A stretch of 64,000 bases of DNA from Metallosphaera sedula DSM 5348. GTDB taxonomy: Archaea; Thermoproteota; Thermoprotei_A; Sulfolobales; Sulfolobaceae. Where the stretch lies: NCBI RefSeq assembly GCF_000016605.1, contig NC_009440.1, forward strand, positions 620,001 to 684,000. Direction: 5' to 3'. The translations under genes were made by a program, and so were the position numbers. Shown here piece by piece: positions 1 to 64,000 of the stretch (its first letter is position 1; each line of letters starts with the position of its first letter). Under the pieces are notes generated by a model. It searched no databases. It saw nothing but the letters and a program-made list of their open reading frames with translations, and was not told the origin of the DNA.

Positions 1-1042
1 CACCCATATAGTAGTGCTGTGCAGGTCTAACAGGGATGGGCTCCTTAGTAGCATCAACCCCCGCAAAACTCATGGCAGCCTCGTAAGCCAACGCAAGTCT
101 CTCCTTTATGTAGCTCTCTCCCAGATGGGTAAGGTCCAATCCAACATACCCGCCAGGGAAACCTCTTCCCTCCCTTATCTCTATTGTGATGGACCTAGAG
201 ACAATATCCCTGGGGGCAAGGTCCAACTTCTTGGGAGCATATCTGGTCATGAATCTCTCCCCCTTATTGTTCTTGAGGATACCTCCTTCTCCCCTTGCCG
301 CCTCACTTATCAGAATGTCTGAGGGATAGAGCGCAGTTGGGTGGAACTGAACAAATTCGGGATCCTTCAGGGCCGCTCCAGCCCTCAGAGCCATAGAGTA
401 ACCGTCACCCGTGTTTATGTAGGCGTTGGTCGTGTGCGCGTATAGCATCCCCATACCACCGGTGGCTAGCACAACAGCCTTTGCCTTGAACAGGGCCGGT
501 TCCATGGACTTCATTTCCATGGCCAGAACTCCAGCTACCCTCTTCTCGTCCAGCACCAGGTCCACCGCAAACCACTCGCTATAGAAATCCACTGAGAGAC
601 CTGAGACCCTTTCGAACAGGGTGTGCAAAAGGGCCATGCCAGTCTTATCCCCAACGAATCTGGTCCTGGGATAGGTCTGTCCACCGAAATAACGCAGAGC
701 TACCCTCCCGTCTGGTTGCCTATTGAATAGCGTACCCCACCTCTCCATTATCTCCACTATTTCTCCAGATTTTTCAGATAGAAGTTCCGCAGCGTCCTGA
801 TCGACTAGGTAATCTCCTCCCTTGACCGTGTCATAGGTCATGTAGTCTGGATTGTCGTTGGGATCGGAGTTACCCCGGACATATGCAGCTATTCCACCTT
901 CCGCGGAGGAGGAGTGAGACCTTGTGGGAAAAACCTTAGAAATGATCGCTACCCTATAGCCTGCTGAGGCGATTTCATGGGCCGACATTAACCCCGCTAA
1001 TCCTCCTCCAAGAACTACTGCGTCATAAAGAAGTTTGTCCAT
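1..1042 (-). CDS. sdhA: Succinate dehydrogenase flavoprotein subunit (partial, C-terminus beyond window)
   Basis: Oxidises succinate to fumarate in the TCA cycle and passes electrons to the quinone pool as the FAD subunit of complex II. The ATG is at 1040-1042. The translation opens with a Rossmann GGGLAG motif (residues 12-17). It is followed by [11 protein letters not shown], the family's FAD-attachment segment, with His43 as the likely covalent flavin ligand. About 347 of the usual 565 or so residues are present because the gene runs off the left edge. In Sulfolobales sdhB and later subunits normally follow, but that region is outside the window. Certain by family. Confidence 0.95.
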
Positions 1043-1078
1043 ACAAAAATCGCAATAGATACGTTATTAAGAATTACT

Positions 1079-1870
1079 TTAAGAGAGTAGTTCAGATAGG
1101 TTCTTAATTACAAATGTAGGGCGTATCCCCGTCCTTTCCACGTCTGCCCTCTGAGAAATGCCCGTAAGAACTAGAGCAGTGTCTGCTCCTAGTTCGTTCC
1201 CCATCTTTATGTCGGTCTCCAGTTGGTCACCAATAACGAGAACCTTCTTCAAGTCGCTTATCCCCGTGAGCTCCATTGCTACCTCAACTATCCACTTGTT
1301 GGGCTTCCCTGCCACGAAATCCGGTTCCCTCTTTAAGGCATATATCAAGGCACTCGCCAAGGCGCCAGCTCCTAGTCTCAAACCATCCTTGGCGGGCCAC
1401 AACCTATCCATGTTAGTCACGACAAACTTGCTACCCTTCCATATACATCTCATCCCTATGGATAGCTTATCATAGGTAACTAGCCTATCCAGTCCAAGCA
1501 CAACCACATCTGGGATCTCTTTCTCAGCGTTAGCTGTCATCAATACCTCGTATCCTGCATTTCTAATCTCCTCCACAAGACCTTCCTCGCCAATAACGAA
1601 AACCTTCTTCACGTCCCAACTCTTTTTCATGTAAAGTACTGCAGCTAATCCGCTGGTAATTATATCCTTAGGCTCTATTGGTAACCCTAGGTAGTTGAGT
1701 TGCCTTGAGAGAAGAACTCTGCTGAACCCAGAGTTGTTGGTCACTAGGATAACTTTCTTTCCATGTTCAATCATTTGCCTGAGCGAATTTATGTTGTCCC
1801 AGATGGGATCACCTTCCATGAGGATAACGCCATCAACGTCGCTTATTATTAGATCATAATCTAGTACCAT
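1079..1870 (-). CDS. HAD superfamily (IIA, NagD-like) phosphatase
   Basis: Predicted cytosolic phosphatase of the NagD/p-nitrophenyl phosphatase group, 263 aa. HAD motif I is DVDGVI (residues 11-16, nucleophile Asp11). Motif II is the VTNNSG segment. The motif III lysine is in GKPNKW, and motif IV is GDQLETD. A cap lies between motifs II and III. The natural substrate cannot be read from sequence; phosphoglycolate and other small phosphoesters are typical for the family. It lies downstream of and overlaps the 94-aa gene at 1861-2145. An equivalent gene sits next to sdhA in Sulfolobus, by recall. Start is the ATG at 1868-1870. Confidence 0.9.
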
Positions 1871-2145
1871 TTTGCAATCATCTCCATCTTGTTCCTTATT
1901 GCATCAGAGGTTATACCCTGACCGAGATCAAAGAGGAAGAGTCCTTGAGGGTTGTAAAGGGCGGATTCACATGACCATTTCCCGGGAAAGGGCCTCATGA
2001 TCTTTACGTAATTGACTCTCCCTTCGAACGCGAACAACAGAAATTCACCAAGATCCTTAACATCAACGTAAAACATGGTACACTCTCCCAAATTATTCCT
2101 GATCACTTTCTGTGGACTTATTCCACCTAGATCGATTTCAATCAT
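1861..2145 (-). CDS. Conserved hypothetical protein, 94 aa
   Basis: Small soluble protein of unknown function. It has no membrane segment and ends in KMEMIAKWY. The ATG at 2143-2145 (MIEIDLGG) is preferred over an in-frame GTG at 2155-2157, because an AT-rich element near 2165-2173 lies about 26 bases upstream of that ATG on the minus strand. Its 3' end overlaps the phosphatase gene at 1079-1870 by 10 bases, which indicates a two-gene operon. It is divergent from the DUF2070 gene, and only about 30 bases separate the two starts. Confidence 0.7.
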
Positions 2146-2174
2146 TTTTTTATCCACTCCTCTCGTGTAAACTC

Positions 2175-3776
2175 GTGGATTCGGAAAAACTAACTAGGAA
2201 TTACTATTCCAAGCTCATAAGGTTACCATCAACAGAGGCCCTTTCAATCTGGGTGGGAGCGGAAGTAGGTCTATCCTTTCTGAGGTCGCTATCTGACGGA
2301 TTCACGTATTTGACAGGCTTCCTAGTGTACTTGTCCTTGTCCCTAATATCCCTTCACAGAAGAGTTAGAACTTTCCTTGCAATGGCGGGAATGTTTGGTA
2401 TTATCTACTTGATAATCTCGTTCTTTCCTTTGGTAATACCCCTCTCCTTTGGCCTCTTTATTCCCCTTATGACTTACGTTATGTTAATAGATTACGGGGA
2501 TTTCACTTCGCCGGGCCTAACCACGCTAATAGGCCTGATCTCGGCACTTTCCACGTTTCCAAGGAATATTGAACTAGTTATTGCCTTCTACTTGATCGTG
2601 GGGCTATTTTCCTACTTATACTTGATCCTTGTTAACAGAAAAGGGAAAAGCGTCACAGGCATTCCATCTCTGAACATTGTTAGACCTTTCCTGAAGGCTA
2701 TGAGCTACAGGAGGGACGAGGAAGTTGAAAACTTCCTGGAAAAGATATCTACCGAATTTCACTCAAGCACACTTGTACTGAAACTTGGAGACGTTCTTCT
2801 AGTTTTACCCAGAATACACTTTGGTATGTACGGAAAGGTGGGGAGTTCCCTATTTCCCTATCAGCTGGAGGAGTTAGTGAACAACAAGGTAATGGTATTT
2901 CACGGTCCTGGAAGCCACGAGATAGATCTGGCCTCAAGCAAGGAGTCACGTAAGCTTGCACAGATAATCTCCTCGAAGATCAGGGAGGGGAATTGGAAGG
3001 AGTTAAGGTTTGAGGGGATAAAGTTCCTATCTGAGGACAGGTTTAGGATGACCTCCCTCGTGTTCGACCATATAACGCTGAACTTCAGCGAGAGACCGGG
3101 CTACGGAATAGATGATCTTCCTGGAGGGTTATGGGACGAATCACTGAAGACAGGTAATTTCCTAGTTGATTGCCACAACGAGTCTCTAAAGGAGGAAATA
3201 GGGCACAGGGATGAAAGAGCCTTAAGGGAATTCGTATCCAAGAAGATTCCAGCTACCGAGGAGAGACCTCTCCTAGTGGGATACGGTGAGTCTGAAATTA
3301 ACTCAACATGTGAGGGGATCTGTAGTCGTAAAGTTAAGGCACTTATAGTTGGAGATGGGGACAAAAAGATAGTAATTGCCTACGTGTTTGCCAATAACGC
3401 CAATGAGGAGACTGGGAAGTTATTACGCGAGAAGTTTGGTAACCTTTACGAGAAGGTCATCCTCGTCACACCTGACGATCATTCATGTACAGGAACATCC
3501 TTTGGAAACCTCTACACTCCAGCAGAGCCTTGCCCACAGATACTGGAAGCCCTGGAGAAAGCGATCAAAAATGCTGAAGCAAACCTCAAGAAAGTAGAGG
3601 CAAGCTACATGATAGTGGATGCGAAAGTGAAGGTAATTGGAAAATTTATTTCGTTGATGGTGGAGGGGCTGGAGCAGGTAGGGAGCTTTGCTATGAGAAC
3701 GTTCTGGATCCCTGTGATCTTTCCATACGTAGCCCTTATAATTCTTCTACTTGGAAATTACCTTGTCAAATTCTAA
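2175..3776 (+). CDS. DUF2070 family membrane protein
   Basis: Archaeal integral membrane protein of unknown function, 533 aa from the GTG at 2175. The N-terminal third (to about residue 160) holds six or so hydrophobic segments. A large soluble region follows with a conserved HGPGSHE motif (around residue 245), and a last membrane segment sits at the C-terminus ([18 protein letters not shown]). The architecture matches DUF2070. The GTG start is chosen because a poly-T/TATA-like stretch at 2143-2153 lies about 26 bases upstream; longer open frames would overlap the divergent gene. Its last 30 bases overlap the convergent reductase gene at 3747-5108. Confidence 0.8.
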
Positions 3777-5108
3777 GATGAGTTGCTTTACTTGCCCTTT
3801 CCACTTTGGTAGCTGATCTGGACCTGCTGGGTAAGCTCTGTAGAGAGCCTTTATCTCCTTCATATACTCCGCCACATTCTTGAGTTTGTATAGCAGAGAA
3901 GGTCTTCCTAAACCTGCAATTACCCTCATTGCCTTATCCGCTACGGATAGCTGAAGGTCTCCGGTCATACTTGCCTCTAGAAGATCCTCCTCCCTAATGA
4001 CTTTCTTCCTCATTCCATAATTTATGTCGTCATCTGACAGCTTCTGAAGGAACCTTCGGAAGAGCTCTAAGCTAGCCTGTTTTGCACCATAACGCTCGTT
4101 ATAACATAGGTTAGTTTCCCAGAGGGATTGCGCCGAGAAGTCTCCCTTCTCAAAGGAGTTAAGCGTCGCCCTAGCTGCGCAGAAGCCTGATATCATTGCC
4201 GATCCTTTCCCGCCTCCGTGGACTGGGTTGGCCGTGTATCCAGAATCGCCTATGACTATTATACCGTTCCAAACCAGGGTGTCCAGGGGCCTCCTGGTGG
4301 GCACAAGGGCTCCTCCCTTTACTATCATTCTGTTCCTGTCTACGTCAGCACCATATTCTTTCCAATATTTCTCATAGAAGGTGTAGATGCTGGGGTAGCC
4401 CATTCCTCCCTGTATTCCCAGTCCTATGTTTACCTTATCCTTCCCCTTTGGGAAATACCACCAATATCCTCCAGGTGAGGTGGTCTGGTTGATGAAGATT
4501 TTCAAGTATCCAGGTTCATCTATGTCCTCCCTAGTATAGGCCACTTCCCTATAGGCGATGTCCGCGTCCCTCTCATCCATGTCCTCAGAGACGGGGATTT
4601 CCTGAGGGAGTTTGCTCCTGAAGCTTCTTGAGTATCCAGTAGCCTCTATGACCATCTTGGCCCTTACCTCTATCTGTTCCTCCTTCCTCCTGTCAAATAT
4701 CACCGCACCTTTTACGAAGCCGTCCTCTAGAATAGGCTTCATGGCAGTGGTTAAGTCCATCACTTCAACTCCCCTGTCCCTGGCTTCCCTCAATATCCTC
4801 TGCGTATAGGCTGGGGCATTTATCTCAAATCCTTCGCCCTTAACGGTCCACTCTGTGGACATATCGGGGCTATATAACTTGATTCCATCGATCTTCTGTT
4901 CAAGTTGTTCTCCCTCTGGGTAGGGCATACCAAGGTTGTCAAAGTGTTCCTTGCTAACTGCGTCTCCGCAAGGCTTGTCCCCAATTCTATTCCACGGCTT
5001 ACTGTCTATTAGAAGTATCTTAAGTCCCTTATTCGCCAGGTGCCATGCCGCGGTGGAACCTGCGAATCCTCCACCAATTATTAATACATCGTAGGTTAGT
5101 TGTTTCAA
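3747..5108 (-). CDS. Geranylgeranyl reductase (FAD-dependent, archaeal lipid saturation)
   Basis: Reduces the double bonds of geranylgeranyl chains in archaeal ether lipids (digeranylgeranylglycerophospholipid reductase family), 453 aa. The FAD Rossmann motif GGGFAG is at residues 12-17. The DKPCGDAV segment carries the conserved active-site Cys of this family. The lipid-cavity signature YWWYFP is near residue 210, and the second FAD motif [14 protein letters not shown] near 290. The start is a TTG at 5106-5108, with an AT-rich element at 5134-5148 upstream. Convergent overlap with the DUF2070 gene is 30 bases. Strong resemblance to the structurally characterised Sulfolobus enzyme. Confidence 0.92.
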
Positions 5109-5148
5109 AAATATCCCCTGCCAGCTTTTCTCCGTCTAAAATAAAAAT

Positions 5149-5526
5149 CTACTTACAATTATCCTTTATCATGGAGATCTTTAGAGAATCTGGGAGAGAT
5201 GACATTAACTTGCTCATGGAGTACTTATTATCCTCATCACAATACGTCATTAGACCGTCAACGCTGAGCTGAGAGGCTTTCTCAAACATCTTCTTTACGT
5301 CCTCCGGTTTCCAGGTATAGACTTCAAGACCTAGGTCAATGTTGTCCAGTATAGCTTCCCTAGCGCTAGCGAGTACCTGCCAATGGGGAAGAGGCGATAT
5401 AACGTTGATGATGACCTTCCTGAAGCCTGAAGTCCTTGCATCCTTCATGAGTTTCCTGAAAACCTCAGCGAGGGTCTCCTCCCTAACCTGCACAAGAACT
5501 AGGACTGCCTTATTTCTCAAGTCCAT
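5149..5526 (-). CDS. Hypothetical protein, 125 aa
   Basis: Not recognised. Soluble alpha/beta protein with alternating hydrophobic strands (AVLVLVQV, KVIINVISPLP) and amphipathic helices, suggesting a small Rossmann-like or ferredoxin-like fold. It ends in a Cys-Lys dipeptide. The ATG at 5524-5526 is the first start. It lies just upstream of the geranylgeranyl reductase on the same strand (40-base gap), so co-transcription is possible but that gap also carries an AT-rich promoter-like element. Confidence 0.65.
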   Translation of the reverse strand: MDLRNKAVLVLVQVREETLAEVFRKLMKDARTSGFRKVIINVISPLPHWQVLASAREAILDNIDLGLEVYTWKPEDVKKMFEKASQLSVDGLMTYCDEDNKYSMSKLMSSLPDSLKISMIKDNCK

Positions 5527-5612
5527 GGGTTATTCCTGTTTGGCTCAGTTAATATTAGTAATGTGGCCCAGTCCGAGGTGATACTAAAAACCCCATTCCT
5601 TTGTTTTTTAAC

Positions 5613-5867
5613 TTGAGGGAACAATATAATATTGTGATAGTCCAGATAATTTACAGAAAGTTTACCCCTGAGATCAAAAAACTCGTGAATAGGCTGAGAA
5701 GGATAAGGGCAGTTGAGGACATTATTTTCAGTAAGGGAGAGAGAAACATGTTAATAGTCGACGGGCTAGTCGCATGGAAGGAAGGAGACGGCGATCCCAT
5801 GGAGGGGTTTTATGACATTAGAATAATTAAAAGCATGTTAGAAATAAATCCTGAGGTCAGTGCGTGA
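5613..5867 (+). CDS. Hypothetical protein, about 84 aa
   Basis: Unknown small soluble protein; a basic segment ([15 protein letters not shown]) precedes a beta-rich half. There is no ATG near the front. Candidate starts are TTG at 5601, TTG at 5613 and GTG at 5634. The TTG at 5613 is preferred since an A-rich TATA-like element at 5582-5590 lies about 26 bases before it, but this is a guess. Its 3' end overlaps the convergent metallophosphoesterase-like gene by 11 bases. Confidence 0.55.
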
Positions 5868-6396
5868 GACTTCTAGTGTAATGGGAGGAGTCCGTGATAA
5901 CAACGTATCCGCGACTCTCTGGGGGGAACTCCCTGGTTATACCCCCAGCATAAATCACCCTGGCCAGCTTGTCCACTTCTAGTCTTTTATGCTGGCCAAT
6001 CACGAGCCAGTCCCAGGGTCCTGCCCCCACAGTTTTTCTCAGCTGATCAATGTCACCCTGATGCCCGTGAATGATGTAGTATTTTATCGAAGATGCGTCC
6101 GCTATATACATTGTCGTTCCTATGATCTCCTCCCTGTACCTAGGTTCAGCCATGATACACTTCAGCGCGTGGGGATCCATGTCTCCCTGTATATACACGA
6201 GCTGTGCCCATGGAGCAATACTCCTTATAACGTAAAGTACGTCTATAACCCTAGGGCACTCGTAGTCCCAGTAACACTGGGTTGTGTCACCGTTCAGGAC
6301 TATGACCTCTGGTTCCTCCTTCTTTATCACGTTTGACAGTACGCTCTCTATGTGGGGCTCAGGGAACCTAATGTTACTGAGAACTAGTATCTTCAT
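5857..6396 (-). CDS. Metallophosphoesterase-like protein with altered metal motifs
   Basis: Calcineurin-like phosphoesterase fold of the MJ0936/YfcE type, 179 aa. The order of motifs is recognisable: LSNIR at residues 6-10 where D-x-H is expected, NGDTT (the GD motif) near 35, QGDMD where GN-H/C-D is expected near 70, HGHQG near 115, and GQHKR where GHxH is expected near 138. Several metal ligands of the canonical dinuclear site are therefore replaced, so activity may be changed or lost. It overlaps the upstream asparaginase-like gene by 4 bases (ATGA), so the two are translated as an operon. Confidence 0.75.
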
Positions 6397-7208
6397 AGCT
6401 GATCTACCTCATCAAAGAACACTTTCTCTCCTCCGTTCCACATTATTCCTCTTGGCATTGCGCCGGTATTAAATGATGCTGAGGCGTAACCCTGATGGTC
6501 GAGTGCGATCAAACCGAGGTTGTCCTTACCGAAGGTTTCAGTGAACTTTCCCATGACAGCCCTAACAGATTCCTCCAGTGGATATCCCATGGCCCTTAAC
6601 ATGTCTATTTCCTTTGCTGGAAGTAGTTTGAGGATGAGCTCCCCTATTCCAGTACAGGAAACAGCTACCCTGGCCGTGGCGTAGAATCCAGCCCCGGGTA
6701 TTGGTGAGTCGCCCACTCGTCCTGGCAATTTACCCCTTATTCCACCGGTGCTGGTTCCAGCGGAGAGATTTCCCTGTTCATCCAACGCTACGGCCCCCAC
6801 GGTATCCCCATCCCTGGAGCTATCTCCCTCCTCCGTTTCCTCCCAAACAGTCCTGACCATGAGAACGTGTCTTCCCTGTTTCAGAACCTCATAGGCTCTC
6901 CTTATGGGGTTTCTGGCCCTAATGGAGGCCACAGATCCCACGGACATGGTCTTACCGTGCATCAGTCCAGCATCCATCTCCACTCCTCCCTCTGCGTTCT
7001 TCACGCTCCCCCTTCCAGCGTTGAATACTCCGCTATCTTCCATGGAAGCTATGGCCTCCACCACGGCCTCTAAGGAGCTCCCGGTCCTGAATTCCCTATA
7101 TCCCCTCTCCAAGGACTCCCTCAAGGCCTTCAGAGCCCTATCCCTCTCCATGTTTTTCCAAGAGCCCGCTCCTCCGTGAATGACAAGAACTGGCGAATTG
7201 TATCTCAT
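6393..7208 (-). CDS. Plant-type L-asparaginase / isoaspartyl peptidase (Ntn hydrolase)
   Basis: Cleaves isoaspartyl dipeptides and/or L-asparagine, releasing aspartate; a cytosolic Ntn-hydrolase made as a self-cleaving precursor of 271 aa. The nucleophile is Thr136 in [10 protein letters not shown], just after the autocleavage site, and the substrate motif [19 protein letters not shown] follows. The N-terminal VIHGGAGSW is typical. Length is slightly below the usual 300. ATG at 7206-7208. First gene of the operon with the phosphoesterase-like gene (4-base overlap), and divergent from the membrane protein at 7258. Confidence 0.92.
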
Positions 7209-7257
7209 TGAGTCAATGTTACCATTAGATATTTTTATCTTTGATAACAGGTTTAAG

Positions 7258-7767
7258 ATGGTTCAAATGAAGGACTGGCAAGTTGCTGGCGTCTCCCTGG
7301 TACTTATCCTGTTACCTGTGTTGCCTGCGTTGGCCAATAATTTTCCAGCTTTCCTGGGAGCATCCATCGTGGGCTTTGCCATGGTACTCTACCTTTTCTG
7401 GACTTACAAGCCGTGGAGCGGAAAGGACAACGCGGTGGTCTCCCTCTATTTCACTGGGATATTCTCCTTCGGCCTAGCCCTGGGAGTCTTCTTCGTGTTA
7501 CCCCTCCAACCTAGGTTGTACGGTGTCGTATCCGTCGTGGAATCAATACCCTTCTTCATCTCGTTCTTCTTTGCCACTAGGGAAATATGGAGGGCACTCT
7601 TTAAGAAGGATATCCTCTATCTCGCTGACGGTTATTTCGCCTTTGTGCTCACGGTCTTGATAGGGGCGATCATAGGCAGATTTCTTCACAACTTCTACGA
7701 GTTAATTGTCCTTTATACAGGGTTTCTTACAATGGGCTTTATACTGATGCTCTACTTTAGAAAGTAA
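7258..7767 (+). CDS. Hypothetical membrane protein, 169 aa
   Basis: Unknown integral membrane protein with about five or six hydrophobic segments. It begins MVQMKDWQVAGVSLVLIL and ends ILMLYFRK. The start is ATG 7258 (ATG 7267 is also possible). An AT-rich box (atatttttatc, near 7230-7240) lies at the right distance for a near-leaderless transcript, and the longer frame from 7180 would run into the divergent asparaginase gene. Only 9 bases separate it from the reductase paralogue at 7777, suggesting an operon of membrane protein, reductase and Lrp regulator. Confidence 0.75.
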   Translation: MVQMKDWQVAGVSLVLILLPVLPALANNFPAFLGASIVGFAMVLYLFWTYKPWSGKDNAVVSLYFTGIFSFGLALGVFFVLPLQPRLYGVVSVVESIPFFISFFFATREIWRALFKKDILYLADGYFAFVLTVLIGAIIGRFLHNFYELIVLYTGFLTMGFILMLYFRK

Positions 7768-7776
7768 GGTGTTTAC

Positions 7777-8766
7777 ATGAAGGTGGCCGTGGTAGGAGGG
7801 GGCCCGGCTGGAATATCACTGGGATGGTTCTTAAGGGGAACCAAGATTGACGTCACGGTTTATGAAGGACTGGATGATGTGGGGAAGAAACCATGTGCGT
7901 GGGGAGTTCTCAAGGGGATAGAGAACTACTTGGACATCCCAAAGGAGGCAATCTACAGTGAGATAAAGGGGTTCAGGATCTACCTAGACAACAAGCTCAT
8001 CTCAGAGGTTAGGGAGAGGGAGAGGCTTGGGTATATCGTGGATAAGCCACTCCTACTAAGGAAACTGGGGGAGAAGATTGATCTGAGACTTAACTCCAAG
8101 GTAGTCCTGAACAAGGGCAAGCTCGTGGTGAACGGGAAGGAGGAGGAGGCTGACAAGGTGATAATTGCCACTGGCCACTATTCCCTCTCCAAGGATGTCA
8201 CAATTCCCGCACTCCAATACATTACTGACCTAAATTACGATCCAGAAATGGTGGACATGTACTTCTACTCTGACCTCCTTGGATATGGATGGATATTCCC
8301 TGATCCAAAGGGGGCTAAGATTGGGGTAGGGGGTTATGCTTCCGTGGACTTCATAAGGGAGAAACTAAAGACCATCACGTCAGGTAGGATCATAACCCAA
8401 CATGGAGCGAGAGTCGCTGACTACGGAGTTTTCGAGGATAGATTGAACGGCTCATACATTGGCGAGGCCTTGGGAACAGTGTACGCGGTCACGGGGGAGG
8501 GGATAAGGCCATCAATCATCTCCTCAAGGATTATGGCAGACTCCCTCTTGGAGGGGAAGGACTTCTCTAGGGAGTTCAAGAGGAGCAAGCTTCACTGGAC
8601 CCTTCAGGTGCACGCGGAAGTGATAAAGAGAGCTAAGGCATCCAACTCGGTAAAAGGATTGGAGAGGGTATTACTAAGGGCAGATCCAAAACTGGTTGTG
8701 AAGTTCGCCATGGGCGATTTCGGAAAGTTAGACCTTATTAAACTGTTCGGGAGTGCTATATTATGA
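7777..8766 (+). CDS. FAD-dependent geranylgeranyl reductase family protein (second paralogue)
   Basis: Flavoprotein of the geranylgeranyl reductase family, 329 aa, shorter than the enzyme at 3747-5108. The FAD motif GGGPAG is at residues 7-12, KKPCAWGV carries the family Cys, and GYGWIFP corresponds to the lipid-cavity signature. The second FAD contact is in VTGEGIRPS. Substrate unknown: lipid chains, or the saturated hexaprenyl tail of caldariellaquinone, are the natural candidates given the nearby prenyl synthase at 10820. It sits 9 bases after a membrane protein gene and overlaps the next gene by 4 bases (ATGA). Confidence 0.85.
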
Positions 8767-9230
8767 CAGATTATTATTACCTAGATAACGTGGACAGGAA
8801 AATTCTAAACATATTGCAGAGGGATTCGAGGACTCCCTTCTCTAGACTGGCAAAGATGCTTGACTTAAGCGAGTCCACAATACATATGCGTGTAAAGAGA
8901 CTTGTAAAGGAAGGCGTCATCAAGAACTTTGGAATAGAGATCGACCTGGATAGGATAGGCCTAAACGTCTTGGCCTTCGTCCTCATTAAGGCAGAGCCTA
9001 AAAAGTACGAGGAAATACTCAAGAAGCTAGTGGAGATGAATGAGATCTACGATATATACGACGTGACTGGGGAGTACTATGCCCTGCTGAAGGTCAGGGT
9101 TAGGTCCAGGGAAGAGCTGGCCAAGGTTTTGGACTATATAGGCAAGCTTGAGGGCGTTACCTCAACCTACACAATGGTGGCCCTGAGAACCATAAAGGAG
9201 AAAAAGTACCTAGACGAGGAAGATCAATAA
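8763..9230 (+). CDS. Lrp/AsnC family transcriptional regulator
   Basis: DNA-binding regulator, 155 aa. The N-terminal winged helix-turn-helix covers residues 8-55 ([20 protein letters not shown], then [12 protein letters not shown]). It is followed by a linker and a RAM (ligand and oligomerisation) domain with the typical AFVLIKAEP strand near residue 75. It starts inside the 3' end of the reductase gene (4-base overlap), so it is translationally coupled to it and may regulate the operon. The ligand is unknown. Confidence 0.9.
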
Positions 9231-9263
9231 ATACTTTTTAACGCTCCCCGCTTTTTATGTCCG

Positions 9264-10073
9264 ATGAGCTCGGAAAATAGGGCACAGATTGCAGTAATAG
9301 GAGGGTCGGGCCTATACGATCCCGGAATCTTCTCAAACACGAGGGAGATCAAGGTTTACACGCCGTATGGAGAGCCCAGCGATTTGATCACGTTGGGGGA
9401 ACTGGAGGGGAAGGTAGTCGCGTTCCTCCCAAGGCATGGGAGAAGGCACAGGATCCCTCCGCACAAGATTAACTACAGGGCGAACATATGGGCGTTGAAG
9501 GAACTAGGGGTAAAATGGGTAATTTCAGTCTCAGCAGTGGGGAGCCTTAACCTGGGATATAAGCCGGGCGAATTCGTCATACCGGATCAGTTCATTGACA
9601 TGACCAAGAGAAGGGAATACACCTTCTATGACGGTCCAGTTGTGGCCCACGTATCCATGGCAGAGCCGTTCTGCAACTCCCTTAGGAAAGTGATTATAGA
9701 GAGCGCCAAGAGACTGAACATAACAACGCATCCCAAGGGAACTTACATCTGCATCGAGGGACCTAGATTCTCAACGAGGGCCGAAAGCTTGGTCTGGAAG
9801 GATGTTTTCAAGGCAGACATAATTGGTATGACCCTCGTCCCTGAAGTTAATCTAGCTTGTGAGGCAGAGATGTGTTACTCCACAATAGCAATGATCACGG
9901 ATTACGACGTGTTCGCGGAGGTTCCTGTGACAGCCGAGGAGGTTACCAAGGTAATGTCGGAGAACACGGCTAAGGCGAAGGCCCTGCTAAGGGAAGTAAT
10001 AAGGTCGCTTCCTGAGAAGCCTGACGAGAGAGAGTGTTCCTGTTGTCACTCCCTGAAGACAGCTCTAGTGTGA
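9264..10073 (+). CDS. mtnP: S-methyl-5'-thioadenosine phosphorylase
   Basis: Phosphorolyses 5'-methylthioadenosine to adenine and methylthioribose-1-phosphate in methionine and polyamine salvage; 269 aa, PNP/MTAP fold. Phosphate-binding GGSGLY is near residue 13, [11 protein letters not shown] near 55, the base-site segment ECSTIAM-like [14 protein letters not shown] near 212. The C-terminus carries ECSCCHS, a CXC cluster that in Sulfolobus MTAPII forms disulfides giving extreme heat stability. ATG 9264 with a TATA-like aaatactttttaa at 9230-9242. The stop overlaps the next start as GTGA at 10070-10073. Confidence 0.95.
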
Positions 10074-10813
10074 TAGGCCTTCTTAGGCCCCCCAAAATCT
10101 CCTTGCCTACCTTCTCCACGATAGTTTACGGGTACGGGATGGAGCTACCAGCGTTCACCCTGGCCAGGGGATACGTGGCGTTTTCAGGAGAGCCTGTGAA
10201 GCTCCTGGGGGTGTACGACTTCACCTTCCTTGACTCTCCCTACACCGAGGACAGCGAGGTCGTGTTCTTCGTGAACGATGAGGCTGAGCTGAAGGACCTT
10301 GAGAACGTGGTTAAGACCCTCGGTATCAGAGGAACTCTCCTGACCTGTGGGGGCAAGAAGTTTCCCTTAAGGACTCAGGTATTCGAGGGGGATCTATGCG
10401 AGGTCAACCTTGCCCTTTCAACCCTATCCTGGCTAACCAAGTTTTCTTCGCCTAGATCTAAGCATATTTCAGAGGAGCTTGATACGTCTGACCTGAAGGA
10501 TTGGATATCTAGCAAGCTCCAGGATGTGGATCCCTCCCTGGATCTGGTTATCTCTCCTGTGCTTCTACCTTCCATAACCCTGCTGAAACAAAACCTGGGA
10601 AAGAAAGTAAAACCATTTTACGAAAAGGACTTTTCCGACTCTAACGTAGTATATACTGGTGTTGACTCCTTGATTGGGAAAAGAGTGGCGTACCAGTTGA
10701 GAAATCAAGGCAAGAGGGTGAAGGAGGTCCTCCTTGACACTGACCCGCTAACGGCTCCCATATATTTAAGTATAATGTCTTACATTTTTAAGATAAGAAC
10801 TAAAGGAAGCTGA
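10070..10813 (+). CDS. Conserved hypothetical protein, 247 aa
   Basis: Function not recognised. Soluble alpha/beta protein with a strand-rich N-terminal half ([20 protein letters not shown]) and a C-terminal half ([31 protein letters not shown]). The GTG at 10070 overlaps the MTAP stop as GTGA, the usual translational-coupling arrangement, and is preferred over an in-frame GTG at 10034 deep in MTAP. It is followed after 6 bases by the prenyl synthase, so it belongs to a four-gene run (MTAP, this gene, prenyl synthase, ATP-grasp). Confidence 0.75.
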
Positions 10814-10819
10814 TCGAGA

Positions 10820-11668
10820 TTGGACCTGATGGAATTCTGGTTTAGGAGCAGGGCCGTCATTGACGAGCTTGTGGAGAAATTCCTCGACGAGTCGAAGGAA
10901 TGGGAAACCATGGAGATGTCGAAGTACATAATGAGGGATGGTAAAAGATTCAGAGGAACTCTCATGTTTCTCTTCAATGGAGCCCTAGGAGGGGAGGAGA
11001 AGGATGCTTATCCTGGTGCCCTCGCAACTGAAATTCTCCACTCCGCCTCCCTAGCCCTGGATGACATAGTGGATTATGACGAAATAAGGAGAGGAATGAA
11101 GGCTGCTTGGGCAGTCTACACGAACAGGAAGGTAATATTCGTGTCCAATTACCTTATTCCCACGGCCCTGAGCATAATCTCGGGCTACGGAGATAAGGCC
11201 CTGAGGATCAGCGTGGATCTGTGGAAAGACACTGCGGTGGGAGCCCTTAAGGATATGTACGGAAAAGACGAGGACTACGTGAGGACCATTGAACTCAAGA
11301 CTGCCTCCCTCTTTAAACTTCCAACAATGCTCTCCTCCTTTTCTTCAGGAAGGAGCGAGTTCCTTGATACTCTCATGGAGGCTGGTAAGGACCTGGGTAT
11401 AATATACCAGCTAATAGACGATTACGTGGATTGCGTTACGCAGGACAAGGACAAGCTAGTGGGGAGCGCGAGGCAACTATTTTCCTTGACCTCGGGGAAG
11501 TTCGAGTCCTTCGTTAGGATGAAGTATAGGGAATACAAGGAACATTACGAGACTCTCCTAAGATCGCTTCCAGTTAAGCACGATTACCTAGACCAGCTTG
11601 TTGCTCTCCCTGACTTTTTGGCCTTCGGTCTCATGGGGGAAGCCGGAATAAAGAATAAAATATTTTAG
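10820..11668 (+). CDS. Trans-prenyltransferase, probably hexaprenyl diphosphate synthase
   Basis: Isoprenyl diphosphate synthase, 282 aa, all-helical. The first aspartate-rich motif is DDIVDYD (residues near 75) and the second DDYVD (near 199). GKRFRG near residue 42 binds the IPP diphosphate. The order MTAP-hypothetical-prenyl synthase matches, by recall, the Sulfolobus solfataricus locus whose product makes C30 hexaprenyl diphosphate, the precursor of the caldariellaquinone tail. The start is a TTG at 10820; an ATG at 10829 is an alternative. Chain length is inferred from synteny, not from residues. Confidence 0.85.
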
Positions 11669-11692
11669 GATTACCCCCTTCAGGAGAGAAAT

Positions 11693-12583
11693 TTGGCAAA
11701 AATAGCGGTTGTTCATGAATCACAGAAGGTTACTGAAGCCTCCAAACAACTGCTACTGGAAATAAAGGCGAGGGGTCATACGGCCTACTACATTAGGGTT
11801 TCCAGGATAAATTCGTCCATCGGTGGAGACCTTGGAATATCCTACGCTGGAAAGAAACTGGAATTAGATGGGGCCCTTATCAGGAACCTGGGCTTCCTCA
11901 CAACCATAGAGCAGATGATAAGGAGAGTGGACGTGCTTAGGGAAATAGAGAGCCGTGGGGTTATTACCATGAATAATGTGGGGTCAATGTTGCTGGCTAG
12001 GGACAAGTACGCGAGCATTTCAAGGCTCCACAAGGCCGGAATTCCCGTTCCCTACACGGCTCTAGTTGAGGATCCCTTTGAGGTCATGAGACTTGTGGAG
12101 GAATGGGGAGAGGTCGTGATAAAGCCCCTTGTGGGGAGCTTAGGTTTGGGATCCGTGAAGGTATCAGACCCTGATATAGCCTTCAGGGTAGCTAAGTCTA
12201 TCCTGTCAGTAAATCAGCCTGTTTACGTTCAAAAATACGTGAAAAAGCCCAATAGGGACATCAGGGCCTTCGTGGTCGGTGATAGACTGTTGGGGAGCAT
12301 CTACAGGATATCCCAAGAAAACTGGAAAACAAACGTCGCACAGGGCGCACTGGTGCAGGCAATATCCTCAGCAGATCTCAGGGAGATCGAGGAAATTAGC
12401 GTAAAGGCCACTAAGGCACTGGGACTGGACTACTCGGGTGTAGACATAGTGGAGGATCTGGAGGGAGGTTACAAGGTGCTGGAGGTGAATGGAGCTCCCA
12501 TGTGGAAGGGGTTCCAGACTGCAACCTCCCTAAATCCCGCAAAATACATTGTGAACCTTCTCCTTGAGAAGATCAGGAAATGA
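11693..12583 (+). CDS. RimK-type ATP-grasp ligase
   Basis: ATP-grasp amino acid or peptide ligase, 296 aa. A pre-ATP-grasp domain comes first, then ATP-binding segments ([17 protein letters not shown] near residue 140, [15 protein letters not shown] near 180) and the metal-binding [13 protein letters not shown] near the C-terminus. Family members add glutamate or similar residues to a protein or cofactor (RimK, LysX, CofF, MptN). No EDWG-type motif is seen here, so assignment to the lysine carrier-protein ligase is not supported. TTG start at 11693, preceded by ggagag. Last gene of the MTAP operon. Confidence 0.85.
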
Positions 12584-12642
12584 GGAGAAGCAAAACCGGC
12601 TGAACAGTGATGTTGAGCTCTCGCCCTGATCCTCTATAGATT

Positions 12643-12698
12643 ATTGTCTATAGGTCCCCCTTGCAAACCCTTTTATTGGTAGTGGGGGTATAGACAAT
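12643..12698. repeat. Inverted repeat flanking a TATA-like box
   Basis: Left arm attgtctata (12643-12652) pairs perfectly with tatagacaat (12689-12698). An inner ccccc (12656-12660) pairs with ggggg (12684-12688), leaving only a 3-base bulge on the left. The 23-base loop contains ttttatt, a TATA-like box at the right distance from the small reading frame at 12713. The layout resembles an operator pair around a promoter, or a stable RNA hairpin. Observed directly; function unknown. Confidence 0.6.
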
Positions 12699-12712
12699 TA
12701 GAGGAGTCTGGA

Positions 12713-12784
12713 ATGATGTATGTGAGATATTATAGGTCAACACTTGACCTGGACGAATACGTGACAATGTCTGCACTAACTTAA
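12713..12784 (+). CDS. Possible 23-aa small protein
   Basis: Short reading frame ATG ATG TAT ... TAA encoding a peptide that starts MMYVRYYRSTLDLDEYVTM. It is preceded by gaggag (12701-12706), a good Shine-Dalgarno match 6 bases before the ATG, and by a TATA-like ttttatt inside an inverted repeat. Its 3' end overlaps the convergent methyltransferase gene by 9 bases. It may be a genuine small protein, a leader peptide, or the remnant of a longer gene; no homolog is recognised. Confidence 0.35.
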   Translation: MMYVRYYRSTLDLDEYVTMSALT

Positions 12785-13294
12785 CCTTTTTATGGAGACT
12801 GTGAAGTAGCCGTTTCCGCACCTTATGGGTGAGTCTGCCTCGCCCTTCATGAGTACCAGTGTGTCGGCCTTGAACTCGCTTACTGGCTCAGGTGATATTA
12901 AGACCTTCTCCTTCCCCAGTGCAATAGGGACTTTGTGAAGGGCGGAACACCACGAAAACGAAGTTATTCCAGGTACCACATCCCTAATCTCGGTGAACTG
13001 ACCAAGCCTATACAGGGAGCTGTAGAAGGCCGGATCCCCCAAGGTTACGTATACCACGTTATTGTAGGACTTGATCTGGTCCAGCAAGCTCTGGTAGGCA
13101 GACCTGTCCCTTCTGACGGGTAGTGGAAACTGTAATACGTCCTTTCCCTGCACATGTGGTAAAACAGCGTTAAGGGTTAACCTCTTTGAGGAAGTGGGAA
13201 TCACTACCAGGTCTGCCTCCCTGATCAGCCTGAGGGCCTTGAGGGTGAGCAGTTCCGGGTCGCCAGGGCCTACTCCAACTCCGTAAAGGTTCAT
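12776..13294 (-). CDS. cbiL: Cobalt-precorrin-2 C20-methyltransferase-like protein (short)
   Basis: SAM-dependent tetrapyrrole methyltransferase of cobalamin synthesis, 172 aa against the usual 210-240. The N-terminal VGVGPGDPELLTLKAL is the tetrapyrrole methylase signature. YVTLGDPAFYSSLYRL is the second conserved block, typical of CbiL (precorrin-2 C20), and PGITSFSW the third. The protein is compressed, mainly between the first and second blocks and at the C-terminus. It overlaps the upstream cbiF gene by 4 bases. The CbiL assignment is probable, the short length unusual. Confidence 0.75.
   Translation of the reverse strand: MNLYGVGVGPGDPELLTLKALRLIREADLVVIPTSSKRLTLNAVLPHVQGKDVLQFPLPVRRDRSAYQSLLDQIKSYNNVVYVTLGDPAFYSSLYRLGQFTEIRDVVPGITSFSWCSALHKVPIALGKEKVLISPEPVSEFKADTLVLMKGEADSPIRCGNGYFTVSIKRLS
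13236..13276. repeat. 41-bp exact direct repeat, copy 1 (in cbiL)
   Basis: This 41-base stretch is identical to 13973-14013, 737 bases away, in the same orientation. Both copies encode the start of the VG-GPGDPELLTLKAL motif of neighbouring paralogous methyltransferases. Confidence 0.95.
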
Positions 13295-14034
13295 TTCGAT
13301 CCCCTATATGAGTGAACGAAGTCCGGGGAGTAGAGGTTGCTTCTCCTGTCCCCACGGAACCTAAGGCATTCGCTCACCACGATAAGTGCAGTCTTCGTTA
13401 TCCTACTCTCCTTGACCATTCGTTCTAGCTCCTCAAGTTTACCGCGAAGGATTAACTGGTCTCTCCAACCTGCCCTATACACCACTGCAACCGGTTGGTC
13501 GGGAGGAAACACCTTGAGTAGCTCCTCCTGAACCAGGTTTATCAAGTGGATTGACAGGAATATGACCACGGTCGAGTTCCTGTCCAGGACCATCCGTCTC
13601 TCATATGACGTTCTATACGGCAATCGCGTGATTATGATTGACTGAGGACCTCCAGGGCACGTTAGCTCTATCCCAAGGAGGGATGCAGAGAGTTGAAAGG
13701 AACTTATCCCAGGTATTATCTCGGCGTTTATTCCCTCCCTCTCCAGAAAGGAGATCTCCTCGCTGATGGCCCCGTAAATTGAGGGATCGCCGTCGTGGGC
13801 TATGCACACCTTCTTACCCTGTTCAACTTCCTCCTTCACTTTCCTGACTATCTCCTCCATGGTCATGGTAGCTGTATCGTAAGTTGTCTTATCCTGAAAA
13901 AGTTTCTTCACGTCCTCACTAATCAGGGAACCTGTGTAAAAAACGATATCACATTCCCTTAACCTGTTCAATGCCTTGAGGGTGAGCAGTTCCGGGTCGC
14001 CAGGGCCTACTCCCAAGATCGTGACGCTAGTCAA
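13291..14034 (-). CDS. cbiF: Cobalt-precorrin-4 C11-methyltransferase
   Basis: SAM-dependent methylation of C11 of cobalt-precorrin-4 in anaerobic cobalamin synthesis, 247 aa, normal length. The signature GVGPGDPELLTLKAL is at residues 8-22. AHDGDPSIYGAISEE is the CbiF/CobM-specific GDP block, and VYRAGWRDQ and YSPDFVHSYR near the C-terminus are both typical of this subfamily. It overlaps stomatin (4 bases) upstream and the cbiL-like gene (4 bases) downstream, so three genes are coupled. Other cobalamin genes are not adjacent, except cobT about 37 kb away. Confidence 0.93.
   Translation of the reverse strand: MTSVTILGVGPGDPELLTLKALNRLRECDIVFYTGSLISEDVKKLFQDKTTYDTATMTMEEIVRKVKEEVEQGKKVCIAHDGDPSIYGAISEEISFLEREGINAEIIPGISSFQLSASLLGIELTCPGGPQSIIITRLPYRTSYERRMVLDRNSTVVIFLSIHLINLVQEELLKVFPPDQPVAVVYRAGWRDQLILRGKLEELERMVKESRITKTALIVVSECLRFRGDRRSNLYSPDFVHSYRGSK
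13973..14013. repeat. 41-bp exact direct repeat, copy 2 (in cbiF)
   Basis: Identical over 41 bases to 13236-13276. Outside the repeat the two genes are diverged at the DNA level, so the identity is more than protein constraint requires at synonymous sites. Confidence 0.95.
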
Positions 14035-14843
14035 CTTCCTCCCTTACTGGTACCGCTCTCCATTTTTTTAAGGCTGTTTACTAGGGCAAGCGAAGTCGAG
14101 AGAGTTGGATATATCTCCTTCTCTGCCGGGACAACCACTATCAGTCCTCCCCTCTGAGATATGTCTGACAGGGTTTCAAGGAACCTCAGCTGAAGGGCCA
14201 TGGGATTACTCTGATAAGACTTCGAGGCCTCTGCCAATATCGTGGAGGCCTGTCTCTCACCCTCGCTGAGAATGACCTTGGCCCTCCTTAACCTCTCTGC
14301 CTCAGCCTGCTTGGCAATCGCTGTTAACAGGTCTGGGGACAGCTTTATGTCCCTCACGGTGACAGCTGTGACCTTGACTCCCCAAGCCTCGGTATAGGAA
14401 TCTAATATTTCTTGTAACTTTTTGTTTATTTCCTCCCTCTTGCTCAGGACCTCGTCTAACTCCATTTGTCCTATTATATCCCTCAAGGAGGTCTGGGAAA
14501 TGTTTAGGACTGCCATATTGTAGTTGGCAACCATGGAGACAGCCTTCATGGGGTCCACAACTTTGTAGTAAACCACCGCGTCTATGGATACGGTAACGTT
14601 ATCCCGCGTAATTGTGGTCTGCGGTGGAATATCCACAGTTCTAACCCTAAGATCCACAACTATTGGCTTATCCACGAAGGGTATCAGGAAAATTATCCCT
14701 GGCCCCTTCATTGCGAGGATTCTACCTAGCCTAAGGACAACTGCCCTTTCCCATTCCCTGACTATCCTGAAGGAGAGAGCAACGAAGATCAGGATAATAA
14801 TCAGGAGAAAGACTATTCCAACTACGTCTGCTATCAGAGACAT
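14031..14843 (-). CDS. Stomatin/prohibitin family (SPFH, band 7) membrane protein
   Basis: Membrane-anchored SPFH protein, 270 aa. An N-terminal hydrophobic anchor (residues 5-27) is followed by the SPFH domain (VREWERAVVLRLGR, then VDLRVRTVDIPPQTTITRDN) and a charged helical coiled-coil region (QAEAERLRRAKVILSEGERQAS). Stomatins form oligomeric scaffolds and are often paired with NfeD or ClpP-like membrane proteases. The NfeD-like gene is indeed close (16199), but on the other strand and separated by a thermopsin gene. ATG at 14841-14843. First gene of an operon with cbiF and the cbiL-like gene. Confidence 0.92.
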   Translation of the reverse strand: MSLIADVVGIVFLLIIILIFVALSFRIVREWERAVVLRLGRILAMKGPGIIFLIPFVDKPIVVDLRVRTVDIPPQTTITRDNVTVSIDAVVYYKVVDPMKAVSMVANYNMAVLNISQTSLRDIIGQMELDEVLSKREEINKKLQEILDSYTEAWGVKVTAVTVRDIKLSPDLLTAIAKQAEAERLRRAKVILSEGERQASTILAEASKSYQSNPMALQLRFLETLSDISQRGGLIVVVPAEKEIYPTLSTSLALVNSLKKMESGTSKGGS

Positions 14844-14897
14844 GTGATATATGGGAGTTACAAAGTTAAAAACATTGGTTTCAAATATTTTCTACGA

Positions 14898-16190
14898 TTA
14901 AGTGTACTTCCTAACCAGGAACGCTGATATCAGAATTCCCGCTGTCAGTCCCCCTATCACCTCTAGCAGGAGGTAGTTCACGGAGGTTTCCCCGTGATAC
15001 TTGATGTGATTGAAGTCAGAACTTAGAGCCTTCTTAAAGTTGTAAGTCTCAAGGAAATGAACCAGGGAGTCGAAGGTGGACGTTGTCACGTTAATCAAGT
15101 GGTTCAATTGAGGGGATGACAGGGCATAGGACTGCGAGAGGGAGTAATTTCCAGGAAAATACACTTCATAAAATGATTGGGTAACATTGGTGAAGGTAAC
15201 CTCTCCAGAGGAGTTGGTTACACCACGACTTAGGGTGACTAAGTTCAGACCTTTCAACACCTTTATCTCAACTTCCTGCCCCGAGAAGGTGTAATTTCCA
15301 TAGTATAGCTTCACGTGAACGGTACTGTTCACCTGTGTAACGTTTATATTTGGTGGAACGGGCCAAAGAACAGATGGAGTATTAACTCCCCGGTTAATGT
15401 CAGCGAAAGGTTTCTTGATGTTTTCCAGATTTGTGGACGAGGCCACCCCGTAGGCCGACTCGGCGGTGTCTAGCCCCACAGAGAGCGCAGAGGGAACTAT
15501 GGTTAAGTTGTTACCCTGAAGGAAGTAGAGCTCCTCGGATCCCTGGGCTATCATGTCCACAACGCTTCCTCCATCTGGGCCACCCCATACCATCTCTAGA
15601 TCGTTGGGAAGTCCGTTCACGGAGAGGCCACCTAACTTGAACAGGCCGTGGAAGGGCAAGGTCAGGTACACCCTCTTTACCCCGTTAATTGAGTACCCGA
15701 ACTGAAGATGCTGGGAGGAATTCATGAATAGGGACAGCGAGACTGGTAAAGTGATGTTGAAGGTTGGTCCCTGATAACAGTAAACCCCAAGGCCGTCGAA
15801 GGTGGTTGTGTTTTGAACCAGGGAGACGAAGGGACCTGTGAGGTTCCAGAAGTTAATCACCATGTAAACCTGGAAGGTCCTGTTATTGATTTCGTGGAAA
15901 AGCATAACGTCCTGGGCCCAATAAGTACCGTTCAACATAGCGTTGAGCTGGAGGGATGCATTTCCGTACTCAAAGGGCTGACCGGATATGTAGGACCTCC
16001 CAATTTGAAGGGATGAAAGGTTCATGACTCCCATTACGTATGGCGTGTAATAGGTGGAGAAGAGCGAGAAGAAGCTGATTCCCACGGGAAAAGAGATTCC
16101 TGTCTGTGCTGTGGTCACTAGTTCAAGGGGTGAGATCAAGGAGAGAGCTAGAAGCAGTAAAATACTCACGGAAACGTAATACATGAACAT
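14898..16190 (-). CDS. Thermopsin-family acid protease (A5), membrane anchored
   Basis: Acid endopeptidase of peptidase family A5, exported and active at the cell surface, 430 aa. It has a signal peptide (residues 1-28, YYVSVSILLLLALSLI), a thermopsin domain with many N-glycosylation-type NxS/T sites, and the family block NDLEMVWGGPDGGS. A C-terminal hydrophobic anchor ends in AFLVRKYT, so it is probably tethered. ATG at 16190 (ATG 16184 is the alternative). The TATA-like box (rc of aataaaattttt, 16210-16221) lies inside the divergent NfeD-like gene, whose start is 8 bases away. Confidence 0.9.
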   Translation of the reverse strand: MFMYYVSVSILLLLALSLISPLELVTTAQTGISFPVGISFFSLFSTYYTPYVMGVMNLSSLQIGRSYISGQPFEYGNASLQLNAMLNGTYWAQDVMLFHEINNRTFQVYMVINFWNLTGPFVSLVQNTTTFDGLGVYCYQGPTFNITLPVSLSLFMNSSQHLQFGYSINGVKRVYLTLPFHGLFKLGGLSVNGLPNDLEMVWGGPDGGSVVDMIAQGSEELYFLQGNNLTIVPSALSVGLDTAESAYGVASSTNLENIKKPFADINRGVNTPSVLWPVPPNINVTQVNSTVHVKLYYGNYTFSGQEVEIKVLKGLNLVTLSRGVTNSSGEVTFTNVTQSFYEVYFPGNYSLSQSYALSSPQLNHLINVTTSTFDSLVHFLETYNFKKALSSDFNHIKYHGETSVNYLLLEVIGGLTAGILISAFLVRKYT

Positions 16191-16198
16191 GTTTTATA

Positions 16199-16588
16199 AT
16201 GCCCGACATCAATAAAATTTTTGTGGCTCATGGTTATGTAATTCCGGTTATAATTATCCTTGTTCTAATTATAGCGTTGATTCTCACAGGGTACATCTAC
16301 GATCCCATCGTGGTTGTGCCCTCCGTGGCTATCATAGGGTTCCTCTCCTACAGGATAGTCTACGTGATTGCAAAGACGAGGAAGAGGAACCTTTACACTT
16401 ACAAGGGTAAGATAGGAAAGGCGATAGAGGACATTCCCAAGGGAAAGATGGGCTATGTCCTCGTAGAGGGCGAGTACTGGGAGGCGGTAGCACTCGAGGA
16501 CATTAAGAAGGATGAAACTGTGGTTGTAGAGGACATGAGGGATTTAAAGCTTCTAGTCAAGAAGAATATCAATGAAACTATCGTTTGA
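16199..16588 (+). CDS. NfeD-like membrane protein (short form)
   Basis: 129 aa. Two N-terminal membrane segments (residues 13-55) are followed by a C-terminal OB-fold domain (GKIGKAIEDIPKGKMGYVLV, then EGEYWEAVALED and VVVEDMRDLKLLVKK), the NfeD pattern. NfeD proteins partner stomatins; this short form lacks the serine protease domain found in 1510-N type proteins. ATG 16199. It is divergent from thermopsin by 8 bases and overlaps the next gene by 17 bases. Confidence 0.85.
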   Translation: MPDINKIFVAHGYVIPVIIILVLIIALILTGYIYDPIVVVPSVAIIGFLSYRIVYVIAKTRKRNLYTYKGKIGKAIEDIPKGKMGYVLVEGEYWEAVALEDIKKDETVVVEDMRDLKLLVKKNINETIV

Positions 16589-16847
16589 AACAGTGAGGAG
16601 GCTAGAGGACTCTGGAAAGTACAAGATAGTGGAGAGCGATGGAGAGATCCATCTTGTGTACTATCCTCCTTCTGTGGAGGAGGCCTCTGGTGAAAGCGCT
16701 GACATTGTGAGGACGATGGAGATTAGGCTGAGGAAAGTGGAGGACGGATACGAGATACTTGGGGGAGAGGTAAAGGAAAATGGTGAGGTTTTAAGGGAGA
16801 TCAAGCTAGATGAGTTGGAACTCTGGTTCCAATTCCTTGAGGGATGA
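16572..16847 (+). CDS. Hypothetical protein, 91 aa
   Basis: Unknown acidic small protein (rich in Glu), with predicted beta strands IHLVYYPP and YEILGGEV and no membrane segment. It overlaps the NfeD-like gene by 17 bases and the following GGCT gene by 4 bases (ATGA), so it is the middle gene of a coupled trio. Confidence 0.7.
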   Translation: MKLSFETVRRLEDSGKYKIVESDGEIHLVYYPPSVEEASGESADIVRTMEIRLRKVEDGYEILGGEVKENGEVLREIKLDELELWFQFLEG

Positions 16848-17656
16848 ACATGTACATCATGGCCTACGGGAGCCTAAGGTATGGGTTTGAACTTCATCAT
16901 TACCTGAGGAAAGCTAGGTTTGTTGGCCTTGGCTACGCGGAGAATTACGACATGTATGATCTGGGCGGTTACCCAGGCGTGGTGAAGGGTGAAGGCAGAA
17001 TATGGGGTGAAGTTTATGAGATCGATAGGGCCACACTTAACGTTCTGGATCAAGTTGAGGACTATAAGGGAGAGGAGGACGACCTATACATTAGGGAAAA
17101 GACGACAGTTTACTTTGACGAGAAGAGGCTCCACAGACTAGATGGGGTATACATATACAGGTACAATCAAAGCATCAAGGATAGGGAGCTCATCCCATCG
17201 GGGGATTACTCCCGCTGGATAGGGATGCCGGTCATAACGAATCTATTTGCCTACGCCGAGAACACAAACTATGACGTACTAAGTGAGAGGGGAGTTAAGG
17301 AGATACTTAGGGAGGTTAATGGGATACTCAAGGGTTATAGGATGGTATTCAATGTACCGTGTAAGTACGGCCTGTGCGCTAATCTTAGGGAGGATCCAAA
17401 TGGGAAAGTGTGCGGTTATGTTTACACGCTTCTAGAGGATTACCTTAACACGCTGGATAAGGCAGAGGGCCATCTCATAAGATACGTGAGGAGAACCTTG
17501 AAGGTGGTGGATGAACAGGAAAGGGAATACTTTGCTGTGGCATATGTGGCTGATCTAGACAAGGGGGAGGGGAATCCCACAGAAGAGTATAAAAATATCA
17601 TTTTGAAAGGCCTAAGCAGAAGATGGAAGTCCGGCTGTGTTAGCACGGGCCTATGA
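16844..17656 (+). CDS. Tandem gamma-glutamylcyclotransferase (GGCT/AIG2)-like protein
   Basis: 270 aa with two GGCT-like halves. The first (residues 1-125) has the signature AYGSLRYG and the catalytic-type Glu in LDQVEDY. The second (about 132-265) begins NLFAYAENTN, where the usual YGS-N loop is altered, and has LDKAEGHLIRY with the matching Glu. GGCT proteins release 5-oxoproline from gamma-glutamyl compounds; the substrate here is unknown. The second half carries several Cys (CKYGLC, KVCGY). It is coupled to the gene upstream (4-base overlap). Confidence 0.75.
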   Translation: MNMYIMAYGSLRYGFELHHYLRKARFVGLGYAENYDMYDLGGYPGVVKGEGRIWGEVYEIDRATLNVLDQVEDYKGEEDDLYIREKTTVYFDEKRLHRLDGVYIYRYNQSIKDRELIPSGDYSRWIGMPVITNLFAYAENTNYDVLSERGVKEILREVNGILKGYRMVFNVPCKYGLCANLREDPNGKVCGYVYTLLEDYLNTLDKAEGHLIRYVRRTLKVVDEQEREYFAVAYVADLDKGEGNPTEEYKNIILKGLSRRWKSGCVSTGL

Positions 17657-17718
17657 TGATTACTTCCCAGGCCTATTGGTGACGAGTCCTTTAAGTGCTG
17701 AGGGGTTTAACCCCCCGG

Positions 17719-18009
17719 TTAATGCACCATCTTCTCGAGCTCATCCAGCTTTTGGGCCAGTTTTAGATCCAGATCTGTGACCCCGCCCTCATCATGGGTA
17801 GTAAGGTGAACTATTACCCTGTTATAATACACGCAAAGGTCAGGGTGATGATCTAGGGAGTCAGCAACTGGCTGAACCATGTTCAAGAACCTGATGGATG
17901 AATCGAAGTCCGCGAACTTGAATTCCTTGACCAATTCCCCGTTCTCAAATCTCCAGTTACGTAAACCCTTAAGGGCCTGATCTATTTCTTGGACAGAGAG
18001 TCTAGGCAT
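17719..18009 (-). CDS. Pterin-4a-carbinolamine dehydratase
   Basis: Dehydrates 4a-hydroxytetrahydropterin (PCD/DCoH family), 96 aa, full length. The family motif is DHHPD (near residue 53) with the downstream His in VHLTTHDEGGVT. In Sulfolobales it is linked to the orc1/cdc6 region, by recall; the pathway role is unclear, as these archaea lack the classical aromatic hydroxylase system. ATG at 18007-18009. Confidence 0.93.
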   Translation of the reverse strand: MPRLSVQEIDQALKGLRNWRFENGELVKEFKFADFDSSIRFLNMVQPVADSLDHHPDLCVYYNRVIVHLTTHDEGGVTDLDLKLAQKLDELEKMVH

Positions 18010-18067
18010 GTCCGTCTATAGCACCGGAAGTTCTTATGTCTTAGTATTGAACGGAGTTACAGTATAG

Positions 18068-18084
18068 ATGCAATGTTTCATTCC
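18068..18084 (-). repeat. Origin-like motif copy 1
   Basis: Reads ggaatgaaacattgcat on the minus strand; it shares the 12-mer gaaacattgcat with copy 2. Confidence 0.6.
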
Positions 18085-18142
18085 TTGATATTCCCTAAAA
18101 TTCCACAAGCGAGTAATTAACTGAACGATAGTTTTCTATACG

Positions 18143-18179
18143 TTCAAGGATAATACCATCGAGAATGGTATTATTTGAA
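18143..18179. repeat. Extended dyad in the origin-like region
   Basis: ataataccat (18150-18159) is the exact reverse complement of atggtattat (18165-18174) across a 5-base loop. The symmetry continues outward as ttcaa (18143-18147) and ttgaa (18175-18179), with a 2-base bulge on the left. It lies between motif copies 1 and 2. Confidence 0.8.
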
Positions 18180-18200
18180 TGTGTGACTGTCACTGTGAAA

Positions 18201-18217
18201 ATGCAATGTTTCTCAAG
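18201..18217 (-). repeat. Origin-like motif copy 2
   Basis: Reads cttgagaaacattgcat on the minus strand, same orientation as copy 1. Confidence 0.6.
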
Positions 18218-18300
18218 AGAAAGTTCTTGTTCTTCTACTTCACGTGTTTGGCTAATTTATAACTAAAACTGATCGTTAGGGGTGAATTGAATAAACGGAA

Positions 18301-18313
18301 GAAACTCTGCACA
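18301..18313 (+). repeat. Origin-like motif copy 3
   Basis: Reads gaaactctgcaca on the plus strand, opposite in orientation to copies 1 and 2. Confidence 0.55.
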
Positions 18314-18362
18314 CTCGCAGTCTCTCTACACGTTAAATTCACGATTAGGGTAAGCAGATAAT

Positions 18363-18376
18363 GGAAACACTGCACA
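18363..18376 (+). repeat. Origin-like motif copy 4
   Basis: Reads ggaaacactgcaca on the plus strand. The preceding atggaaac resembles the GGAAAC core of archaeal ORB/mini-ORB elements. This copy would be coding if translation began at 18361, another reason to prefer the 18445 start for orc1/cdc6. Confidence 0.55.
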
Positions 18377-18444
18377 TATACTGTAAAGCCTTCATCCCTG
18401 TTTTGCACGGTAATAACATCGTGACACTTAAACGCGATAATACT

Positions 18445-19677
18445 ATGCCACAAAGTGAAACTCAATTTAACTATGGAAACTTAGGAAACTCTGTGATCAG
18501 AGAGGCACTAAAGGGGGGTAAGGGTGAGGTAATTAAGAACCCTAAGGTCTTCATTGACCCCCTGTCTGTCTTCACGGATATCCCTTTTAGGGAGGATATA
18601 ATTAGGGAGACCGCGATAGCGGTCAGGTACTTCGTGAAGAACGACGTTAAGTTTTCGAACCTATTTCTAGGTTTAACTGGGACCGGGAAAACCTTTGTGG
18701 TCAAGTACATCTATAACGAGATTGAGGAGGTCAAGAAGGAGGATCCAGATTACAGTGGGGTAAAACAGGTTTACCTGAACTCAAGGGAGGTTGGGGGAAC
18801 CCCTCAAGCGGTCCTTTCAGTGATAGCTGAAAAGCTCACAAATAGCCTCGTTCCAAGACACGGAGTTAATCTGGGCGAGTATATTGACAAGATAAAGAGC
18901 GTCCTAAGAGGAAAGAAGGCCATCATCTACCTCGACGAGGTTGATACCCTCGTGAAAAGAAGGGGAGGAGATATTGTGCTCTATCAGCTGTTGAGGGCAG
19001 ACGCGGACGTGTCAGTGATCATGATCAGTAACGATATCAACGTCAGGGATTACATGGAGCCCAGGGTTTTATCGTCGCTAGGTCCGTCGGTCATTTTCAA
19101 GCCCTATGACGCTGTACAGCTAAAGGAGATCCTCGCGAAGTATGCGGAGTATGGCTTGATTGACGGAACTTTCAATGACGAGATCCTCTCCTATATTGCT
19201 GCTATATCGGCGAGGGAACATGGGGATGCGAGAAAGGCGGTCAATCTTCTCTTCAGATCGGCCCAATTAGCCTCAGGGATAGGTTTCATTAAGAAGGAGC
19301 ATGTGGATAAGGCCATCGTAGAGTATGAGCAGGAGAGGTTGTTTGAGGCCGTCAAGTCGCTCCCCTTCCACTATAAGCTCGCATTAAGGGCCATAGTTAC
19401 GACGGAGGATGTGGTCACGGCGCACAAGGTTTACTCTAAGTATTGCGACAAGCTCAAGCAGAAGCCCCTATCCTACAGGAGGTTCTCGGACATTGTGTCG
19501 GAGCTTGATATGTTTGGAATAGTGAAGATAAAGATCATGAACAGGGGAAGGGCAGGGGGAATAAGGAAGTACGTGGAGGTTCATGACAAGGAAAAGATAA
19601 TGAAAGCACTTGACGAGAACCTAGCGGAAGAGATGGGTTATGAGTACGACGAAGGGTCCGATGTGGAAACGAGTTAA
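18445..19677 (+). CDS. cdc6: Orc1/Cdc6 replication initiator (AAA+ ATPase)
   Basis: Origin-binding initiator and helicase loader, 410 aa from the ATG at 18445 ([11 protein letters not shown]). Walker A is GLTGTGKTF, Walker [11 protein letters not shown], sensor 1 near [10 protein letters not shown] and sensor 2 in [15 protein letters not shown]-terminal winged-helix DNA-binding domain ends the protein. A longer frame opens at ATG 18361, but its extra 28 residues look non-coding and overlap an origin motif. Synteny with isocitrate dehydrogenase suggests the Sulfolobus Cdc6-3 orthologue. It overlaps the next gene by 17 bases. Confidence 0.93.
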
Positions 19678-19978
19678 GGAACTTGAGGACAGGCTACTGC
19701 AACTGGAGGAACGGAGGAAAAATATAGAGGCGGAATTGAACGCGTTACCAAACGGTCACCTTGAGTCCAAGATCATCAACGGCAACGTGTATTACTACCT
19801 TAGGTACTGGGAGGAAGGGAAGCTAAAGAGCAGGTATTTGGGGAGGGAGGCCACCAAGATCAAGGAACAGGTGGAGAGGGCCTCAGAGCTAAAGAGGGAG
19901 CTCTCAATGCTCAAGGAGGAGGAGAGAAGAATAAGAAAAGTCTTGGACAGAATATCTCTAGCCCTAGGCATAGATTAG
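19661..19978 (+). CDS. Coiled-coil protein of unknown function, 105 aa
   Basis: Highly charged helical protein: a heptad-like N-terminal helix ([20 protein letters not shown]), a short beta element [20 protein letters not shown], and a second long helix. The YYYLRY-(x)-GK-SRYLG centre resembles DUF6788-type proteins. Start ATG 19661 is preferred over ATG 19640, which lies farther inside cdc6. Translation is probably coupled to cdc6 (17-base overlap), hinting at a role with the initiator, which is inference only. It overlaps the convergent isocitrate dehydrogenase by 4 bases. Confidence 0.75.
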
Positions 19979-21210
19979 AGGGTGTCCATGATATTGATAA
20001 GTTCCTTTGTGAACTCAGTGGTACTCAAGGCCTTAACTCCCATAAACCTAGCAAGATCCTGAGTAACCCTCTTGGCGGAGACGGCCCTCAACACGGACTT
20101 CTCCACTAGATCTGCAGCCTCGTTCCACCCCATGAATCTTAACATAAGTTCGCATCCCTTAATTATTCCCGTGGGATTCGCCATGTTCTTTCCTGCGTAC
20201 TTGGGGGCAGTGCCGTGTATTGCCTCAAACATTCCACCCGAGTCGCCTATGTTGGCCCCGCCAAGCATACCAATGTTTCCTATAAGAGCTCCGGCCGCGT
20301 CGGATATGTAATCTCCATTAAGGTTGGGAGCTAGAATGACGTCGTACTCATCTGGTCTCGTGATAATCTGTTGGAACATGTTGTCAGCTATCCTGTCATT
20401 CACCACTATTTTTCCCTCAGGAGCTTTACCGTTGTAGTCCTTCATGATTTCCTCCTCCGTCACTACCTTGTCCCTGTACTCTCTCTTGATAAGGTCGTAG
20501 GCCCAATCCCTAAAAGCTCCCTCAGTGTACTTGAGCACGTTCCCCTTGTGCATTATGGTTAACTTTCTCCTTCCGTGTTCAATGGCGTAATTCATGGCCA
20601 TCCTCGTGATCCTCTCGGTCTTGAACTTGCTTATTACCTTGATACCAATTCCAGTATCGTCCTCTACATCAACGTGTAACTCGTTCTTAAGGAATGACCT
20701 TATCTTCTTGGCCTCCTCGCTGTCGTATGTGTACTCTATACCCCTATATAGGTCGTCTGTGTTTTCCCTGAAAATGATCATGTCCACCTTGTTTGGTTCC
20801 TTTAGCGGAGACTCGAGTCCATCTATATACTTCACCGGCCTAATGTTTGCGTAAAGGTCCAGCATGAGCCTGATGGCCACGTTCACGGATTTCCATCCCT
20901 TTCCAATGGGAGTCTCGAGGGGACCCTTAACCACTACCCTGTAGTTCAGGAGCATCTCCTGGGTCTCCTTGGGAAACCTATCCCCTGTCTTCGCGAAGGC
21001 CTTATCGCCAGCTAGTACCTCAACCCACTTGATCTCCCTCTTGGAGCCATAGGCCTTTTCCACAGCCTTGTCCACTACTTGTCTCGCAGAGGTCACAATC
21101 TCGGGTCCTATACCGTCTCCCTCGATATAGAGAATGACAGGTTTGTTGGGAACTATCCATCTCCCGTTTTGGAACGAGATTTTTTCACCATCGTCCGGGA
21201 CATGCGACAT
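19975..21210 (-). CDS. icd: Isocitrate dehydrogenase (NADP-type)
   Basis: Oxidative decarboxylation of isocitrate to 2-oxoglutarate, 411 aa. Signatures include YIEGDGIGPEI, the substrate-binding block KGPLETPIGKG, RENTDDLYRGIE, HKGNVLKYTEGAF and the metal-site region NLNGDYISDAAGALIG. The ATG at 21208-21210 (MSHVPDDGEKI) is preferred because a minus-strand TATA-like aaaaagttaaaa lies at 21233-21244, the leaderless spacing, and family members begin near here. A longer frame to 21267 exists. Convergent with the orc1/cdc6 pair. Confidence 0.95.
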   Translation of the reverse strand: MSHVPDDGEKISFQNGRWIVPNKPVILYIEGDGIGPEIVTSARQVVDKAVEKAYGSKREIKWVEVLAGDKAFAKTGDRFPKETQEMLLNYRVVVKGPLETPIGKGWKSVNVAIRLMLDLYANIRPVKYIDGLESPLKEPNKVDMIIFRENTDDLYRGIEYTYDSEEAKKIRSFLKNELHVDVEDDTGIGIKVISKFKTERITRMAMNYAIEHGRRKLTIMHKGNVLKYTEGAFRDWAYDLIKREYRDKVVTEEEIMKDYNGKAPEGKIVVNDRIADNMFQQIITRPDEYDVILAPNLNGDYISDAAGALIGNIGMLGGANIGDSGGMFEAIHGTAPKYAGKNMANPTGIIKGCELMLRFMGWNEAADLVEKSVLRAVSAKRVTQDLARFMGVKALSTTEFTKELINIMDTL

Positions 21211-21288
21211 GAAAGTTAGGTAGTTCGAACAACTTTTAACTTTTTGGATGATGAGGGGTTCGGACATTAACCGGGGAGTTAAAACAGC

Positions 21289-21801
21289 TCACTCCTTTCT
21301 AGCTAGGTAGTAGAAGAGTGCGTTCTCCTCCCTGTAGGAGACCTCCTTGAAGCCCTTTAGCTCCGTCCTCTCCCTCCTCACTATGACCGGGTCCACGAGG
21401 AGGAACAATCCCCCGTCTCTTAACACCCTCCTGATCTCGGTAAAGAGGGCCTCCCTCTCATGTTTCCTAAGGTTATAAACGAACATCACGGAGTAGACGA
21501 AGGAGAAAGAAGAATCAGGAAACGGTAACTTCAGGGTCGGCCTCTCTATCTTTAGGAACTCCACGTCAGCCCCCTCCTCCTTAGCGTTTTTGATTGCCGT
21601 CTCAAGGGGGAATTCGTCCCATATATCAAGGGCAACTATCTTTCTGTTCCAAGCCTTAGACAACTGAATGGGAATGAGCGAGTTACCGCACCCCACGTCT
21701 AGCACTTCCCCTTCTACCTTGAGCTGTGCTAGTCTCCTTAGAATGAAGTTCTGTTCGTCTAGGGTAATGCCCATTCTTCTTACTGGGTAGTAAGTTGGCA
21801 T
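21289..21801 (-). CDS. Class I SAM-dependent methyltransferase
   Basis: 170 aa. Motif I is VLDVGCGNSLIPIQ (residues 33-46), the acidic residue after strand 2 is in IVALDIWDEF, the post-I block is LPFPDSSFSFVYSVMFVYNL, and motif III is RRVLRDGGLFLLVDP. It belongs to the UbiE/Coq5-like small-molecule methyltransferase group; the substrate cannot be assigned. ATG at 21799-21801, with AT-rich promoter sequence just upstream (21825-21855) shared with the divergent S53 protease gene. Confidence 0.88.
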   Translation of the reverse strand: MPTYYPVRRMGITLDEQNFILRRLAQLKVEGEVLDVGCGNSLIPIQLSKAWNRKIVALDIWDEFPLETAIKNAKEEGADVEFLKIERPTLKLPFPDSSFSFVYSVMFVYNLRKHEREALFTEIRRVLRDGGLFLLVDPVIVRRERTELKGFKEVSYREENALFYYLARKE

Positions 21802-21933
21802 ATTACGATCCTAAGTTAAGAGGAAATGTTAATATTTAAAGATAAATATTAAAAGAGTCTCAAGATAGGGCAGGCCTAAAAATCAAAAACTATCACGAAA
21901 AAGTTTTTGATATTACACGTTCATGGAGAACCT
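21802..21933. promoter_or_regulatory. Divergent promoter region with two inverted repeats
   Basis: A 132-base AT-rich spacer between the methyltransferase and the S53 protease. It contains aatattta (21831-21838 area) mirrored by taaatatt four bases later. It also holds a perfect 9-base pair tcaaaaact (21883-21891) / agtttttga (21902-21910) just before the protease start at 21934. These could be operator sites or a leader hairpin; not identified further. Confidence 0.45.
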
Positions 21934-24900
21934 ATGATTAAGGAACTTCTGCTCATAGCACTTATCTTAAGCCAAGGAATACCGCTGTTTCACATGGGAC
22001 AGGATCAGGTATCAACCCTTCCTCCCTCTCAACTGGTTACCGTGTCGATAGTCGAAAAACCGCAGAACTTGGCGTTACTCCAGTTATACGTACAGGAACA
22101 CAAGGTACTCACCAAGGATCAGGTTGAGTCACTCTTTGTCCCAACCGAGAAAATACAACAGCTAGTAAACTACCTACACGGGTACGGGATTGCCACCAGC
22201 GTATCACTGAACGTTATCACCGCAACGGGCACAGTTTCTCAGTTCGAGAAGGCGTTAGGTGGCTCCTTTTACGTTGAAAAGTTTCACAACCTAACCTTTT
22301 ATCAGTACGTTGACGTAAGCTCGCCCCTAGTTTCCAACGCATTGGTGTTTTCAACCAACGTTACTACCTCGCTCCTTCAGAGGCCAAGCACTCTCATCAA
22401 TGTGACCCAGGCTGTCGCGTTCTCCCAGGTAACTCCATCACAACTTAGGTATGCCTACAATGTAACCCCCCTCCTTCATAAGGGAATAAACGGGACTAAC
22501 GTAACCATTGGGATAGTGGACTTCTATGGGGATCCCTACATTCAGCAACAACTGCAGGAGTTTGACTCGAACTATAACATAAGTAACCCCCCGTTCTTTA
22601 AGGTCGAGAGCATAGGGGCCTATAACCCAAATGACGGGATCTCCAGCGGATGGGCACTTGAGATTTCACTTGACGTGGAGTACGCCCACGTGCTAGCTCC
22701 AGGCGCTGGAATAATACTGTACGTAGCTAACCCCAACGCCTCCCTTCCGCAGGTCATTGCTTACATAGACCAACAGGATCAGGTCTCAGTGGTTTCACAG
22801 AGCTTTGGCATCCCTGAGTTATATGTGGCCCTAGGATTGATACCCCTGTCCATGGTACAATCCCTCACCTACGAGTATTGGTTAGGCGAGGTTGAGGGAA
22901 TCACGTTCGTGGCCAGTAGCGGTGACGCGGGAGGGAACGGGTATAATTTCTACCTTTCTCCCCTTGGTAACCTGGTGCTCCCCGCCTCTGACCCCTATGT
23001 GCTCGCTGTTGGAGGCACATCGGTGTACTACTCCAATGGAAGCGTCAAGCAGACTGCATGGAGTGGCGAAAGCTTGTTCGGGGCGTCCACTGGTGGATAC
23101 AGCGTGATATTCCCCAGTCCGTGGTATCAGGGCTCTCACGGTTTTAGGATGGTACCAGACGTGGCTGCTGACGCCAATCCGTATACGGGAGTTCCAGTCA
23201 CATACTATTACAATATCTCTGAACTGGTAGGGGGGACCTCAGTTGCCTCACCTCTAGTAGCTGGAATTCTAGCTCTAGCTGTTCAAGTTCACGGCAAACT
23301 TGGCTTCATAAACCCACTGATCTACTCACTGAACGGTACTAAGGCCATTTCTCCAGTTGAGTACGGATATAACACCCCATACATCGTGAATGGAACTCCA
23401 AACCCTGTTACTGGGCTAGGTTACATAAACGCAGGTTACTTCGTGTCCATGATAGAGCCAGGGAATGGGATATCTGTGGCTGTCCAGAACACCACCTACC
23501 TAGATGGTCAGGAGGTTAATGTTGTGGTGAAGGCACCCCCATCACCTCAACCGGTGGCTCAAATCTACAATGGATCTGCAATCGTGGGACAGGTTCCCCT
23601 CACGTACAACGGGACTTACTGGGTTGGTCACTTCCAGGCTACAGGATCGGGAGTCGAGGAAGTAATAGTGACACAGGGCAACCTGGTGTCGGGTTCCTAT
23701 TTCACCGTAGGTCTACAGGCTCAGTACCTCCTTCCACAGGTAGCACTCTACCCGAGCCCAGGAAACTTGCCGGTCCTGGTTCACTTGACATATCCCAACG
23801 GGACTACTGCACATCCCAACTCCCAATTTTCTGCAAACCTATACAGCTATAACCCTGAGACGGGACAGGAGAGACTGATCTCCACGATACAGCTTAGCCA
23901 TCCTCTTGTCCTCAACTTCAGCCAGTACGGGATTACCATAACTAACGCATCCGATTACGTGTTTGGAACCTTCCCGTTGAATTCCTCCATGGTGAGCGGA
24001 ATATACCTCGTTAAGGTCCCAGGTACTTATGGGTTCGACGAGATAGTTGCAGGAATTTATGTTGTCCCCTACATAGTTCCTGGGATAGCCACAGAACCGC
24101 TAGTGGTTACCCCAGGCGAGAACTTTACACTTGCTGTGTTCGCGGAGACCCTGGGTTCGCCCAATATAACGGTGAGCTTCGTTAAGGACGGAGTGTCCTA
24201 CTTTAACACAACCGTAAACTCCGTGGAGACATCGCTGGGACAGTTCTACGTTCAGGAGATCTCCCTGCCCAAGGGAATACCCGCCGGGTACTACGACGTC
24301 GTGGCGTATGCCAGTTACAATTTCAGCAATTACACGGCGTCTGGGATTGGCTTGACGCAAATTTACGTTTCCCCTTCCCCTGTGCAGGTTACGCTGAGCG
24401 GTCTACAGGAGACCATGCTCCAGAACTCCACGCTGGTTATAAACGCCTCCGTAACCTATCCCAACGGAACTCCTGTGAAGTACGGCACCTTCACAGCCAT
24501 CGTTATTCCCTCGTATATGCAGGGCTCCTTCGATACACTTGCGATCTCCAACGCAGTTCCCCTGGAATACAGGAACGGGTCGTGGATAGGTTACTTCAAC
24601 CTTCCCTCAGGTGGGGGTTCCAACGGATTGGGTCTATCACCCTATGGACTGGCAGGTTCCTGGCAGATATATATCGACGGGGTAACCTATGACGGGCATC
24701 CCACTGCCCTTAAGTCTTCGCTTGACTACAGCACGCTTACGGTAACGCCTCAACCCTACACTAACTTCGTTCTCCTACCCTACGTTCTAACTCCGACCTT
24801 TAATGGGACCTCCGGGTACAACCTTTACATACTTAACGCCACCATAATAAACCATAACGCAACCCTGGTAAACTCGGTTATCTACAATCTAACTGCCGTG

Positions 24901-25152
24901 AATGCAACAGTAAGCTTGATAAATAGCCAGGTCTTCCATTACACGCTAACCAACAGCACCCTCCTCAATAACACCGCAATAACTCCTGTTCAAATCCTGA
25001 CCACCAGTGTGGGTCACCACAGTGTCGTAATTCCCTCCACAGTTACGAAGAACGTTACATCAACATCTTCTCAAAGCGGAACAGCTATGGTAGCGTTGGT
25101 AATCCTCGCGTTTGGCCTCGTCCTAGCTGTGTATGTATGGAGAAGAAAATAG
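21934..25152 (+). CDS. Giant S53 (sedolisin/kumamolisin) acid protease with stalk and membrane anchor
   Basis: Secreted acid serine-carboxyl peptidase, 1072 aa. Signal peptide MIKELLLIALILSQG, pro-domain of about 150 residues, then the S53 catalytic domain. Its residues are E243 and D247 (in ALEISLDVEYAH), the oxyanion Asp331 (SSGDAGG) and nucleophile Ser436 (GGTSVASPL). The calcium-loop segment reads NPVTGLGY where Asp is usual. Residues 525-1040 are Asn/Thr/Ser-rich beta repeats, and a C-terminal membrane segment ends VWRRK. The frame also opens at TTG 21907, but ATG 21934 starts the signal peptide. Confidence 0.92.
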   Translation: MIKELLLIALILSQGIPLFHMGQDQVSTLPPSQLVTVSIVEKPQNLALLQLYVQEHKVLTKDQVESLFVPTEKIQQLVNYLHGYGIATSVSLNVITATGTVSQFEKALGGSFYVEKFHNLTFYQYVDVSSPLVSNALVFSTNVTTSLLQRPSTLINVTQAVAFSQVTPSQLRYAYNVTPLLHKGINGTNVTIGIVDFYGDPYIQQQLQEFDSNYNISNPPFFKVESIGAYNPNDGISSGWALEISLDVEYAHVLAPGAGIILYVANPNASLPQVIAYIDQQDQVSVVSQSFGIPELYVALGLIPLSMVQSLTYEYWLGEVEGITFVASSGDAGGNGYNFYLSPLGNLVLPASDPYVLAVGGTSVYYSNGSVKQTAWSGESLFGASTGGYSVIFPSPWYQGSHGFRMVPDVAADANPYTGVPVTYYYNISELVGGTSVASPLVAGILALAVQVHGKLGFINPLIYSLNGTKAISPVEYGYNTPYIVNGTPNPVTGLGYINAGYFVSMIEPGNGISVAVQNTTYLDGQEVNVVVKAPPSPQPVAQIYNGSAIVGQVPLTYNGTYWVGHFQATGSGVEEVIVTQGNLVSGSYFTVGLQAQYLLPQVALYPSPGNLPVLVHLTYPNGTTAHPNSQFSANLYSYNPETGQERLISTIQLSHPLVLNFSQYGITITNASDYVFGTFPLNSSMVSGIYLVKVPGTYGFDEIVAGIYVVPYIVPGIATEPLVVTPGENFTLAVFAETLGSPNITVSFVKDGVSYFNTTVNSVETSLGQFYVQEISLPKGIPAGYYDVVAYASYNFSNYTASGIGLTQIYVSPSPVQVTLSGLQETMLQNSTLVINASVTYPNGTPVKYGTFTAIVIPSYMQGSFDTLAISNAVPLEYRNGSWIGYFNLPSGGGSNGLGLSPYGLAGSWQIYIDGVTYDGHPTALKSSLDYSTLTVTPQPYTNFVLLPYVLTPTFNGTSGYNLYILNATIINHNATLVNSVIYNLTAVNATVSLINSQVFHYTLTNSTLLNNTAITPVQILTTSVGHHSVVIPSTVTKNVTSTSSQSGTAMVALVILAFGLVLAVYVWRRK

Positions 25153-25248
25153 CATGTCGGAAGCCTTTGTCAGGAATTAAGATAACTCTTTACCACATCC
25201 TCACGAACCAAAGGAGAAGAACTAGCCAAGTAAAACCTCTCATAGATT

Positions 25249-25602
25249 TCAAGAGATCTCAGTGATCATTCCAACCCATCCTTCTTGGTCATACATTATG
25301 TACTGGACCCTCACCTGAATCCTCTTTACCCCCGCCTTGGTTCTAACCCTTAGGTTGTAGGTGAAATAATATATGTTGCCGTCTGTCTCAACCTCTGCCT
25401 TCTTGGGAAACTCGATCACGTAATCGTATTTCTCTGAAAGCTCCTGGATCTTCGTGGTTAACCTCGTTATTATGTCCTTTACAGAATCTCCATAAATGGG
25501 TTCAAAGGTTATGGCCCTTAACTCCTCCTTGAAGGCTGAAATACTTTCGGTCATTCTTATCTTTCTTGTTTTTCCTCTAGTTTTTGCATCCACGGTATTC
25601 AT
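25249..25602 (-). CDS. Hypothetical protein, 117 aa
   Basis: Unknown soluble protein. An amphipathic helix (SVKDIITRLTTKIQELSEKY) is followed by a beta meander (VETDGNIYYFTYNLRVRT, IQVRVQYIMY), giving a helix-grip-like shape. Start is uncertain: ATG 25602 (MNTVDAKT) or ATG 25554 (MTESISAF); an open frame to 25692 would overlap the gene upstream. A minus-strand AT element at 25613-25625 precedes it. It is the last of three same-strand genes of unknown function (25249-27831). Confidence 0.6.
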   Translation of the reverse strand: MNTVDAKTRGKTRKIRMTESISAFKEELRAITFEPIYGDSVKDIITRLTTKIQELSEKYDYVIEFPKKAEVETDGNIYYFTYNLRVRTKAGVKRIQVRVQYIMYDQEGWVGMITEIS

Positions 25603-25642
25603 TGTGTTGCTCGGGAATAAAAATGTCCCTGGTTCGTTCGGA

Positions 25643-26992
25643 CTAGAAATAGAAGTCCTCAAACAATTTCCTAACCTTCCAGCCCTCCTCATCTAACCAG
25701 TCTATTCCCCTCTCTATCTCATGCCTGAGCCCCCTCACGTTGTCCCGTAGGTCCACGCTGGGAATTGAGAATGAGGTCATCCTCTCCTCGTCAATGATGG
25801 AGTACATGTTATCCAATCTGCTACCTAACCCTAGCAAAGACCTATTCCTCCCCCTATACATGAGCGGTGAAACCACCTGGGTGAAGCCGTAATCATCTTT
25901 TACCACAAGGAAAGGAATTATTACCTCGAGTTTCTCGTCAATGTAGATGGTTCTTCTGGCTAGGGAAGATAACTCATTAAGCTCCCTCTTCTTTAACTCC
26001 TTTACGCTTTCCAACGCGGATTTAACCTCATTCACGATCTTCCTAGAGGCCTCCAGTTTACTATCCACCTGAGCAAGTTCTTGGTTCTTCTTCGCAACAA
26101 GTGAGTCTATCTTCTCCCTGTAAACTCTCACCTCGGCCCTATAAGGCTCGAGGACCTGATTCACCTGAGCCTCAAGGTCTTTCATTAGCTTATCCTTTGC
26201 AGACTCAAGGGAGGAAATCTGCTTCTGGGACACGGATCCACCCTCCAAATCCAATCGGGTCTTGGCTATAACCCCATAAATCTCCGAGAGCCTAGGAGCG
26301 AATTCAGATACCTTCTTTTTAACTTCCTCGTAGGCAATCGGCTTCCTTTGTTTCAGTAGTTGTTCCATCTCCGCCTTAGTTTTCTCTATTTCCTGGTCGT
26401 ATAGGGACTCTATCCTCCGCCTTTCCTCCGCTATTTTTCCGATGAAAGTATCCGATATTGCAATGAAGCTCTTAACGTATTCATCTATCTTGTTTAGCTC
26501 AGAGTTTACAATTTCCTGGAGTCTCTTCCACTCCTCAACCTCTAGGGAAGCCACATCCTCCGTAATCCTTCTCTCAAGGATATACACAGGCAAGGACATG
26601 GAAGGATTCTTTAAAAGCGAGGTAATGTCGTCACTTATTACTCCCTTAAGCCTAACGCTCTCCTTCCCCCTGGGCTCAGTCCAGGGAATCCTTTTAACCA
26701 GGTTCAGAAATTCATCTGGGGAGGTAATCTTTGAAAAGGAATTGAGGTAATGCTCGTAGTCAGCTAGAACTGTCCTATTAAACGTGCTATCTATCCTCCC
26801 AGTTTCGTCAAAGAGAAGGTAACCGCCCGAATCCTCCATTCTCATCAGGAGGATGGGCCAGCCCACTAGGGTAATGGAGTTAACTCTGGTCCTCTTGGAG
26901 AGGGCCTTAGAGATAGCCACGGCCAGCTGTTTCTCGGGAGAGAGAGGAGAACCGTTGGCATCCACCACTAGGGCGAGTTGAACAGTCTTCAT
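25643..26992 (-). CDS. Coiled-coil protein of unknown function, 449 aa
   Basis: Not recognised. The N-terminal about 110 residues look globular (LALVVDANGSPLSPE, SITLVGWPILLMRM). Then come long charged helices from about residue 145 to 345 (for example EERRRIESLYDQEIEKTKAE), predicted to form an antiparallel coiled coil, and a C-terminal globular part (VVSPLMYRGRNRSLLGLG). The shape recalls SMC-like or scaffold proteins, but no Walker motif is present. ATG at 26990-26992. It lies between two other unknown genes on the same strand. Confidence 0.75.
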   Translation of the reverse strand: MKTVQLALVVDANGSPLSPEKQLAVAISKALSKRTRVNSITLVGWPILLMRMEDSGGYLLFDETGRIDSTFNRTVLADYEHYLNSFSKITSPDEFLNLVKRIPWTEPRGKESVRLKGVISDDITSLLKNPSMSLPVYILERRITEDVASLEVEEWKRLQEIVNSELNKIDEYVKSFIAISDTFIGKIAEERRRIESLYDQEIEKTKAEMEQLLKQRKPIAYEEVKKKVSEFAPRLSEIYGVIAKTRLDLEGGSVSQKQISSLESAKDKLMKDLEAQVNQVLEPYRAEVRVYREKIDSLVAKKNQELAQVDSKLEASRKIVNEVKSALESVKELKKRELNELSSLARRTIYIDEKLEVIIPFLVVKDDYGFTQVVSPLMYRGRNRSLLGLGSRLDNMYSIIDEERMTSFSIPSVDLRDNVRGLRHEIERGIDWLDEEGWKVRKLFEDFYF

Positions 26993-27045
26993 GTGGGAAC
27001 TTTAAAGTAACTCACAACTATAACTCTTTAAGCTTATGACCAACA

Positions 27046-27831
27046 CTAAACGTAGTTGGAGACCTCAAGCACCATTTTCTTGACTTTCTCGACGCTCTCC
27101 ACGAAATCTGGATCCAGTTCCTCAAGATGACCAAGTAACTTCACAGTTCCAGAAATTCCCTTTTCCACTAGGAGTCTGTCGATGTGAAGGTTCCTCTGGC
27201 CCATTAGTATGACAAGCCTTGACTCCTCAGCCTTAAGGAATTCCTCCAATTTTCCCGCCAAACCCAGGGCCTTGAGAGAGTCCTCCCGGTTAACAGTTTT
27301 TGCCCACGGATACTTCCTCCTTACCTCCTCCAAGGCCTCACTCTCGTATGCTATGTCGTTCAGAACCTCAACAATGTTCTTGGAGTCGTCCTCCTTTCTC
27401 TTCCTCACAAGGTCAGTGATGAAGGGGAAGAAGTCCTGAGTTATTTTAACTTCTCCCTCTTCAGGGAAAGGGTAAATCGAATTCTCCATTGCATCGTCCT
27501 TAATTGCTGAGAATGCCTCCTCTATATCCCCCCTAGTTAATTCTAAGGGAAGAGGCCTGTTCAAGATCATGGATGACATTCCGATGATGGATATCACATC
27601 CAGGCCAATCAGTAGTTGTACAGCCTCCCTGTAGCCAGGTTCAGCCAGTTTTGGGTAGAACTTCCTTCTTAGATAGAGGTTGGGCCAGTTCATTAAGTTA
27701 TAGAGTATGGGAGACTTGGAGTAGTAGATTTTCATGTAATAACCGCCATTAAGTCTCCTGTACACGTACACTGCCTTGTCCTTCTCAATTCCAGCTCTAA
27801 CTGCAAGCTCGATAAAATCCAAGATTATCAA
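27046..27831 (-). CDS. Hypothetical protein, 261 aa
   Basis: Unknown, mostly helical soluble protein. It includes the blocks NWPNLYLRRKFYPKLAEPGY, LIGLDVISIIGMSSMILNRP and a C-terminal helical region (VLNDIAYESEALEEVRRKYP). ATG at 27829-27831. It precedes the coiled-coil gene at 25643-26992 on the same strand with a 53-base gap. No domain recognised. Confidence 0.7.
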   Translation of the reverse strand: MIILDFIELAVRAGIEKDKAVYVYRRLNGGYYMKIYYSKSPILYNLMNWPNLYLRRKFYPKLAEPGYREAVQLLIGLDVISIIGMSSMILNRPLPLELTRGDIEEAFSAIKDDAMENSIYPFPEEGEVKITQDFFPFITDLVRKRKEDDSKNIVEVLNDIAYESEALEEVRRKYPWAKTVNREDSLKALGLAGKLEEFLKAEESRLVILMGQRNLHIDRLLVEKGISGTVKLLGHLEELDPDFVESVEKVKKMVLEVSNYV

Positions 27832-27865
27832 GAGAAAAAGAACGCATGGATTAAAAAGTAGAGCT

Positions 27866-28951
<1,086 letters not shown>

Positions 28952-28953
28952 CT

Positions 28954-28976
28954 ATTCTACACTTGTAGAATATAAA
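28954..28976 (-). promoter_or_regulatory. Promoter of malonyl-CoA reductase with overlapping palindromic operator
   Basis: A perfect 8+2+8 palindrome, attctaca-ct-tgtagaat, at 28954-28971. It abuts and overlaps the minus-strand TATA box (tttatattct, 28967-28976), between TATA and the predicted start site. A regulator bound here would block TBP/TFB or polymerase. A weaker second dyad, ttcta-N15-tagaa, lies at 28996-29020. Confidence 0.7.
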
Positions 28977-29004
28977 CTTACTTTAACCGTATAAGTTCTA
29001 CAGT

Positions 29005-29523
29005 TTATACTCCTATAGAAATAAAAAATGCCTCAACGAATCCGCTAACCATTAGGGTAACGGCCACTAACCCTATTACAAGGGCGTAATTGGGAAGTTC
29101 CTTCCTCCAGTTACCGTCGAGAATGGCCTTAGTCATGAAGTAACTCTCGGTCATCATTGCTGAATAGGAAGCGAATTCCATCCAGAAAAATGGTAGAAAC
29201 GCCTCTAGCGTTGGAAGCGATACCCCAGGGATTCCCTCAAAGGAACCTATAGCCGAGAAAGCGTAACCTGTATCGGCCATGATGAACAATCCCACGGGTA
29301 TACCGACGAAGGGAAGGGACATGAACAGGGAGAGCAAGAAGTTATGTCCTGCAATGGAGGTCCCCATTCCCACTAGGCCTTGGCTGGGGGAAACGGTTGA
29401 GTTAAGCGAGTTCATTATCTGCTGGCCCACCTGTGGAGAGCTTGGAAGCGCAGCCACAACGAAGAGGAGCGTGACATTGACTATTAGTAGTATAAAGTAA
29501 ATCTTTATCCTGGTGATGTTCAT
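29005..29523 (-). CDS. Integral membrane protein, possibly SpoIIM/DUF95-like
   Basis: 172 aa with about four or five membrane segments (residues 8-25, 60-85, 100-125, 148-170). The VGIPVGLFIMADTGYAF block and FLPFFWMEFASYSAMMTES resemble the SpoIIM/DUF95 pattern (small-residue loop, then LP-x-x-x-E). Function is unknown in archaea. The start is the ATG at 29521-29523. It lies just upstream of the malonyl-CoA reductase promoter on the same strand. Confidence 0.65.
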   Translation of the reverse strand: MNITRIKIYFILLIVNVTLLFVVAALPSSPQVGQQIMNSLNSTVSPSQGLVGMGTSIAGHNFLLSLFMSLPFVGIPVGLFIMADTGYAFSAIGSFEGIPGVSLPTLEAFLPFFWMEFASYSAMMTESYFMTKAILDGNWRKELPNYALVIGLVAVTLMVSGFVEAFFISIGV

Positions 29524-29607
29524 AAAAGTAGTTTGTCTTTGAGGGAAAAAAGACTTTTCAATAGTTAACTAAACCCTTCGTTCAGCTAAGTGCACCCACG
29601 GGCAGGG

Positions 29608-31281
29608 TTAAACTAGAACGGCTCCCCTCGCCGATGAGGTAACTAATTTGGCGTACTGCGCCAAGAGACCGGTCTTGTACCTAGGTTCTGGGGGTGTCCA
29701 ATCCTTGGCCCTACTCTTAAGTTCCTGGTCTGAGAGTTCCACATCAAGTCTACCCTTCTCGCCATCTATCACAATGGTGTCGCCATCCCTGATAAGCGCT
29801 ATGGGACCGCCGACCGCCGCCTCAGGGGCTACGTGACCTACCATGAGACCCCTGGTTGCTCCCGAGAACCTACCGTCAGTGACCAGGGCAACCTTCTCTC
29901 CTAGTCCCTGTCCCACTATTGCGCTAGTGACTGCAAGCATTTCCCTCATACCTGGACCTCCCTTTGGACCCTCATACCTTATTACCACGACATCTCCCTC
30001 GTTTATCTTCTTCTTCAGAACTGTCTCAAATGCCTCCTCCTCTGAGTTGAACACCCTGGCCGGTCCCCTATGGTACTTGATCTTTGAAGCGGACAGTTTC
30101 ACCACAGAACCTTCTGGTGCTAAACTACCCTTCAGAATCCTTATTCCGCCTGAAGGAAGGAAGGGATTGGAGAGGTCTCTGACTATATGGTCGTGTTTAA
30201 ACTCAGGTATCTTGTACTCGGACAAGTTTTGGGCCATAGTCTTTCCAGTTACCGTGATAGTGTCACCGTGAAGTAGTCCGCGATCCAATAGCTTCTTCAG
30301 GATAACGGGAGTTCCTCCAACCCTGTAGAGGTCAGCCATAACGTAGTCCCCTCCAGGCTTCATGTTAACTATCTCTGGAACCTTCTTGCTTATTCTATCA
30401 AAGTCGTCCAGGGTTAGGGACACGCCTGCCTCATGGGCAATGGCCAAAAGGTGGAGAACTCCGTTTGTGGAACCTCCACTGGCCATGAGTAGGGCAATCC
30501 CGTTCTCAAAGGCCTCAAAGGTTAGGATGTCCCTAGGCTTGAGACCAATCTCCATAACCTTCATCAACGTTCTGCCTGTCTCCTTGGCGAATTTGGTTCT
30601 ATCGGAGCTTACTGCTGGAGGGGCTGAGCTTCCGGGAAGTGAAAGTCCGAGGGCCTCAGATAGCATAGCCATTGTGTTAGCTGTGTATAACCCTCCACAG
30701 GCTCCAGGCCCGGGAATAGCGTTGTCTTCCATGATCCTAAGATCTTCCGCGGTTATCTTCCCAGCAGAGAAAGCTCCCACTGCCTCATACACGTCTCCAA
30801 TCGCTATATCCCTACCCCTGAAATTCCCTGGCAAGGTAGTTCCTCCATACATGTAAACCGAGGGTATATTCAGTCTGGCCATTGACATCATGAGGCCTGG
30901 TTGGGTCTTGTCACATCCGCCCAGTGCCACGAACCCGTCGTAGCCGTGCCCATTCACAGTTAACTCCACAGTGTTCGCAATCACTTCCCTGCTCACCAGA
31001 GAGTACTTCATGCTCTCGCTTCCCATGGCTATTCCATCTATTAGGACAGGGGCCGTGAAAGTCCTGGGGGTACCGCCAAGTTCCCTTATGCCCTCCTTCA
31101 CTACCTGAGACAGGCCTAGGAGATGTATATTACAAGGGCCGGCCTCATTCCAGGCCACTGCAACTCCCACCAGCGGTTTAGAAATATCATCGTCCGTTAG
31201 GCCCATTGCCTTAAGGAAGGCCCTATTGGGTGCCTTTTCGTAACCACCGTAAACCTTGTTAGATCTTGATTTGTCGTACAT
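29608..31281 (-). CDS. ilvD: Dihydroxy-acid dehydratase
   Basis: Fe-S dehydratase for 2,3-dihydroxy-isovalerate and -methylvalerate in valine and isoleucine synthesis; the Sulfolobus homolog also acts on sugar acids such as gluconate, by recall. 557 aa, full length. Cluster Cys are in [20 protein letters not shown] and [14 protein letters not shown]. The [15 protein letters not shown] and [14 protein letters not shown] blocks are typical IlvD/Edd. ATG at 31279-31281. Confidence 0.96.
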
Positions 31282-31486
31282 ACGGGATAGGATAATGTTT
31301 TAAAGGTATTTAACAGTTGATTCTGTGCAAATGATTTGATTGGTCTTTACTGAAGGGTGACGAATGCACGTCAGGATGATCTCTCCTTTAGATGAAGGGC
31401 CCGTGAACTTTAGGCCTCTCAATTGGATTATGGCGACGAGAATTCTGAACACGTCTTTAAAACGGATCGCCATAACATGAAATGAA

Positions 31487-32026
31487 TTGACTGAGTTAGC
31501 CACTCTTGGAGGCGGATGTTTCTGGTGCACCGAGGCGGTGTTCTCTAGGGTCAAGGGGGTTGTGAAGGTAGAACCAGGTTACGCAGGCGGATGGGTTCCC
31601 AACCCCACTTACGAACAGGTGTGTTCTGATACCACGGGTCATGCAGAGGTTGTTCAGATCGAGTTTGATCCAAACGTGATCACCTACAGGGAACTACTTG
31701 AAATCTTCTTTGAAATACACGATCCCACCACCAAGGATAGGCAAGGAAACGACGTCGGTAGCCAGTATAGATCCATAATTCTGTACCACAACGAACAACA
31801 AAGAAGGATTGCCCTCGAGGTGATAGACGAACTAAACAGGACCAGGTTCAATGGAAGGATCGTGACCGAGGTGGTTCCCTACACAGCTTTCTATAGGGCT
31901 GAGGACTACCACTTCAGGTTTTACGACAGAAACAAGGACTATCCCTACTGCAGGTATGTAATCAGCCCGAAGGTGAAGAAGTTAATGGAGCATTTCCCCT
32001 CAATGGTGAAAATGAGGGAGAGTTAG
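31487..32026 (+). CDS. msrA: Peptide methionine sulfoxide reductase A
   Basis: Repairs methionine-S-sulfoxide in proteins, 179 aa. The catalytic Cys is in [12 protein letters not shown] (residues 8-19) and the substrate-site signature [18 protein letters not shown] follows. [12 protein letters not shown] and [13 protein letters not shown] complete the MsrA fold. The start is TTG 31487: the nearby ATGs at 31477 and 31482 are out of frame or stop at once. A TATA-like tttaaaac at 31453-31460 sits at leaderless spacing. The 3' end overlaps the convergent ATPase gene by 4 bases. Confidence 0.95.
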
Positions 32027-32553
32027 TGAATGGTTCTACCAGCCTCCTCAACGAAGGGCAACACCAGCTTATCGTTGGCCTTCCCTGACACTATTAAACT
32101 AAGCTTGTCCAACACTGGTTCGCTTGATAACTCCCCGTTAAAGAGGAACCCATTGAAGGGCACAACTACAACGTGATCAAATTCCGGAACTAGGGACTTT
32201 ATCTGTTCCAGTTGTTGAATGAACTTGTCAGGGAACGGGTTGGCCTTATTTATCACGAGTATCTTCTTATTGGGCCAGTTCCATGTCTCGAGCCTAATGA
32301 AGGGGAACTCTATGACCAATATGGTCATGTCCTGTGAGCCGTCTATGGCTGACGACTTTATATCGTAGATAACGTAGTGAGGTTTTGGATCTCTCCTGAA
32401 TCCTATTTTCTTAAGGAAGGTCCCTCCTATCCCGTTCTCGGAAAGGTCCTTGAACTCAACCCTGAATCCCATTAGCTTCAACTTATACATGAGATAAAGT
32501 GCGACGATGGTCTTACCAGTTCCTCCTTTTCTACCAGTCACATACACCTTCAT
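32023..32553 (-). CDS. MinD/ParA-like P-loop ATPase
   Basis: SIMIBI-class ATPase, 176 aa, small for the family. The deviant Walker A motif [10 protein letters not shown] (residues 7-16) has the signature lysine Lys9 as well as Lys14. Switch-like blocks follow ([47 protein letters not shown]). Such proteins position cargo or insert metals or cofactors. It is coupled to the gene upstream at 32550-33248 by a 4-base overlap, so that protein is its likely partner. Confidence 0.85.
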
Positions 32554-33248
32554 CTGACTTCACCGAAGTACTTCATGCAATCCAGGGGAAAATGACCACT
32601 CCTCATCTTGAGGCCAATCATCACGTTGAACATCTCCCGCTTATTCACAGGCACGAAAACCGAACCCAAGGGTCTGCAGAACAGCTCCCACGAGTTAACC
32701 GTTACTTCTCTTTTCTCCACCTCCTTGATCCTAACAACTGCCATGTCGGTCATCCACTTGTTGGGCCTAATCAAATATTCCTCGTCCCTTATCTCTCCGT
32801 TCACCTCTCCCACCGACAAGGTTTCCTTCTGATACTTGAATTGAACATAGGTAGTCTTCTTTAGGAAATAGGCCAAAACTCCGGTTCTAGGATCTGTTAT
32901 GGGGAAATCGCGTCCTATTATGAACTGGCCCTCCTTGGGTTCGTTGGCTTGACCAAGGCTGACCATTGTATCCATGTTCCAAGTAGGCTCCCTGGGATCC
33001 CAGATTAACGCAACGTTGGGCAAGTCCATGGCTTCCTCCCTCCTAACCCTAGGTTCAACCGAGAAAGGGTATCCCTCAATGGAAGTCCTGATCCCGCTCT
33101 CCCTCAGTGCACCACCCACTTCCAACGTTTCCTTAAGGGTGGTGGGTAATGGGTAGAGGGTTACCTCCCTGAAAGATCTTAGTTTGCTAAGAACTATGGA
33201 AGTGTCGTTTACGTCCATTACAACCTCGATTTTTTGTCCAAGCTCCAA
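32550..33248 (-). CDS. Hypothetical protein partnered with ParA-like ATPase, 232 aa
   Basis: Unknown soluble beta-rich protein. Notable blocks are LPNVALIWDPREPTWNMDT, EGQFIIGRDFPITDPRTG and IRPNKWMTDMAVVRI, with two Cys in FCRPLGSVF and PLDCMKYFG. The start is TTG 33246-33248; a minus-strand TATA-like taaataaaaaat at 33271-33284 gives leaderless spacing. ATG 33218 is the alternative. It ends in a 4-base overlap with the ATPase gene. Confidence 0.7.
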   Translation of the reverse strand: MELGQKIEVVMDVNDTSIVLSKLRSFREVTLYPLPTTLKETLEVGGALRESGIRTSIEGYPFSVEPRVRREEAMDLPNVALIWDPREPTWNMDTMVSLGQANEPKEGQFIIGRDFPITDPRTGVLAYFLKKTTYVQFKYQKETLSVGEVNGEIRDEEYLIRPNKWMTDMAVVRIKEVEKREVTVNSWELFCRPLGSVFVPVNKREMFNVMIGLKMRSGHFPLDCMKYFGEVR

Positions 33249-33684
33249 GTTGAGACTCTACTAAGCTCTGACGCGTATTTTTTATTTAGCATCTTTGACA
33301 TTTATTTTACTCTCAACCCTTATATGCTTTGTTAATAGTTTCTTCTTTAGGATATCTTTATCTCATTGCCTCCAATGTGTCCTCGTCAATTTTTGTTGAT
33401 GATTCCTTGAACTGGCTAACTTTACAAGTTAATTAACCTGGTCAAGGAACTGGCGGTACTTAACTGCTCCCAAAGTTCCTACCTGAACACGAGAGACTCA
33501 ACTAAGTCCATTGAAAACCTGACGGTTTCACGCCCATCTAGCCCATTTAACCTAGTGTCAGGAAGCGTAAAATACACAAAGATACTCACATGACCCGAGT
33601 TAAATGAATTTTTAGAAGTTCTTCCTTTTTAACTATATAATAGGTTTATAATTTTAAATGTGGCAAACTATGTGACGTGGTAGT
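33249..33684. other. 436-base spacer with a nested dyad, no gene seen
   Basis: No reading frame above about 27 codons is plausible on either strand. It contains promoters at both ends (minus TATA at 33271-33284; plus TATA-like tttataattttaaa at 33644-33658 for the PadR gene). A nested inverted repeat lies in the middle: ttccttga (33403-33410) with tcaaggaa (33442-33449), enclosing taactt-tac-aagtta (33417-33431). The middle could encode a small structured RNA; none is recognised. Confidence 0.5.
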
Positions 33685-34044
33685 ATGCCCTACAAGGAAA
33701 CACCGAAAATGATGATAATACGAGGGCTACTGCAAGTCATCGTGGTCTATATTCTTTGCAGGTATGGCGACATGTACGGATATCAAATCAAACTTCACAT
33801 TGAAAAACTTCACAAGAGGAAGATCCCCCACGGAGTAATGTATACCACCCTTAAGAGGATGGTGAGGAACGGATTATTGACGTCCTATACAAAGGAAGGA
33901 AAAACCTTTTACAAGGTAACTCCCGACGGGAGAGATTTTCTCAGGAATCACCTTTACATTCTAGACAACGTTAATGAAATAATAAGGGAGATCCTTGGTT
34001 ATTGTTCAGTCACATTTGAAAAACAGGATTTAGGAAAAGAATAA
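33685..34044 (+). CDS. PadR family transcriptional regulator
   Basis: 119 aa winged-helix regulator: a basic N-terminal helix, then the PadR core YGYQIKLHIEKL, GVMYTTLKRMVRNGLL (recognition region) and the wing TKEGKTFYKVTPDGRDFL, followed by a short C-terminal dimerisation helix. ATG 33685 with a TATA-like box about 30-40 bases upstream. It lies 26 bases before the NAD synthetase gene on the same strand, though that gene has its own TATA-like box. Confidence 0.88.
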   Translation: MPYKETPKMMIIRGLLQVIVVYILCRYGDMYGYQIKLHIEKLHKRKIPHGVMYTTLKRMVRNGLLTSYTKEGKTFYKVTPDGRDFLRNHLYILDNVNEIIREILGYCSVTFEKQDLGKE

Positions 34045-34070
34045 ATAAATCCATTAGTCATAAACAAATC

Positions 34071-34865
34071 ATGATATCAAATCCAACTCTCAAGAATTAC
34101 CTGGATTTAGATTACGGTAAAGTAACGGATTATCTAGTTAACAAACTTAGGGACTACATTCGCGATTCCGGAAAGAAAGGAGGAGTAGTAGGAGTTAGCG
34201 GTGGAATTGACTCCGCCGTCACTGCCACATTGCTTTCAAGGGCAACTCAAAACTTCTACTTTCTAATTATGCCCTCAAATAGCACCCCACAACAGGATCT
34301 CGAGGACGCATTACACCTAACCGAGATGCTAAACGGAAAAGACAAGAGAACCATTATCTCAATTGATAACATTGTAGAAAACTTTTCCAATGTCGTGAAT
34401 ACCCGAGACAAACTCATCGTGGGAAACATAAAGGCCAGGACTAGAATGATCCTTCTTTACGCGTTTGCGCAGAAGATGGACTACCTAGTAATAGGAACAG
34501 GGGACAAATCTGAGCTCCTCCTGGGGTATTTCACAAAGTATGGTGATGGGGGAGTGGATGTCTTGCCCATAGGGGATCTATTTAAGACTCAAGTGAGGAA
34601 ACTGGGGGAATACCTCAAGCTACCCTCTAGGATCGTCAGTAAACCTAGCTCGCCTGCCTTGTGGGAAGGTCAGACTGCAGAGGGAGAACTTGGCGTGTCC
34701 TATGAGGTTGTCGATCCCATACTTTACCTGCTAGAGAAGGGGAAGGGCGACCTGGAGATAACCTCAGAGCTAGGAGTAAACCTCAACCTCGTTAGAAGGA
34801 TCCGAACAATGGTTGAGAGATCCAGACACAAGAGATTACCCCCTGAGATCTTCAAGTTGCCTTGA
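34071..34865 (+). CDS. nadE: NAD+ synthetase, ammonia-dependent
   Basis: Converts deamido-NAD, ATP and ammonia to NAD+, 264 aa, single N-type ATP pyrophosphatase domain without a glutaminase domain. The P-loop is GVSGGIDSAV (residues 42-51). GNIKARTRMILLYAFAQ, GTGDKSELLLGYFTKYGDGG and the KPSSPALWEGQTAEGELG loop complete the signature. ATG 34071 with a TATA-like ataaataaatc at 34041-34050, a leaderless arrangement. Confidence 0.95.
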   Translation: MISNPTLKNYLDLDYGKVTDYLVNKLRDYIRDSGKKGGVVGVSGGIDSAVTATLLSRATQNFYFLIMPSNSTPQQDLEDALHLTEMLNGKDKRTIISIDNIVENFSNVVNTRDKLIVGNIKARTRMILLYAFAQKMDYLVIGTGDKSELLLGYFTKYGDGGVDVLPIGDLFKTQVRKLGEYLKLPSRIVSKPSSPALWEGQTAEGELGVSYEVVDPILYLLEKGKGDLEITSELGVNLNLVRRIRTMVERSRHKRLPPEIFKLP

Positions 34866-34928
34866 GCATGGGTGCTCGTTCGCTTAGTGAACTGAAATCT
34901 TTAAATTCCATTAACGCACAATAATGTT

Positions 34929-35201
34929 GTGATTTCACAGAAAAGCGATATTTTCCGTTTCCTGGTTCTCATTTTGATAATCATCCTATTGCTGGTATCA
35001 CTTGTGTTTCCTCTAGCTATATTTGGTGCAATCCTTCTCTCTAGTTTTGGTCTGTTTCTAAGTAAGACTTTCATTCCTATTACACTATTTATGCTCATGT
35101 TGTTAGCATTACATGGCGACTTTTATTTGATAGGTATTATTCTTATTATAGGCTTTTTAGTATTAAACTTTTTAAAATACTTTCAGAGAAATCCATTCTA
35201 A
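34929..35201 (+). CDS. Small hydrophobic membrane protein, 90 aa
   Basis: Unknown protein with about three membrane segments (residues 10-32, 34-60, 64-82) and basic ends. The start is GTG 34929; the ATG at 34924 stops at once. The DNA here is visibly AT-richer than the neighbours (through about 35312), which may mark a lineage-specific or acquired gene. Confidence 0.55.
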   Translation: MISQKSDIFRFLVLILIIILLLVSLVFPLAIFGAILLSSFGLFLSKTFIPITLFMLMLLALHGDFYLIGIILIIGFLVLNFLKYFQRNPF

Positions 35202-35312
35202 TTTCATCTTATACTCTAGTTTAATTAACGGGATTTTCTTGTATTTTAATGCTGTTCTATAGGATTTAATATCTTTTCTAATGCTTAGGATTAAGATATA
35301 CATCACCAAGTT

Positions 35313-35564
35313 ATGCTTATGATGAGGAAATTAGACGAGGTAATGAGTGGAAAAGGTTGGGATACAAGAAGAAAAATACTAGAGGAATTATATATGAGAC
35401 CAACTACTGCATACAGTTTAGCTAAAAAACTAGAATTAAATTACTCAACGGTAAGATATCACCTGGATCTCCTAGAAAGGAGCGGTTTGGTAAACCATCA
35501 GAAGAGGGGATCAAGGCAAGTCTACGTTGCAACTAAGAACGTTGAGGTACTGAAAATAATTTAA
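35313..35564 (+). CDS. ArsR-like winged-helix regulator, 83 aa
   Basis: Compact HTH protein: RRKILEELYMRPTTAYSLAK, then LNYSTVRYHLDLLERSGLV as recognition helix and RGSRQVYVATKN as the wing. ATG 35313 (ATG 35322 is also possible); AT-rich promoter ttaagatata near 35292-35301. It precedes the LysO-type exporter by 25 bases, so it likely regulates that exporter. Confidence 0.85.
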   Translation: MLMMRKLDEVMSGKGWDTRRKILEELYMRPTTAYSLAKKLELNYSTVRYHLDLLERSGLVNHQKRGSRQVYVATKNVEVLKII

Positions 35565-35589
35565 GCTACTCGAAACTGAACCATTTTTT

Positions 35590-36459
35590 GTGGACTTCTC
35601 CATAACGTTTATGCTGATTTATGTTGTTGCGCTGGGGCTAGGGAAGGTACTTGGGAAGTCCTTCCCGAAGCTGGGCGATGCTGTAGTCCTAGTTCTGATT
35701 TTCTCAATAGCTTTGTGGGGAGGCTCACAGGTCATATCTGGAAGTACCTTGTCTGGGATTGTATTTGATTCGGTAATTCTCTCAGTCTTTGTTGTATTGA
35801 TCACTTTTGCCGTGGGATTGACGTTCAATAAGAAGGTTAATGTTAAGGGCAAAATTAGCCTAGTCTACACACAATTGAAGTACGGAGTGCCCTTAGTACT
35901 GGGGCTATCTCTGGGGTTCTTGGTTAAACCTTCCCTTGACTACTCCGAGATTATAGTGTATGAGCTTTACATCCTAGCATTGGTGATCGGATTCAACATA
36001 GGAAGTGAGATAAAATTCAGGGCAATTTTACACGTGACTAGGGAGGCTCTTGTTACTACCTTAGTGGTAATTATAGGGGCAGTGGTTTGTGCCCTAGCCT
36101 CCTTTGGACTGGGCCTATTACCTAACCTAAAGTTGGCCCTGGTGATGTTTTTGGGAGCAGGTTGGTACAGCTATACGGGCCCTATCGTTTCCACTTATTA
36201 CGGTCCAGTTTACGGGGTAATTGCTTTCCTAACAAATTTTTTCAGGGAACAGCTGGCCTTTCTAGTGGTTCCGGTTCTGGTCAAGGCGAGGCCTAACCCC
36301 TATTCTGCTATTGCCATAGGAGGGGCGACTTCCATGGATACAACTCTAGGCCTATATTCCTCCATCTTTACGGGAGAGTACTCTGTAAGTGCAATGATGA
36401 GCGGTGCCCTACTTACCTTGATTATTCCCGTCATGTTACCCTTGGTTCTTGCCCTTTGA
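35590..36459 (+). CDS. LysO family (DUF340) exporter
   Basis: Membrane transporter of the LysO family, lysine export in bacteria, 289 aa with about eight membrane segments. Family blocks are GFNIGSEI, LGAGWYSYTGPIVSTYYGPV, ATNF-like FLTNFFREQLAFLVVPVLV and the C-terminal GGATSMDTTLGLYSSI, where MDTTL is diagnostic. GTG start at 35590, 25 bases after the HTH gene. Export of lysine or another basic amino acid is inferred from the family. Confidence 0.88.
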   Translation: MDFSITFMLIYVVALGLGKVLGKSFPKLGDAVVLVLIFSIALWGGSQVISGSTLSGIVFDSVILSVFVVLITFAVGLTFNKKVNVKGKISLVYTQLKYGVPLVLGLSLGFLVKPSLDYSEIIVYELYILALVIGFNIGSEIKFRAILHVTREALVTTLVVIIGAVVCALASFGLGLLPNLKLALVMFLGAGWYSYTGPIVSTYYGPVYGVIAFLTNFFREQLAFLVVPVLVKARPNPYSAIAIGGATSMDTTLGLYSSIFTGEYSVSAMMSGALLTLIIPVMLPLVLAL

Positions 36460-36511
36460 TGGCATCGGGACGTCAAACAATATTTTAATCTATGATTATA
36501 ATTCATTAACC

Positions 36512-36592
36512 ATGAGTTATGTTGTAGTTTCAGGATCAAGCTGTACGTTTTCAAGTGCGTTGGATTACCCTACGATGGGGTGCGAGGTGTAG
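36512..36592 (+). CDS. Possible 26-aa leaderless small protein
   Basis: ATG at 36512, stop TAG at 36590-36592. The peptide starts MSYVVVSGSSCTFSSALDYP and ends GCEV, with two Cys. A TATA-like atattttaat (36480-36489) lies about 26 bases before the ATG, the spacing of leaderless Sulfolobales genes. The downstream methyltransferase ATG follows 3 bases after the stop, so this could be a short upstream gene coupled to it. No homolog recognised. Confidence 0.4.
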   Translation: MSYVVVSGSSCTFSSALDYPTMGCEV

Positions 36593-36595
36593 AGA

Positions 36596-37339
36596 ATGGA
36601 GACTCGGAACGAAACCGTTCTTAGGATCTTTGAGTCCGACTTTTACATTAACGAGATGGTAAAGGTCTGGGAGGAGGGAAAGAAGTGGGCTGATTGGATA
36701 GCAGAACTCACTAACCGTTACGGTCTAGGCAAAAGGGTTCTTGATGTTCCCTGTGGGGTAGGTAGGGTAAGTTCGTATCTGGTCTCACAGAAATTCGAGG
36801 TTACTGGGGTTGATATCTCCGACAGGATGTTAGAAATTGCCAAAAGGAATGTTCCTAACGCGAGATTTATCAAGGGTGATATGAGAAAGCTCAGCGAGAT
36901 TTTAGGGAATGAGAAGTATGACATTGTCGTAAACCTGTTTAACAGTCTAGGTTATTACAACGAAGAGGACGACATGGACATTCTCTTCTCTATCAAGTCA
37001 GTAACCAAGGGGATGGCAGTACTCAATCTAGATAACAGGGACTACGTCATTTTTAACATGCCCGAGATCAGATATTCCTATGTCCCGCCTTACATGGTTG
37101 TTGACACCTCCAGGTTTGAGCCCACAACCTCCAGAGTTGAGGTGATAAGGAAGTATCTGGATAGCAAGGGTAATGAGGTAGGATCGCTGGAATACAGTCA
37201 AAGGTACTACAGCCTCCACGAAGTCGTCAAGATGGCCAAAAGGGCTGGATTTAGGGTGGTGGACGTGCTCTCAGGTTACTCATGGAAGCCCTTCGAGATA
37301 GGAGATCCGCAGATGACACTTGTGTTATCTACTTCCTAG
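36596..37339 (+). CDS. Class I SAM-dependent methyltransferase
   Basis: 247 aa. Motif I VLDVPCGVGRVSSYL (residues 49-63), post-I VTGVDISDRMLEIAKRN, motif II-like FIKGDMRKL and motif IV YDIVVNLFNSLGYY. The C-terminal half has Tyr-rich strands (RYSYVPPYMVVDTSRF). Small-molecule methyltransferase, substrate unknown. ATG 36596 is 3 bases after the small reading frame at 36512-36592. The 3' end overlaps the convergent uracil-DNA glycosylase by 4 bases. Confidence 0.88.
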   Translation: METRNETVLRIFESDFYINEMVKVWEEGKKWADWIAELTNRYGLGKRVLDVPCGVGRVSSYLVSQKFEVTGVDISDRMLEIAKRNVPNARFIKGDMRKLSEILGNEKYDIVVNLFNSLGYYNEEDDMDILFSIKSVTKGMAVLNLDNRDYVIFNMPEIRYSYVPPYMVVDTSRFEPTTSRVEVIRKYLDSKGNEVGSLEYSQRYYSLHEVVKMAKRAGFRVVDVLSGYSWKPFEIGDPQMTLVLSTS

Positions 37340-37989
37340 TTTGCAAGCTCCCATGAGTATCTGAGAACGCGTAACCATTCCTCCCAGGTTAGCCTTCCTG
37401 TTCTGGTGTTTAGGGGGCTAGGGTGATAACTTCCCACGAGGTAAATTCCCCTTTTGGACGTTACCTTGAGGTGGGCGAAGTTTTCCTTAACACCTAGGAC
37501 TAGGGAAACAGACCTGAAGGCCACACTACCGAGGGCTAGAATTACCTTAAGCTCCCTTAGCAGTTCCACTGTCTCTTTGAGATGAGTGGAGCAGTTTACT
37601 ATCTCCTGAGTTCTCACCATGTTCTTGGGAGGGGCACAACTCACGGCATTGGTGAGGAATACCCCCTTCAGGACCAGTCCATCATCTCTGCTTACGCCTT
37701 CCCTTAGGTTGGATAGACCAAGTTCGTAAAGTCCTCCGATGACCCATTTCCCCGTTTCATCCCCTGTGAATGGTCTCCCCGTTCTGTTTCCTCCATGGGC
37801 AGCAGGAGCCAATCCCACGATAAGTAGTTTGGCCCTGGGGTCTCCAAATCCTGGAACGGGTTTTCCCCAGTATTCTTGGTTAAACCTTCTTCTATTGAGG
37901 GCAACGTCCTCGGCAAAAGCCCTTAACCTCGGGCAAAGATTACAGGCTAAAAGTGTCCTGTTTAGTTCCGAAATATCTGCGTATTTCAT
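37336..37989 (-). CDS. Uracil-DNA glycosylase, family 5 (UDGb)
   Basis: Removes uracil and other deaminated bases from DNA, 217 aa. Motif A is GLAPAAHGGNRTGRPFTGD, with Ala in place of the catalytic Asp of family 4, the family-5 hallmark. Motif B is GSYHPSPLNTRTGRL. Four Cys (16 and 19 in CNLC, one each in NAVSCAPP and IVNCSTH) form the [4Fe-4S] site. ATG at 37987-37989 lies 50 bases inside the upstream THEP1 gene; no later start retains the CNLC ligands. Confidence 0.92.
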   Translation of the reverse strand: MKYADISELNRTLLACNLCPRLRAFAEDVALNRRRFNQEYWGKPVPGFGDPRAKLLIVGLAPAAHGGNRTGRPFTGDETGKWVIGGLYELGLSNLREGVSRDDGLVLKGVFLTNAVSCAPPKNMVRTQEIVNCSTHLKETVELLRELKVILALGSVAFRSVSLVLGVKENFAHLKVTSKRGIYLVGSYHPSPLNTRTGRLTWEEWLRVLRYSWELAN

Positions 37990-38482
37990 TCAGGATATCT
38001 TCCCTCACTCTGTCCCTATTAACTGGTGTTAGTTCATACCTTTTGCCCTCTATATTCATGGACCTATGAACTGAGGCAACTACAGGTTTATTCGAGGACA
38101 GGACACCTTGTATTAGTTTCCAAAGATCTCCTATTTTCTTCTCCATGGGCCCTATTTCGTCCATTATTACAAGGTCAGCTACCTCTAGCCTTTGCTTAAC
38201 CTGCGGTAAAAGAGTAAGTGAATCTACTACGAAATATCTACCCACCCTCTCCTTTCCGATGGGTTTGGTTGAGGCTAGGGGACACGAACCGTCCCCTATT
38301 ACTACGAACAAGAATCCAGTTCTTTCTCCCCTCTCCCTTACCTCCTCTGTGTAGAAACCAGCTATTTTTAGTTCCCTCAACTCGCTCACCAGACCTTTGA
38401 TAAGGGTAGTTTTCCCCACTCCCGGCCTACCCGTAATGAATAACCTTAGGGGATTTTCTTTGAACCAAGGGCTATTTTGCAT
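37940..38482 (-). CDS. THEP1-type nucleoside-triphosphatase
   Basis: KAP/THEP1 P-loop NTPase hydrolysing ATP and other NTPs, 180 aa. Walker A GRPGVGKTTL (residues 18-27), the GFYTEEVRERGERTGF block and Walker B LVIMDEIGPMEKK are all typical of THEP1. ATG at 38480-38482. The 3' end shares 50 bases with the uracil-DNA glycosylase gene in another frame, an unusually long same-strand overlap. Confidence 0.92.
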   Translation of the reverse strand: MQNSPWFKENPLRLFITGRPGVGKTTLIKGLVSELRELKIAGFYTEEVRERGERTGFLFVVIGDGSCPLASTKPIGKERVGRYFVVDSLTLLPQVKQRLEVADLVIMDEIGPMEKKIGDLWKLIQGVLSSNKPVVASVHRSMNIEGKRYELTPVNRDRVREDILNEIRRYFGTKQDTFSL

Positions 38483-38563
38483 TTTTCTCTAGTCTAAGAG
38501 TATTCTGCGGAAAAGGTTTTTGTACCTATGTCCTAGATATGATATTTAATCAAGGTAGGGAAA

Positions 38564-39805
38564 TTGAGTATTTTACAGGTAATCTCAGATCCGAAGGTGC
38601 CCAAAGTAAAGTGCTCGTTAATAGACTCCACAGGAACTGAAAGGAGCATTATGACGATCTTCCTTCAGGACAATGGAATTCACGTTCACAAGGAACTTGA
38701 AAATGATCACTATATTATCCCTCCTGTTCCCCAGATAGGCGCACTGATCAGGGAAGTTATAGAGGAGGTAGCCGAGGAGCTCAACGCCAATGCCATTGTT
38801 TTTAGGTATGGGGATGAAGAGGCCGAGGAGGTAGACGATCTAGTTCTCAGTGATGCCTGGTACGATATTGAGCGCCTAGCCCTGGCAGCTTCGAAACATG
38901 CTGCCCTTTCTGAGGAAATAGATGCGAAAGTCATTCTGGGAATCATTAAGTTCTCGTCCTTCATCTACGCTGCTACAGCCATCAGGAAAGAGGATACCTT
39001 TCCCCTTCTTCAGATCTATATGGATGCGTCAACTGACCTTCCCCTAATAAAAATTTACAACGAACTAGGGCAATTAGTGGAGGAAAGAAGGGAAAAGGTA
39101 GAGGACTTTGAAACCTACGTGAAGTCCCTAGTTTCCTCCGAGGATATGACCGTGATCTACAGGGAATCGGCGATGGATATCCCTTCCCCCAAAGAAATCA
39201 CCACGGAGGATGGTTCTAAGTATTATGTGGCCGTCCTATTCAAGTACTTCTTAGGTTTTCTGCCCTCCTCTTCCGTCACTGAGGTGACAAGCAGAAAGAT
39301 CCCTGTTAAGGGTAAGAGAAAACTGGTAAAAACCTTGAGGGCCCTCCTTTACCTTGAAAAATTAAGTGAGGAAGGTGGGGTAGAGATAGTTATTGGCAGT
39401 CATGCTGTTCCTTTAAATCAACTCCTTGATGAGCTGAGCAAGCTTTCCGAGAGAGCCAAGGCAACACTAACTAGAAGGAAACTCATGTACGAGCCAGAAA
39501 AGGTTTTTGAGGAACCGCTAGTTAGGGAGCTAAGGAATTACAAGCCAGAGTATTCTTCAGGAGACGTCTACCTAGGAATAAGGGTAATTCCTGTGGGTTT
39601 CATAGTGGTGGCGAGGAACAAGGAGGAATTTGATCACGCCATCCAGAGGATATCTAATGGGCCAACCTCGGACGGATACGAGATACTGGATGAGCTAGTG
39701 AAGAAGTCCGTATCAGGATACTTCATTGGCTACCTCATGACCCTTGAAGAAGCGTTAATAATCTACACTGATATTACATCTGAGCTGATGAGAAGTGACA
39801 AATGA
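38564..39805 (+). CDS. Hypothetical protein, 413 aa
   Basis: Unknown, acidic soluble protein, apparently globular alpha/beta throughout with no membrane segment. Blocks include EVIEEVAEELNANAIVFRYG, an acidic stretch DEEAEEVDD, LVKTLRALLYLEKLSEEGG and GYFIGYLMTLEEALIIYTDI. The start is TTG 38564; a TATA-like atatttaatc at 38538-38547 gives leaderless spacing. It ends just before the HemQ-like gene (7-base gap), suggesting an operon. Confidence 0.75.
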   Translation: MSILQVISDPKVPKVKCSLIDSTGTERSIMTIFLQDNGIHVHKELENDHYIIPPVPQIGALIREVIEEVAEELNANAIVFRYGDEEAEEVDDLVLSDAWYDIERLALAASKHAALSEEIDAKVILGIIKFSSFIYAATAIRKEDTFPLLQIYMDASTDLPLIKIYNELGQLVEERREKVEDFETYVKSLVSSEDMTVIYRESAMDIPSPKEITTEDGSKYYVAVLFKYFLGFLPSSSVTEVTSRKIPVKGKRKLVKTLRALLYLEKLSEEGGVEIVIGSHAVPLNQLLDELSKLSERAKATLTRRKLMYEPEKVFEEPLVRELRNYKPEYSSGDVYLGIRVIPVGFIVVARNKEEFDHAIQRISNGPTSDGYEILDELVKKSVSGYFIGYLMTLEEALIIYTDITSELMRSDK

Positions 39806-39812
39806 GGTTTTC

Positions 39813-40460
39813 ATGCAGGTTTTATCCATAAGGTTTCTCCCCCAATGGTGGTCCCTAAGTAAAGGGGAGAGGGCGAAGATCCTCGGATTGGTCAAGGAAG
39901 TTGAGGAGCAGGAGGGCAAGAACTTCATTTCCATTAGGAGATATGCCTCCATAAACCGTTCCTCTTCCTTGGTTTACTGGTTGTCCAGTGAAACCACCAC
40001 CCCTCTTGTGAAGTTCAGGTCATCCCTTCTCTCTGCCCTCAGAGGGTATGCTGACGAGGACGTGTTACTTTTCTCGGTGTTCAGGCCATCCCCTTACACT
40101 AGGGGTAACTTCAACCCCAAGGACGTGCTTAACTCTCCTCCCCTGAAGTACTTCGTCGCCTACCCCATGAAAAAGGACGTTGAATGGTACCTAATTCCCT
40201 TCCAAGAGAGGGAGGAGATCATGAGGGAGCACATAAAGGTCGCTAGGGAGCATCCAGGGAACAAGGGGATAAGATCCTACACAACTTACTCCTTTGGAAT
40301 AGCGGACTACGAGTTTGTGGTGATTTACGAAATCCCGTCCCTGCCTGAGTGGATACAGGTCGTCGAGGCACTTAGGGAAGTTAGAGCTAGGAAGTGGATA
40401 ACCAAGGAGGAACCCCTAGTAACTGGGGAACTCATGGGCCTAGAATTCCTTTACTCTTGA
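39813..40460 (+). CDS. Chlorite dismutase-like / HemQ family protein
   Basis: 215 aa of the chlorite dismutase superfamily; in Gram-positive bacteria HemQ converts coproheme to heme b. The diagnostic second half reads YFVAYPMKKDVEWYLIPFQE, then EEIMREHIKVAREHPG and YTTYSFGIADYEFVVIYEIP. ATG 39813, preceded by gaggt six bases upstream, is preferred over a GTG at 39795 overlapping the previous gene. Heme synthesis or peroxide chemistry is likely; which one cannot be read here. Confidence 0.88.
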   Translation: MQVLSIRFLPQWWSLSKGERAKILGLVKEVEEQEGKNFISIRRYASINRSSSLVYWLSSETTTPLVKFRSSLLSALRGYADEDVLLFSVFRPSPYTRGNFNPKDVLNSPPLKYFVAYPMKKDVEWYLIPFQEREEIMREHIKVAREHPGNKGIRSYTTYSFGIADYEFVVIYEIPSLPEWIQVVEALREVRARKWITKEEPLVTGELMGLEFLYS

Positions 40461-40941
40461 GGTAGTATATCCCTATCAACGTCTTAGCGTCCTGTATAGC
40501 TCCCTCGTTCATCAATTTCTCGACTTGACTAAACTCCATAGGTCTTACCTCAATCACCTCGTAATCCTCTGGCTTGGCCCCCACGTACCTCAAATCTCTG
40601 GCTAGGTATAGTCTCATCACTTCGGTGGTTATACCTGGTGATGGGTAAAAGGACATCACCTCAGTAATGGATTCTGCCTCATAGCCTGTCTCCTCGACTA
40701 GTTCTCTCTTCGCGGTAGATAGTGGATCCTCTCCCTCCTCGACAGAGCCTGCAGGCAATTCGTAAATCCACTTCCCGATCACTGGTCTATATTGATAGAT
40801 CATGACGATCTTGTCCTCAAGTAGCGGGAGGAGAACCACCGACCCCCTGTGTTTAATATACTCCAGTTGTCTCTCCCGTCCGTTTGGTAGGGGCACCTTC
40901 TCTACATACACCTCAAATTTCTTTCCCGAGAAAATTCTCAT
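40432..40941 (-). CDS. Nudix hydrolase (ADP-ribose pyrophosphatase-like)
   Basis: 169 aa. The Nudix box fits GX5EX7REUXEEXGU exactly: GSVEEGE, seven residues, then RELVEETGY. The upstream VIMIYQYRPVIGKWIYELPA block is typical of ADP-ribose pyrophosphatases. Substrate inferred. It overlaps the upstream membrane protein gene by 4 bases and the convergent HemQ-like gene by 29 bases. Confidence 0.93.
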   Translation of the reverse strand: MRIFSGKKFEVYVEKVPLPNGRERQLEYIKHRGSVVLLPLLEDKIVMIYQYRPVIGKWIYELPAGSVEEGEDPLSTAKRELVEETGYEAESITEVMSFYPSPGITTEVMRLYLARDLRYVGAKPEDYEVIEVRPMEFSQVEKLMNEGAIQDAKTLIGIYYLKSKGILGP

Positions 40942-41540
40942 GGGTTAGTCCACGATCTCTGTCTAAAGTATCTTTCTACCCTAAGGTAGAGTTTTTCCCA
41001 GTCAATCTTGAATAGTACGACTCCCAATATCACGAAAATCACGGATGAGATCACACCGAGCTCCACAGGAGATATCTTGGTAATTTTGCCAATCTGAAGC
41101 AAGCCTTCAGCCTCAATCCCTATTTCCAACGAGCTTTTGAGGACCTTCGACGGAATCGTTATCTCCAGCATCTTGAGAAGAGATGCCTTTCCAGCCCCAC
41201 CTATCAGAAAGACGAAATCATCAAATGGAAAGAACGGCATTACTGAAGTGATGAAGATTGCTAAATAGAAGGACCTCCCCTTAATTATTCTGTGAAAGAA
41301 ACTCACATTCCTGTTATCCTTGAGTTTAGTTCCCACTCCGTACCCTATCCCATACATGACGCTCTTTGCTATCCCTGCACCTATACCGGACGCGACAACA
41401 ACTTCCGCAAAGTTCAGGGGGGTTAGTCCAAATTTTAGAAGAATAGTGGAAGATATTACAGTATAGGGAGCACCAAAGAATGGGGTGGCATTGGAGGCGA
41501 AGGAGATGGCAAAGATTAGAGCTAGATAGTAATATTCCAT
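40938..41540 (-). CDS. DedA/VTT-like membrane protein
   Basis: 200 aa with about five membrane segments. The N-terminal re-entrant-like block FASNATPFFGAPYTVISS, the G-rich SGIGAGIAKSVMYGIGYGVG and RSFYLAIFITSVMPFFPFDD recall the DedA/VTT (SNARE-associated) family, thought to move lipids. ATG 41540 is preferred because a minus-strand AT box lies near 41562-41570; a GTG at 41549 is in frame. Followed by the Nudix gene with a 4-base overlap. Confidence 0.7.
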   Translation of the reverse strand: MEYYYLALIFAISFASNATPFFGAPYTVISSTILLKFGLTPLNFAEVVVASGIGAGIAKSVMYGIGYGVGTKLKDNRNVSFFHRIIKGRSFYLAIFITSVMPFFPFDDFVFLIGGAGKASLLKMLEITIPSKVLKSSLEIGIEAEGLLQIGKITKISPVELGVISSVIFVILGVVLFKIDWEKLYLRVERYFRQRSWTNP

Positions 41541-41594
41541 AGATAACACGGGGGTAGTCGCCTTATTTACCTTATGGAAACAAATAATTAACTA

Positions 41595-41813
41595 ATGAAG
41601 CTTGTCGTCAACATGGATCCAGACATGTTAAATTCCAAGCTCATTGCCTTAAATGTAGACGGTAAACCTATAATGGACTTTCAGCATACTGTATATGGAG
41701 AGAAGGATAAGAAAATAATCCTAGAGATAGGTGGTCTTTATAGTAAGGGTGAACATACTCTAGAACTACTCTTAGAGAAGGGGTTATACAAGAGATACAA
41801 GTTTGTCCTATAA
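41595..41813 (+). CDS. Hypothetical protein, 72 aa
   Basis: Unknown small beta-rich protein (IALNVDGKPIMDFQHTVYG, KIILEIGGLYSKG, HTLELLLEKGLYKRYKFVL). ATG 41595 with upstream AT-rich ggaaacaaataatt. It stands alone between divergent and downstream promoters. Confidence 0.6.
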   Translation: MKLVVNMDPDMLNSKLIALNVDGKPIMDFQHTVYGEKDKKIILEIGGLYSKGEHTLELLLEKGLYKRYKFVL

Positions 41814-41920
41814 ACTATTGATGTATTCAAGGAGTATATAGGTTTTAACTTGTTCTTGAAGTGACCTAGATGTTGGATTCGTCGAAAAGGTTTAAATGAA
41901 GAATTAGACTTTTTTCATGC

Positions 41921-42358
41921 ATGTGTCTATTCTGTAGTATTATCTCAGGGGCTGAACATGGATATTTTGTCTACAGGGACAATGAAATTTCAGCCATTCT
42001 GGACAAATATCCCTCGGCACCTGGTCACACTTTAGTCATGCCAAATAGGCACTATAATGACCTACTAGTTACCGATCCGGCTCTTTTAACACCTATTGTA
42101 CAAAAGACCGTCCTAATAGCGAAGGCAATAAAGGAAGTATTAAACGCCTCTGGCGTCAGAATATTGACCAATATTGGAAGAAGTGCAGGCCAAGTTATAT
42201 TTCACACTCATATACATATCATTCCAAGTTGGGAGGTCACCCCATCGGTATTTTCTAACTTTGAGCCAAGAAGAGTTCAAGACCAATCATACTATGAGTC
42301 ATTGCAAAAAGTTATAAGTCAATATATCAAAACTAGCATTGAGAAGGAAATTAATTAA
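41921..42358 (+). CDS. HIT family nucleotide hydrolase
   Basis: Histidine-triad protein, 145 aa. The catalytic triad is HTHIHII (HxHxH-hydrophobic) near residue 94. The N-terminal CLFCSIISG and AILDKYPSAPGHTLVMPNRH are typical HIT blocks. It hydrolyses purine nucleotide phosphoramidates or dinucleotides in its family. Cys2 and Cys5 may bind zinc with the later His. ATG 41921, TATA-like sequence upstream. The dehydrogenase gene follows after 1 base. Confidence 0.92.
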   Translation: MCLFCSIISGAEHGYFVYRDNEISAILDKYPSAPGHTLVMPNRHYNDLLVTDPALLTPIVQKTVLIAKAIKEVLNASGVRILTNIGRSAGQVIFHTHIHIIPSWEVTPSVFSNFEPRRVQDQSYYESLQKVISQYIKTSIEKEIN

Positions 42359-42359
42359 G

Positions 42360-45338
42360 GTGAAACCTTTGGGTATTAGAGAAGAGCTAGAGGGTCGATT
42401 TGGCGATAGTTTCTCTGACTCCTTGGTGGAACGTCTCTCCCATACAGCGGATATGGGTTTTGTGCCCCAATTAGTTTGGACTGGAATGAAAATTAACATT
42501 ATCCCCGACTACGTGGTATATCCCAGAAATGTCGAAGATCTAATTGACCTAGTTAGGATAGCCAACAAGTATAACATACCCATAACCCCATATGGCAGGG
42601 GTACTAACAGGTATGGAAATGCCATACCTGCAGATGGCGGTATAGTAGTTGATTTCTCTAAACTGGACAAAATACAAATAGATGACGTTAATAAGATCGC
42701 CGTGATTGAGGCAGGGGCCACATGGAAGTTCGTGGATATAGCTGCTCAGGCCAAGGGACTTCAGCTTAGAACGTTCCCATCCTCTTACGACTCCACAGTG
42801 GGAGGAGGAGTAGCGGGCGATGCCTTAGGAGTTGGATCTTATCAATACGGGTATATCTGCGACAACGTAGCGTTTGTAGAGATGGTAAATCCCAAGGGAG
42901 AGCTAGTTAGACTCGAGGGGAAAGATCTAGCCCTTGTATGTGGAGCCGAGGGTACGACAGGTCTAATTTATAGGGTTGGAATGAGGTTAAGGCCGTTTTC
43001 GCCCACAGAATCCCTAGTCCTATCTTATGATAATTTTGAACAGGCATATAGGGGTATAGGAGAGTTCTATAGGGAATCCATCCCTGCCTGGCACATCCAG
43101 GTTAGAGGACCCGCAATATCCACTTACATTGCGGAGAACTTCAAGGCTTCCCTGGCCCCGGAAAAATGGAATATGGTTGTCCTTTATCCATCTAATGTTT
43201 CCTCAATAGTTGAGCCAAAACTGTATAAGGTTGCCCAAAATACTGGGGCCAAGACCTTTGAGGGCGAATGGACCGGTTGGTGGTCCTTTAACCACGGTGT
43301 CAATGCTGCCCTCAGAACTAAGGGGCTCCTAATTCATCAACATGGTCTCATTCATTACACTAAGATAAAGGAGTTAGTTGATGGCATCCAGGACAATTTG
43401 GGCAAACTAGGGGATCTTACTCCCGACGGAGGGTTTGACCTAGATATAGACTTGGAGAGAAGGGAAACTCTCCTGGTAAACGCCTTCACGCAGGTTTCCC
43501 TTACTCCGACAGATAAGAAGATTCTCTTTGAGCTGGCAAAGAATACGCTAATGATGGAGCAATACATCAAGGTCGGAGGGTCCATGCTATCTGTGGGGAT
43601 ATTCGTTCACAAGTACGCTAAGAATAGGCTAACTGCAATGGGTAAAGTATTCCAAGAAATGGGCGTTGATAGATATGAGGTAATGAAAAAGTATAAGCAA
43701 GAGATGGATCCCAATGAGATATTTAATCCTGGTAAGGTCTTTGAGCCAACCAAGAGGGCCAAGGAAGTTTTGGACATAGTGAGAAAGCAGAACGAGGCCA
43801 TGAGATATAGGTTTGGAATAGGTTTCGCGAAGAGGATATCACCTGGTGGGGAGATACAGGGGTATAAGGTAACCAAGAAGTATCTTGATGTATTCACAGA
43901 TTATGCCATAAAATGCATAGACTGTGCCATGTGCGTCACAGTTTGTCCACAGTATAGGCTTATTCCTCAATGGCCCTATGCCCCTAAGGGCATGTTTGAT
44001 TTCACTAAAGGTCTAATTTCCATGTTCGAGCTCTATGGTAGGATTGATGTTCCCGATAGCGCCATTGCTGAGATCTCAGGATGTCATAAGTGCGGTCTAT
44101 GTGATGGTGTTTGTCCAGCGAGAATTCCCATCTCATCAATGTTGATCAAACTAAGCTCCATGGTAGCTAGGAAGACCCCAGATGAGACAGTTACCGAGAT
44201 CCCAATTCCCGAGAAGTATAAGGACATTATATCAGATGACGCAGAGATTGGAGTGTGGCTAGGCAAATATCTAGCAGAGAATCCCTCAACAATGTTTGCC
44301 ACCTTAGAGATGTTCAAGAAGCTAGGGCTTAAAGTTAAGGTATTCGGTACATCTATGGACAGCGGGTTTAATGACTATATTAGCGGAAACGGTAATGAAT
44401 TGATCGAAAAGATAAAGAAAAATTCTGAGCATATAAATGTGGTCGAGCTTATCACAGTGTCTCCCGAAGATTACAAGACCTTTACTGAAGGATATCAGGA
44501 GTACTCGAGGCTAAGCGGAGTTAACCAGACCTTCGAGGTAGTACCACTAGATTTGAGGTTGCTGAAGTCCATGCAGATAGAAGGAAACGAGGAGTTAAAC
44601 CTTCACGTTGCGTGCTTCTCCAACACCTATGCAGATGAGATATTGAAGAGACTCCGGGAGAAAGGGTTTAAGGTAAGGAAGGTTGAGGGGTGCTCTGGCG
44701 CAACATTGGAGAAGAACGTAGGAAAGAGGGCAGACATGATGGCAAAGGCTCTAGGCGAAAGGTATGGAACCTTGGTAACCCTATGTCCCCTAGCTGCAGT
44801 TAAGTTCAGGAGCGTAGGTGTAAACGCTAAAACACTCGTGGAATTCCTTGCAGAGAAGGTGGGAGCGGGAGTTAAGGTGGAACAAAAGATAGTAAAGATC
44901 CCTGACGCTGATAAAAATGCCATAATAAATGTATTGGTTCAGTCGCTAACAGAAAGTCTAAAGAAGCGTGCGTCAGTGATAGCGGATACCGTGTCTTTCA
45001 TGTCCTCAGGAATGGATGAGTACAAAAAGATAATAGAGCCCATAGTGACAGAGGCGATTGACGAGGCAACACCCTCCGTCAAGAACGCTATAGTCTCCAT
45101 GGCCTCCAGCAAGTATACAGGTAACGATCCCTCAGAGAAGGCACTTGTTCTGAATCAGTATTATAGGGAGTTCAATAGCATTCTAATGTCGTTAACCCTG
45201 GATACGGTTGTCTCTAGTGTTGTGTCCGAGGTAAAGTCAAAGTCTGTGGATGAGTTCTCGGAGAGAGATCTAGGACTAGTCCTCCTGGAGCTATTGAGGG
45301 AGAAAATGGAGAGGATAAGGACAAACGTAGTACAATGA
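42360..45338 (+). CDS. FAD-linked D-lactate/glycolate dehydrogenase fused to Fe-S domain (GlcD-GlcF type)
   Basis: About 992 aa. The N-terminal FAD-binding PCMH domain (IPDYVVYPRNVEDLIDLVRI, ITPYGRGTNRYGN, GGGVAGDALGVGSY) is followed by a C-terminal oxidase domain. Then come two 4Fe-4S motifs, CIDCAMCVTVCPQYR and CHKCGLCDGVCPAR, and a degenerate CCG-like segment (VACFSNTYADEI, VEGCSGATLEKN, TLCPLAAVKF). It oxidises a 2-hydroxy acid and passes electrons to a membrane or soluble acceptor. GTG 42360 directly follows the HIT stop; TTG 42339 is an upstream option. An extra helical tail of about 130 residues ends the protein. Confidence 0.85.
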   Translation: MKPLGIREELEGRFGDSFSDSLVERLSHTADMGFVPQLVWTGMKINIIPDYVVYPRNVEDLIDLVRIANKYNIPITPYGRGTNRYGNAIPADGGIVVDFSKLDKIQIDDVNKIAVIEAGATWKFVDIAAQAKGLQLRTFPSSYDSTVGGGVAGDALGVGSYQYGYICDNVAFVEMVNPKGELVRLEGKDLALVCGAEGTTGLIYRVGMRLRPFSPTESLVLSYDNFEQAYRGIGEFYRESIPAWHIQVRGPAISTYIAENFKASLAPEKWNMVVLYPSNVSSIVEPKLYKVAQNTGAKTFEGEWTGWWSFNHGVNAALRTKGLLIHQHGLIHYTKIKELVDGIQDNLGKLGDLTPDGGFDLDIDLERRETLLVNAFTQVSLTPTDKKILFELAKNTLMMEQYIKVGGSMLSVGIFVHKYAKNRLTAMGKVFQEMGVDRYEVMKKYKQEMDPNEIFNPGKVFEPTKRAKEVLDIVRKQNEAMRYRFGIGFAKRISPGGEIQGYKVTKKYLDVFTDYAIKCIDCAMCVTVCPQYRLIPQWPYAPKGMFDFTKGLISMFELYGRIDVPDSAIAEISGCHKCGLCDGVCPARIPISSMLIKLSSMVARKTPDETVTEIPIPEKYKDIISDDAEIGVWLGKYLAENPSTMFATLEMFKKLGLKVKVFGTSMDSGFNDYISGNGNELIEKIKKNSEHINVVELITVSPEDYKTFTEGYQEYSRLSGVNQTFEVVPLDLRLLKSMQIEGNEELNLHVACFSNTYADEILKRLREKGFKVRKVEGCSGATLEKNVGKRADMMAKALGERYGTLVTLCPLAAVKFRSVGVNAKTLVEFLAEKVGAGVKVEQKIVKIPDADKNAIINVLVQSLTESLKKRASVIADTVSFMSSGMDEYKKIIEPIVTEAIDEATPSVKNAIVSMASSKYTGNDPSEKALVLNQYYREFNSILMSLTLDTVVSSVVSEVKSKSVDEFSERDLGLVLLELLREKMERIRTNVVQ

Positions 45339-45392
45339 AGATTTTTACCCGTGAACAGTAGGTTATAATTATCTTTAATCCCTTTTCTCAAC

Positions 45393-46877
45393 ATGCTTTT
45401 CACTGTAAAGCCTAGGCCCAGATATCTAGAAATAGAGGCTCATGGAAGAGAAGGAATTGTAATATTTCCCACGTACCTACCTGGTTCCTACGTAGTCAGG
45501 GAGCTAGAAAGAAACATTGTCGAGATCGATGGGGTTAGGATTTCAAAGAATCGTTTTTACGTCAAGGAAAACTTTAGATATCTAGTTTACGCATCCAGTA
45601 AGGACCAGAGAGAGGCCATCTCCTCCACCGATTATCTTTTTATAAATCCCCCTGCCGTGTTTCCCTTTCAGGATTGGAACGAGAGGTACTGTGTCAAGTT
45701 GGACTTGAGATGGCCCGTTAGCACGACGCTGAGGAGAGAAGGGGAGTATCTATGTGCAGATGACTATGAAACTTTTGTGGACTCGCCAATCCAAGCAAGT
45801 CCAAACCTGAAAACCCTTGTTATAGACGACCACCATGAGATAACCACAGTAGATGATCTTGATCTGACGGGAGTAGCCATGGCAATCAAGGAAATAGACA
45901 AGGAGATGGGTACACCAGATAGGTACACCTTCTTCTTCAGGAGGTCAGACAGAAACTACGGAGGCATTGAGCACTATAACTCCTCCGCAATCGTGGTAAA
46001 CTGGGAAAGATCTGACCTAGTCATGCTAATGGCTCACGAGTATTTTCATAGCTGGAACGTGAAAAGGTACAGGCCAAAGGATCTCGAACTAGACTTGGAA
46101 AAGGAGACCCACTCGGATCTACTTTGGTTTGCTGAGGGGGTGACGGATTACGTGGCTTGGCTAGCTTCCACGAGAAGCGGTGCAGTGAAGAGTGAGGACA
46201 CTGGAAAATACATGGCTAACGCTATCTCCAAGTTCACCTTTCCTGGGGCAAAGAGAATGTCGTTGGCTGAGTCCTCTAGAACCACATGGATAAAGTATTA
46301 CAGGCAAGACGAGAACTTCCTGAATTCCTCAGTTTCCTATTATGACGGAGGACTATTACTGGGGCTGATACTTGACGCGAGGCTTAGGAGAAGCGGTGAG
46401 AACATATTTAGCATATTCAAGAACATACCTTTCAGGTATACGTTTAGCGATATTGACAATTACCTGAAATCAAGGGGCATAGATGACCTAGAGGAGATGG
46501 CGTACTCCCCGTCCTCTATCCTCCTAGAGAAACTTAAGGAGGTAGCCGAGCTTCAATTTCTGGATGGGGGAAATCCTTACCTCGGAATCATGATGGACGG
46601 TAACAAAGTGACTTATGTGGAGGACGGTTCCCCTGCTGATATGGCGGGCTTGATGCCCCAAGATATCATTCTAGCAACGGACAACGTGGTAAGACCTGTT
46701 GAAGTGAAGGCGCAGGTGGAACTCCTAGTAAATAGGGAGGGAAGGGTGAAGAGGGTGTTGGTCACGGCAGGAAGGAACCCAGGACACAGGGTGAAGTTCA
46801 CGATCAAGGGGGACATTGCGAAGCAGTTGTTGGGGATGGATTCCTTGGATGGAACTTCATCCATAAGCTTGATCTAG
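45393..46877 (+). CDS. M61 family (glycyl aminopeptidase-like) metallopeptidase with PDZ domain
   Basis: 494 aa, cytosolic since no signal peptide is seen. The zinc motif is HEYFHSWNVKR with the downstream Glu in LLWFAEGVTDY. FFRRSDRNYGGIEHYNSSA precedes it as in M61 enzymes. A C-terminal PDZ domain begins around GGNPYLGIMMDGN and includes DGSPADMAGLMPQDIILATD. ATG 45393 with a TATA-like ttataattat at 45361-45370. Substrate specificity for N-terminal Gly or Ala is inferred from the family. Confidence 0.92.
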   Translation: MLFTVKPRPRYLEIEAHGREGIVIFPTYLPGSYVVRELERNIVEIDGVRISKNRFYVKENFRYLVYASSKDQREAISSTDYLFINPPAVFPFQDWNERYCVKLDLRWPVSTTLRREGEYLCADDYETFVDSPIQASPNLKTLVIDDHHEITTVDDLDLTGVAMAIKEIDKEMGTPDRYTFFFRRSDRNYGGIEHYNSSAIVVNWERSDLVMLMAHEYFHSWNVKRYRPKDLELDLEKETHSDLLWFAEGVTDYVAWLASTRSGAVKSEDTGKYMANAISKFTFPGAKRMSLAESSRTTWIKYYRQDENFLNSSVSYYDGGLLLGLILDARLRRSGENIFSIFKNIPFRYTFSDIDNYLKSRGIDDLEEMAYSPSSILLEKLKEVAELQFLDGGNPYLGIMMDGNKVTYVEDGSPADMAGLMPQDIILATDNVVRPVEVKAQVELLVNREGRVKRVLVTAGRNPGHRVKFTIKGDIAKQLLGMDSLDGTSSISLI

Positions 46878-47021
46878 GTTATCTGGCCTGAACCTTATGA
46901 AGTTCCGAGAATTGGTCAAGGTAAAGTTAAGCGGTCTCCCTACGTGACAATCATGAGGATAAGGTGCCCCTGTGACGTCCTCTGGAGTTACTTATAAGCG
47001 GAACGAACTATATACCAAGTG

Positions 47022-47852
47022 ATGGTCAAAATATTTCTCGGTCCAGCAGGGATTCCCCTATCTACCAGGGGAAAGGGAAGCATTGAGGGGGTTAAAAGAG
47101 TTAAGGAACTAGGACTGAACGCCATGGAGGTGGAATTCGTTCAGGGGGTCAAGATGTCCGTGGATACGGCTAAGGAACTTGGTGGTGTTGCACAGGAGTT
47201 GGGAGTGAGGTTATCCGTTCATGCCCCCTACTTTATTAACCTCTGTTCCTCCGACCAGGAGAAAGTAATGGCTTCACAGAAAAGGATCTTGGACACGGCC
47301 GAGAGGGCAAGTGCCATGGGCGCAGACGCCATAGCCATACACGTGGGATTCTACGGTGATTATACGCCTGAGCAGTGCTATTCCCTTGTGAAGGATTCCC
47401 TTCTAGTGGTGAGGGACAAGATGAAGGAGAATTCCATAGACTCCGTTAAGTTGGGGGTGGAGACCATGGCCAAGGAAACAGCCTTTGGTACCTTGGATGA
47501 GGTAATTTCAATTTCAAAGGAGGTTCCAGGGGTGATCCCCTACATTGACTGGGCCCATACGTTCGCCAGGCAGGGCGGCAACATAGACTACGACGAGATT
47601 CTAGACAGGCTGACCAGGGAACTTGGGCTGACTCACATAAACTCCCACTTCGAGTCACTTCAGGTCAGAAAGGGAAAGTATGTCGACGTTCATGAACCAA
47701 TCAGTAAGAACGCTCCACCCTTCGAGCCATTGGCTAAGGCCCTCCTTAAAAGGGACATCTCCATCACCCTTATATGTGAGAGTCCGAAACTTGAGGAAGA
47801 TGCCTTGATAATGAAGGGAGTCCTAGAATCCCTGGGGTATAAGCTGGGTTGA
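47022..47852 (+). CDS. nfo: Endonuclease IV-like AP endonuclease (TIM barrel)
   Basis: Cleaves DNA 5' to abasic sites, 276 aa. The metal ligands of the Nfo family can be followed in order: His in VHAPYFINL, His in AIHVGFYG, Glu in GVETM, Asp and His in DWAHTFARQG, His in HINSHFES, His in DVHEPI and Glu in ICESPK. ATG 47022 (preceded by an in-frame GTG at 47019) with a TATA-like cttataagc at 46991. A HAD gene follows after 4 bases. Confidence 0.92.
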   Translation: MVKIFLGPAGIPLSTRGKGSIEGVKRVKELGLNAMEVEFVQGVKMSVDTAKELGGVAQELGVRLSVHAPYFINLCSSDQEKVMASQKRILDTAERASAMGADAIAIHVGFYGDYTPEQCYSLVKDSLLVVRDKMKENSIDSVKLGVETMAKETAFGTLDEVISISKEVPGVIPYIDWAHTFARQGGNIDYDEILDRLTRELGLTHINSHFESLQVRKGKYVDVHEPISKNAPPFEPLAKALLKRDISITLICESPKLEEDALIMKGVLESLGYKLG

Positions 47853-47856
47853 GAGC

Positions 47857-48525
47857 TTGTGGATTGTTGCCTCAGATTTCGATAGAACTCTTTCTCACGA
47901 GGATGACTCCTTCGTAATGAGGAAGGAGGTTGCAAGCAAAATAAACCACTTTAGTACCATTCACAGGTTTTTCGTGGTCACAGGACGGGAGGAGAGGTAC
48001 ATGAGGGTTTTAGCCCCCGATCTTAGGCCCACAGGCTGGGTCCTGGAGAATGGGGCTCTCCTTATCCTGGGAGACAGGAGAATACTGAACGTCCCTGAAG
48101 ACTGGTTCGAAACTAGGAAAATTATAGGAGAAAAACTCACAAAATTTGGTATATCCTATTCCCTTGGAGACGTGATCATTTACGTGAATTCTTGGAACGG
48201 AAAACTGGATCTTGGACCTGAGGTGAGAATTGAAAGGAACAGAGAAGACGCCATGATTCTTCCAGGAAATGTGGATAAGGGAACTGGACTAAGGAGGGCG
48301 ATTCAGGAGATGCACCTTGAGGGTAAAATTGTAGCTGTGGGCGATGCGGAGAACGACGAATCCCTCTTCAAGGTAGCTGACGTGAAGGTGGCGGTGGCCA
48401 ACGCCATCCCCCCCATAAAGCGAATGGCCGATCTGGTAATGGAAAAGGAGGATGGGGAAGGAGTTGTCGAGCTCCTTGATATGATACTATCCGGTAGATT
48501 TCCTAAAAACGTAGATGTCAACTAG
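47857..48525 (+). CDS. HAD superfamily IIB phosphatase (phosphoglycolate phosphatase/Cof-like)
   Basis: 222 aa. Motif I is SDFDRTL (residues 6-12), motif II FFVVTGRE, motif III DKGTGLRRAI and motif IV VAVGDAENDESLF. It resembles archaeal TA0175-type phosphoglycolate phosphatases and Cof-type hydrolases. TTG 47857 start, 4 bases after the endonuclease IV stop. The last 39 bases overlap the convergent methyltransferase gene. Confidence 0.88.
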   Translation: MWIVASDFDRTLSHEDDSFVMRKEVASKINHFSTIHRFFVVTGREERYMRVLAPDLRPTGWVLENGALLILGDRRILNVPEDWFETRKIIGEKLTKFGISYSLGDVIIYVNSWNGKLDLGPEVRIERNREDAMILPGNVDKGTGLRRAIQEMHLEGKIVAVGDAENDESLFKVADVKVAVANAIPPIKRMADLVMEKEDGEGVVELLDMILSGRFPKNVDVN

Positions 48526-49068
48526 AAACCTATGTACCCTTTCCCTGTGCCATGGGTAGTAGGGAGTCATGGGGTATGAAAGCGGAACCACATCCACGGA
48601 GAAACCGTGAGCTCGAGCCTCCCTGAAGATCAGGTCCCTGGACTCGGGATTGCTCTTGTGAATGGAGTAGACCACCTCCGCTATCTTCAGGGCGGTTCTC
48701 AGGAACTTCAAGTCCATCCCCCTCTTCGCCTGACCAAAGGGCGGATTCTGTACGACCGTATGAAATCTTCCGTGAAACTCAGAACAATCAGCCTCTACGA
48801 AATCAGCCTCCAGTTCCAGTTCCCTTAGTGCGTCTTTACCAATCTCAAGCGATTCCCTGTCTACATCGACGCATGTACACTCACCGCTTAAAGCCGCGAC
48901 TCCAGCGCAGAGCCGACCGGTTCCACAACCCAGGTCAGCGACCTTCCTTCCCTCTATGGCACCCTGTAGAAAGGCGGTCCACACTAATGTAGAGGCTATG
49001 GGAGAGGGGGTAAGATACTGCTCTAACTCCCACTTGGGACTAGGGTGGGGCGGTATCTGTTCCATCAA
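48487..49068 (-). CDS. METTL5-like N6-adenine RNA methyltransferase
   Basis: 193 aa Rossmann methyltransferase. The blocks WELEQYLTPSPIASTLVW, VADLGCGTGRLCAGV (motif I) and VVQNPPFGQAKRGMD (catalytic NPPF) match METTL5 and related archaeal enzymes, which in eukaryotes make m6A in 18S rRNA. Target in archaea not established here. The ATG overlaps the stop of the upstream HAD gene by 4 bases. Confidence 0.88.
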   Translation of the reverse strand: MMEQIPPHPSPKWELEQYLTPSPIASTLVWTAFLQGAIEGRKVADLGCGTGRLCAGVAALSGECTCVDVDRESLEIGKDALRELELEADFVEADCSEFHGRFHTVVQNPPFGQAKRGMDLKFLRTALKIAEVVYSIHKSNPESRDLIFREARAHGFSVDVVPLSYPMTPYYPWHRERVHRFLVDIYVFRKSTG

Positions 49069-49742
49069 AATTTCAATTTTTCTTTTATTAACTCTAGAGC
49101 CTGATATAGATCGCTCACCTTGTTCTCCTTTACCTCCGGGTAAAATCCAAACCTGTCCACGAGGATAGCGTTCAGGTAAGCTCTCCTTGCACCCACGTAG
49201 TCGATCTCATACACGTCGCCTATGTGTATCCCTTCCTCCCCAGCCTCCTTAATGGCGTGATAGAATATCTTGGGATTGGGTTTCATCACACCCACATCAC
49301 AGGATGCTATAACTCCGTCTAGGTACCTGTAAAGATCTAGGGTTTTCAGTATGGTATGAACTTTCCTCGTGGTATTGGTAACGAGGATCACCTTAAATCC
49401 CATGGCCTTAACCTCCCTCAAGAAGGGTAAGGCATCCTCGTAGAGCTCAAAGTGTTCTGAAAGATAGTTTCTCGACGACAGCCTCTTCACTACCTGAGGA
49501 TCTGCTGGTTTTCCCATCTCATATAGTATATCATAAAAATCGAGTTGCGAGAGTCCATCATGATCCGGATGCGGAAAGTTTGCCTTCCCCATGTGCTTCA
49601 TGAGAGCCCTGTAAACCTCCCTTTCGTTAACCTCTAATCCCTCCTCTGCCATTGCCTTGGCAATGCTCTCGTGCATCCTGGGAACGAACTTGACCAGGGT
49701 ATCTCCCATATCCACGAAAATCGCTGTCATATCAGACCTCAT
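49065..49742 (-). CDS. HAD superfamily hydrolase, 225 aa
   Basis: HAD subfamily I phosphatase with a helical cap: motif I VDMGDTLV (nucleophile Asp11), motif II VILVTNTT, motif III lysine in VGVMKPNPK and motif IV HIGDVYEIDYVG. Substrate unknown. ATG 49742 overlaps the upstream gene by 11 bases; ATG 49730 is the alternative. It forms part of a five-gene minus-strand run from cobT to the METTL5-like gene. Confidence 0.88.
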   Translation of the reverse strand: MRSDMTAIFVDMGDTLVKFVPRMHESIAKAMAEEGLEVNEREVYRALMKHMGKANFPHPDHDGLSQLDFYDILYEMGKPADPQVVKRLSSRNYLSEHFELYEDALPFLREVKAMGFKVILVTNTTRKVHTILKTLDLYRYLDGVIASCDVGVMKPNPKIFYHAIKEAGEEGIHIGDVYEIDYVGARRAYLNAILVDRFGFYPEVKENKVSDLYQALELIKEKLKF

Positions 49743-50046
49743 CCCTTCCCCTTATTAAAAACTTGGGCTGTGAAATCCTCTCGGACTTACACCTGGGACA
49801 TCTGCTCGGCCTTTTAGGTTTCTCAAGTGATATCTCAGCACCGCATGATTCGCACCTAGGAGGGTAAAGTATTACCACATAATCCTTCCTCTTTGAGGAG
49901 AGGGCAATGTGATATATATGATCGTAAACCTCCTGCTCCCTTCTTATCCCTGTAGCTTGCATAATATCCCTAGCTGTTAGGGGCTCCACAGATGACCTAA
50001 GTAACAACAGTATTCTCTCCCTCGTTGTAAGATATTCCTCCGGCAA
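49732..50046 (-). CDS. HTH and zinc-ribbon protein (predicted transcriptional regulator)
   Basis: 104 aa. The N-terminal helical region (TTRERILLLLRSSVEPLTAR, then DIMQATGIRREQEVYDHIYH) is HTH-like. A C-terminal zinc ribbon with CESCG and CPRCKSE follows, as in the COG3357 group. The start is TTG 50046, placing it 50 bases inside the upstream reductase gene; no later start keeps the first helix. Confidence 0.8.
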   Translation of the reverse strand: MPEEYLTTRERILLLLRSSVEPLTARDIMQATGIRREQEVYDHIYHIALSSKRKDYVVILYPPRCESCGAEISLEKPKRPSRCPRCKSERISQPKFLIRGRDEV

Positions 50047-50776
50047 ATGGCTCCCTTAATTCATTTCTCGGGGACAATTTTATACCAAATGATCTGAGGA
50101 GCCAATCGTCGAGGGAGAAATCGAAGTGCTTTCCATCCTTCTCTACGACCTGACCTGGGAAATATTTGGTCATCTCCTCCACCACCTCACACTCGCTAAC
50201 CCTGTTACCCACGTTTATGACCCCTGTGGCACCCTTCTTAAGGAGGAGGGAAACAACTCTGCCTATGCCCCTTGTGGATATAATGGAAAGGTAAAAATTC
50301 CTATTACAGACTGCCCTTCCCCTCAACACGAGGCTCCTAAGGTGATTGTAGAGTAACCCCCTGTAGGAGAGGGAGAAGGGAAAACCCAGCCTAAGGACCA
50401 GGTAGTTACCAAGGGACGCAATTCCAATCTCACCTGCTAACTTTGTCACTCCGTAATAGTTCAAGGGATCTGGGGTAGAGGTTTCCCCATAAAATCCCCT
50501 TCTGCCGTTGAATATCATGGACGAGGAAAGGTAGACGTTGAGAGCCCCTATCTTGTGGTCAGCCTTGCCCATGTTTATGGCTAGCCAAGTGTTTACGTTC
50601 CAAGCTCTAGCCCTATCCCAATTGGCCTCCTGATATGGAACTTCATAGGTATGTATCACTATGTCAGGCCTCTCCTGAAGGACTCGATAGGGTGAGTCAG
50701 TTACCAATACCTCCCCTGGAAGGTCCTTCGCTATCTCCCTAGCTATTTCCCCTTCGTCGGTCACTATAATTTTCAT
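49997..50776 (-). CDS. RmlD-like SDR family nucleotide-sugar reductase
   Basis: Extended short-chain dehydrogenase, 259 aa, resembling dTDP-4-dehydrorhamnose reductase. It has an N-terminal Rossmann start (MKIIVTDEGEIAREIA, with a weak Gly motif), the catalytic region SSSMIFNGRRGFYGE, and Tyr-Lys in YYGVTKLAGE. Its 3' end overlaps the HTH/zinc-ribbon gene by 50 bases. The weak nucleotide-binding Gly motif leaves the cofactor open. Confidence 0.8.
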   Translation of the reverse strand: MKIIVTDEGEIAREIAKDLPGEVLVTDSPYRVLQERPDIVIHTYEVPYQEANWDRARAWNVNTWLAINMGKADHKIGALNVYLSSSMIFNGRRGFYGETSTPDPLNYYGVTKLAGEIGIASLGNYLVLRLGFPFSLSYRGLLYNHLRSLVLRGRAVCNRNFYLSIISTRGIGRVVSLLLKKGATGVINVGNRVSECEVVEEMTKYFPGQVVEKDGKHFDFSLDDWLLRSFGIKLSPRNELREPFAGGISYNEGENTVVT

Positions 50777-50785
50777 TCACTTGAA

Positions 50786-51817
50786 TTAACGTTGAGCGTT
50801 AATAAGATCGGAGTAAAACGCGTCTATCTTCTTTACTAGATTCTCTGATGTGACACCGTTGGCCATGGCTAGGGCCATTGCTCCCCCTGCACCCACTCCT
50901 TCCTTGACAAACCCCCTTTCGTAAACCCTCAGTCCCTCGTGTTGACTCTGGGAAAGATCTAGGTTTGCATGGGATAGCTTAACTCCAAGGGTTTTGACCA
51001 ACTCCATGAGCCTAGCTGTAGTGTCGTTGATTATCCACTTGGTGGTGATTATTCCAACACTATTCAGTTTCTCGGGTGAAAGTTCCTTTATCACGGCTGA
51101 CACTGCAGCCATCTGTGTTCCCCCAGCAAGTATAGTCAGTCCCCTGAATCCCATGGCTAGCCCAGCTACAGCTAGAATTACAGGATCCGCTAGCCAGTAA
51201 ATTCTCTCCGTCGTGTCCCTAGGGGCACTCCTCACTGCTTCCTCTACCACTTTTCGTTTTAGCTCCTTTGGATTGTTTGGGGATGAGGAACTCACAATCT
51301 CAACCCCGTTAAAACCTAGCCCAGTGAGCACAGCTGCAGCTGTAGTTGTTCCAGCAGGAATGGATTCACCTACTACGAGGACCTCCTCTGACAGATTTTC
51401 GCCAAGGACTGTGGCATTGGCAATTATATTCTCTGCCACCTCCTTCCTCACTCCGCCCTTTCTTATATCTCTCCCTGGTTCCCCATGGAGATCCACAAAG
51501 GGGATCTTGGGAGTGACCCTGGCCCCCGCGTTAACAACAAGCTTGTTCACATTTATCAGCGAAAGGGAAGCCCTAGACAAGAGGGCCGGAGTGGGTATCC
51601 CGTCAGGAGTTACAGGTACCCCCTTGATTACCTTGCATGAGCCTGTTATGAGATACTCAGCGTCAGCTGCTGGAGTAAACATAGTAAGCTCTGGCGTTGC
51701 TCCAGCCACGGTTATCCCTGGTATAAGGCTCACGTCCGTTGTCCCTATAACCAACGCGAAGGTGCTTTTCTTTCCTTTTAATGCATCAGAAAGATTACCT
51801 ATATGGTCCACTATCAC
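50786..51817 (-). CDS. cobT: CobT-like nicotinate-nucleotide:benzimidazole phosphoribosyltransferase
   Basis: Makes the alpha-ribotide of the lower ligand of cobalamin, 343 aa, of the archaeal UPF0284/CobT-like family. Blocks are GTTDVSLIPGITVAGATPEL, VVGESIPAGTTTAAAVLTGL, TILAGGTQMAAVSAVI and KEGVGAGGAMALAM with the C-terminal catalytic-type Glu in this region. It starts the minus-strand run ending at the METTL5-like gene, 9 bases before the SDR gene. Two other cobalamin genes are 37 kb away. Confidence 0.9.
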   Translation of the reverse strand: MIVDHIGNLSDALKGKKSTFALVIGTTDVSLIPGITVAGATPELTMFTPAADAEYLITGSCKVIKGVPVTPDGIPTPALLSRASLSLINVNKLVVNAGARVTPKIPFVDLHGEPGRDIRKGGVRKEVAENIIANATVLGENLSEEVLVVGESIPAGTTTAAAVLTGLGFNGVEIVSSSSPNNPKELKRKVVEEAVRSAPRDTTERIYWLADPVILAVAGLAMGFRGLTILAGGTQMAAVSAVIKELSPEKLNSVGIITTKWIINDTTARLMELVKTLGVKLSHANLDLSQSQHEGLRVYERGFVKEGVGAGGAMALAMANGVTSENLVKKIDAFYSDLINAQR

Positions 51818-51857
51818 GTGCTAAAATTTTTGAAATCCCTAATATCATTTATGTGGT

Positions 51858-52205
51858 GTGAGTTTCAGGGAGCATTATTCAGTTTTGGAGAGAGCCTCTA
51901 AGACTACACTGGAGGACTTCATGAGAGACGAGAGACTGAGAAACGATACGAGGAGAGCCATAGCGGAGCTTCTCAACGAACTGTATCTCTTGGGATCGAG
52001 GGTCGCTGACGGTAATGATGAAGACCTGATATGGAACCTGGCCAAGTCGGGTTTGATTCAGGCACCCCTCGCGCAGGAATTGGTAGACGTCATCTCCCTG
52101 TACAGATCCGGATCTGATGAGTTGATTTATGCCTCTCTAGTTAGAATAATGGAGGACATAGAGGAGGCCTATCATACTTTGAAGGCTAGGCTTGAAGGTT
52201 CTTGA
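51858..52205 (+). CDS. Hypothetical helical protein, 115 aa
   Basis: Unknown, almost entirely helical and acidic (TTLEDFMRDERLRNDTRRAI, AELLNELYLLGSRVADGNDE). GTG 51858 with the TATA-like aaaatttttgaaa at 51822-51834. It is divergent from cobT by 40 bases and overlaps the convergent aminotransferase by 20 bases. Confidence 0.65.
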   Translation: MSFREHYSVLERASKTTLEDFMRDERLRNDTRRAIAELLNELYLLGSRVADGNDEDLIWNLAKSGLIQAPLAQELVDVISLYRSGSDELIYASLVRIMEDIEEAYHTLKARLEGS

Positions 52206-53292
52206 TCTCGCTTACGGCCCTATCTACTTCCTCCTCTTCGTTATAGAAGTGGGTAGATATTCTTACCCCAGACCCTCTAGGCGATACCACTATTCTCTTT
52301 GCGAGTAGTTCCTCTGCCACCTTCTTGGGATCCTTGGTTTTCACAATAACTATTCCAGCTCGTTTTTCCCTTGGGGTAACCACCTCAAGCCCCTTATCCT
52401 CTGCCAGGTCAATAACCCGAGCTGAGAGATCTAGTACCCTCCTCTCCACCTCATCTCGTATGGGGGTTAGCCTTTCCGCCACCTTAGTCATGGTTAGGTT
52501 GGCTGAAACGTCCATCGTCCCTATCTCGAACCTTCTGGGTCCCTCCTCCAGGGAAAACGACTCCGCGTTGAACTCCATGAAGGTGGAACTGGTTTTCCAT
52601 CCATAAAAGGGAGGATCAGGAATTAACCCCTTTCTCACGTACATGAAACCTGAACCCTGGGGAGACATCATCCACTTATATCCTCCAGCCACAAGGAAAT
52701 CAACTCCCATCTCTTTTACGTCGATCTTCATTGCCCCCGCTGACTGTATCGCATCAACCAGGAGAAGAGACCCGTTCTTCTTGGCCTTGTCGGCTATTCT
52801 CTTAACGTCTAGTCTAACCCCCGTGTTAAAGCTCACGTGGCTCAGTACTATGAGTCGTACACTGTCCGTGATCTGTTCCAGTATGGCATCTTCCAGTCTC
52901 TCGGGAGAGGATTTTACCATTCTTATCTCTACTCCTCGTTTAGCCAGCTTATATAGGGGATACACAGTTGCAGGAAACTCCAAGTTGTCCGTAAGAACTT
53001 GGTCTCCCCTAGTGAGTGATAGCCCGTGGACTATCATGTTTATTCCGTAGCTCGTGTTGGGAATGAAGGAGACCTCCTCGGGGTCAGAATTAATGAAATT
53101 TGAGATGGCCTTCCTCATGGAATAAAAGTCATCTTTCTCCACGCTATTCACGTGCAGGCTACCCCTACTGGAAACTCCATAGAGGTAACCAAAGCTTTCC
53201 ATGAGGGCAAAAATGGGAGTTGGAGAGATAGCGGCGTGATTAAGATAGATGTAATCCCGAGTTACAGGTACCTGCTCCCTAAACTCTTTCAT
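52186..53292 (-). CDS. Class V aminotransferase (cysteine desulfurase-like)
   Basis: PLP enzyme, 368 aa. The PLP lysine is in VAGGYKWMMSPQG, with the cofactor-binding HVSFNTGVRLD and LLVDAIQSAGA. It begins YIYLNHAAISPTP as in the isopenicillin N epimerase / cysteine desulfurase group. The loop that carries the catalytic Cys in true desulfurases is not evident, so the reaction is open. ATG at 53290-53292. Confidence 0.88.
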   Translation of the reverse strand: MKEFREQVPVTRDYIYLNHAAISPTPIFALMESFGYLYGVSSRGSLHVNSVEKDDFYSMRKAISNFINSDPEEVSFIPNTSYGINMIVHGLSLTRGDQVLTDNLEFPATVYPLYKLAKRGVEIRMVKSSPERLEDAILEQITDSVRLIVLSHVSFNTGVRLDVKRIADKAKKNGSLLLVDAIQSAGAMKIDVKEMGVDFLVAGGYKWMMSPQGSGFMYVRKGLIPDPPFYGWKTSSTFMEFNAESFSLEEGPRRFEIGTMDVSANLTMTKVAERLTPIRDEVERRVLDLSARVIDLAEDKGLEVVTPREKRAGIVIVKTKDPKKVAEELLAKRIVVSPRGSGVRISTHFYNEEEEVDRAVSEIKNLQA

Positions 53293-53461
53293 ACTCTTTC
53301 ATATCAAGCCAGGTCATAAAATGTTATGCACGATCCCTAACGTGTGAGAAAAGACAAGCTATTCTCTTTATAATCCAGTTTGTTGTCCTATTTTTGAGAA
53401 AGAATCCTATAAAACGAGGTAATACTAGAAAATCTTATGAAGAAGGAGATGTCATTATACC

Positions 53462-54355
53462 GTGTCAGCGAAAAACCAGCTTCTTGAGCTACTGACGAGG
53501 TACGGTGGCAATCCCAGGTGTCTAGCTAGCATCACCGGAGAGTCTTCTAGAGTCATCGCAAAGGAAATCTTGGAGATGCAGAGGAATCATCACTTAACCA
53601 TCTTTCCCGCAGTGTTTTCTGAGGGACTTGGGCTGGGTAAGTACCTGATTCTAGCGCGCGATTGCCCCATAAAATACGAGACTGCGTCTAAGCTATTTCA
53701 CCCTATAATGAACCTGTTCAGGGGAGACATGGAGAGTAACCTCTTCTCTATTACGCTCTTCGCAGAGGGCGAGACAGTTGACAACGTGTTGGAAGCCCTC
53801 AGGTCAATTTCCTGCTCCCTGGTGATTACGTCTACCATAAAGCAGACTAGGAAGTTCGTGAGGGATCCTAGATGTTACGATTTCAAGTTTCACAGATGGA
53901 CTTGTGACGACAAACTGGAGATCAGACCGGGTGAAGTCCTAGAGAATCCTCATGAACAGGATATCATGGGTGTGGTTCAGCTACAGGTGAACCCGTTTAC
54001 TGATATTAGATTAATTAATCATAGGAAACACGTTTTCAAGATAGTCACAGGTTTCATGTATTCGCTTGGAAAGTCCGATTTCGTTGTGCAGGTCATCTCC
54101 AAGGAAGATATTACAGAGGAATTCCCTGAAGTGATGTGGACGGCAATTGGAGAGAACATTTTCATCTCCGAGTTGCATGTTGACAGGAAAAGGTTAGAGG
54201 TAGTCATGGAGAAGGTAAGGGATAGAGCGATGGAGACCATTATTGCACCTAAGTCACCCTTGTATGCTCTGGGCTACTCCTTACCCTATGAGATTTTCAG
54301 AGAGGGAAGATGGGTGTATCCAAGGATTGAAGTGAGTAGGGCAAAAACTGGCTAG
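53462..54355 (+). CDS. Hypothetical protein, 297 aa, possible N-terminal HTH
   Basis: Not securely recognised. The first 45 residues (NQLLELLTRYGGNPRCLASI, then ESSRVIAKEILEMQRNHHL) look like a helix-turn-helix with a following wing. The rest is alpha/beta with repeated ferredoxin-like elements (VVQLQVNPFTDIR). Five Cys are present. Could be a regulator. GTG 53462, AT-rich sequence upstream. Confidence 0.65.
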   Translation: MSAKNQLLELLTRYGGNPRCLASITGESSRVIAKEILEMQRNHHLTIFPAVFSEGLGLGKYLILARDCPIKYETASKLFHPIMNLFRGDMESNLFSITLFAEGETVDNVLEALRSISCSLVITSTIKQTRKFVRDPRCYDFKFHRWTCDDKLEIRPGEVLENPHEQDIMGVVQLQVNPFTDIRLINHRKHVFKIVTGFMYSLGKSDFVVQVISKEDITEEFPEVMWTAIGENIFISELHVDRKRLEVVMEKVRDRAMETIIAPKSPLYALGYSLPYEIFREGRWVYPRIEVSRAKTG

Positions 54356-54361
54356 CCCTCG

Positions 54362-54856
54362 TCATTTCCCCCTTTGTTCAGTTCTCATTACGCTCTTTCT
54401 CACCTTACCACCACAGACAGGGCATTCCTGCTTAGGCTCCTTGAAGGTCCTACCACAGCCCTCACAGACATAACTGAACGTCTTGATTTCCTGTGCAGTT
54501 CTTCCAAGTCTCACTGCACTGAACTTGATACCTAGTTTCATTAACACGTTTTGGACAGCGAAATCGTCAGTAAAAACCACCGCTGGGGATAAATCTATAG
54601 CTAGAGCTATCACAGACTTGTCAGTCTTAGTTAAACTGTGATCGTTTATTTCCCTCAACACCTTTTCGACCGTCTTCATGGCCGAAGGTGAAGGCTCCAT
54701 GGCAATAATTTTGTTGGTTATCATTGACAGGGACAGGTTCCCCATAGAGTGAAGATCTCTTACTTCCTCAATTACTAAAGGTGTCGTAAAAACCTTATCA
54801 AAGGAGTTCTGTAGACCGCTCAGGAAGCCTGCTGTATCAAATATCACTTTCTCCAA
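54362..54856 (-). CDS. nob1: rRNA maturation endonuclease Nob1 (PIN and zinc ribbon)
   Basis: Cleaves the 3' end of pre-16S rRNA, 164 aa. The PIN domain has acidic residues in VIFDTAGFLSGL, the central TDKSVIALAIDL and VVFTDDFAVQNVL. The zinc ribbon is CEGCG and CPVCGGKVRKS near the C-terminus. The start overlaps the upstream NAD kinase gene by 13 bases. Confidence 0.93.
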   Translation of the reverse strand: MEKVIFDTAGFLSGLQNSFDKVFTTPLVIEEVRDLHSMGNLSLSMITNKIIAMEPSPSAMKTVEKVLREINDHSLTKTDKSVIALAIDLSPAVVFTDDFAVQNVLMKLGIKFSAVRLGRTAQEIKTFSYVCEGCGRTFKEPKQECPVCGGKVRKSVMRTEQRGK

Positions 54857-55584
54857 GGCGAGATACCTCTCAGGGGGTCTATCTTAAAAAACCTATACAC
54901 GATCGCGTTCCTGGAAGGAGTGATCTCAACCACATCTCCAGGCTTAACATGTCCTATCACGTTTCCATCTGCCACGATTCTTGCCTTCTGATCGTAACCT
55001 TTGCTTTCCATTACCAGTTTAATCCTAGTTCTGGGAACTATTAAAGATTTTACTGCCGAGAGTATTGGGCTAACTAGCGAAATTTCAAGGGCGTTTGGAA
55101 CACCAAGGTAAACTCCTGTGATGGACATGCTCCATCCAGTGGAGCCTTGAGGCGTGGAAACTAGAATTCCATCTCCCTCGGATGTGAAACTGGTCTCTTG
55201 GAAGTGGGCTGTTACGATGATGCTCTCAGGCTCGTCGTACAGTATTCCTGCCTCGTTGAACACTTCCTTGGCAATGTTCCCGTAACTCACTCTCAGGAGA
55301 GGGTACTCATAAACGTAATAGTCTCCCTCCTTAAGTCTCTTCAATACGTTCTCCATATCCTGCGGATCAACGTCCATAAGAAAACTTCTTCTTCCAGCCT
55401 TTACTGTAATAATCGGCTTCCCAAAGTCTATGGCTCTCAGAAGCGTTCCATCCCCTCCGATAGCAATTACAATATCTGGGTTTGTTTCGTCGATTATGTA
55501 TCCCAGGGACTCAGCTATGCTCTTAGCCTTACTAACCAGTGGATAGACCTGCGGAGACTCCTTACTTATGATTTTAAGTTTCAT
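54844..55584 (-). CDS. nadK: NAD kinase
   Basis: Phosphorylates NAD to NADP, 246 aa. Signatures: GGDGTLLRAI near residue 47, the FNEAGI block, and GSTGWSMSITG. ATG 55584 (MKLKIISKES) is preferred: a minus-strand TATA-like gttattatgc at 55608-55617 lies at leaderless spacing and the frame up to 55605 is not conserved-looking. Operon with nob1. Confidence 0.94.
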   Translation of the reverse strand: MKLKIISKESPQVYPLVSKAKSIAESLGYIIDETNPDIVIAIGGDGTLLRAIDFGKPIITVKAGRRSFLMDVDPQDMENVLKRLKEGDYYVYEYPLLRVSYGNIAKEVFNEAGILYDEPESIIVTAHFQETSFTSEGDGILVSTPQGSTGWSMSITGVYLGVPNALEISLVSPILSAVKSLIVPRTRIKLVMESKGYDQKARIVADGNVIGHVKPGDVVEITPSRNAIVYRFFKIDPLRGISPWRK

Positions 55585-55637
55585 TCCTGTAATGGTCACC
55601 AGCAACGCATAATAACTCTTTTTTGCCTACTGCGTAT

Positions 55638-56705
55638 GTGAAAGGGACAACTATACTATTTTCAAGGACAGTGTATGCCATAAGCTGGTTCTACCTGGCC
55701 CCTGAAATACCTAGAATACTGGAGGAGTTTCACGAGTCAAGCTTTATCTCTGGGGTGATACCCCTTTCCTTCTTTCTGGGATCTGGTATCATGCAGATTC
55801 CCTCAGCCTACTTGGGAACCAAGATTGGTCAAAGGAATTCCCTAGTCCTAGGTCTCCTGATCATGTCTGCGTCAGCCTTTTTTGTGGCATTCTCAGATTC
55901 CTTTACCTTAATTCTCCTTTCGTACTTTCTGGGAGGCGTGGGGGCATCCATGTTCTTCTCATCAGGCGGGGCCATACTCTCTGACCTAAATAGGGAGAGA
56001 TTGGGTTTTTCCCTGGGCCTGTATAACGCCCTCTTCTGTGTAGGGGGATTCCTGGGACTAAACTGGGCACTGGTTTACAATGTTGTGGGGTTTACCCTAG
56101 GCGCAGTCCTTGTGGGAGGCCTAACCTTTGTGTCAGCTCTATTGAATCTAAGGTTACCCAATCCCAGACCCTCTTGGAGAGCCATAAGGAATAGGAAAGT
56201 TATCATCCTTGGAGTGGCCACAGCGGGCATGTGGGGGGTTTATTATGCTGTTGGAGAGCTACTACCCTCCTTCATGGTATTTTATGAGCATCAGAGAGTC
56301 CTCACCAGTTCAGCTGTAACCAGTCTCCTGTTAGTATTTTCAGCTTTAGGCGGGGTCATGGGCTGGCTTGGTGACAGGATGAGCAAGATGAGACTAATGA
56401 TAGCGAGTGCGGTCATAACTTCCCTTTCTCCGCTTCTCATCTATACACCCCTCTACCTATTGGCCCTAGTCATCCTTGGAATATTCAATGAGCTCGCCTT
56501 CTCCCTCCTATACTCCGTGACGGCGTTAGAGGGAGGGATAAGGAATTCCAGTATAACTTTGGCTGTAGTCAATTCCCTCAATATCAGCCTTGGAACATGG
56601 CTCGAATTTCTTTCAGGCTATCTTGGTTTCTATGCCTGGGTAGTTATCTCTATAATAAGTGTTGTTCCTCTACTACTTTTGATGGGCCTTAGGACTCGCA
56701 CCTGA
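55638..56705 (+). CDS. MFS transporter
   Basis: 355 aa with about 11-12 membrane segments. The loop 2-3 signature is degenerate (AYLGTKIGQRNSLVLG) and the second-half one is MGWLGDRMSKMRLMIA. A basic loop LRLPNPRPSWRAIRNRKVI lies mid-protein. Substrate unknown. GTG 55638 fits a TATA-like cataataac at 55606-55614; an in-frame TTG at 55623 is the alternative. Divergent from nadK, sharing the AT-rich promoter. Confidence 0.85.
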   Translation: MKGTTILFSRTVYAISWFYLAPEIPRILEEFHESSFISGVIPLSFFLGSGIMQIPSAYLGTKIGQRNSLVLGLLIMSASAFFVAFSDSFTLILLSYFLGGVGASMFFSSGGAILSDLNRERLGFSLGLYNALFCVGGFLGLNWALVYNVVGFTLGAVLVGGLTFVSALLNLRLPNPRPSWRAIRNRKVIILGVATAGMWGVYYAVGELLPSFMVFYEHQRVLTSSAVTSLLLVFSALGGVMGWLGDRMSKMRLMIASAVITSLSPLLIYTPLYLLALVILGIFNELAFSLLYSVTALEGGIRNSSITLAVVNSLNISLGTWLEFLSGYLGFYAWVVISIISVVPLLLLMGLRTRT

Positions 56706-57090
56706 CCAAAAGAGAGACCTGAAAGACTTTGCTTTCGTTCTTTACCTCCACTATTCCCCTTGTATTGAGTAGTCTCACCTTGAATATTCTCTGCGGAGGA
56801 CCGCCGTTAACTCTCATGGTAACCCAGCTTGAAACTCCGTTGACTACAAGAACGCACTTTCCGTCAACTTTGAAGGTTATAGACTGGGAGGGCATAAGGT
56901 GTATGGAATTCTCGGTGTAACTGGTTCCCGGAAAGCTCAATGCCTCCAACATGATCTTTCTGTAATATCTTAACCACAGGCTACTCAGGGTAATCAATGG
57001 AAGTACCAGCAACAGGAGGAATTCAGCTAACATCATCAACAAAAGTGTATCATTTACTAATATCATTAACCTAGACGCGTAGTTGTACAA
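56689..57090 (-). CDS. Hypothetical protein with N-terminal membrane anchor, 133 aa
   Basis: Unknown. One long hydrophobic segment (residues 15-38, LLLMMLAEFLLLLVLPLITL) is followed by a beta-rich domain (SITFKVDGKCVLVVNGVSSW, IFKVRLLNTRGIVEV). The start is TTG 57090 or ATG 57066; a minus-strand AT box near 57107-57118 favours the first. The 3' end overlaps the MFS gene by 17 bases. Confidence 0.6.
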   Translation of the reverse strand: MYNYASRLMILVNDTLLLMMLAEFLLLLVLPLITLSSLWLRYYRKIMLEALSFPGTSYTENSIHLMPSQSITFKVDGKCVLVVNGVSSWVTMRVNGGPPQRIFKVRLLNTRGIVEVKNESKVFQVSLLVRCES

Positions 57091-57215
57091 AACTACACTC
57101 TCCTAGAAAAATTGATAGATAACACATCTTTAAATGGGCCTGATAGCTTTCATTACTATTCATGATTAATGTCGGAAAGTTTAAATAGTATAAATGTCTG
57201 AGTCTCATGGTTATC

Positions 57216-58214
57216 ATGGCTGAATACGAGGTTATAGTAATAGGAGGAGGACCTGTAGGCCTTTTCGGGACCTTCTACAGCGGGCTCAGGGATATGAAAG
57301 TTTTACTTATAGATTCACAGGACGAGCTAGGAGGACAATTGGTCACCCTATATCCGGAGAAGATGGTTTACGACGTAGGCGGTTTTGCCGGGATACAGGC
57401 GTACGATCTGGCCCAGAGACTCATTGAACAGGCAAAAATGTTCGGTCCTGATATAAGAACACGTGAATGGGCAGATACCCTAGAAAAGACGCAGGACGGC
57501 ATGTGGGTTGTTAAAACGGATAAGGGAGGAGAGTATAAGACTAAGACAGTGATGATTGCAGCAGGAATAGGGAAAATTACGCCTAGCAGATTAGGTGCTA
57601 AGGGAGAAGTAGAGTACGAGAACAAGGGAGTTTACTACACTGTCAGGAGGAAGAGCGAGTTCCAAGGTAAGAGGGTTCTCATTGTGGGAGGTGGTGACTC
57701 TGCGGTAGATTGGGCGCTAACTCTGGCACCCATAGCCAAGGAGGTCACGTTAATCCACAGAAGGGATCAGTTCAGGGCCCATGAGCGTAGCGTAAAGGAA
57801 ATGTTTGAGGTGGCCAAGGTCTATACCTGGCACGAGCTCAAAGAAGTCAAGGGAGATGGCAATAGGGTCACTCAGGCGATAATATTTGACAATAGGACCA
57901 AGGAGGAGAAAACTCTCAACGTCGACGCAGTAATCATCAGTATAGGACATAAGGGAGATCTTGGGAACATGTTGAAGTGGGGCCTTAACATGAAGGGGAG
58001 GGACATAGTAGTTAATGGTAAAATGGAGACCAATTTGCCCGGAGTTTACGCGGTTGGAGATATAGCCTCAGTTGAGGGCATGCCAAAGTTGGCCCTAATA
58101 GCAGTTGGGTTCGGACAGGCAGCAATTGCGTCAAGCGTGGCGAAGAAGTACGTGGATCCTAACGCCTCAGTGTTCGCAGGCCACAGCTCCGAAATGGATA
58201 AGTTCAAGAAGTGA
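57216..58214 (+). CDS. Thioredoxin reductase-like ferredoxin/NAD(P)H flavin oxidoreductase
   Basis: 332 aa two-domain flavoprotein of the TrxR fold. FAD motif GGGPVGLFG near residue 11, NAD(P)H motif [13 protein letters not shown] near 152, and the final FAD motif [12 protein letters not shown]. The redox CxxC of thioredoxin reductase is replaced, so it is closer to ferredoxin-NADP reductase type 2 (YumC). ATG 57216 (ATG 57207 upstream in frame), TATA-like tataaat at 57188-57194. Confidence 0.9.
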
Positions 58215-58226
58215 TTTTCCCTCTAG

Positions 58227-59093
58227 ATGAAATGCGTTAAAGTACCCAGGAGGCTCATGGGGAAAGTTAGGGTCAAGAGGGCCCCTGGGTACGAGGTACT
58301 ATACGAAGGTGATTTTGCACTCATTCCTGTGTCAGAAGTAAGCGAAGGACTGGAAGTAGTTGAGTGCAATCCTCCTCTTAGGAGGGAAACCCCTAGACTT
58401 AACGAGATTGTCCCTGGAATTTCCTCCTTTTACATCGTGGGCGATATAATGGTAATTTCCCCCAAGAGGGAACTAACCCAGAAGGAGATAGAGAAGATAA
58501 TGGTAACCTACAACAGAGTGAAAGCAATTTACCTGAGAAGGAAGGTCACGGGAGAACTAAGGGTGAATGAACTGGTTCACCTTGCGGGAGAGAAAAGGAC
58601 GACCACCACCTTCAATGAGGGAGGATTGAAATACTTCGTGGATCTGGCAAAGGTTTATGTAAATCCTTCCTTGGCTACGGAGAGGCTTAAGATTGTGGAC
58701 AGCATCCCCCAAGGTAGTAGGGTGTTGGACGCCTTCACTGGATATGGAGCTCTCGCGCTTCAGCTGGCGAGAAAACTAGGCTATGTCGTTGCAGGTGACC
58801 TTAACCTAGATGGGCTCATGATGGCGTCAAAGTCCGCAAAGTTGAACTCCAGTAAGCTAGTTCTAGATCTAGTTCACTTTGACGCCCACAACCTTCCTTT
58901 CAGGGATAAGGCCTTTGACCTTGCCATAGGTGATAATCCAACAATGATTGATGAGTTTGTGAACGAGCTTTGCAGGGTGTCAAGATCCGTGATCCTGTAC
59001 AAGCTGGGAAGAATTCAGGAAGGATGGGAAAAGGTTAACGACTATTCTAAGGATCTCGTCATCATGAAGCGGGTCCTGAGATGCGACGAGTAG
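58227..59093 (+). CDS. Trm5-like tRNA (guanine) methyltransferase family protein
   Basis: 288 aa. The C-terminal half has the Met-10/Trm5 pattern: KYFVDLAKVYVNPSLATERL, then VLDAFTGYGALALQLA (motif I), VVAGDLNLDGL and FDAHNLPFRDKAF. The catalytic NPP-type motif reads DNPTM, which deviates, so m1G37 or wyosine-pathway activity is not assured. The last 114 bases overlap, antisense, the end of the DUF371 gene. Confidence 0.8.
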   Translation: MKCVKVPRRLMGKVRVKRAPGYEVLYEGDFALIPVSEVSEGLEVVECNPPLRRETPRLNEIVPGISSFYIVGDIMVISPKRELTQKEIEKIMVTYNRVKAIYLRRKVTGELRVNELVHLAGEKRTTTTFNEGGLKYFVDLAKVYVNPSLATERLKIVDSIPQGSRVLDAFTGYGALALQLARKLGYVVAGDLNLDGLMMASKSAKLNSSKLVLDLVHFDAHNLPFRDKAFDLAIGDNPTMIDEFVNELCRVSRSVILYKLGRIQEGWEKVNDYSKDLVIMKRVLRCDE

Positions 59094-59489
59094 CACCTTT
59101 ATTTCCCCCTGTCTCAGCCTGGGTATCAAGTCCCTTCGAAGGTCCCTCGCTGACTTGTTGGCCTTAATCAGAATGGTACCGTCGGAGATAAAGTCGGACT
59201 TCCTAACTATCATCTTTATATCCGAGCTGAAGGGTAAATCCCTAGACCCTCTCCCCATAACCATGTCCATGAAGCCATCCTTCATGATAACAAGGTAGCC
59301 ATATCCCTCGTTTCTAAGAATATCCTTCACCTCGTTGGATAGATGAAGAGCTCCCTTATCTGAGTTAATACAGATAATACAATCCCCTCTCTTGGTAAGA
59401 AAGTTCTCTCTGGTTATCTCCAGGGTTGTCCTATGCTTGGCTAGAACATTTTCATGTCCGAAACAGGTAATCACGTCAGTGGCTATCAT
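58980..59489 (-). CDS. DUF371 family protein
   Basis: 169 aa; archaeal protein of unknown function. The family signature is clear: DVITCFGHENVLAKHRTTLE, LTKRGDCIICINSDKGA and KANKSARDLRRDLIPRLRQG. The usual end is near KVLLVAS; about 30 further residues (QDPLHDDEILRIVVN on) are encoded antisense to the Trm5-like gene. The start overlaps the YhbY gene by 14 bases. Confidence 0.88.
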   Translation of the reverse strand: MIATDVITCFGHENVLAKHRTTLEITRENFLTKRGDCIICINSDKGALHLSNEVKDILRNEGYGYLVIMKDGFMDMVMGRGSRDLPFSSDIKMIVRKSDFISDGTILIKANKSARDLRRDLIPRLRQGEIKVLLVASQDPLHDDEILRIVVNLFPSFLNSSQLVQDHGS

Positions 59490-59736
59490 GTCTCCTCAGT
59501 ATGAAGGTTCTTCCCCTTACCTCTACCAGTTCGCTCTCGGTTTCCCTTGCCACAATTTCAGGGATCTCCCCTCTATCGAGCGATTTATCAAGTAACTTCA
59601 CCTTTACGGTACCATGATCCTTAAGGTGTCTCCTTATTTCCTCCTTGACTCCCTCCGTGAGTCCCCTTTTTCCTATCCTTATTTCTGCCCCTTCGGCGAT
59701 TACGTCCTTCAAGTTTCTCCTTGTTTCTGGTGTCAT
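59476..59736 (-). CDS. YhbY/CRM-domain RNA-binding protein
   Basis: 86 aa single CRM domain. The GxxG-type loop is IRIGKRGLTEGVKEEIRRHL, followed by KVKLLDKSL. YhbY proteins bind pre-50S ribosomal RNA. The ATG at 59736 lies 116 bases inside the 3' part of the RNase P subunit gene, in another frame. The domain starts right at the N-terminus, so the start is well supported. Confidence 0.9.
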   Translation of the reverse strand: MTPETRRNLKDVIAEGAEIRIGKRGLTEGVKEEIRRHLKDHGTVKVKLLDKSLDRGEIPEIVARETESELVEVRGRTFILRRHDSH

Positions 59737-60007
59737 ATCTCCTTATCCAACCACACACTAGGCACGTTCTAATTAAAATCTTTGATCTTACTCTTCTTCT
59801 TTCCGTGACTCCAGGGATCAGCGGGGTTAAGCACTTCCTGCAGTATTTTCTCTTGAATTTCAGAGGTAATTTTACCCTGGCCTTCGATGTATACTGAACT
59901 GCGAGTTTCACATATTCCCTGGACAGGTCTAGGTTTCCCTCAAACGCTTCGCTGACAGCCATATCAATAAGTTTCATCGCCCTCTCTAGAACCGCTCCCC
60001 TTTTCAA
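59621..60007 (-). CDS. rnp4: RNase P protein component 4 (Rpp21/Rpr2)
   Basis: Protein subunit of archaeal RNase P, 128 aa. Zinc ligands CRKC and CLVC flank the central loop, with LKFKRKYCRKCLTPLIPG and CGWIRRYD as signatures. After RRYD comes a 38-residue very basic, Gly/Arg/Lys-rich tail, encoded in the region that also codes for YhbY in another frame. Typical homologs end soon after this point. ATG at 60005-60007, divergent from nep1. Confidence 0.9.
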   Translation of the reverse strand: MKRGAVLERAMKLIDMAVSEAFEGNLDLSREYVKLAVQYTSKARVKLPLKFKRKYCRKCLTPLIPGVTERRRVRSKILIRTCLVCGWIRRYDTRNKEKLEGRNRRRGRNKDRKKGTHGGSQGGNKETP

Positions 60008-60058
60008 TGGGTTACACTATTTCGCAAACTATTTTTTATCTTTCCGTTATCCGGTGAC

Positions 60059-60688
60059 ATGGATATTATTCTCTTGGAGTCCTCACTCGAACTTGTACCG
60101 CCTGAGATTAGGGATCATCCCAGTGTTGTTAAGAACGCTGAGAGACAGGGAAAGGATCCATCTCACGTTCTCCTTGATGTTTCGCTTCACTATCACGCCA
60201 TGCGGAATTTGCCCCACAAGGAGAAGAGAGGAAGGCCAGACATAGTTCATACAGCACTACTAGTTACGCTGACTGACCCTGACTTTAGGGGTAACCTTTA
60301 CATTCATACCCTCGATTCCAAGGTGATCAGGGTGTCCAGGGAGATGAGACCTCCAAAGAACTACTCTCGTTTCGTCGGATTGATGGAACAGCTCCTAGTT
60401 TATGGCAAAGTTCCACTGAAGGATGAACCACTCATGGAAATCACCTCCCTTTCCCTTAGTGACCTCGTCCGTGATAGGGGTTTGATTCTCCTGGACGAAC
60501 GAGGGACAAGGGTAGCGAGAACCGCACTTTGTGACCGTAACGAGTTCATAGGGATTGGAGCTTTTCCCCATGGAGATTTTAGCATAGAAACCAAGACGTT
60601 ATCCAAGGGAAGCTTCTCCATTAGCCAGAACGTGTTGGAAACTCAGAACGTTCTCTGCAGATTAATTTCAGCCTGCATTCATGATTGA
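60059..60688 (+). CDS. nep1: Nep1/Emg1 rRNA pseudouridine N1-methyltransferase
   Basis: SPOUT methyltransferase that methylates a pseudouridine of 16S rRNA, 209 aa. Blocks: LLDVSLHYHAMRNLP, KRGRPDIVHTALLVT, the knot region FIGIGAFPHGDF and C-terminal NVLCRLISA. ATG 60059. Divergent from rnp4, within an RNA-maturation cluster. The 3' end overlaps the convergent RHH-like gene by 10 bases. Confidence 0.94.
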   Translation: MDIILLESSLELVPPEIRDHPSVVKNAERQGKDPSHVLLDVSLHYHAMRNLPHKEKRGRPDIVHTALLVTLTDPDFRGNLYIHTLDSKVIRVSREMRPPKNYSRFVGLMEQLLVYGKVPLKDEPLMEITSLSLSDLVRDRGLILLDERGTRVARTALCDRNEFIGIGAFPHGDFSIETKTLSKGSFSISQNVLETQNVLCRLISACIHD

Positions 60689-61257
60689 GATATCCTTGCC
60701 TTCGCATAAATTATTCCGCCGGGCGAAGGAGTAAGCTCGAGGATAGTGAAACCATAACTCTCCACTATCTTCTTGAAAACCATAGATGCGCAGAAGGTGG
60801 ATTCAAGGCTGAAACCTGTTCCTGCTAACCTAAGTTCAAAGTCGTCATTCTCGAGCTTTCTTATTTTCAAGTCCTTTATGGGCAGTGCCGATTTGACACT
60901 CTCGTAGACGCTCATCAACTCCTCTAGGGTTGACGCCCTCGACTTCAGATACGATGCAACCTGTAATCCTGCCCCCTCACAGATGGACTGAAATCCTTTC
61001 TGATCCTTCTCATACGCCAGCCTAGCCAAGTTTTCAATATACCATGAGGTAACGGGGACGATATCTAGGTCTTTAAAGATCTTATATAGCTCAACTATGT
61101 CCTGCAGTTTCGTGGAGTCCTCTCCCATCTTTATCGTTTCCAGCATTGCCTTTAGTGCAAGGTTGGTTAGGGAGTAAATGGTATACCCTCTACTCTTTGC
61201 CTCCTTCTCTATCTCCTTGATCAGCTCACTATCCGCCGCTATATTTACTCTGCCCAA
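60679..61257 (-). CDS. Hypothetical protein with ribbon-helix-helix-like N-terminus, 192 aa
   Basis: The N-terminus VNIAADSELIKEIEKEAKSR, then GYTIYSLTNLALKAMLE, reads as a ribbon-helix-helix DNA-binding fold. The rest is helical (LQDIVELYKIFKDLDIVPVT) with a C-terminal alpha/beta part (DFELRLAGTGFSLEST). May be a regulator; function unknown. The start codon is ATG at about 61255-61257, followed by an AT-rich spacer. Confidence 0.65.
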   Translation of the reverse strand: MGRVNIAADSELIKEIEKEAKSRGYTIYSLTNLALKAMLETIKMGEDSTKLQDIVELYKIFKDLDIVPVTSWYIENLARLAYEKDQKGFQSICEGAGLQVASYLKSRASTLEELMSVYESVKSALPIKDLKIRKLENDDFELRLAGTGFSLESTFCASMVFKKIVESYGFTILELTPSPGGIIYAKARISQS

Positions 61258-61339
61258 CTATGTTCACAAATATGTACATAATGATACTTTATAAAATCTT
61301 TGTAATGTATTTTACTAATGCTATCTAGTTTAGACCTCT

Positions 61340-61486
61340 CTAGTGAGGTGTGAAGGCTATTATATCGAATATAATAAATAATATCAGAGCTATAATGAAT
61401 CCTCCCAAATACCAGTTACCATCCTTAAAGAGTGCCTTTATCAAATCTAAAATCCCATTTATTTCATTCTTACTTTTTTCAGTCAT
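61340..61486 (-). CDS. Small single-span membrane protein, 48 aa
   Basis: A complete frame from ATG (61484-61486) to TAG (61340-61342), too short for ordinary gene callers. A charged N-terminus (MTEKSKNEINGILDLIKALF) and a GNWYLGG turn are followed by one hydrophobic helix (FIIALILFIIFDIIAF) and a TPH end. A minus-strand TATA-like agtttttaatg at 61502-61512 lies about 20-26 bases upstream. Topology suggests N-in, C-out. No homolog recognised. Confidence 0.6.
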   Translation of the reverse strand: MTEKSKNEINGILDLIKALFKDGNWYLGGFIIALILFIIFDIIAFTPH

Positions 61487-61734
61487 ATGACATACTTTGA
61501 TGGACTCATTAAAAACTTTTCCTCATTATTTCTATAATAACACTATTAACCCTGTGAAACCTTAGCGGATTCTTAGGCTCTACAATCACGTGATGCTTAC
61601 AACTCTCTATACCCGATCCACATGGTTGTCGGTAATATCATTAGCGAGGAGGGATAGTACGCTCTTGAGGGCGAATTTGTGAGGCATTTCAACACTTTTT
61701 TATATCATTGTCGCACTATTACTCACGATCAGGG
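61487..61734. promoter_or_regulatory. Spacer with promoters for the small membrane protein and aRF1
   Basis: A 248-base spacer. At the right end, ttttatat (61697-61704) is the TATA-like box of aRF1, about 30-38 bases before ATG 61735, so the mRNA would have a leader of only a few bases. Otherwise only a cttag...cttag direct repeat near 61561-61576 and no recognisable RNA gene. Confidence 0.5.
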
Positions 61735-62839
61735 ATGAGTCTTTGACAAGTACCTCATAAGTAGGCAGGAACTCAAGGTTCTCCTTAGGGAACTTAAGAA
61801 GTGGAGTGCACCTGCGACGGTTTTGCTCTCCCTATACATCCCGCCAGGTAGACCTGTAGCTGATGTAGTTAACATGTTGAGGCAAGAGGCATCAATCTCA
61901 CAAAACATCAAGTTAAAGAGGACAAGGGATGCCGTGGAATCTGCGATAACAACCGCAATAGATAGGCTCGTGAGCATTAACAAGATCCCCGAAAATGGTT
62001 TAGTGCTTTTCTGCGGGGAGAACTTCGACACAGGGGGGTTCAAGTGCTACATGTTCTCTCCTCCAGAGAAGGTCACAGTCTACTTCTACCGAACAGACAA
62101 GCAGTTCCACACGGAGTTCCTCGAGGATATGGTAGAAGTATCGGAGGTATACGGCCTACTGATCGTGGAGAGGGATCAGGGAACCATAGGAGTCTTAAGG
62201 GGTTCAAGGATTGAGGTTCTAGAGGAGATGGAAGGTTATGTTCCAGGAAAACATATGATGGGTGGACAAAGCCAAAGAAGAATTGACAGGATTATTGAGG
62301 AGCTCTATCATGATTTCTTGAAGAGCTTTGGCGAAAAGGTAAACAACTATCTCCTGCCCTATCTCGAAAGCGGTAAATTAAAGGGAATTCTCCTGGGAGG
62401 TCCAGGATACGCGAAGAAGGACTTCTACGACTCTGACTACATTGACTACAGATTGAAGAAACTGATCTTGCTCCCCTTGATCGATATCGGATACCAAGGA
62501 GAGGCAGGGCTTAGGGAAATGGTAATGAAGTCTAAGGACGTTCTTAAGAACCAGAAATACATAGAGGTGGAGGACCTAATAGAGGAATTGAAGTATCATC
62601 TAGCCAAGGATGATGGGCTAGTGGTTTATGGGAAGGAGGAAATAAACAAGGCCTTGCAGATGGGTGCCATAGACAAGTTAATTATATTTGATGACGGGAC
62701 CGAGGAGAACGAGAAAATGGTTCAGGAAGCCGAGAAGTACGGAACTAAGGTTTACCTAGTAGGAGATGAGATACCTGAGGCTGAGTGGGTAAGGAAAACC
62801 TTCAGTGGCATGGTGGGGAAGCTTAGGTTTAGGATCTGA
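61735..62839 (+). CDS. prf1: Peptide chain release factor aRF1, requiring a +1 frameshift at codon 3
   Basis: Recognises all three stop codons and releases the peptide. The product is 367 aa when ATG 61735 is read as Met-Ser-Leu and the frame shifts +1 at CTT TGA C, continuing [20 protein letters not shown]. Decoding-domain NIKL (residues 57-60, usually NIKS), FCGENF (92-97) and the catalytic GGQ (176-178) follow, then the C-terminal domain. Without a shift translation ends after three codons. In the main frame the first usable start is TTG 61823, which would delete 29 residues including the first helix and most of the first strand of the decoding domain. A one-base insertion error is the main alternative. 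Confidence 0.85.
61741..61747 (+). promoter_or_regulatory. Candidate +1 programmed frameshift site CTT TGA C
   Basis: The zero frame reads ATG AGT CTT TGA and stops; +1 slippage of the CTT-decoding tRNA onto TTT places GAC in the A site and opens the release-factor frame. The heptanucleotide is identical to the frameshift site of bacterial prfB. A short aggg (61731-61734) lies upstream but no strong Shine-Dalgarno-like stimulator is seen at the bacterial spacing. Confidence 0.6.
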
Positions 62840-62907
62840 ATTGCTGATGGGTCAATCATCTCTTCGTAACTCGGGAAAAACTCAACAAGTATGAAAGTTA
62901 ATTTTGC

Positions 62908-63531
62908 TTAATCTATCATTTTTCTTCTCTTCATCTCGGATAGTATTCTTTGTAATGGTATGGGTGGCGTGATGCCGTAGTTCTCCTTAAACCCGGACTC
63001 TATAACTTTACCGTCCACTGAACGCCTCTCATCTATTAGTTTCTTAACCAGGTTGATCTCATCCTCCCAGTAATTCCACGGATACATAAACCATGCCCAA
63101 TCTGTAACAAGCTGAGCATAGAAATCAGGTTTGAACTTGGATGAGGTCTCGATGTGTTGAAGTGTAGCAGTTTTCATTTCTCTTGGCGAGAAGTTCTCGC
63201 TAACGTATTTACTTGTTAGGATAAGACTATCGCCTGTGTCCGTTATGTCGTCCACTATGAGTACCTTCTTGTCACTCAGATCAACCTTGTAGGGATACTT
63301 AATTCTGGCCTCAGGCGTGTGGGAAGCAGTCACGACCCAGTGCTCCACCTTAAGCGATAGTACATCGACCACGCCCAATGAATCTGCTAGCAGTCGAGCA
63401 GGGACTAGACCTCCCCTGGCCACGGCAATGATGACATCAGGAGAAAATTCGCCCTTAATCTTTTCACTAAGTATTTCGGAAAGCTTAACTATCTCCTCCC
63501 AAGTTACCACTTTTACTGGGATTTTAGGCAA
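62908..63531 (-). CDS. Purine phosphoribosyltransferase family protein
   Basis: Type I phosphoribosyltransferase, 207 aa, for nucleobase salvage (hypoxanthine, guanine or xanthine). The PRPP motif is [14 protein letters not shown] near residue 90. The N-terminal [15 protein letters not shown] and the hood region [17 protein letters not shown] are typical of archaeal GPT/XPRT-like enzymes. Base specificity is not readable. ATG at 63529-63531. Confidence 0.9.
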
Positions 63532-63661
63532 GGTTTCAGGAACCCCCTACCCTTTTTGCTCAACTCCTTAATCAAGTTTACTACGCGGAACGGTAAGGTC
63601 TTTCATGCTGTGACTCATAGGTGTTGTATAACTTCACTCCACTCAACACAAATGCAACATC

Positions 63662-64000
63662 CTATAAAAGAGGTTTAAAATACTCAAAAGACGTTGTAGT
63701 TAGGAGAACGTTTACGTGTTGCCTTAAATCGTGAAGCACTTCCATTATCTCCTTCAAATATTCCTCAGGAATCGAAAACTCCATGAGGAACGTTGTTCCC
63801 TGTTCTAGGCCTAACCATGCGGTGTAACGAATAAAAGGGATAGTTTGCAAGTTTTCCTTTATATCTTTGTAGGGCGTTTTAACTAAGAGTACAAAGTCCC
63901 TCCTTCCATAGTCCACTATGAAGCCCTGTATCGTTCCTAGATTTAAAGACACCATCATCATGTCATTCAAGGTTTTGTAGCTTCTAAATCGAGAGAAGGG
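63662..64000 (-). CDS. Partial regulator-like protein, 5' end beyond window
   Basis: The frame is open to the right edge (translation of the edge begins PFSRFRSYKTLNDMMMVSLN), so the visible 112 residues are probably the C-terminal part of a larger protein. The pattern of strands and the phrase IPFIRYTAWLGLEQGTTFLM suggest an Lrp/AsnC-like RAM domain after an HTH outside the window. In-frame starts inside the window (TTG 63970, ATG 63961) are possible but less likely. Confidence 0.6.
   Translation of the reverse strand, partial: PFSRFRSYKTLNDMMMVSLNLGTIQGFIVDYGRRDFVLLVKTPYKDIKENLQTIPFIRYTAWLGLEQGTTFLMEFSIPEEYLKEIMEVLHDLRQHVNVLLTTTSFEYFKPLL

Follow-up and report, generated by a model that had tools for sequence, protein, structure and literature searches.

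The window analysed here is a stretch of 64,000 nucleotides from Metallosphaera sedula DSM 5348 (620,001-684,000 of its single contig), in which an intergenic spacer separates a pterin dehydratase gene from a gene of the Orc1/Cdc6 type, with the isocitrate dehydrogenase gene icd beyond the latter (Table 1). This gene set, named already in the initial annotation, was matched by family profiles and by Cdc6-3 orthology. The initiator protein aligns with Cdc6-3 of Sulfolobus solfataricus (2qby_B) at E=1.6e-194, against 4.4e-57 for the paralog Cdc6-1, and judged from its sequence the gene adjoining the spacer is the Cdc6-3 ortholog; two other Cdc6-3 matches in this genome begin at 334 and 1,969,212. 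The closest named initiator locus is that of M. javensis (98% identity), followed by those of M. yellowstonensis and Candidatus Aramenus sulfurataquae. In this genome the initiator frame can be read from an ATG at 18361, which would place the box O2 (Table 1) within the coding region. Since the frame upstream of codon 18493 is interrupted by stop codons in 5/5 other same-genus loci, the GTG at 18493 was taken as the start, and the spacer, rightly located at the outset, therefore extends to 18492 and not to 18444. The initiator transcript is probably leaderless. The family search with gene X returned only a weak Seryl_tRNA_N match, below cut-off, and its product is a possible partner of Cdc6-3.

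Table 1. Features of the spacer and of the adjoining genes (positions in the window)
Feature	Position	Strand	Remarks
4a-hydroxytetrahydrobiopterin (pterin) dehydratase	17719..18009	-	NF002017, above cut-off
Intergenic spacer with putative origin	18010..18492		pterin dehydratase on one side, initiator gene on the other
Outer initiator box O1, TGAAACATTGCATCTATACTGTAA	18057..18080	-	matrix 24.6 bits; profile without this genome E=0.011
TTAGGG box 12 bp before O1	18093..18098	-	TAGGG rule at outer boxes
Perfect 10-bp inverted repeat ATAATACCAT/ATGGTATTAT	18150..18174		in the long arm
Inner initiator box I1, AGAAACATTGCATTTTCACAGTGA	18190..18213	-	matrix 23.4 bits; profile without this genome E=0.057
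Mildly AT-rich centre, presumed unwinding region	18221..18295		68% AT
ucm position, variant GTTTGGCTAATTT instead of GTTTGTATAAT	18246..18258	+	also in 2/5 other species of the genus
Inner initiator box I2, AGAAACTCTGCACACTCGCAGTCT	18300..18323	+	weakest; matrix 14.4 bits, 9.8 with the locus left out
TTAGGG box 12 bp before O2	18345..18350	+	TAGGG rule at outer boxes
Outer initiator box O2, GGAAACACTGCACATATACTGTAA	18363..18386	+	matrix 26.4 bits; profile without this genome E=0.044
Presumed BRE/TATA GAAACtcAATTTAAC of the initiator gene	18457..18471	+	conserved by eye in genus alignment; ~25 nt before GTG
cdc6-3 (orc1-3), 394 aa, GTG start	18493..19677	+	2qby_B; TIGR02928; Cdc6_C, Cdc6_lid, AAA
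Gene X, 112 aa, presumed coiled-coil	19640..19978	+	overlaps cdc6-3 end; homolog beside cdc6-3 in 27/27 loci
NADP-dependent isocitrate dehydrogenase (icd)	19975..21267	-	NF005036, above cut-off

A pattern search of the 64-kb window gave four exact copies of the motif GAAACWYTGCAY, at 18068-18079(-), 18201-18212(-), 18301-18312(+) and 18364-18375(+), in the opposed orientation and at the places and strands first described, and no further copy in the window when one mismatch was allowed. Shuffled windows gave on average 1.52 one-mismatch matches, and 6 in 100 reached at least four. The genome of 2,191,517 bp holds five exact matches, four of them in the spacer within 310 bp; a reversed control of the motif had two exact matches in the whole genome. 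Since GAAACWYTGCAY was chosen after viewing the region, the related genomes serve as the independent test. Their alignment identifies it as the 5' half of a 24-bp box with the consensus rGAAAC-n4-GAAATTtACtGTaA. The sites proposed initially are retained and their full extents corrected to those in Table 1; the initial annotation had covered neither the 3' halves of the boxes nor the TAGGG boxes, and had missed the position of the ucm and the true start codon. The outer boxes of this locus span 330 bp end to end. GC skew across 104 kb around the locus was noisy and mixed with gene strand, and a sigma-70 promoter scan was discounted because the host is an archaeon.

The boxes stand out also when the locus does not contribute to its own search. 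With a matrix built without this locus, three boxes came on top in 104 kb (24.9, 24.8 and 23.4 bits), followed by a match of 15.8 bits. With the whole genus left out, the three still lead with 18.7, 17.8 and 17.0 bits, the next match having 12.7. A 24-position profile was made from 52 boxes found in other genomes, among them those of five species of the same genus; at E<=1 it matched this genome three times, at O1, I1 and O2, among 150 scored of 568 first-look candidates. The box I2 is of another standing: it scores 9.8 bits with the matrix made without this locus, against 15.8 for the best background match in 104 kb, and falls below the 8-bit listing limit with the matrix made without the genus. 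It is weak by itself, and its case therefore rests on conserved position, the counterparts at the same place scoring 19.8 bits in G008, 27.0 in G010 and 13.0 in G007.

Cdc6-3 orthologs are present in 27 of 31 genomes of the family, at 74-100% identity, and missing from G004, G005, G020 and G021; among 147 genomes sampled in the order, 21 have a Cdc6-3 match at E<=1e-80, all of them in this family. Converging boxes above 9 bits lie at ori2 of 27/27 Cdc6-3 genomes (54 outer boxes, two in each locus, and 38 inner ones), as scored with a matrix fitted to these same 27 loci. There are four boxes in 12 loci, three in 14 and two in G006; for this count the initiator locus of G015 (L026) was swapped for the cluster of that genome (L048), and plus-strand matches lying no more than 60 bp from the start codon were left out. 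An iterated matrix gave 89 matches above 9 bits in the upstream regions of the 27 relatives, this locus included, against 1.2 expected from a Markov model, a contrast that is optimistic in that the matrix was fitted to the same sequences. The outer-to-outer span is 315-344 bp in 19/27 loci, and 270, 271, 276, 278, 352, 398, 402 and 506 bp in the others. The comparison with related genomes that the initial annotation had suggested thus shows conserved converging boxes, though not always four, at ori2 of each of the 27 genomes with Cdc6-3.

The pattern GAAACNNNNSANNTNYACNGTNA, written from these boxes, has 27 zero-mismatch matches in 18 of the 31 genomes, every one at ori2, and none in the four genomes lacking Cdc6-3. 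With one mismatch allowed, matches are scattered over all 31 genomes (3, 2, 1 and 2 in G004, G005, G020 and G021), and a reversed control has 0-7 per genome. Profile matches in these four genomes number 0, 1 (E=0.46), 0 and 0, respectively. The box cluster is accordingly missing from the same four genomes that lack Cdc6-3. In G020 the only strong Cdc6 match ends at 86,982 with three ORBs beyond, which fits Sulfodiicoccus acidiphilus, for which the available part of PMC6647314 gives a single cdc6 and an oriC-1 at 87,046-87,335 directly upstream of it.

Two isolated boxes were seen away from ori2. One, TGAAACACTGCAGTTATACTCTAA, lies far from ori2 in M. yellowstonensis (L051, G010, 2087-2110) and is near-identical to the O2 box of that genome. 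The other, GGAAAGGGAGGAAATTCACTGTAA (24.0 bits; L050, 1825-1848), is near the old type described below and belongs to G007, the outer ori2 boxes of which are of the TGC type. The exact old-type box pattern was also met in 14 stretches of viral contigs, with one match each. Eight stretches of viral contigs that fit a Cdc6-3 peptide pattern were rejected, as none encodes a relative, and a Cdc6-3 search of plasmids matched 409 records, all below 60% identity, with haloarchaeal genus names the commonest.

Outer and inner boxes differ in their surroundings. A 3' end of the form ACnGTA is present in 49/54 outer and 0/38 inner boxes. TAGGG ending 9-16 bp upstream, a spacing fixed after the boxes had been viewed, accompanies 51/54 outer boxes and 1/38 inner ones, against a background of 1.3% (696/54,320 positions); the stricter T(T/A)AGGG, taken at any place in the preceding 30 bp, occurs at 44/54 outer and 3/38 inner boxes. 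Inner boxes in 18 of 38 cases continue into TCTCTC, GTCTCT or TGTGTC, which is seen at 0/54 outer boxes. No mention of the TAGGG element was found in the literature searched, but it may already be in print in the original studies of these origins (Robinson 2004; Robinson and Bell 2007; Dueber 2011; Samson 2013). The sequence GGGGAG follows within 10 bases 3' of 17/54 outer boxes, often as AACTGGGGAG (L015-L034, L048), and a related GGGGTTTAACCCCCCGGTTAA lies near the 3' end of the pterin dehydratase gene at 17702-17722 of the window.

The core is asymmetric wherever both arms are seen, with a short arm (outer to inner box) of mostly 47-64 bp and a long arm of 132-147 bp, the exceptions being 77, 94, 97 and 192 bp. 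The long arm faces cdc6-3 in the genome groups g7, g9 and g11, and faces away from it in the genus of the window and in g3. The ucm is also turned in 8/8 loci of the window's genus and g3, as it is in G024, and is the opposite way round in 17 loci. In G015, the cluster of which has no adjoining cdc6-3, both arms are long. A near copy of the ATAATACCAT/ATGGTATTAT repeat, GATAATACTAT, stands before the initiator gene at 18436-18446 of the window, and GGTATTA elements resembling this repeat can be seen by eye in the alignment of relatives.

The centre, initially described as an AT-rich stretch, is only mildly so, with 68% AT against 63% in the spacer and 53% in the window. The core of 24/27 loci contains TTTGTATAW; the window genome, M. 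javensis (G008) and G007 have TTTGGCTAATT, and the spacer has no TTTGTATAW even when one mismatch is allowed. The flanks of the variant differ among its three species, as judged by eye from the alignment. TTTGTATAAW occurs six times in this genome, once in ori1 (154-163) and once at 1,646,082 beside a gene for a 213-aa winged-helix protein. This protein is 58.7% identical to the one just downstream of S. acidiphilus oriC-2, and by sequence, and by the oriC-2 neighbour given in the available part of PMC6647314, the gene is whiP. Both ori1 and the presumed ori3 of this genome retain GTTTGTATAA, and ori1 of G007 and G008 also carries a canonical ucm. The match at ori1 and the one beside whiP therefore indicate that the ucm has changed at ori2 but is retained at ori1 and at the presumed ori3. 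From its position, and from its presence in ori1, the central element is probably the published ucm. A ucm-core match near a one-mismatch box at 1,318 kb was rejected as an origin because it lies within a coding frame, which by motif presumably belongs to a ParA-like P-loop protein. This frame (L057 1031-1862; G000, ~1,318 kb) is spread over two overlapping frames and is perhaps a frameshifted gene.

Taken together, we read the spacer as ori2 (oriC2) of this Metallosphaera, with a probability of roughly 0.93, where Cdc6-3 would act at the four boxes and bidirectional forks would leave from the centre. We regard it as very probable that this spacer is among the three start sites for replication of the chromosome and would fire as such. 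The literature searched gave neither a replication profile nor a footprint for this species. By analogy with work on Sulfolobus, Cdc6-3 (Orc1-3) monomers would bind the four asymmetric boxes as converging pairs, O1 with I1 and I2 with O2. The initiator would read GAAAC together with the ACtGTaA half, and TAGGG, 12 bp from the outer boxes, would extend its contact. The facing initiators would then load MCM helicase at the centre, which is mildly AT-rich; bidirectional forks would start there, and the ucm position within it would normally bind the architectural protein UBP. Since all three Cdc6 proteins reportedly bind S. solfataricus oriC2, the model of Cdc6-3 monomers alone, which follows S. 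islandicus and S. acidocaldarius, may be too simple.

The boxes could instead be operators through which Cdc6-3 represses its own gene, with no replication start here. O2 ends 70-80 bp before the presumed BRE/TATA, and autoregulation may well occur additionally. However, G015 keeps its four-box cluster (L048 3569-3970) beside icd with cdc6-3 and gene X ~41 kb away (L049), and within the 8 kb around that cdc6-3 only one match exceeds 9 bits (15.2, close to the start codon). In the other six g6 genomes an ORF of 93-102 aa parts the two. These arrangements are the strongest sign that the cluster is more than an operator of cdc6-3. Boxes converging over ~330 bp around a ucm also fit an origin, and we consider it highly improbable that the boxes are operators and nothing else. 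The location in G015 and the turned cores show that the origin is able to separate from its initiator gene, and to invert, without being lost.

It is very unlikely, too, that ori2 is degenerate or dormant in this species, with the sites as remnants and firing from ori1 and ori3 only. The weak I2, the altered box core and the altered ucm would agree with such decay, but O1, I1 and O2 are the sole matches at E<=1 (among the 150 scored of 568) to a profile free of this genome's boxes, the initiator frame is open and 98% identical to that of M. javensis, and the variant ucm is common to three species despite diverged flanks. A chance cluster of a short motif can practically be dismissed: at least four one-mismatch matches do arise somewhere in 64 kb in 6/100 shuffled windows, yet four of the five exact matches of the genome fall within 310 bp, and the converging arrangement recurs at ori2 in 27/27 Cdc6-3 genomes.

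Within ori2, the form of the box has changed. All four boxes are GAAAC-n2-TGCAY in this species and in M. javensis, and one inner box of the old type (GAAAC-n4-GAAATT) is still present in G009, G010 and the two g3 genomes. In the Cdc6-3 alignment, eight columns distinguish g1 and g3 (8 loci) from the remaining 19 loci, and all eight lie outside an 18-residue stretch which we take to be the recognition helix; these columns are also simply clade-defining, and we therefore make no causal claim on box form. It is tempting to speculate, although we think it rather doubtful, that ori2 was re-specified in this clade and ori1 and ori3 were not, so that opening of ori2 would need no UBP, or would use another architectural protein. 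As the presumed recognition helix is nearly unchanged, base reading would then rest on GAAAC, ACnGT and TAGGG.

Having several origins, each served by an initiator of its own, sets archaeal chromosomes apart from most prokaryotic ones. The 27 aligned ori2 loci define the box better than single origins do, and reveal TAGGG at the outer boxes. Two box forms, sometimes within one origin, with a nearly unchanged initiator allow a direct test of what Cdc6-3 recognises in its site, and the variant ucm is a natural experiment on the extent to which UBP is required.

The locus can be compared with several described origins, here as far as the available excerpts of the cited papers go. In S. islandicus, oriC2 is located upstream of cdc6-3 and requires its own initiator (PMC4010727, PMC5333045, PMC12141716), carries miniORBs (PMC4010727) and consists of ORBs around a central AT-rich ucm (PMC3718332). 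Boxes in opposed orientation make the initiators face one another over the region that unwinds (PMC6742236). Footprints on S. solfataricus oriC2 are reported for all three Cdc6 proteins, and a co-crystal shows Cdc6-1 and Cdc6-3 next to one another on this origin (PMC5333045, PMC6742236). For S. acidocaldarius, the table rows of PMC12361140 imply ~142, 813 and 2,225,941 for oriC2; the outer boxes of the presumed S. acidocaldarius genome (G022), at 2,225,629-2,225,651 and 2,225,933-2,225,955, coincide with the tabulated oriC2 position, which rests on earlier mapping and may itself be tied to the gene. These agreements, together with the orthologous Cdc6-3, the shared converging boxes and the absence of the cluster from the four genomes without Cdc6-3, bear out the likeness to Sulfolobus oriC2 noted initially, as well as the suggestion of a Cdc6-3-type site.

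At oriC1, the ucm is required as well as the ORB on each side, and UBP binds to both the ucm and MCM (PMC12141716, in the part available). Compared with the ucm/UBP element of that paper, ori2 here has the same central position and the GTTTG..TAAT frame, whereas the middle TA is changed to GC, at ori2 only. A search for the UBP gene by the residues named there, over 40 kb of the presumed S. acidocaldarius genome, gave one unconvincing frame. The locus shares with oriC1, the origin with cdc6-1 and canonical ORBs, opposed boxes with GGAAAC around a ucm position. Unlike oriC1, however, the spacer is without CCAGTGGAAACnnAGGGG boxes, while ori1 of this genome has two exact ORBs, one near ORB and a canonical ucm, so the ORB likeness is limited to GGAAAC, as had been proposed.

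With the oriC2 of Sulfolobus and Saccharolobus, on the other hand, the locus shares the orthologous initiator and convergent GAAAC boxes, the outer of which have ACnGT in their 3' half, as well as a central ucm position and, in most loci, nearby icd and pterin dehydratase genes. It differs in the box core (GAAAC-n2-TGCAY here, GAAAC-n4-GAAATT there), in the ucm, which is GTTTGGCTAATTT here, in the asymmetric core being reversed relative to cdc6-3, and in icd lying on the far side of the initiator gene. Overall, this ori2 is a known kind of origin in a diverged, lineage-specific form, and not a new kind of origin.
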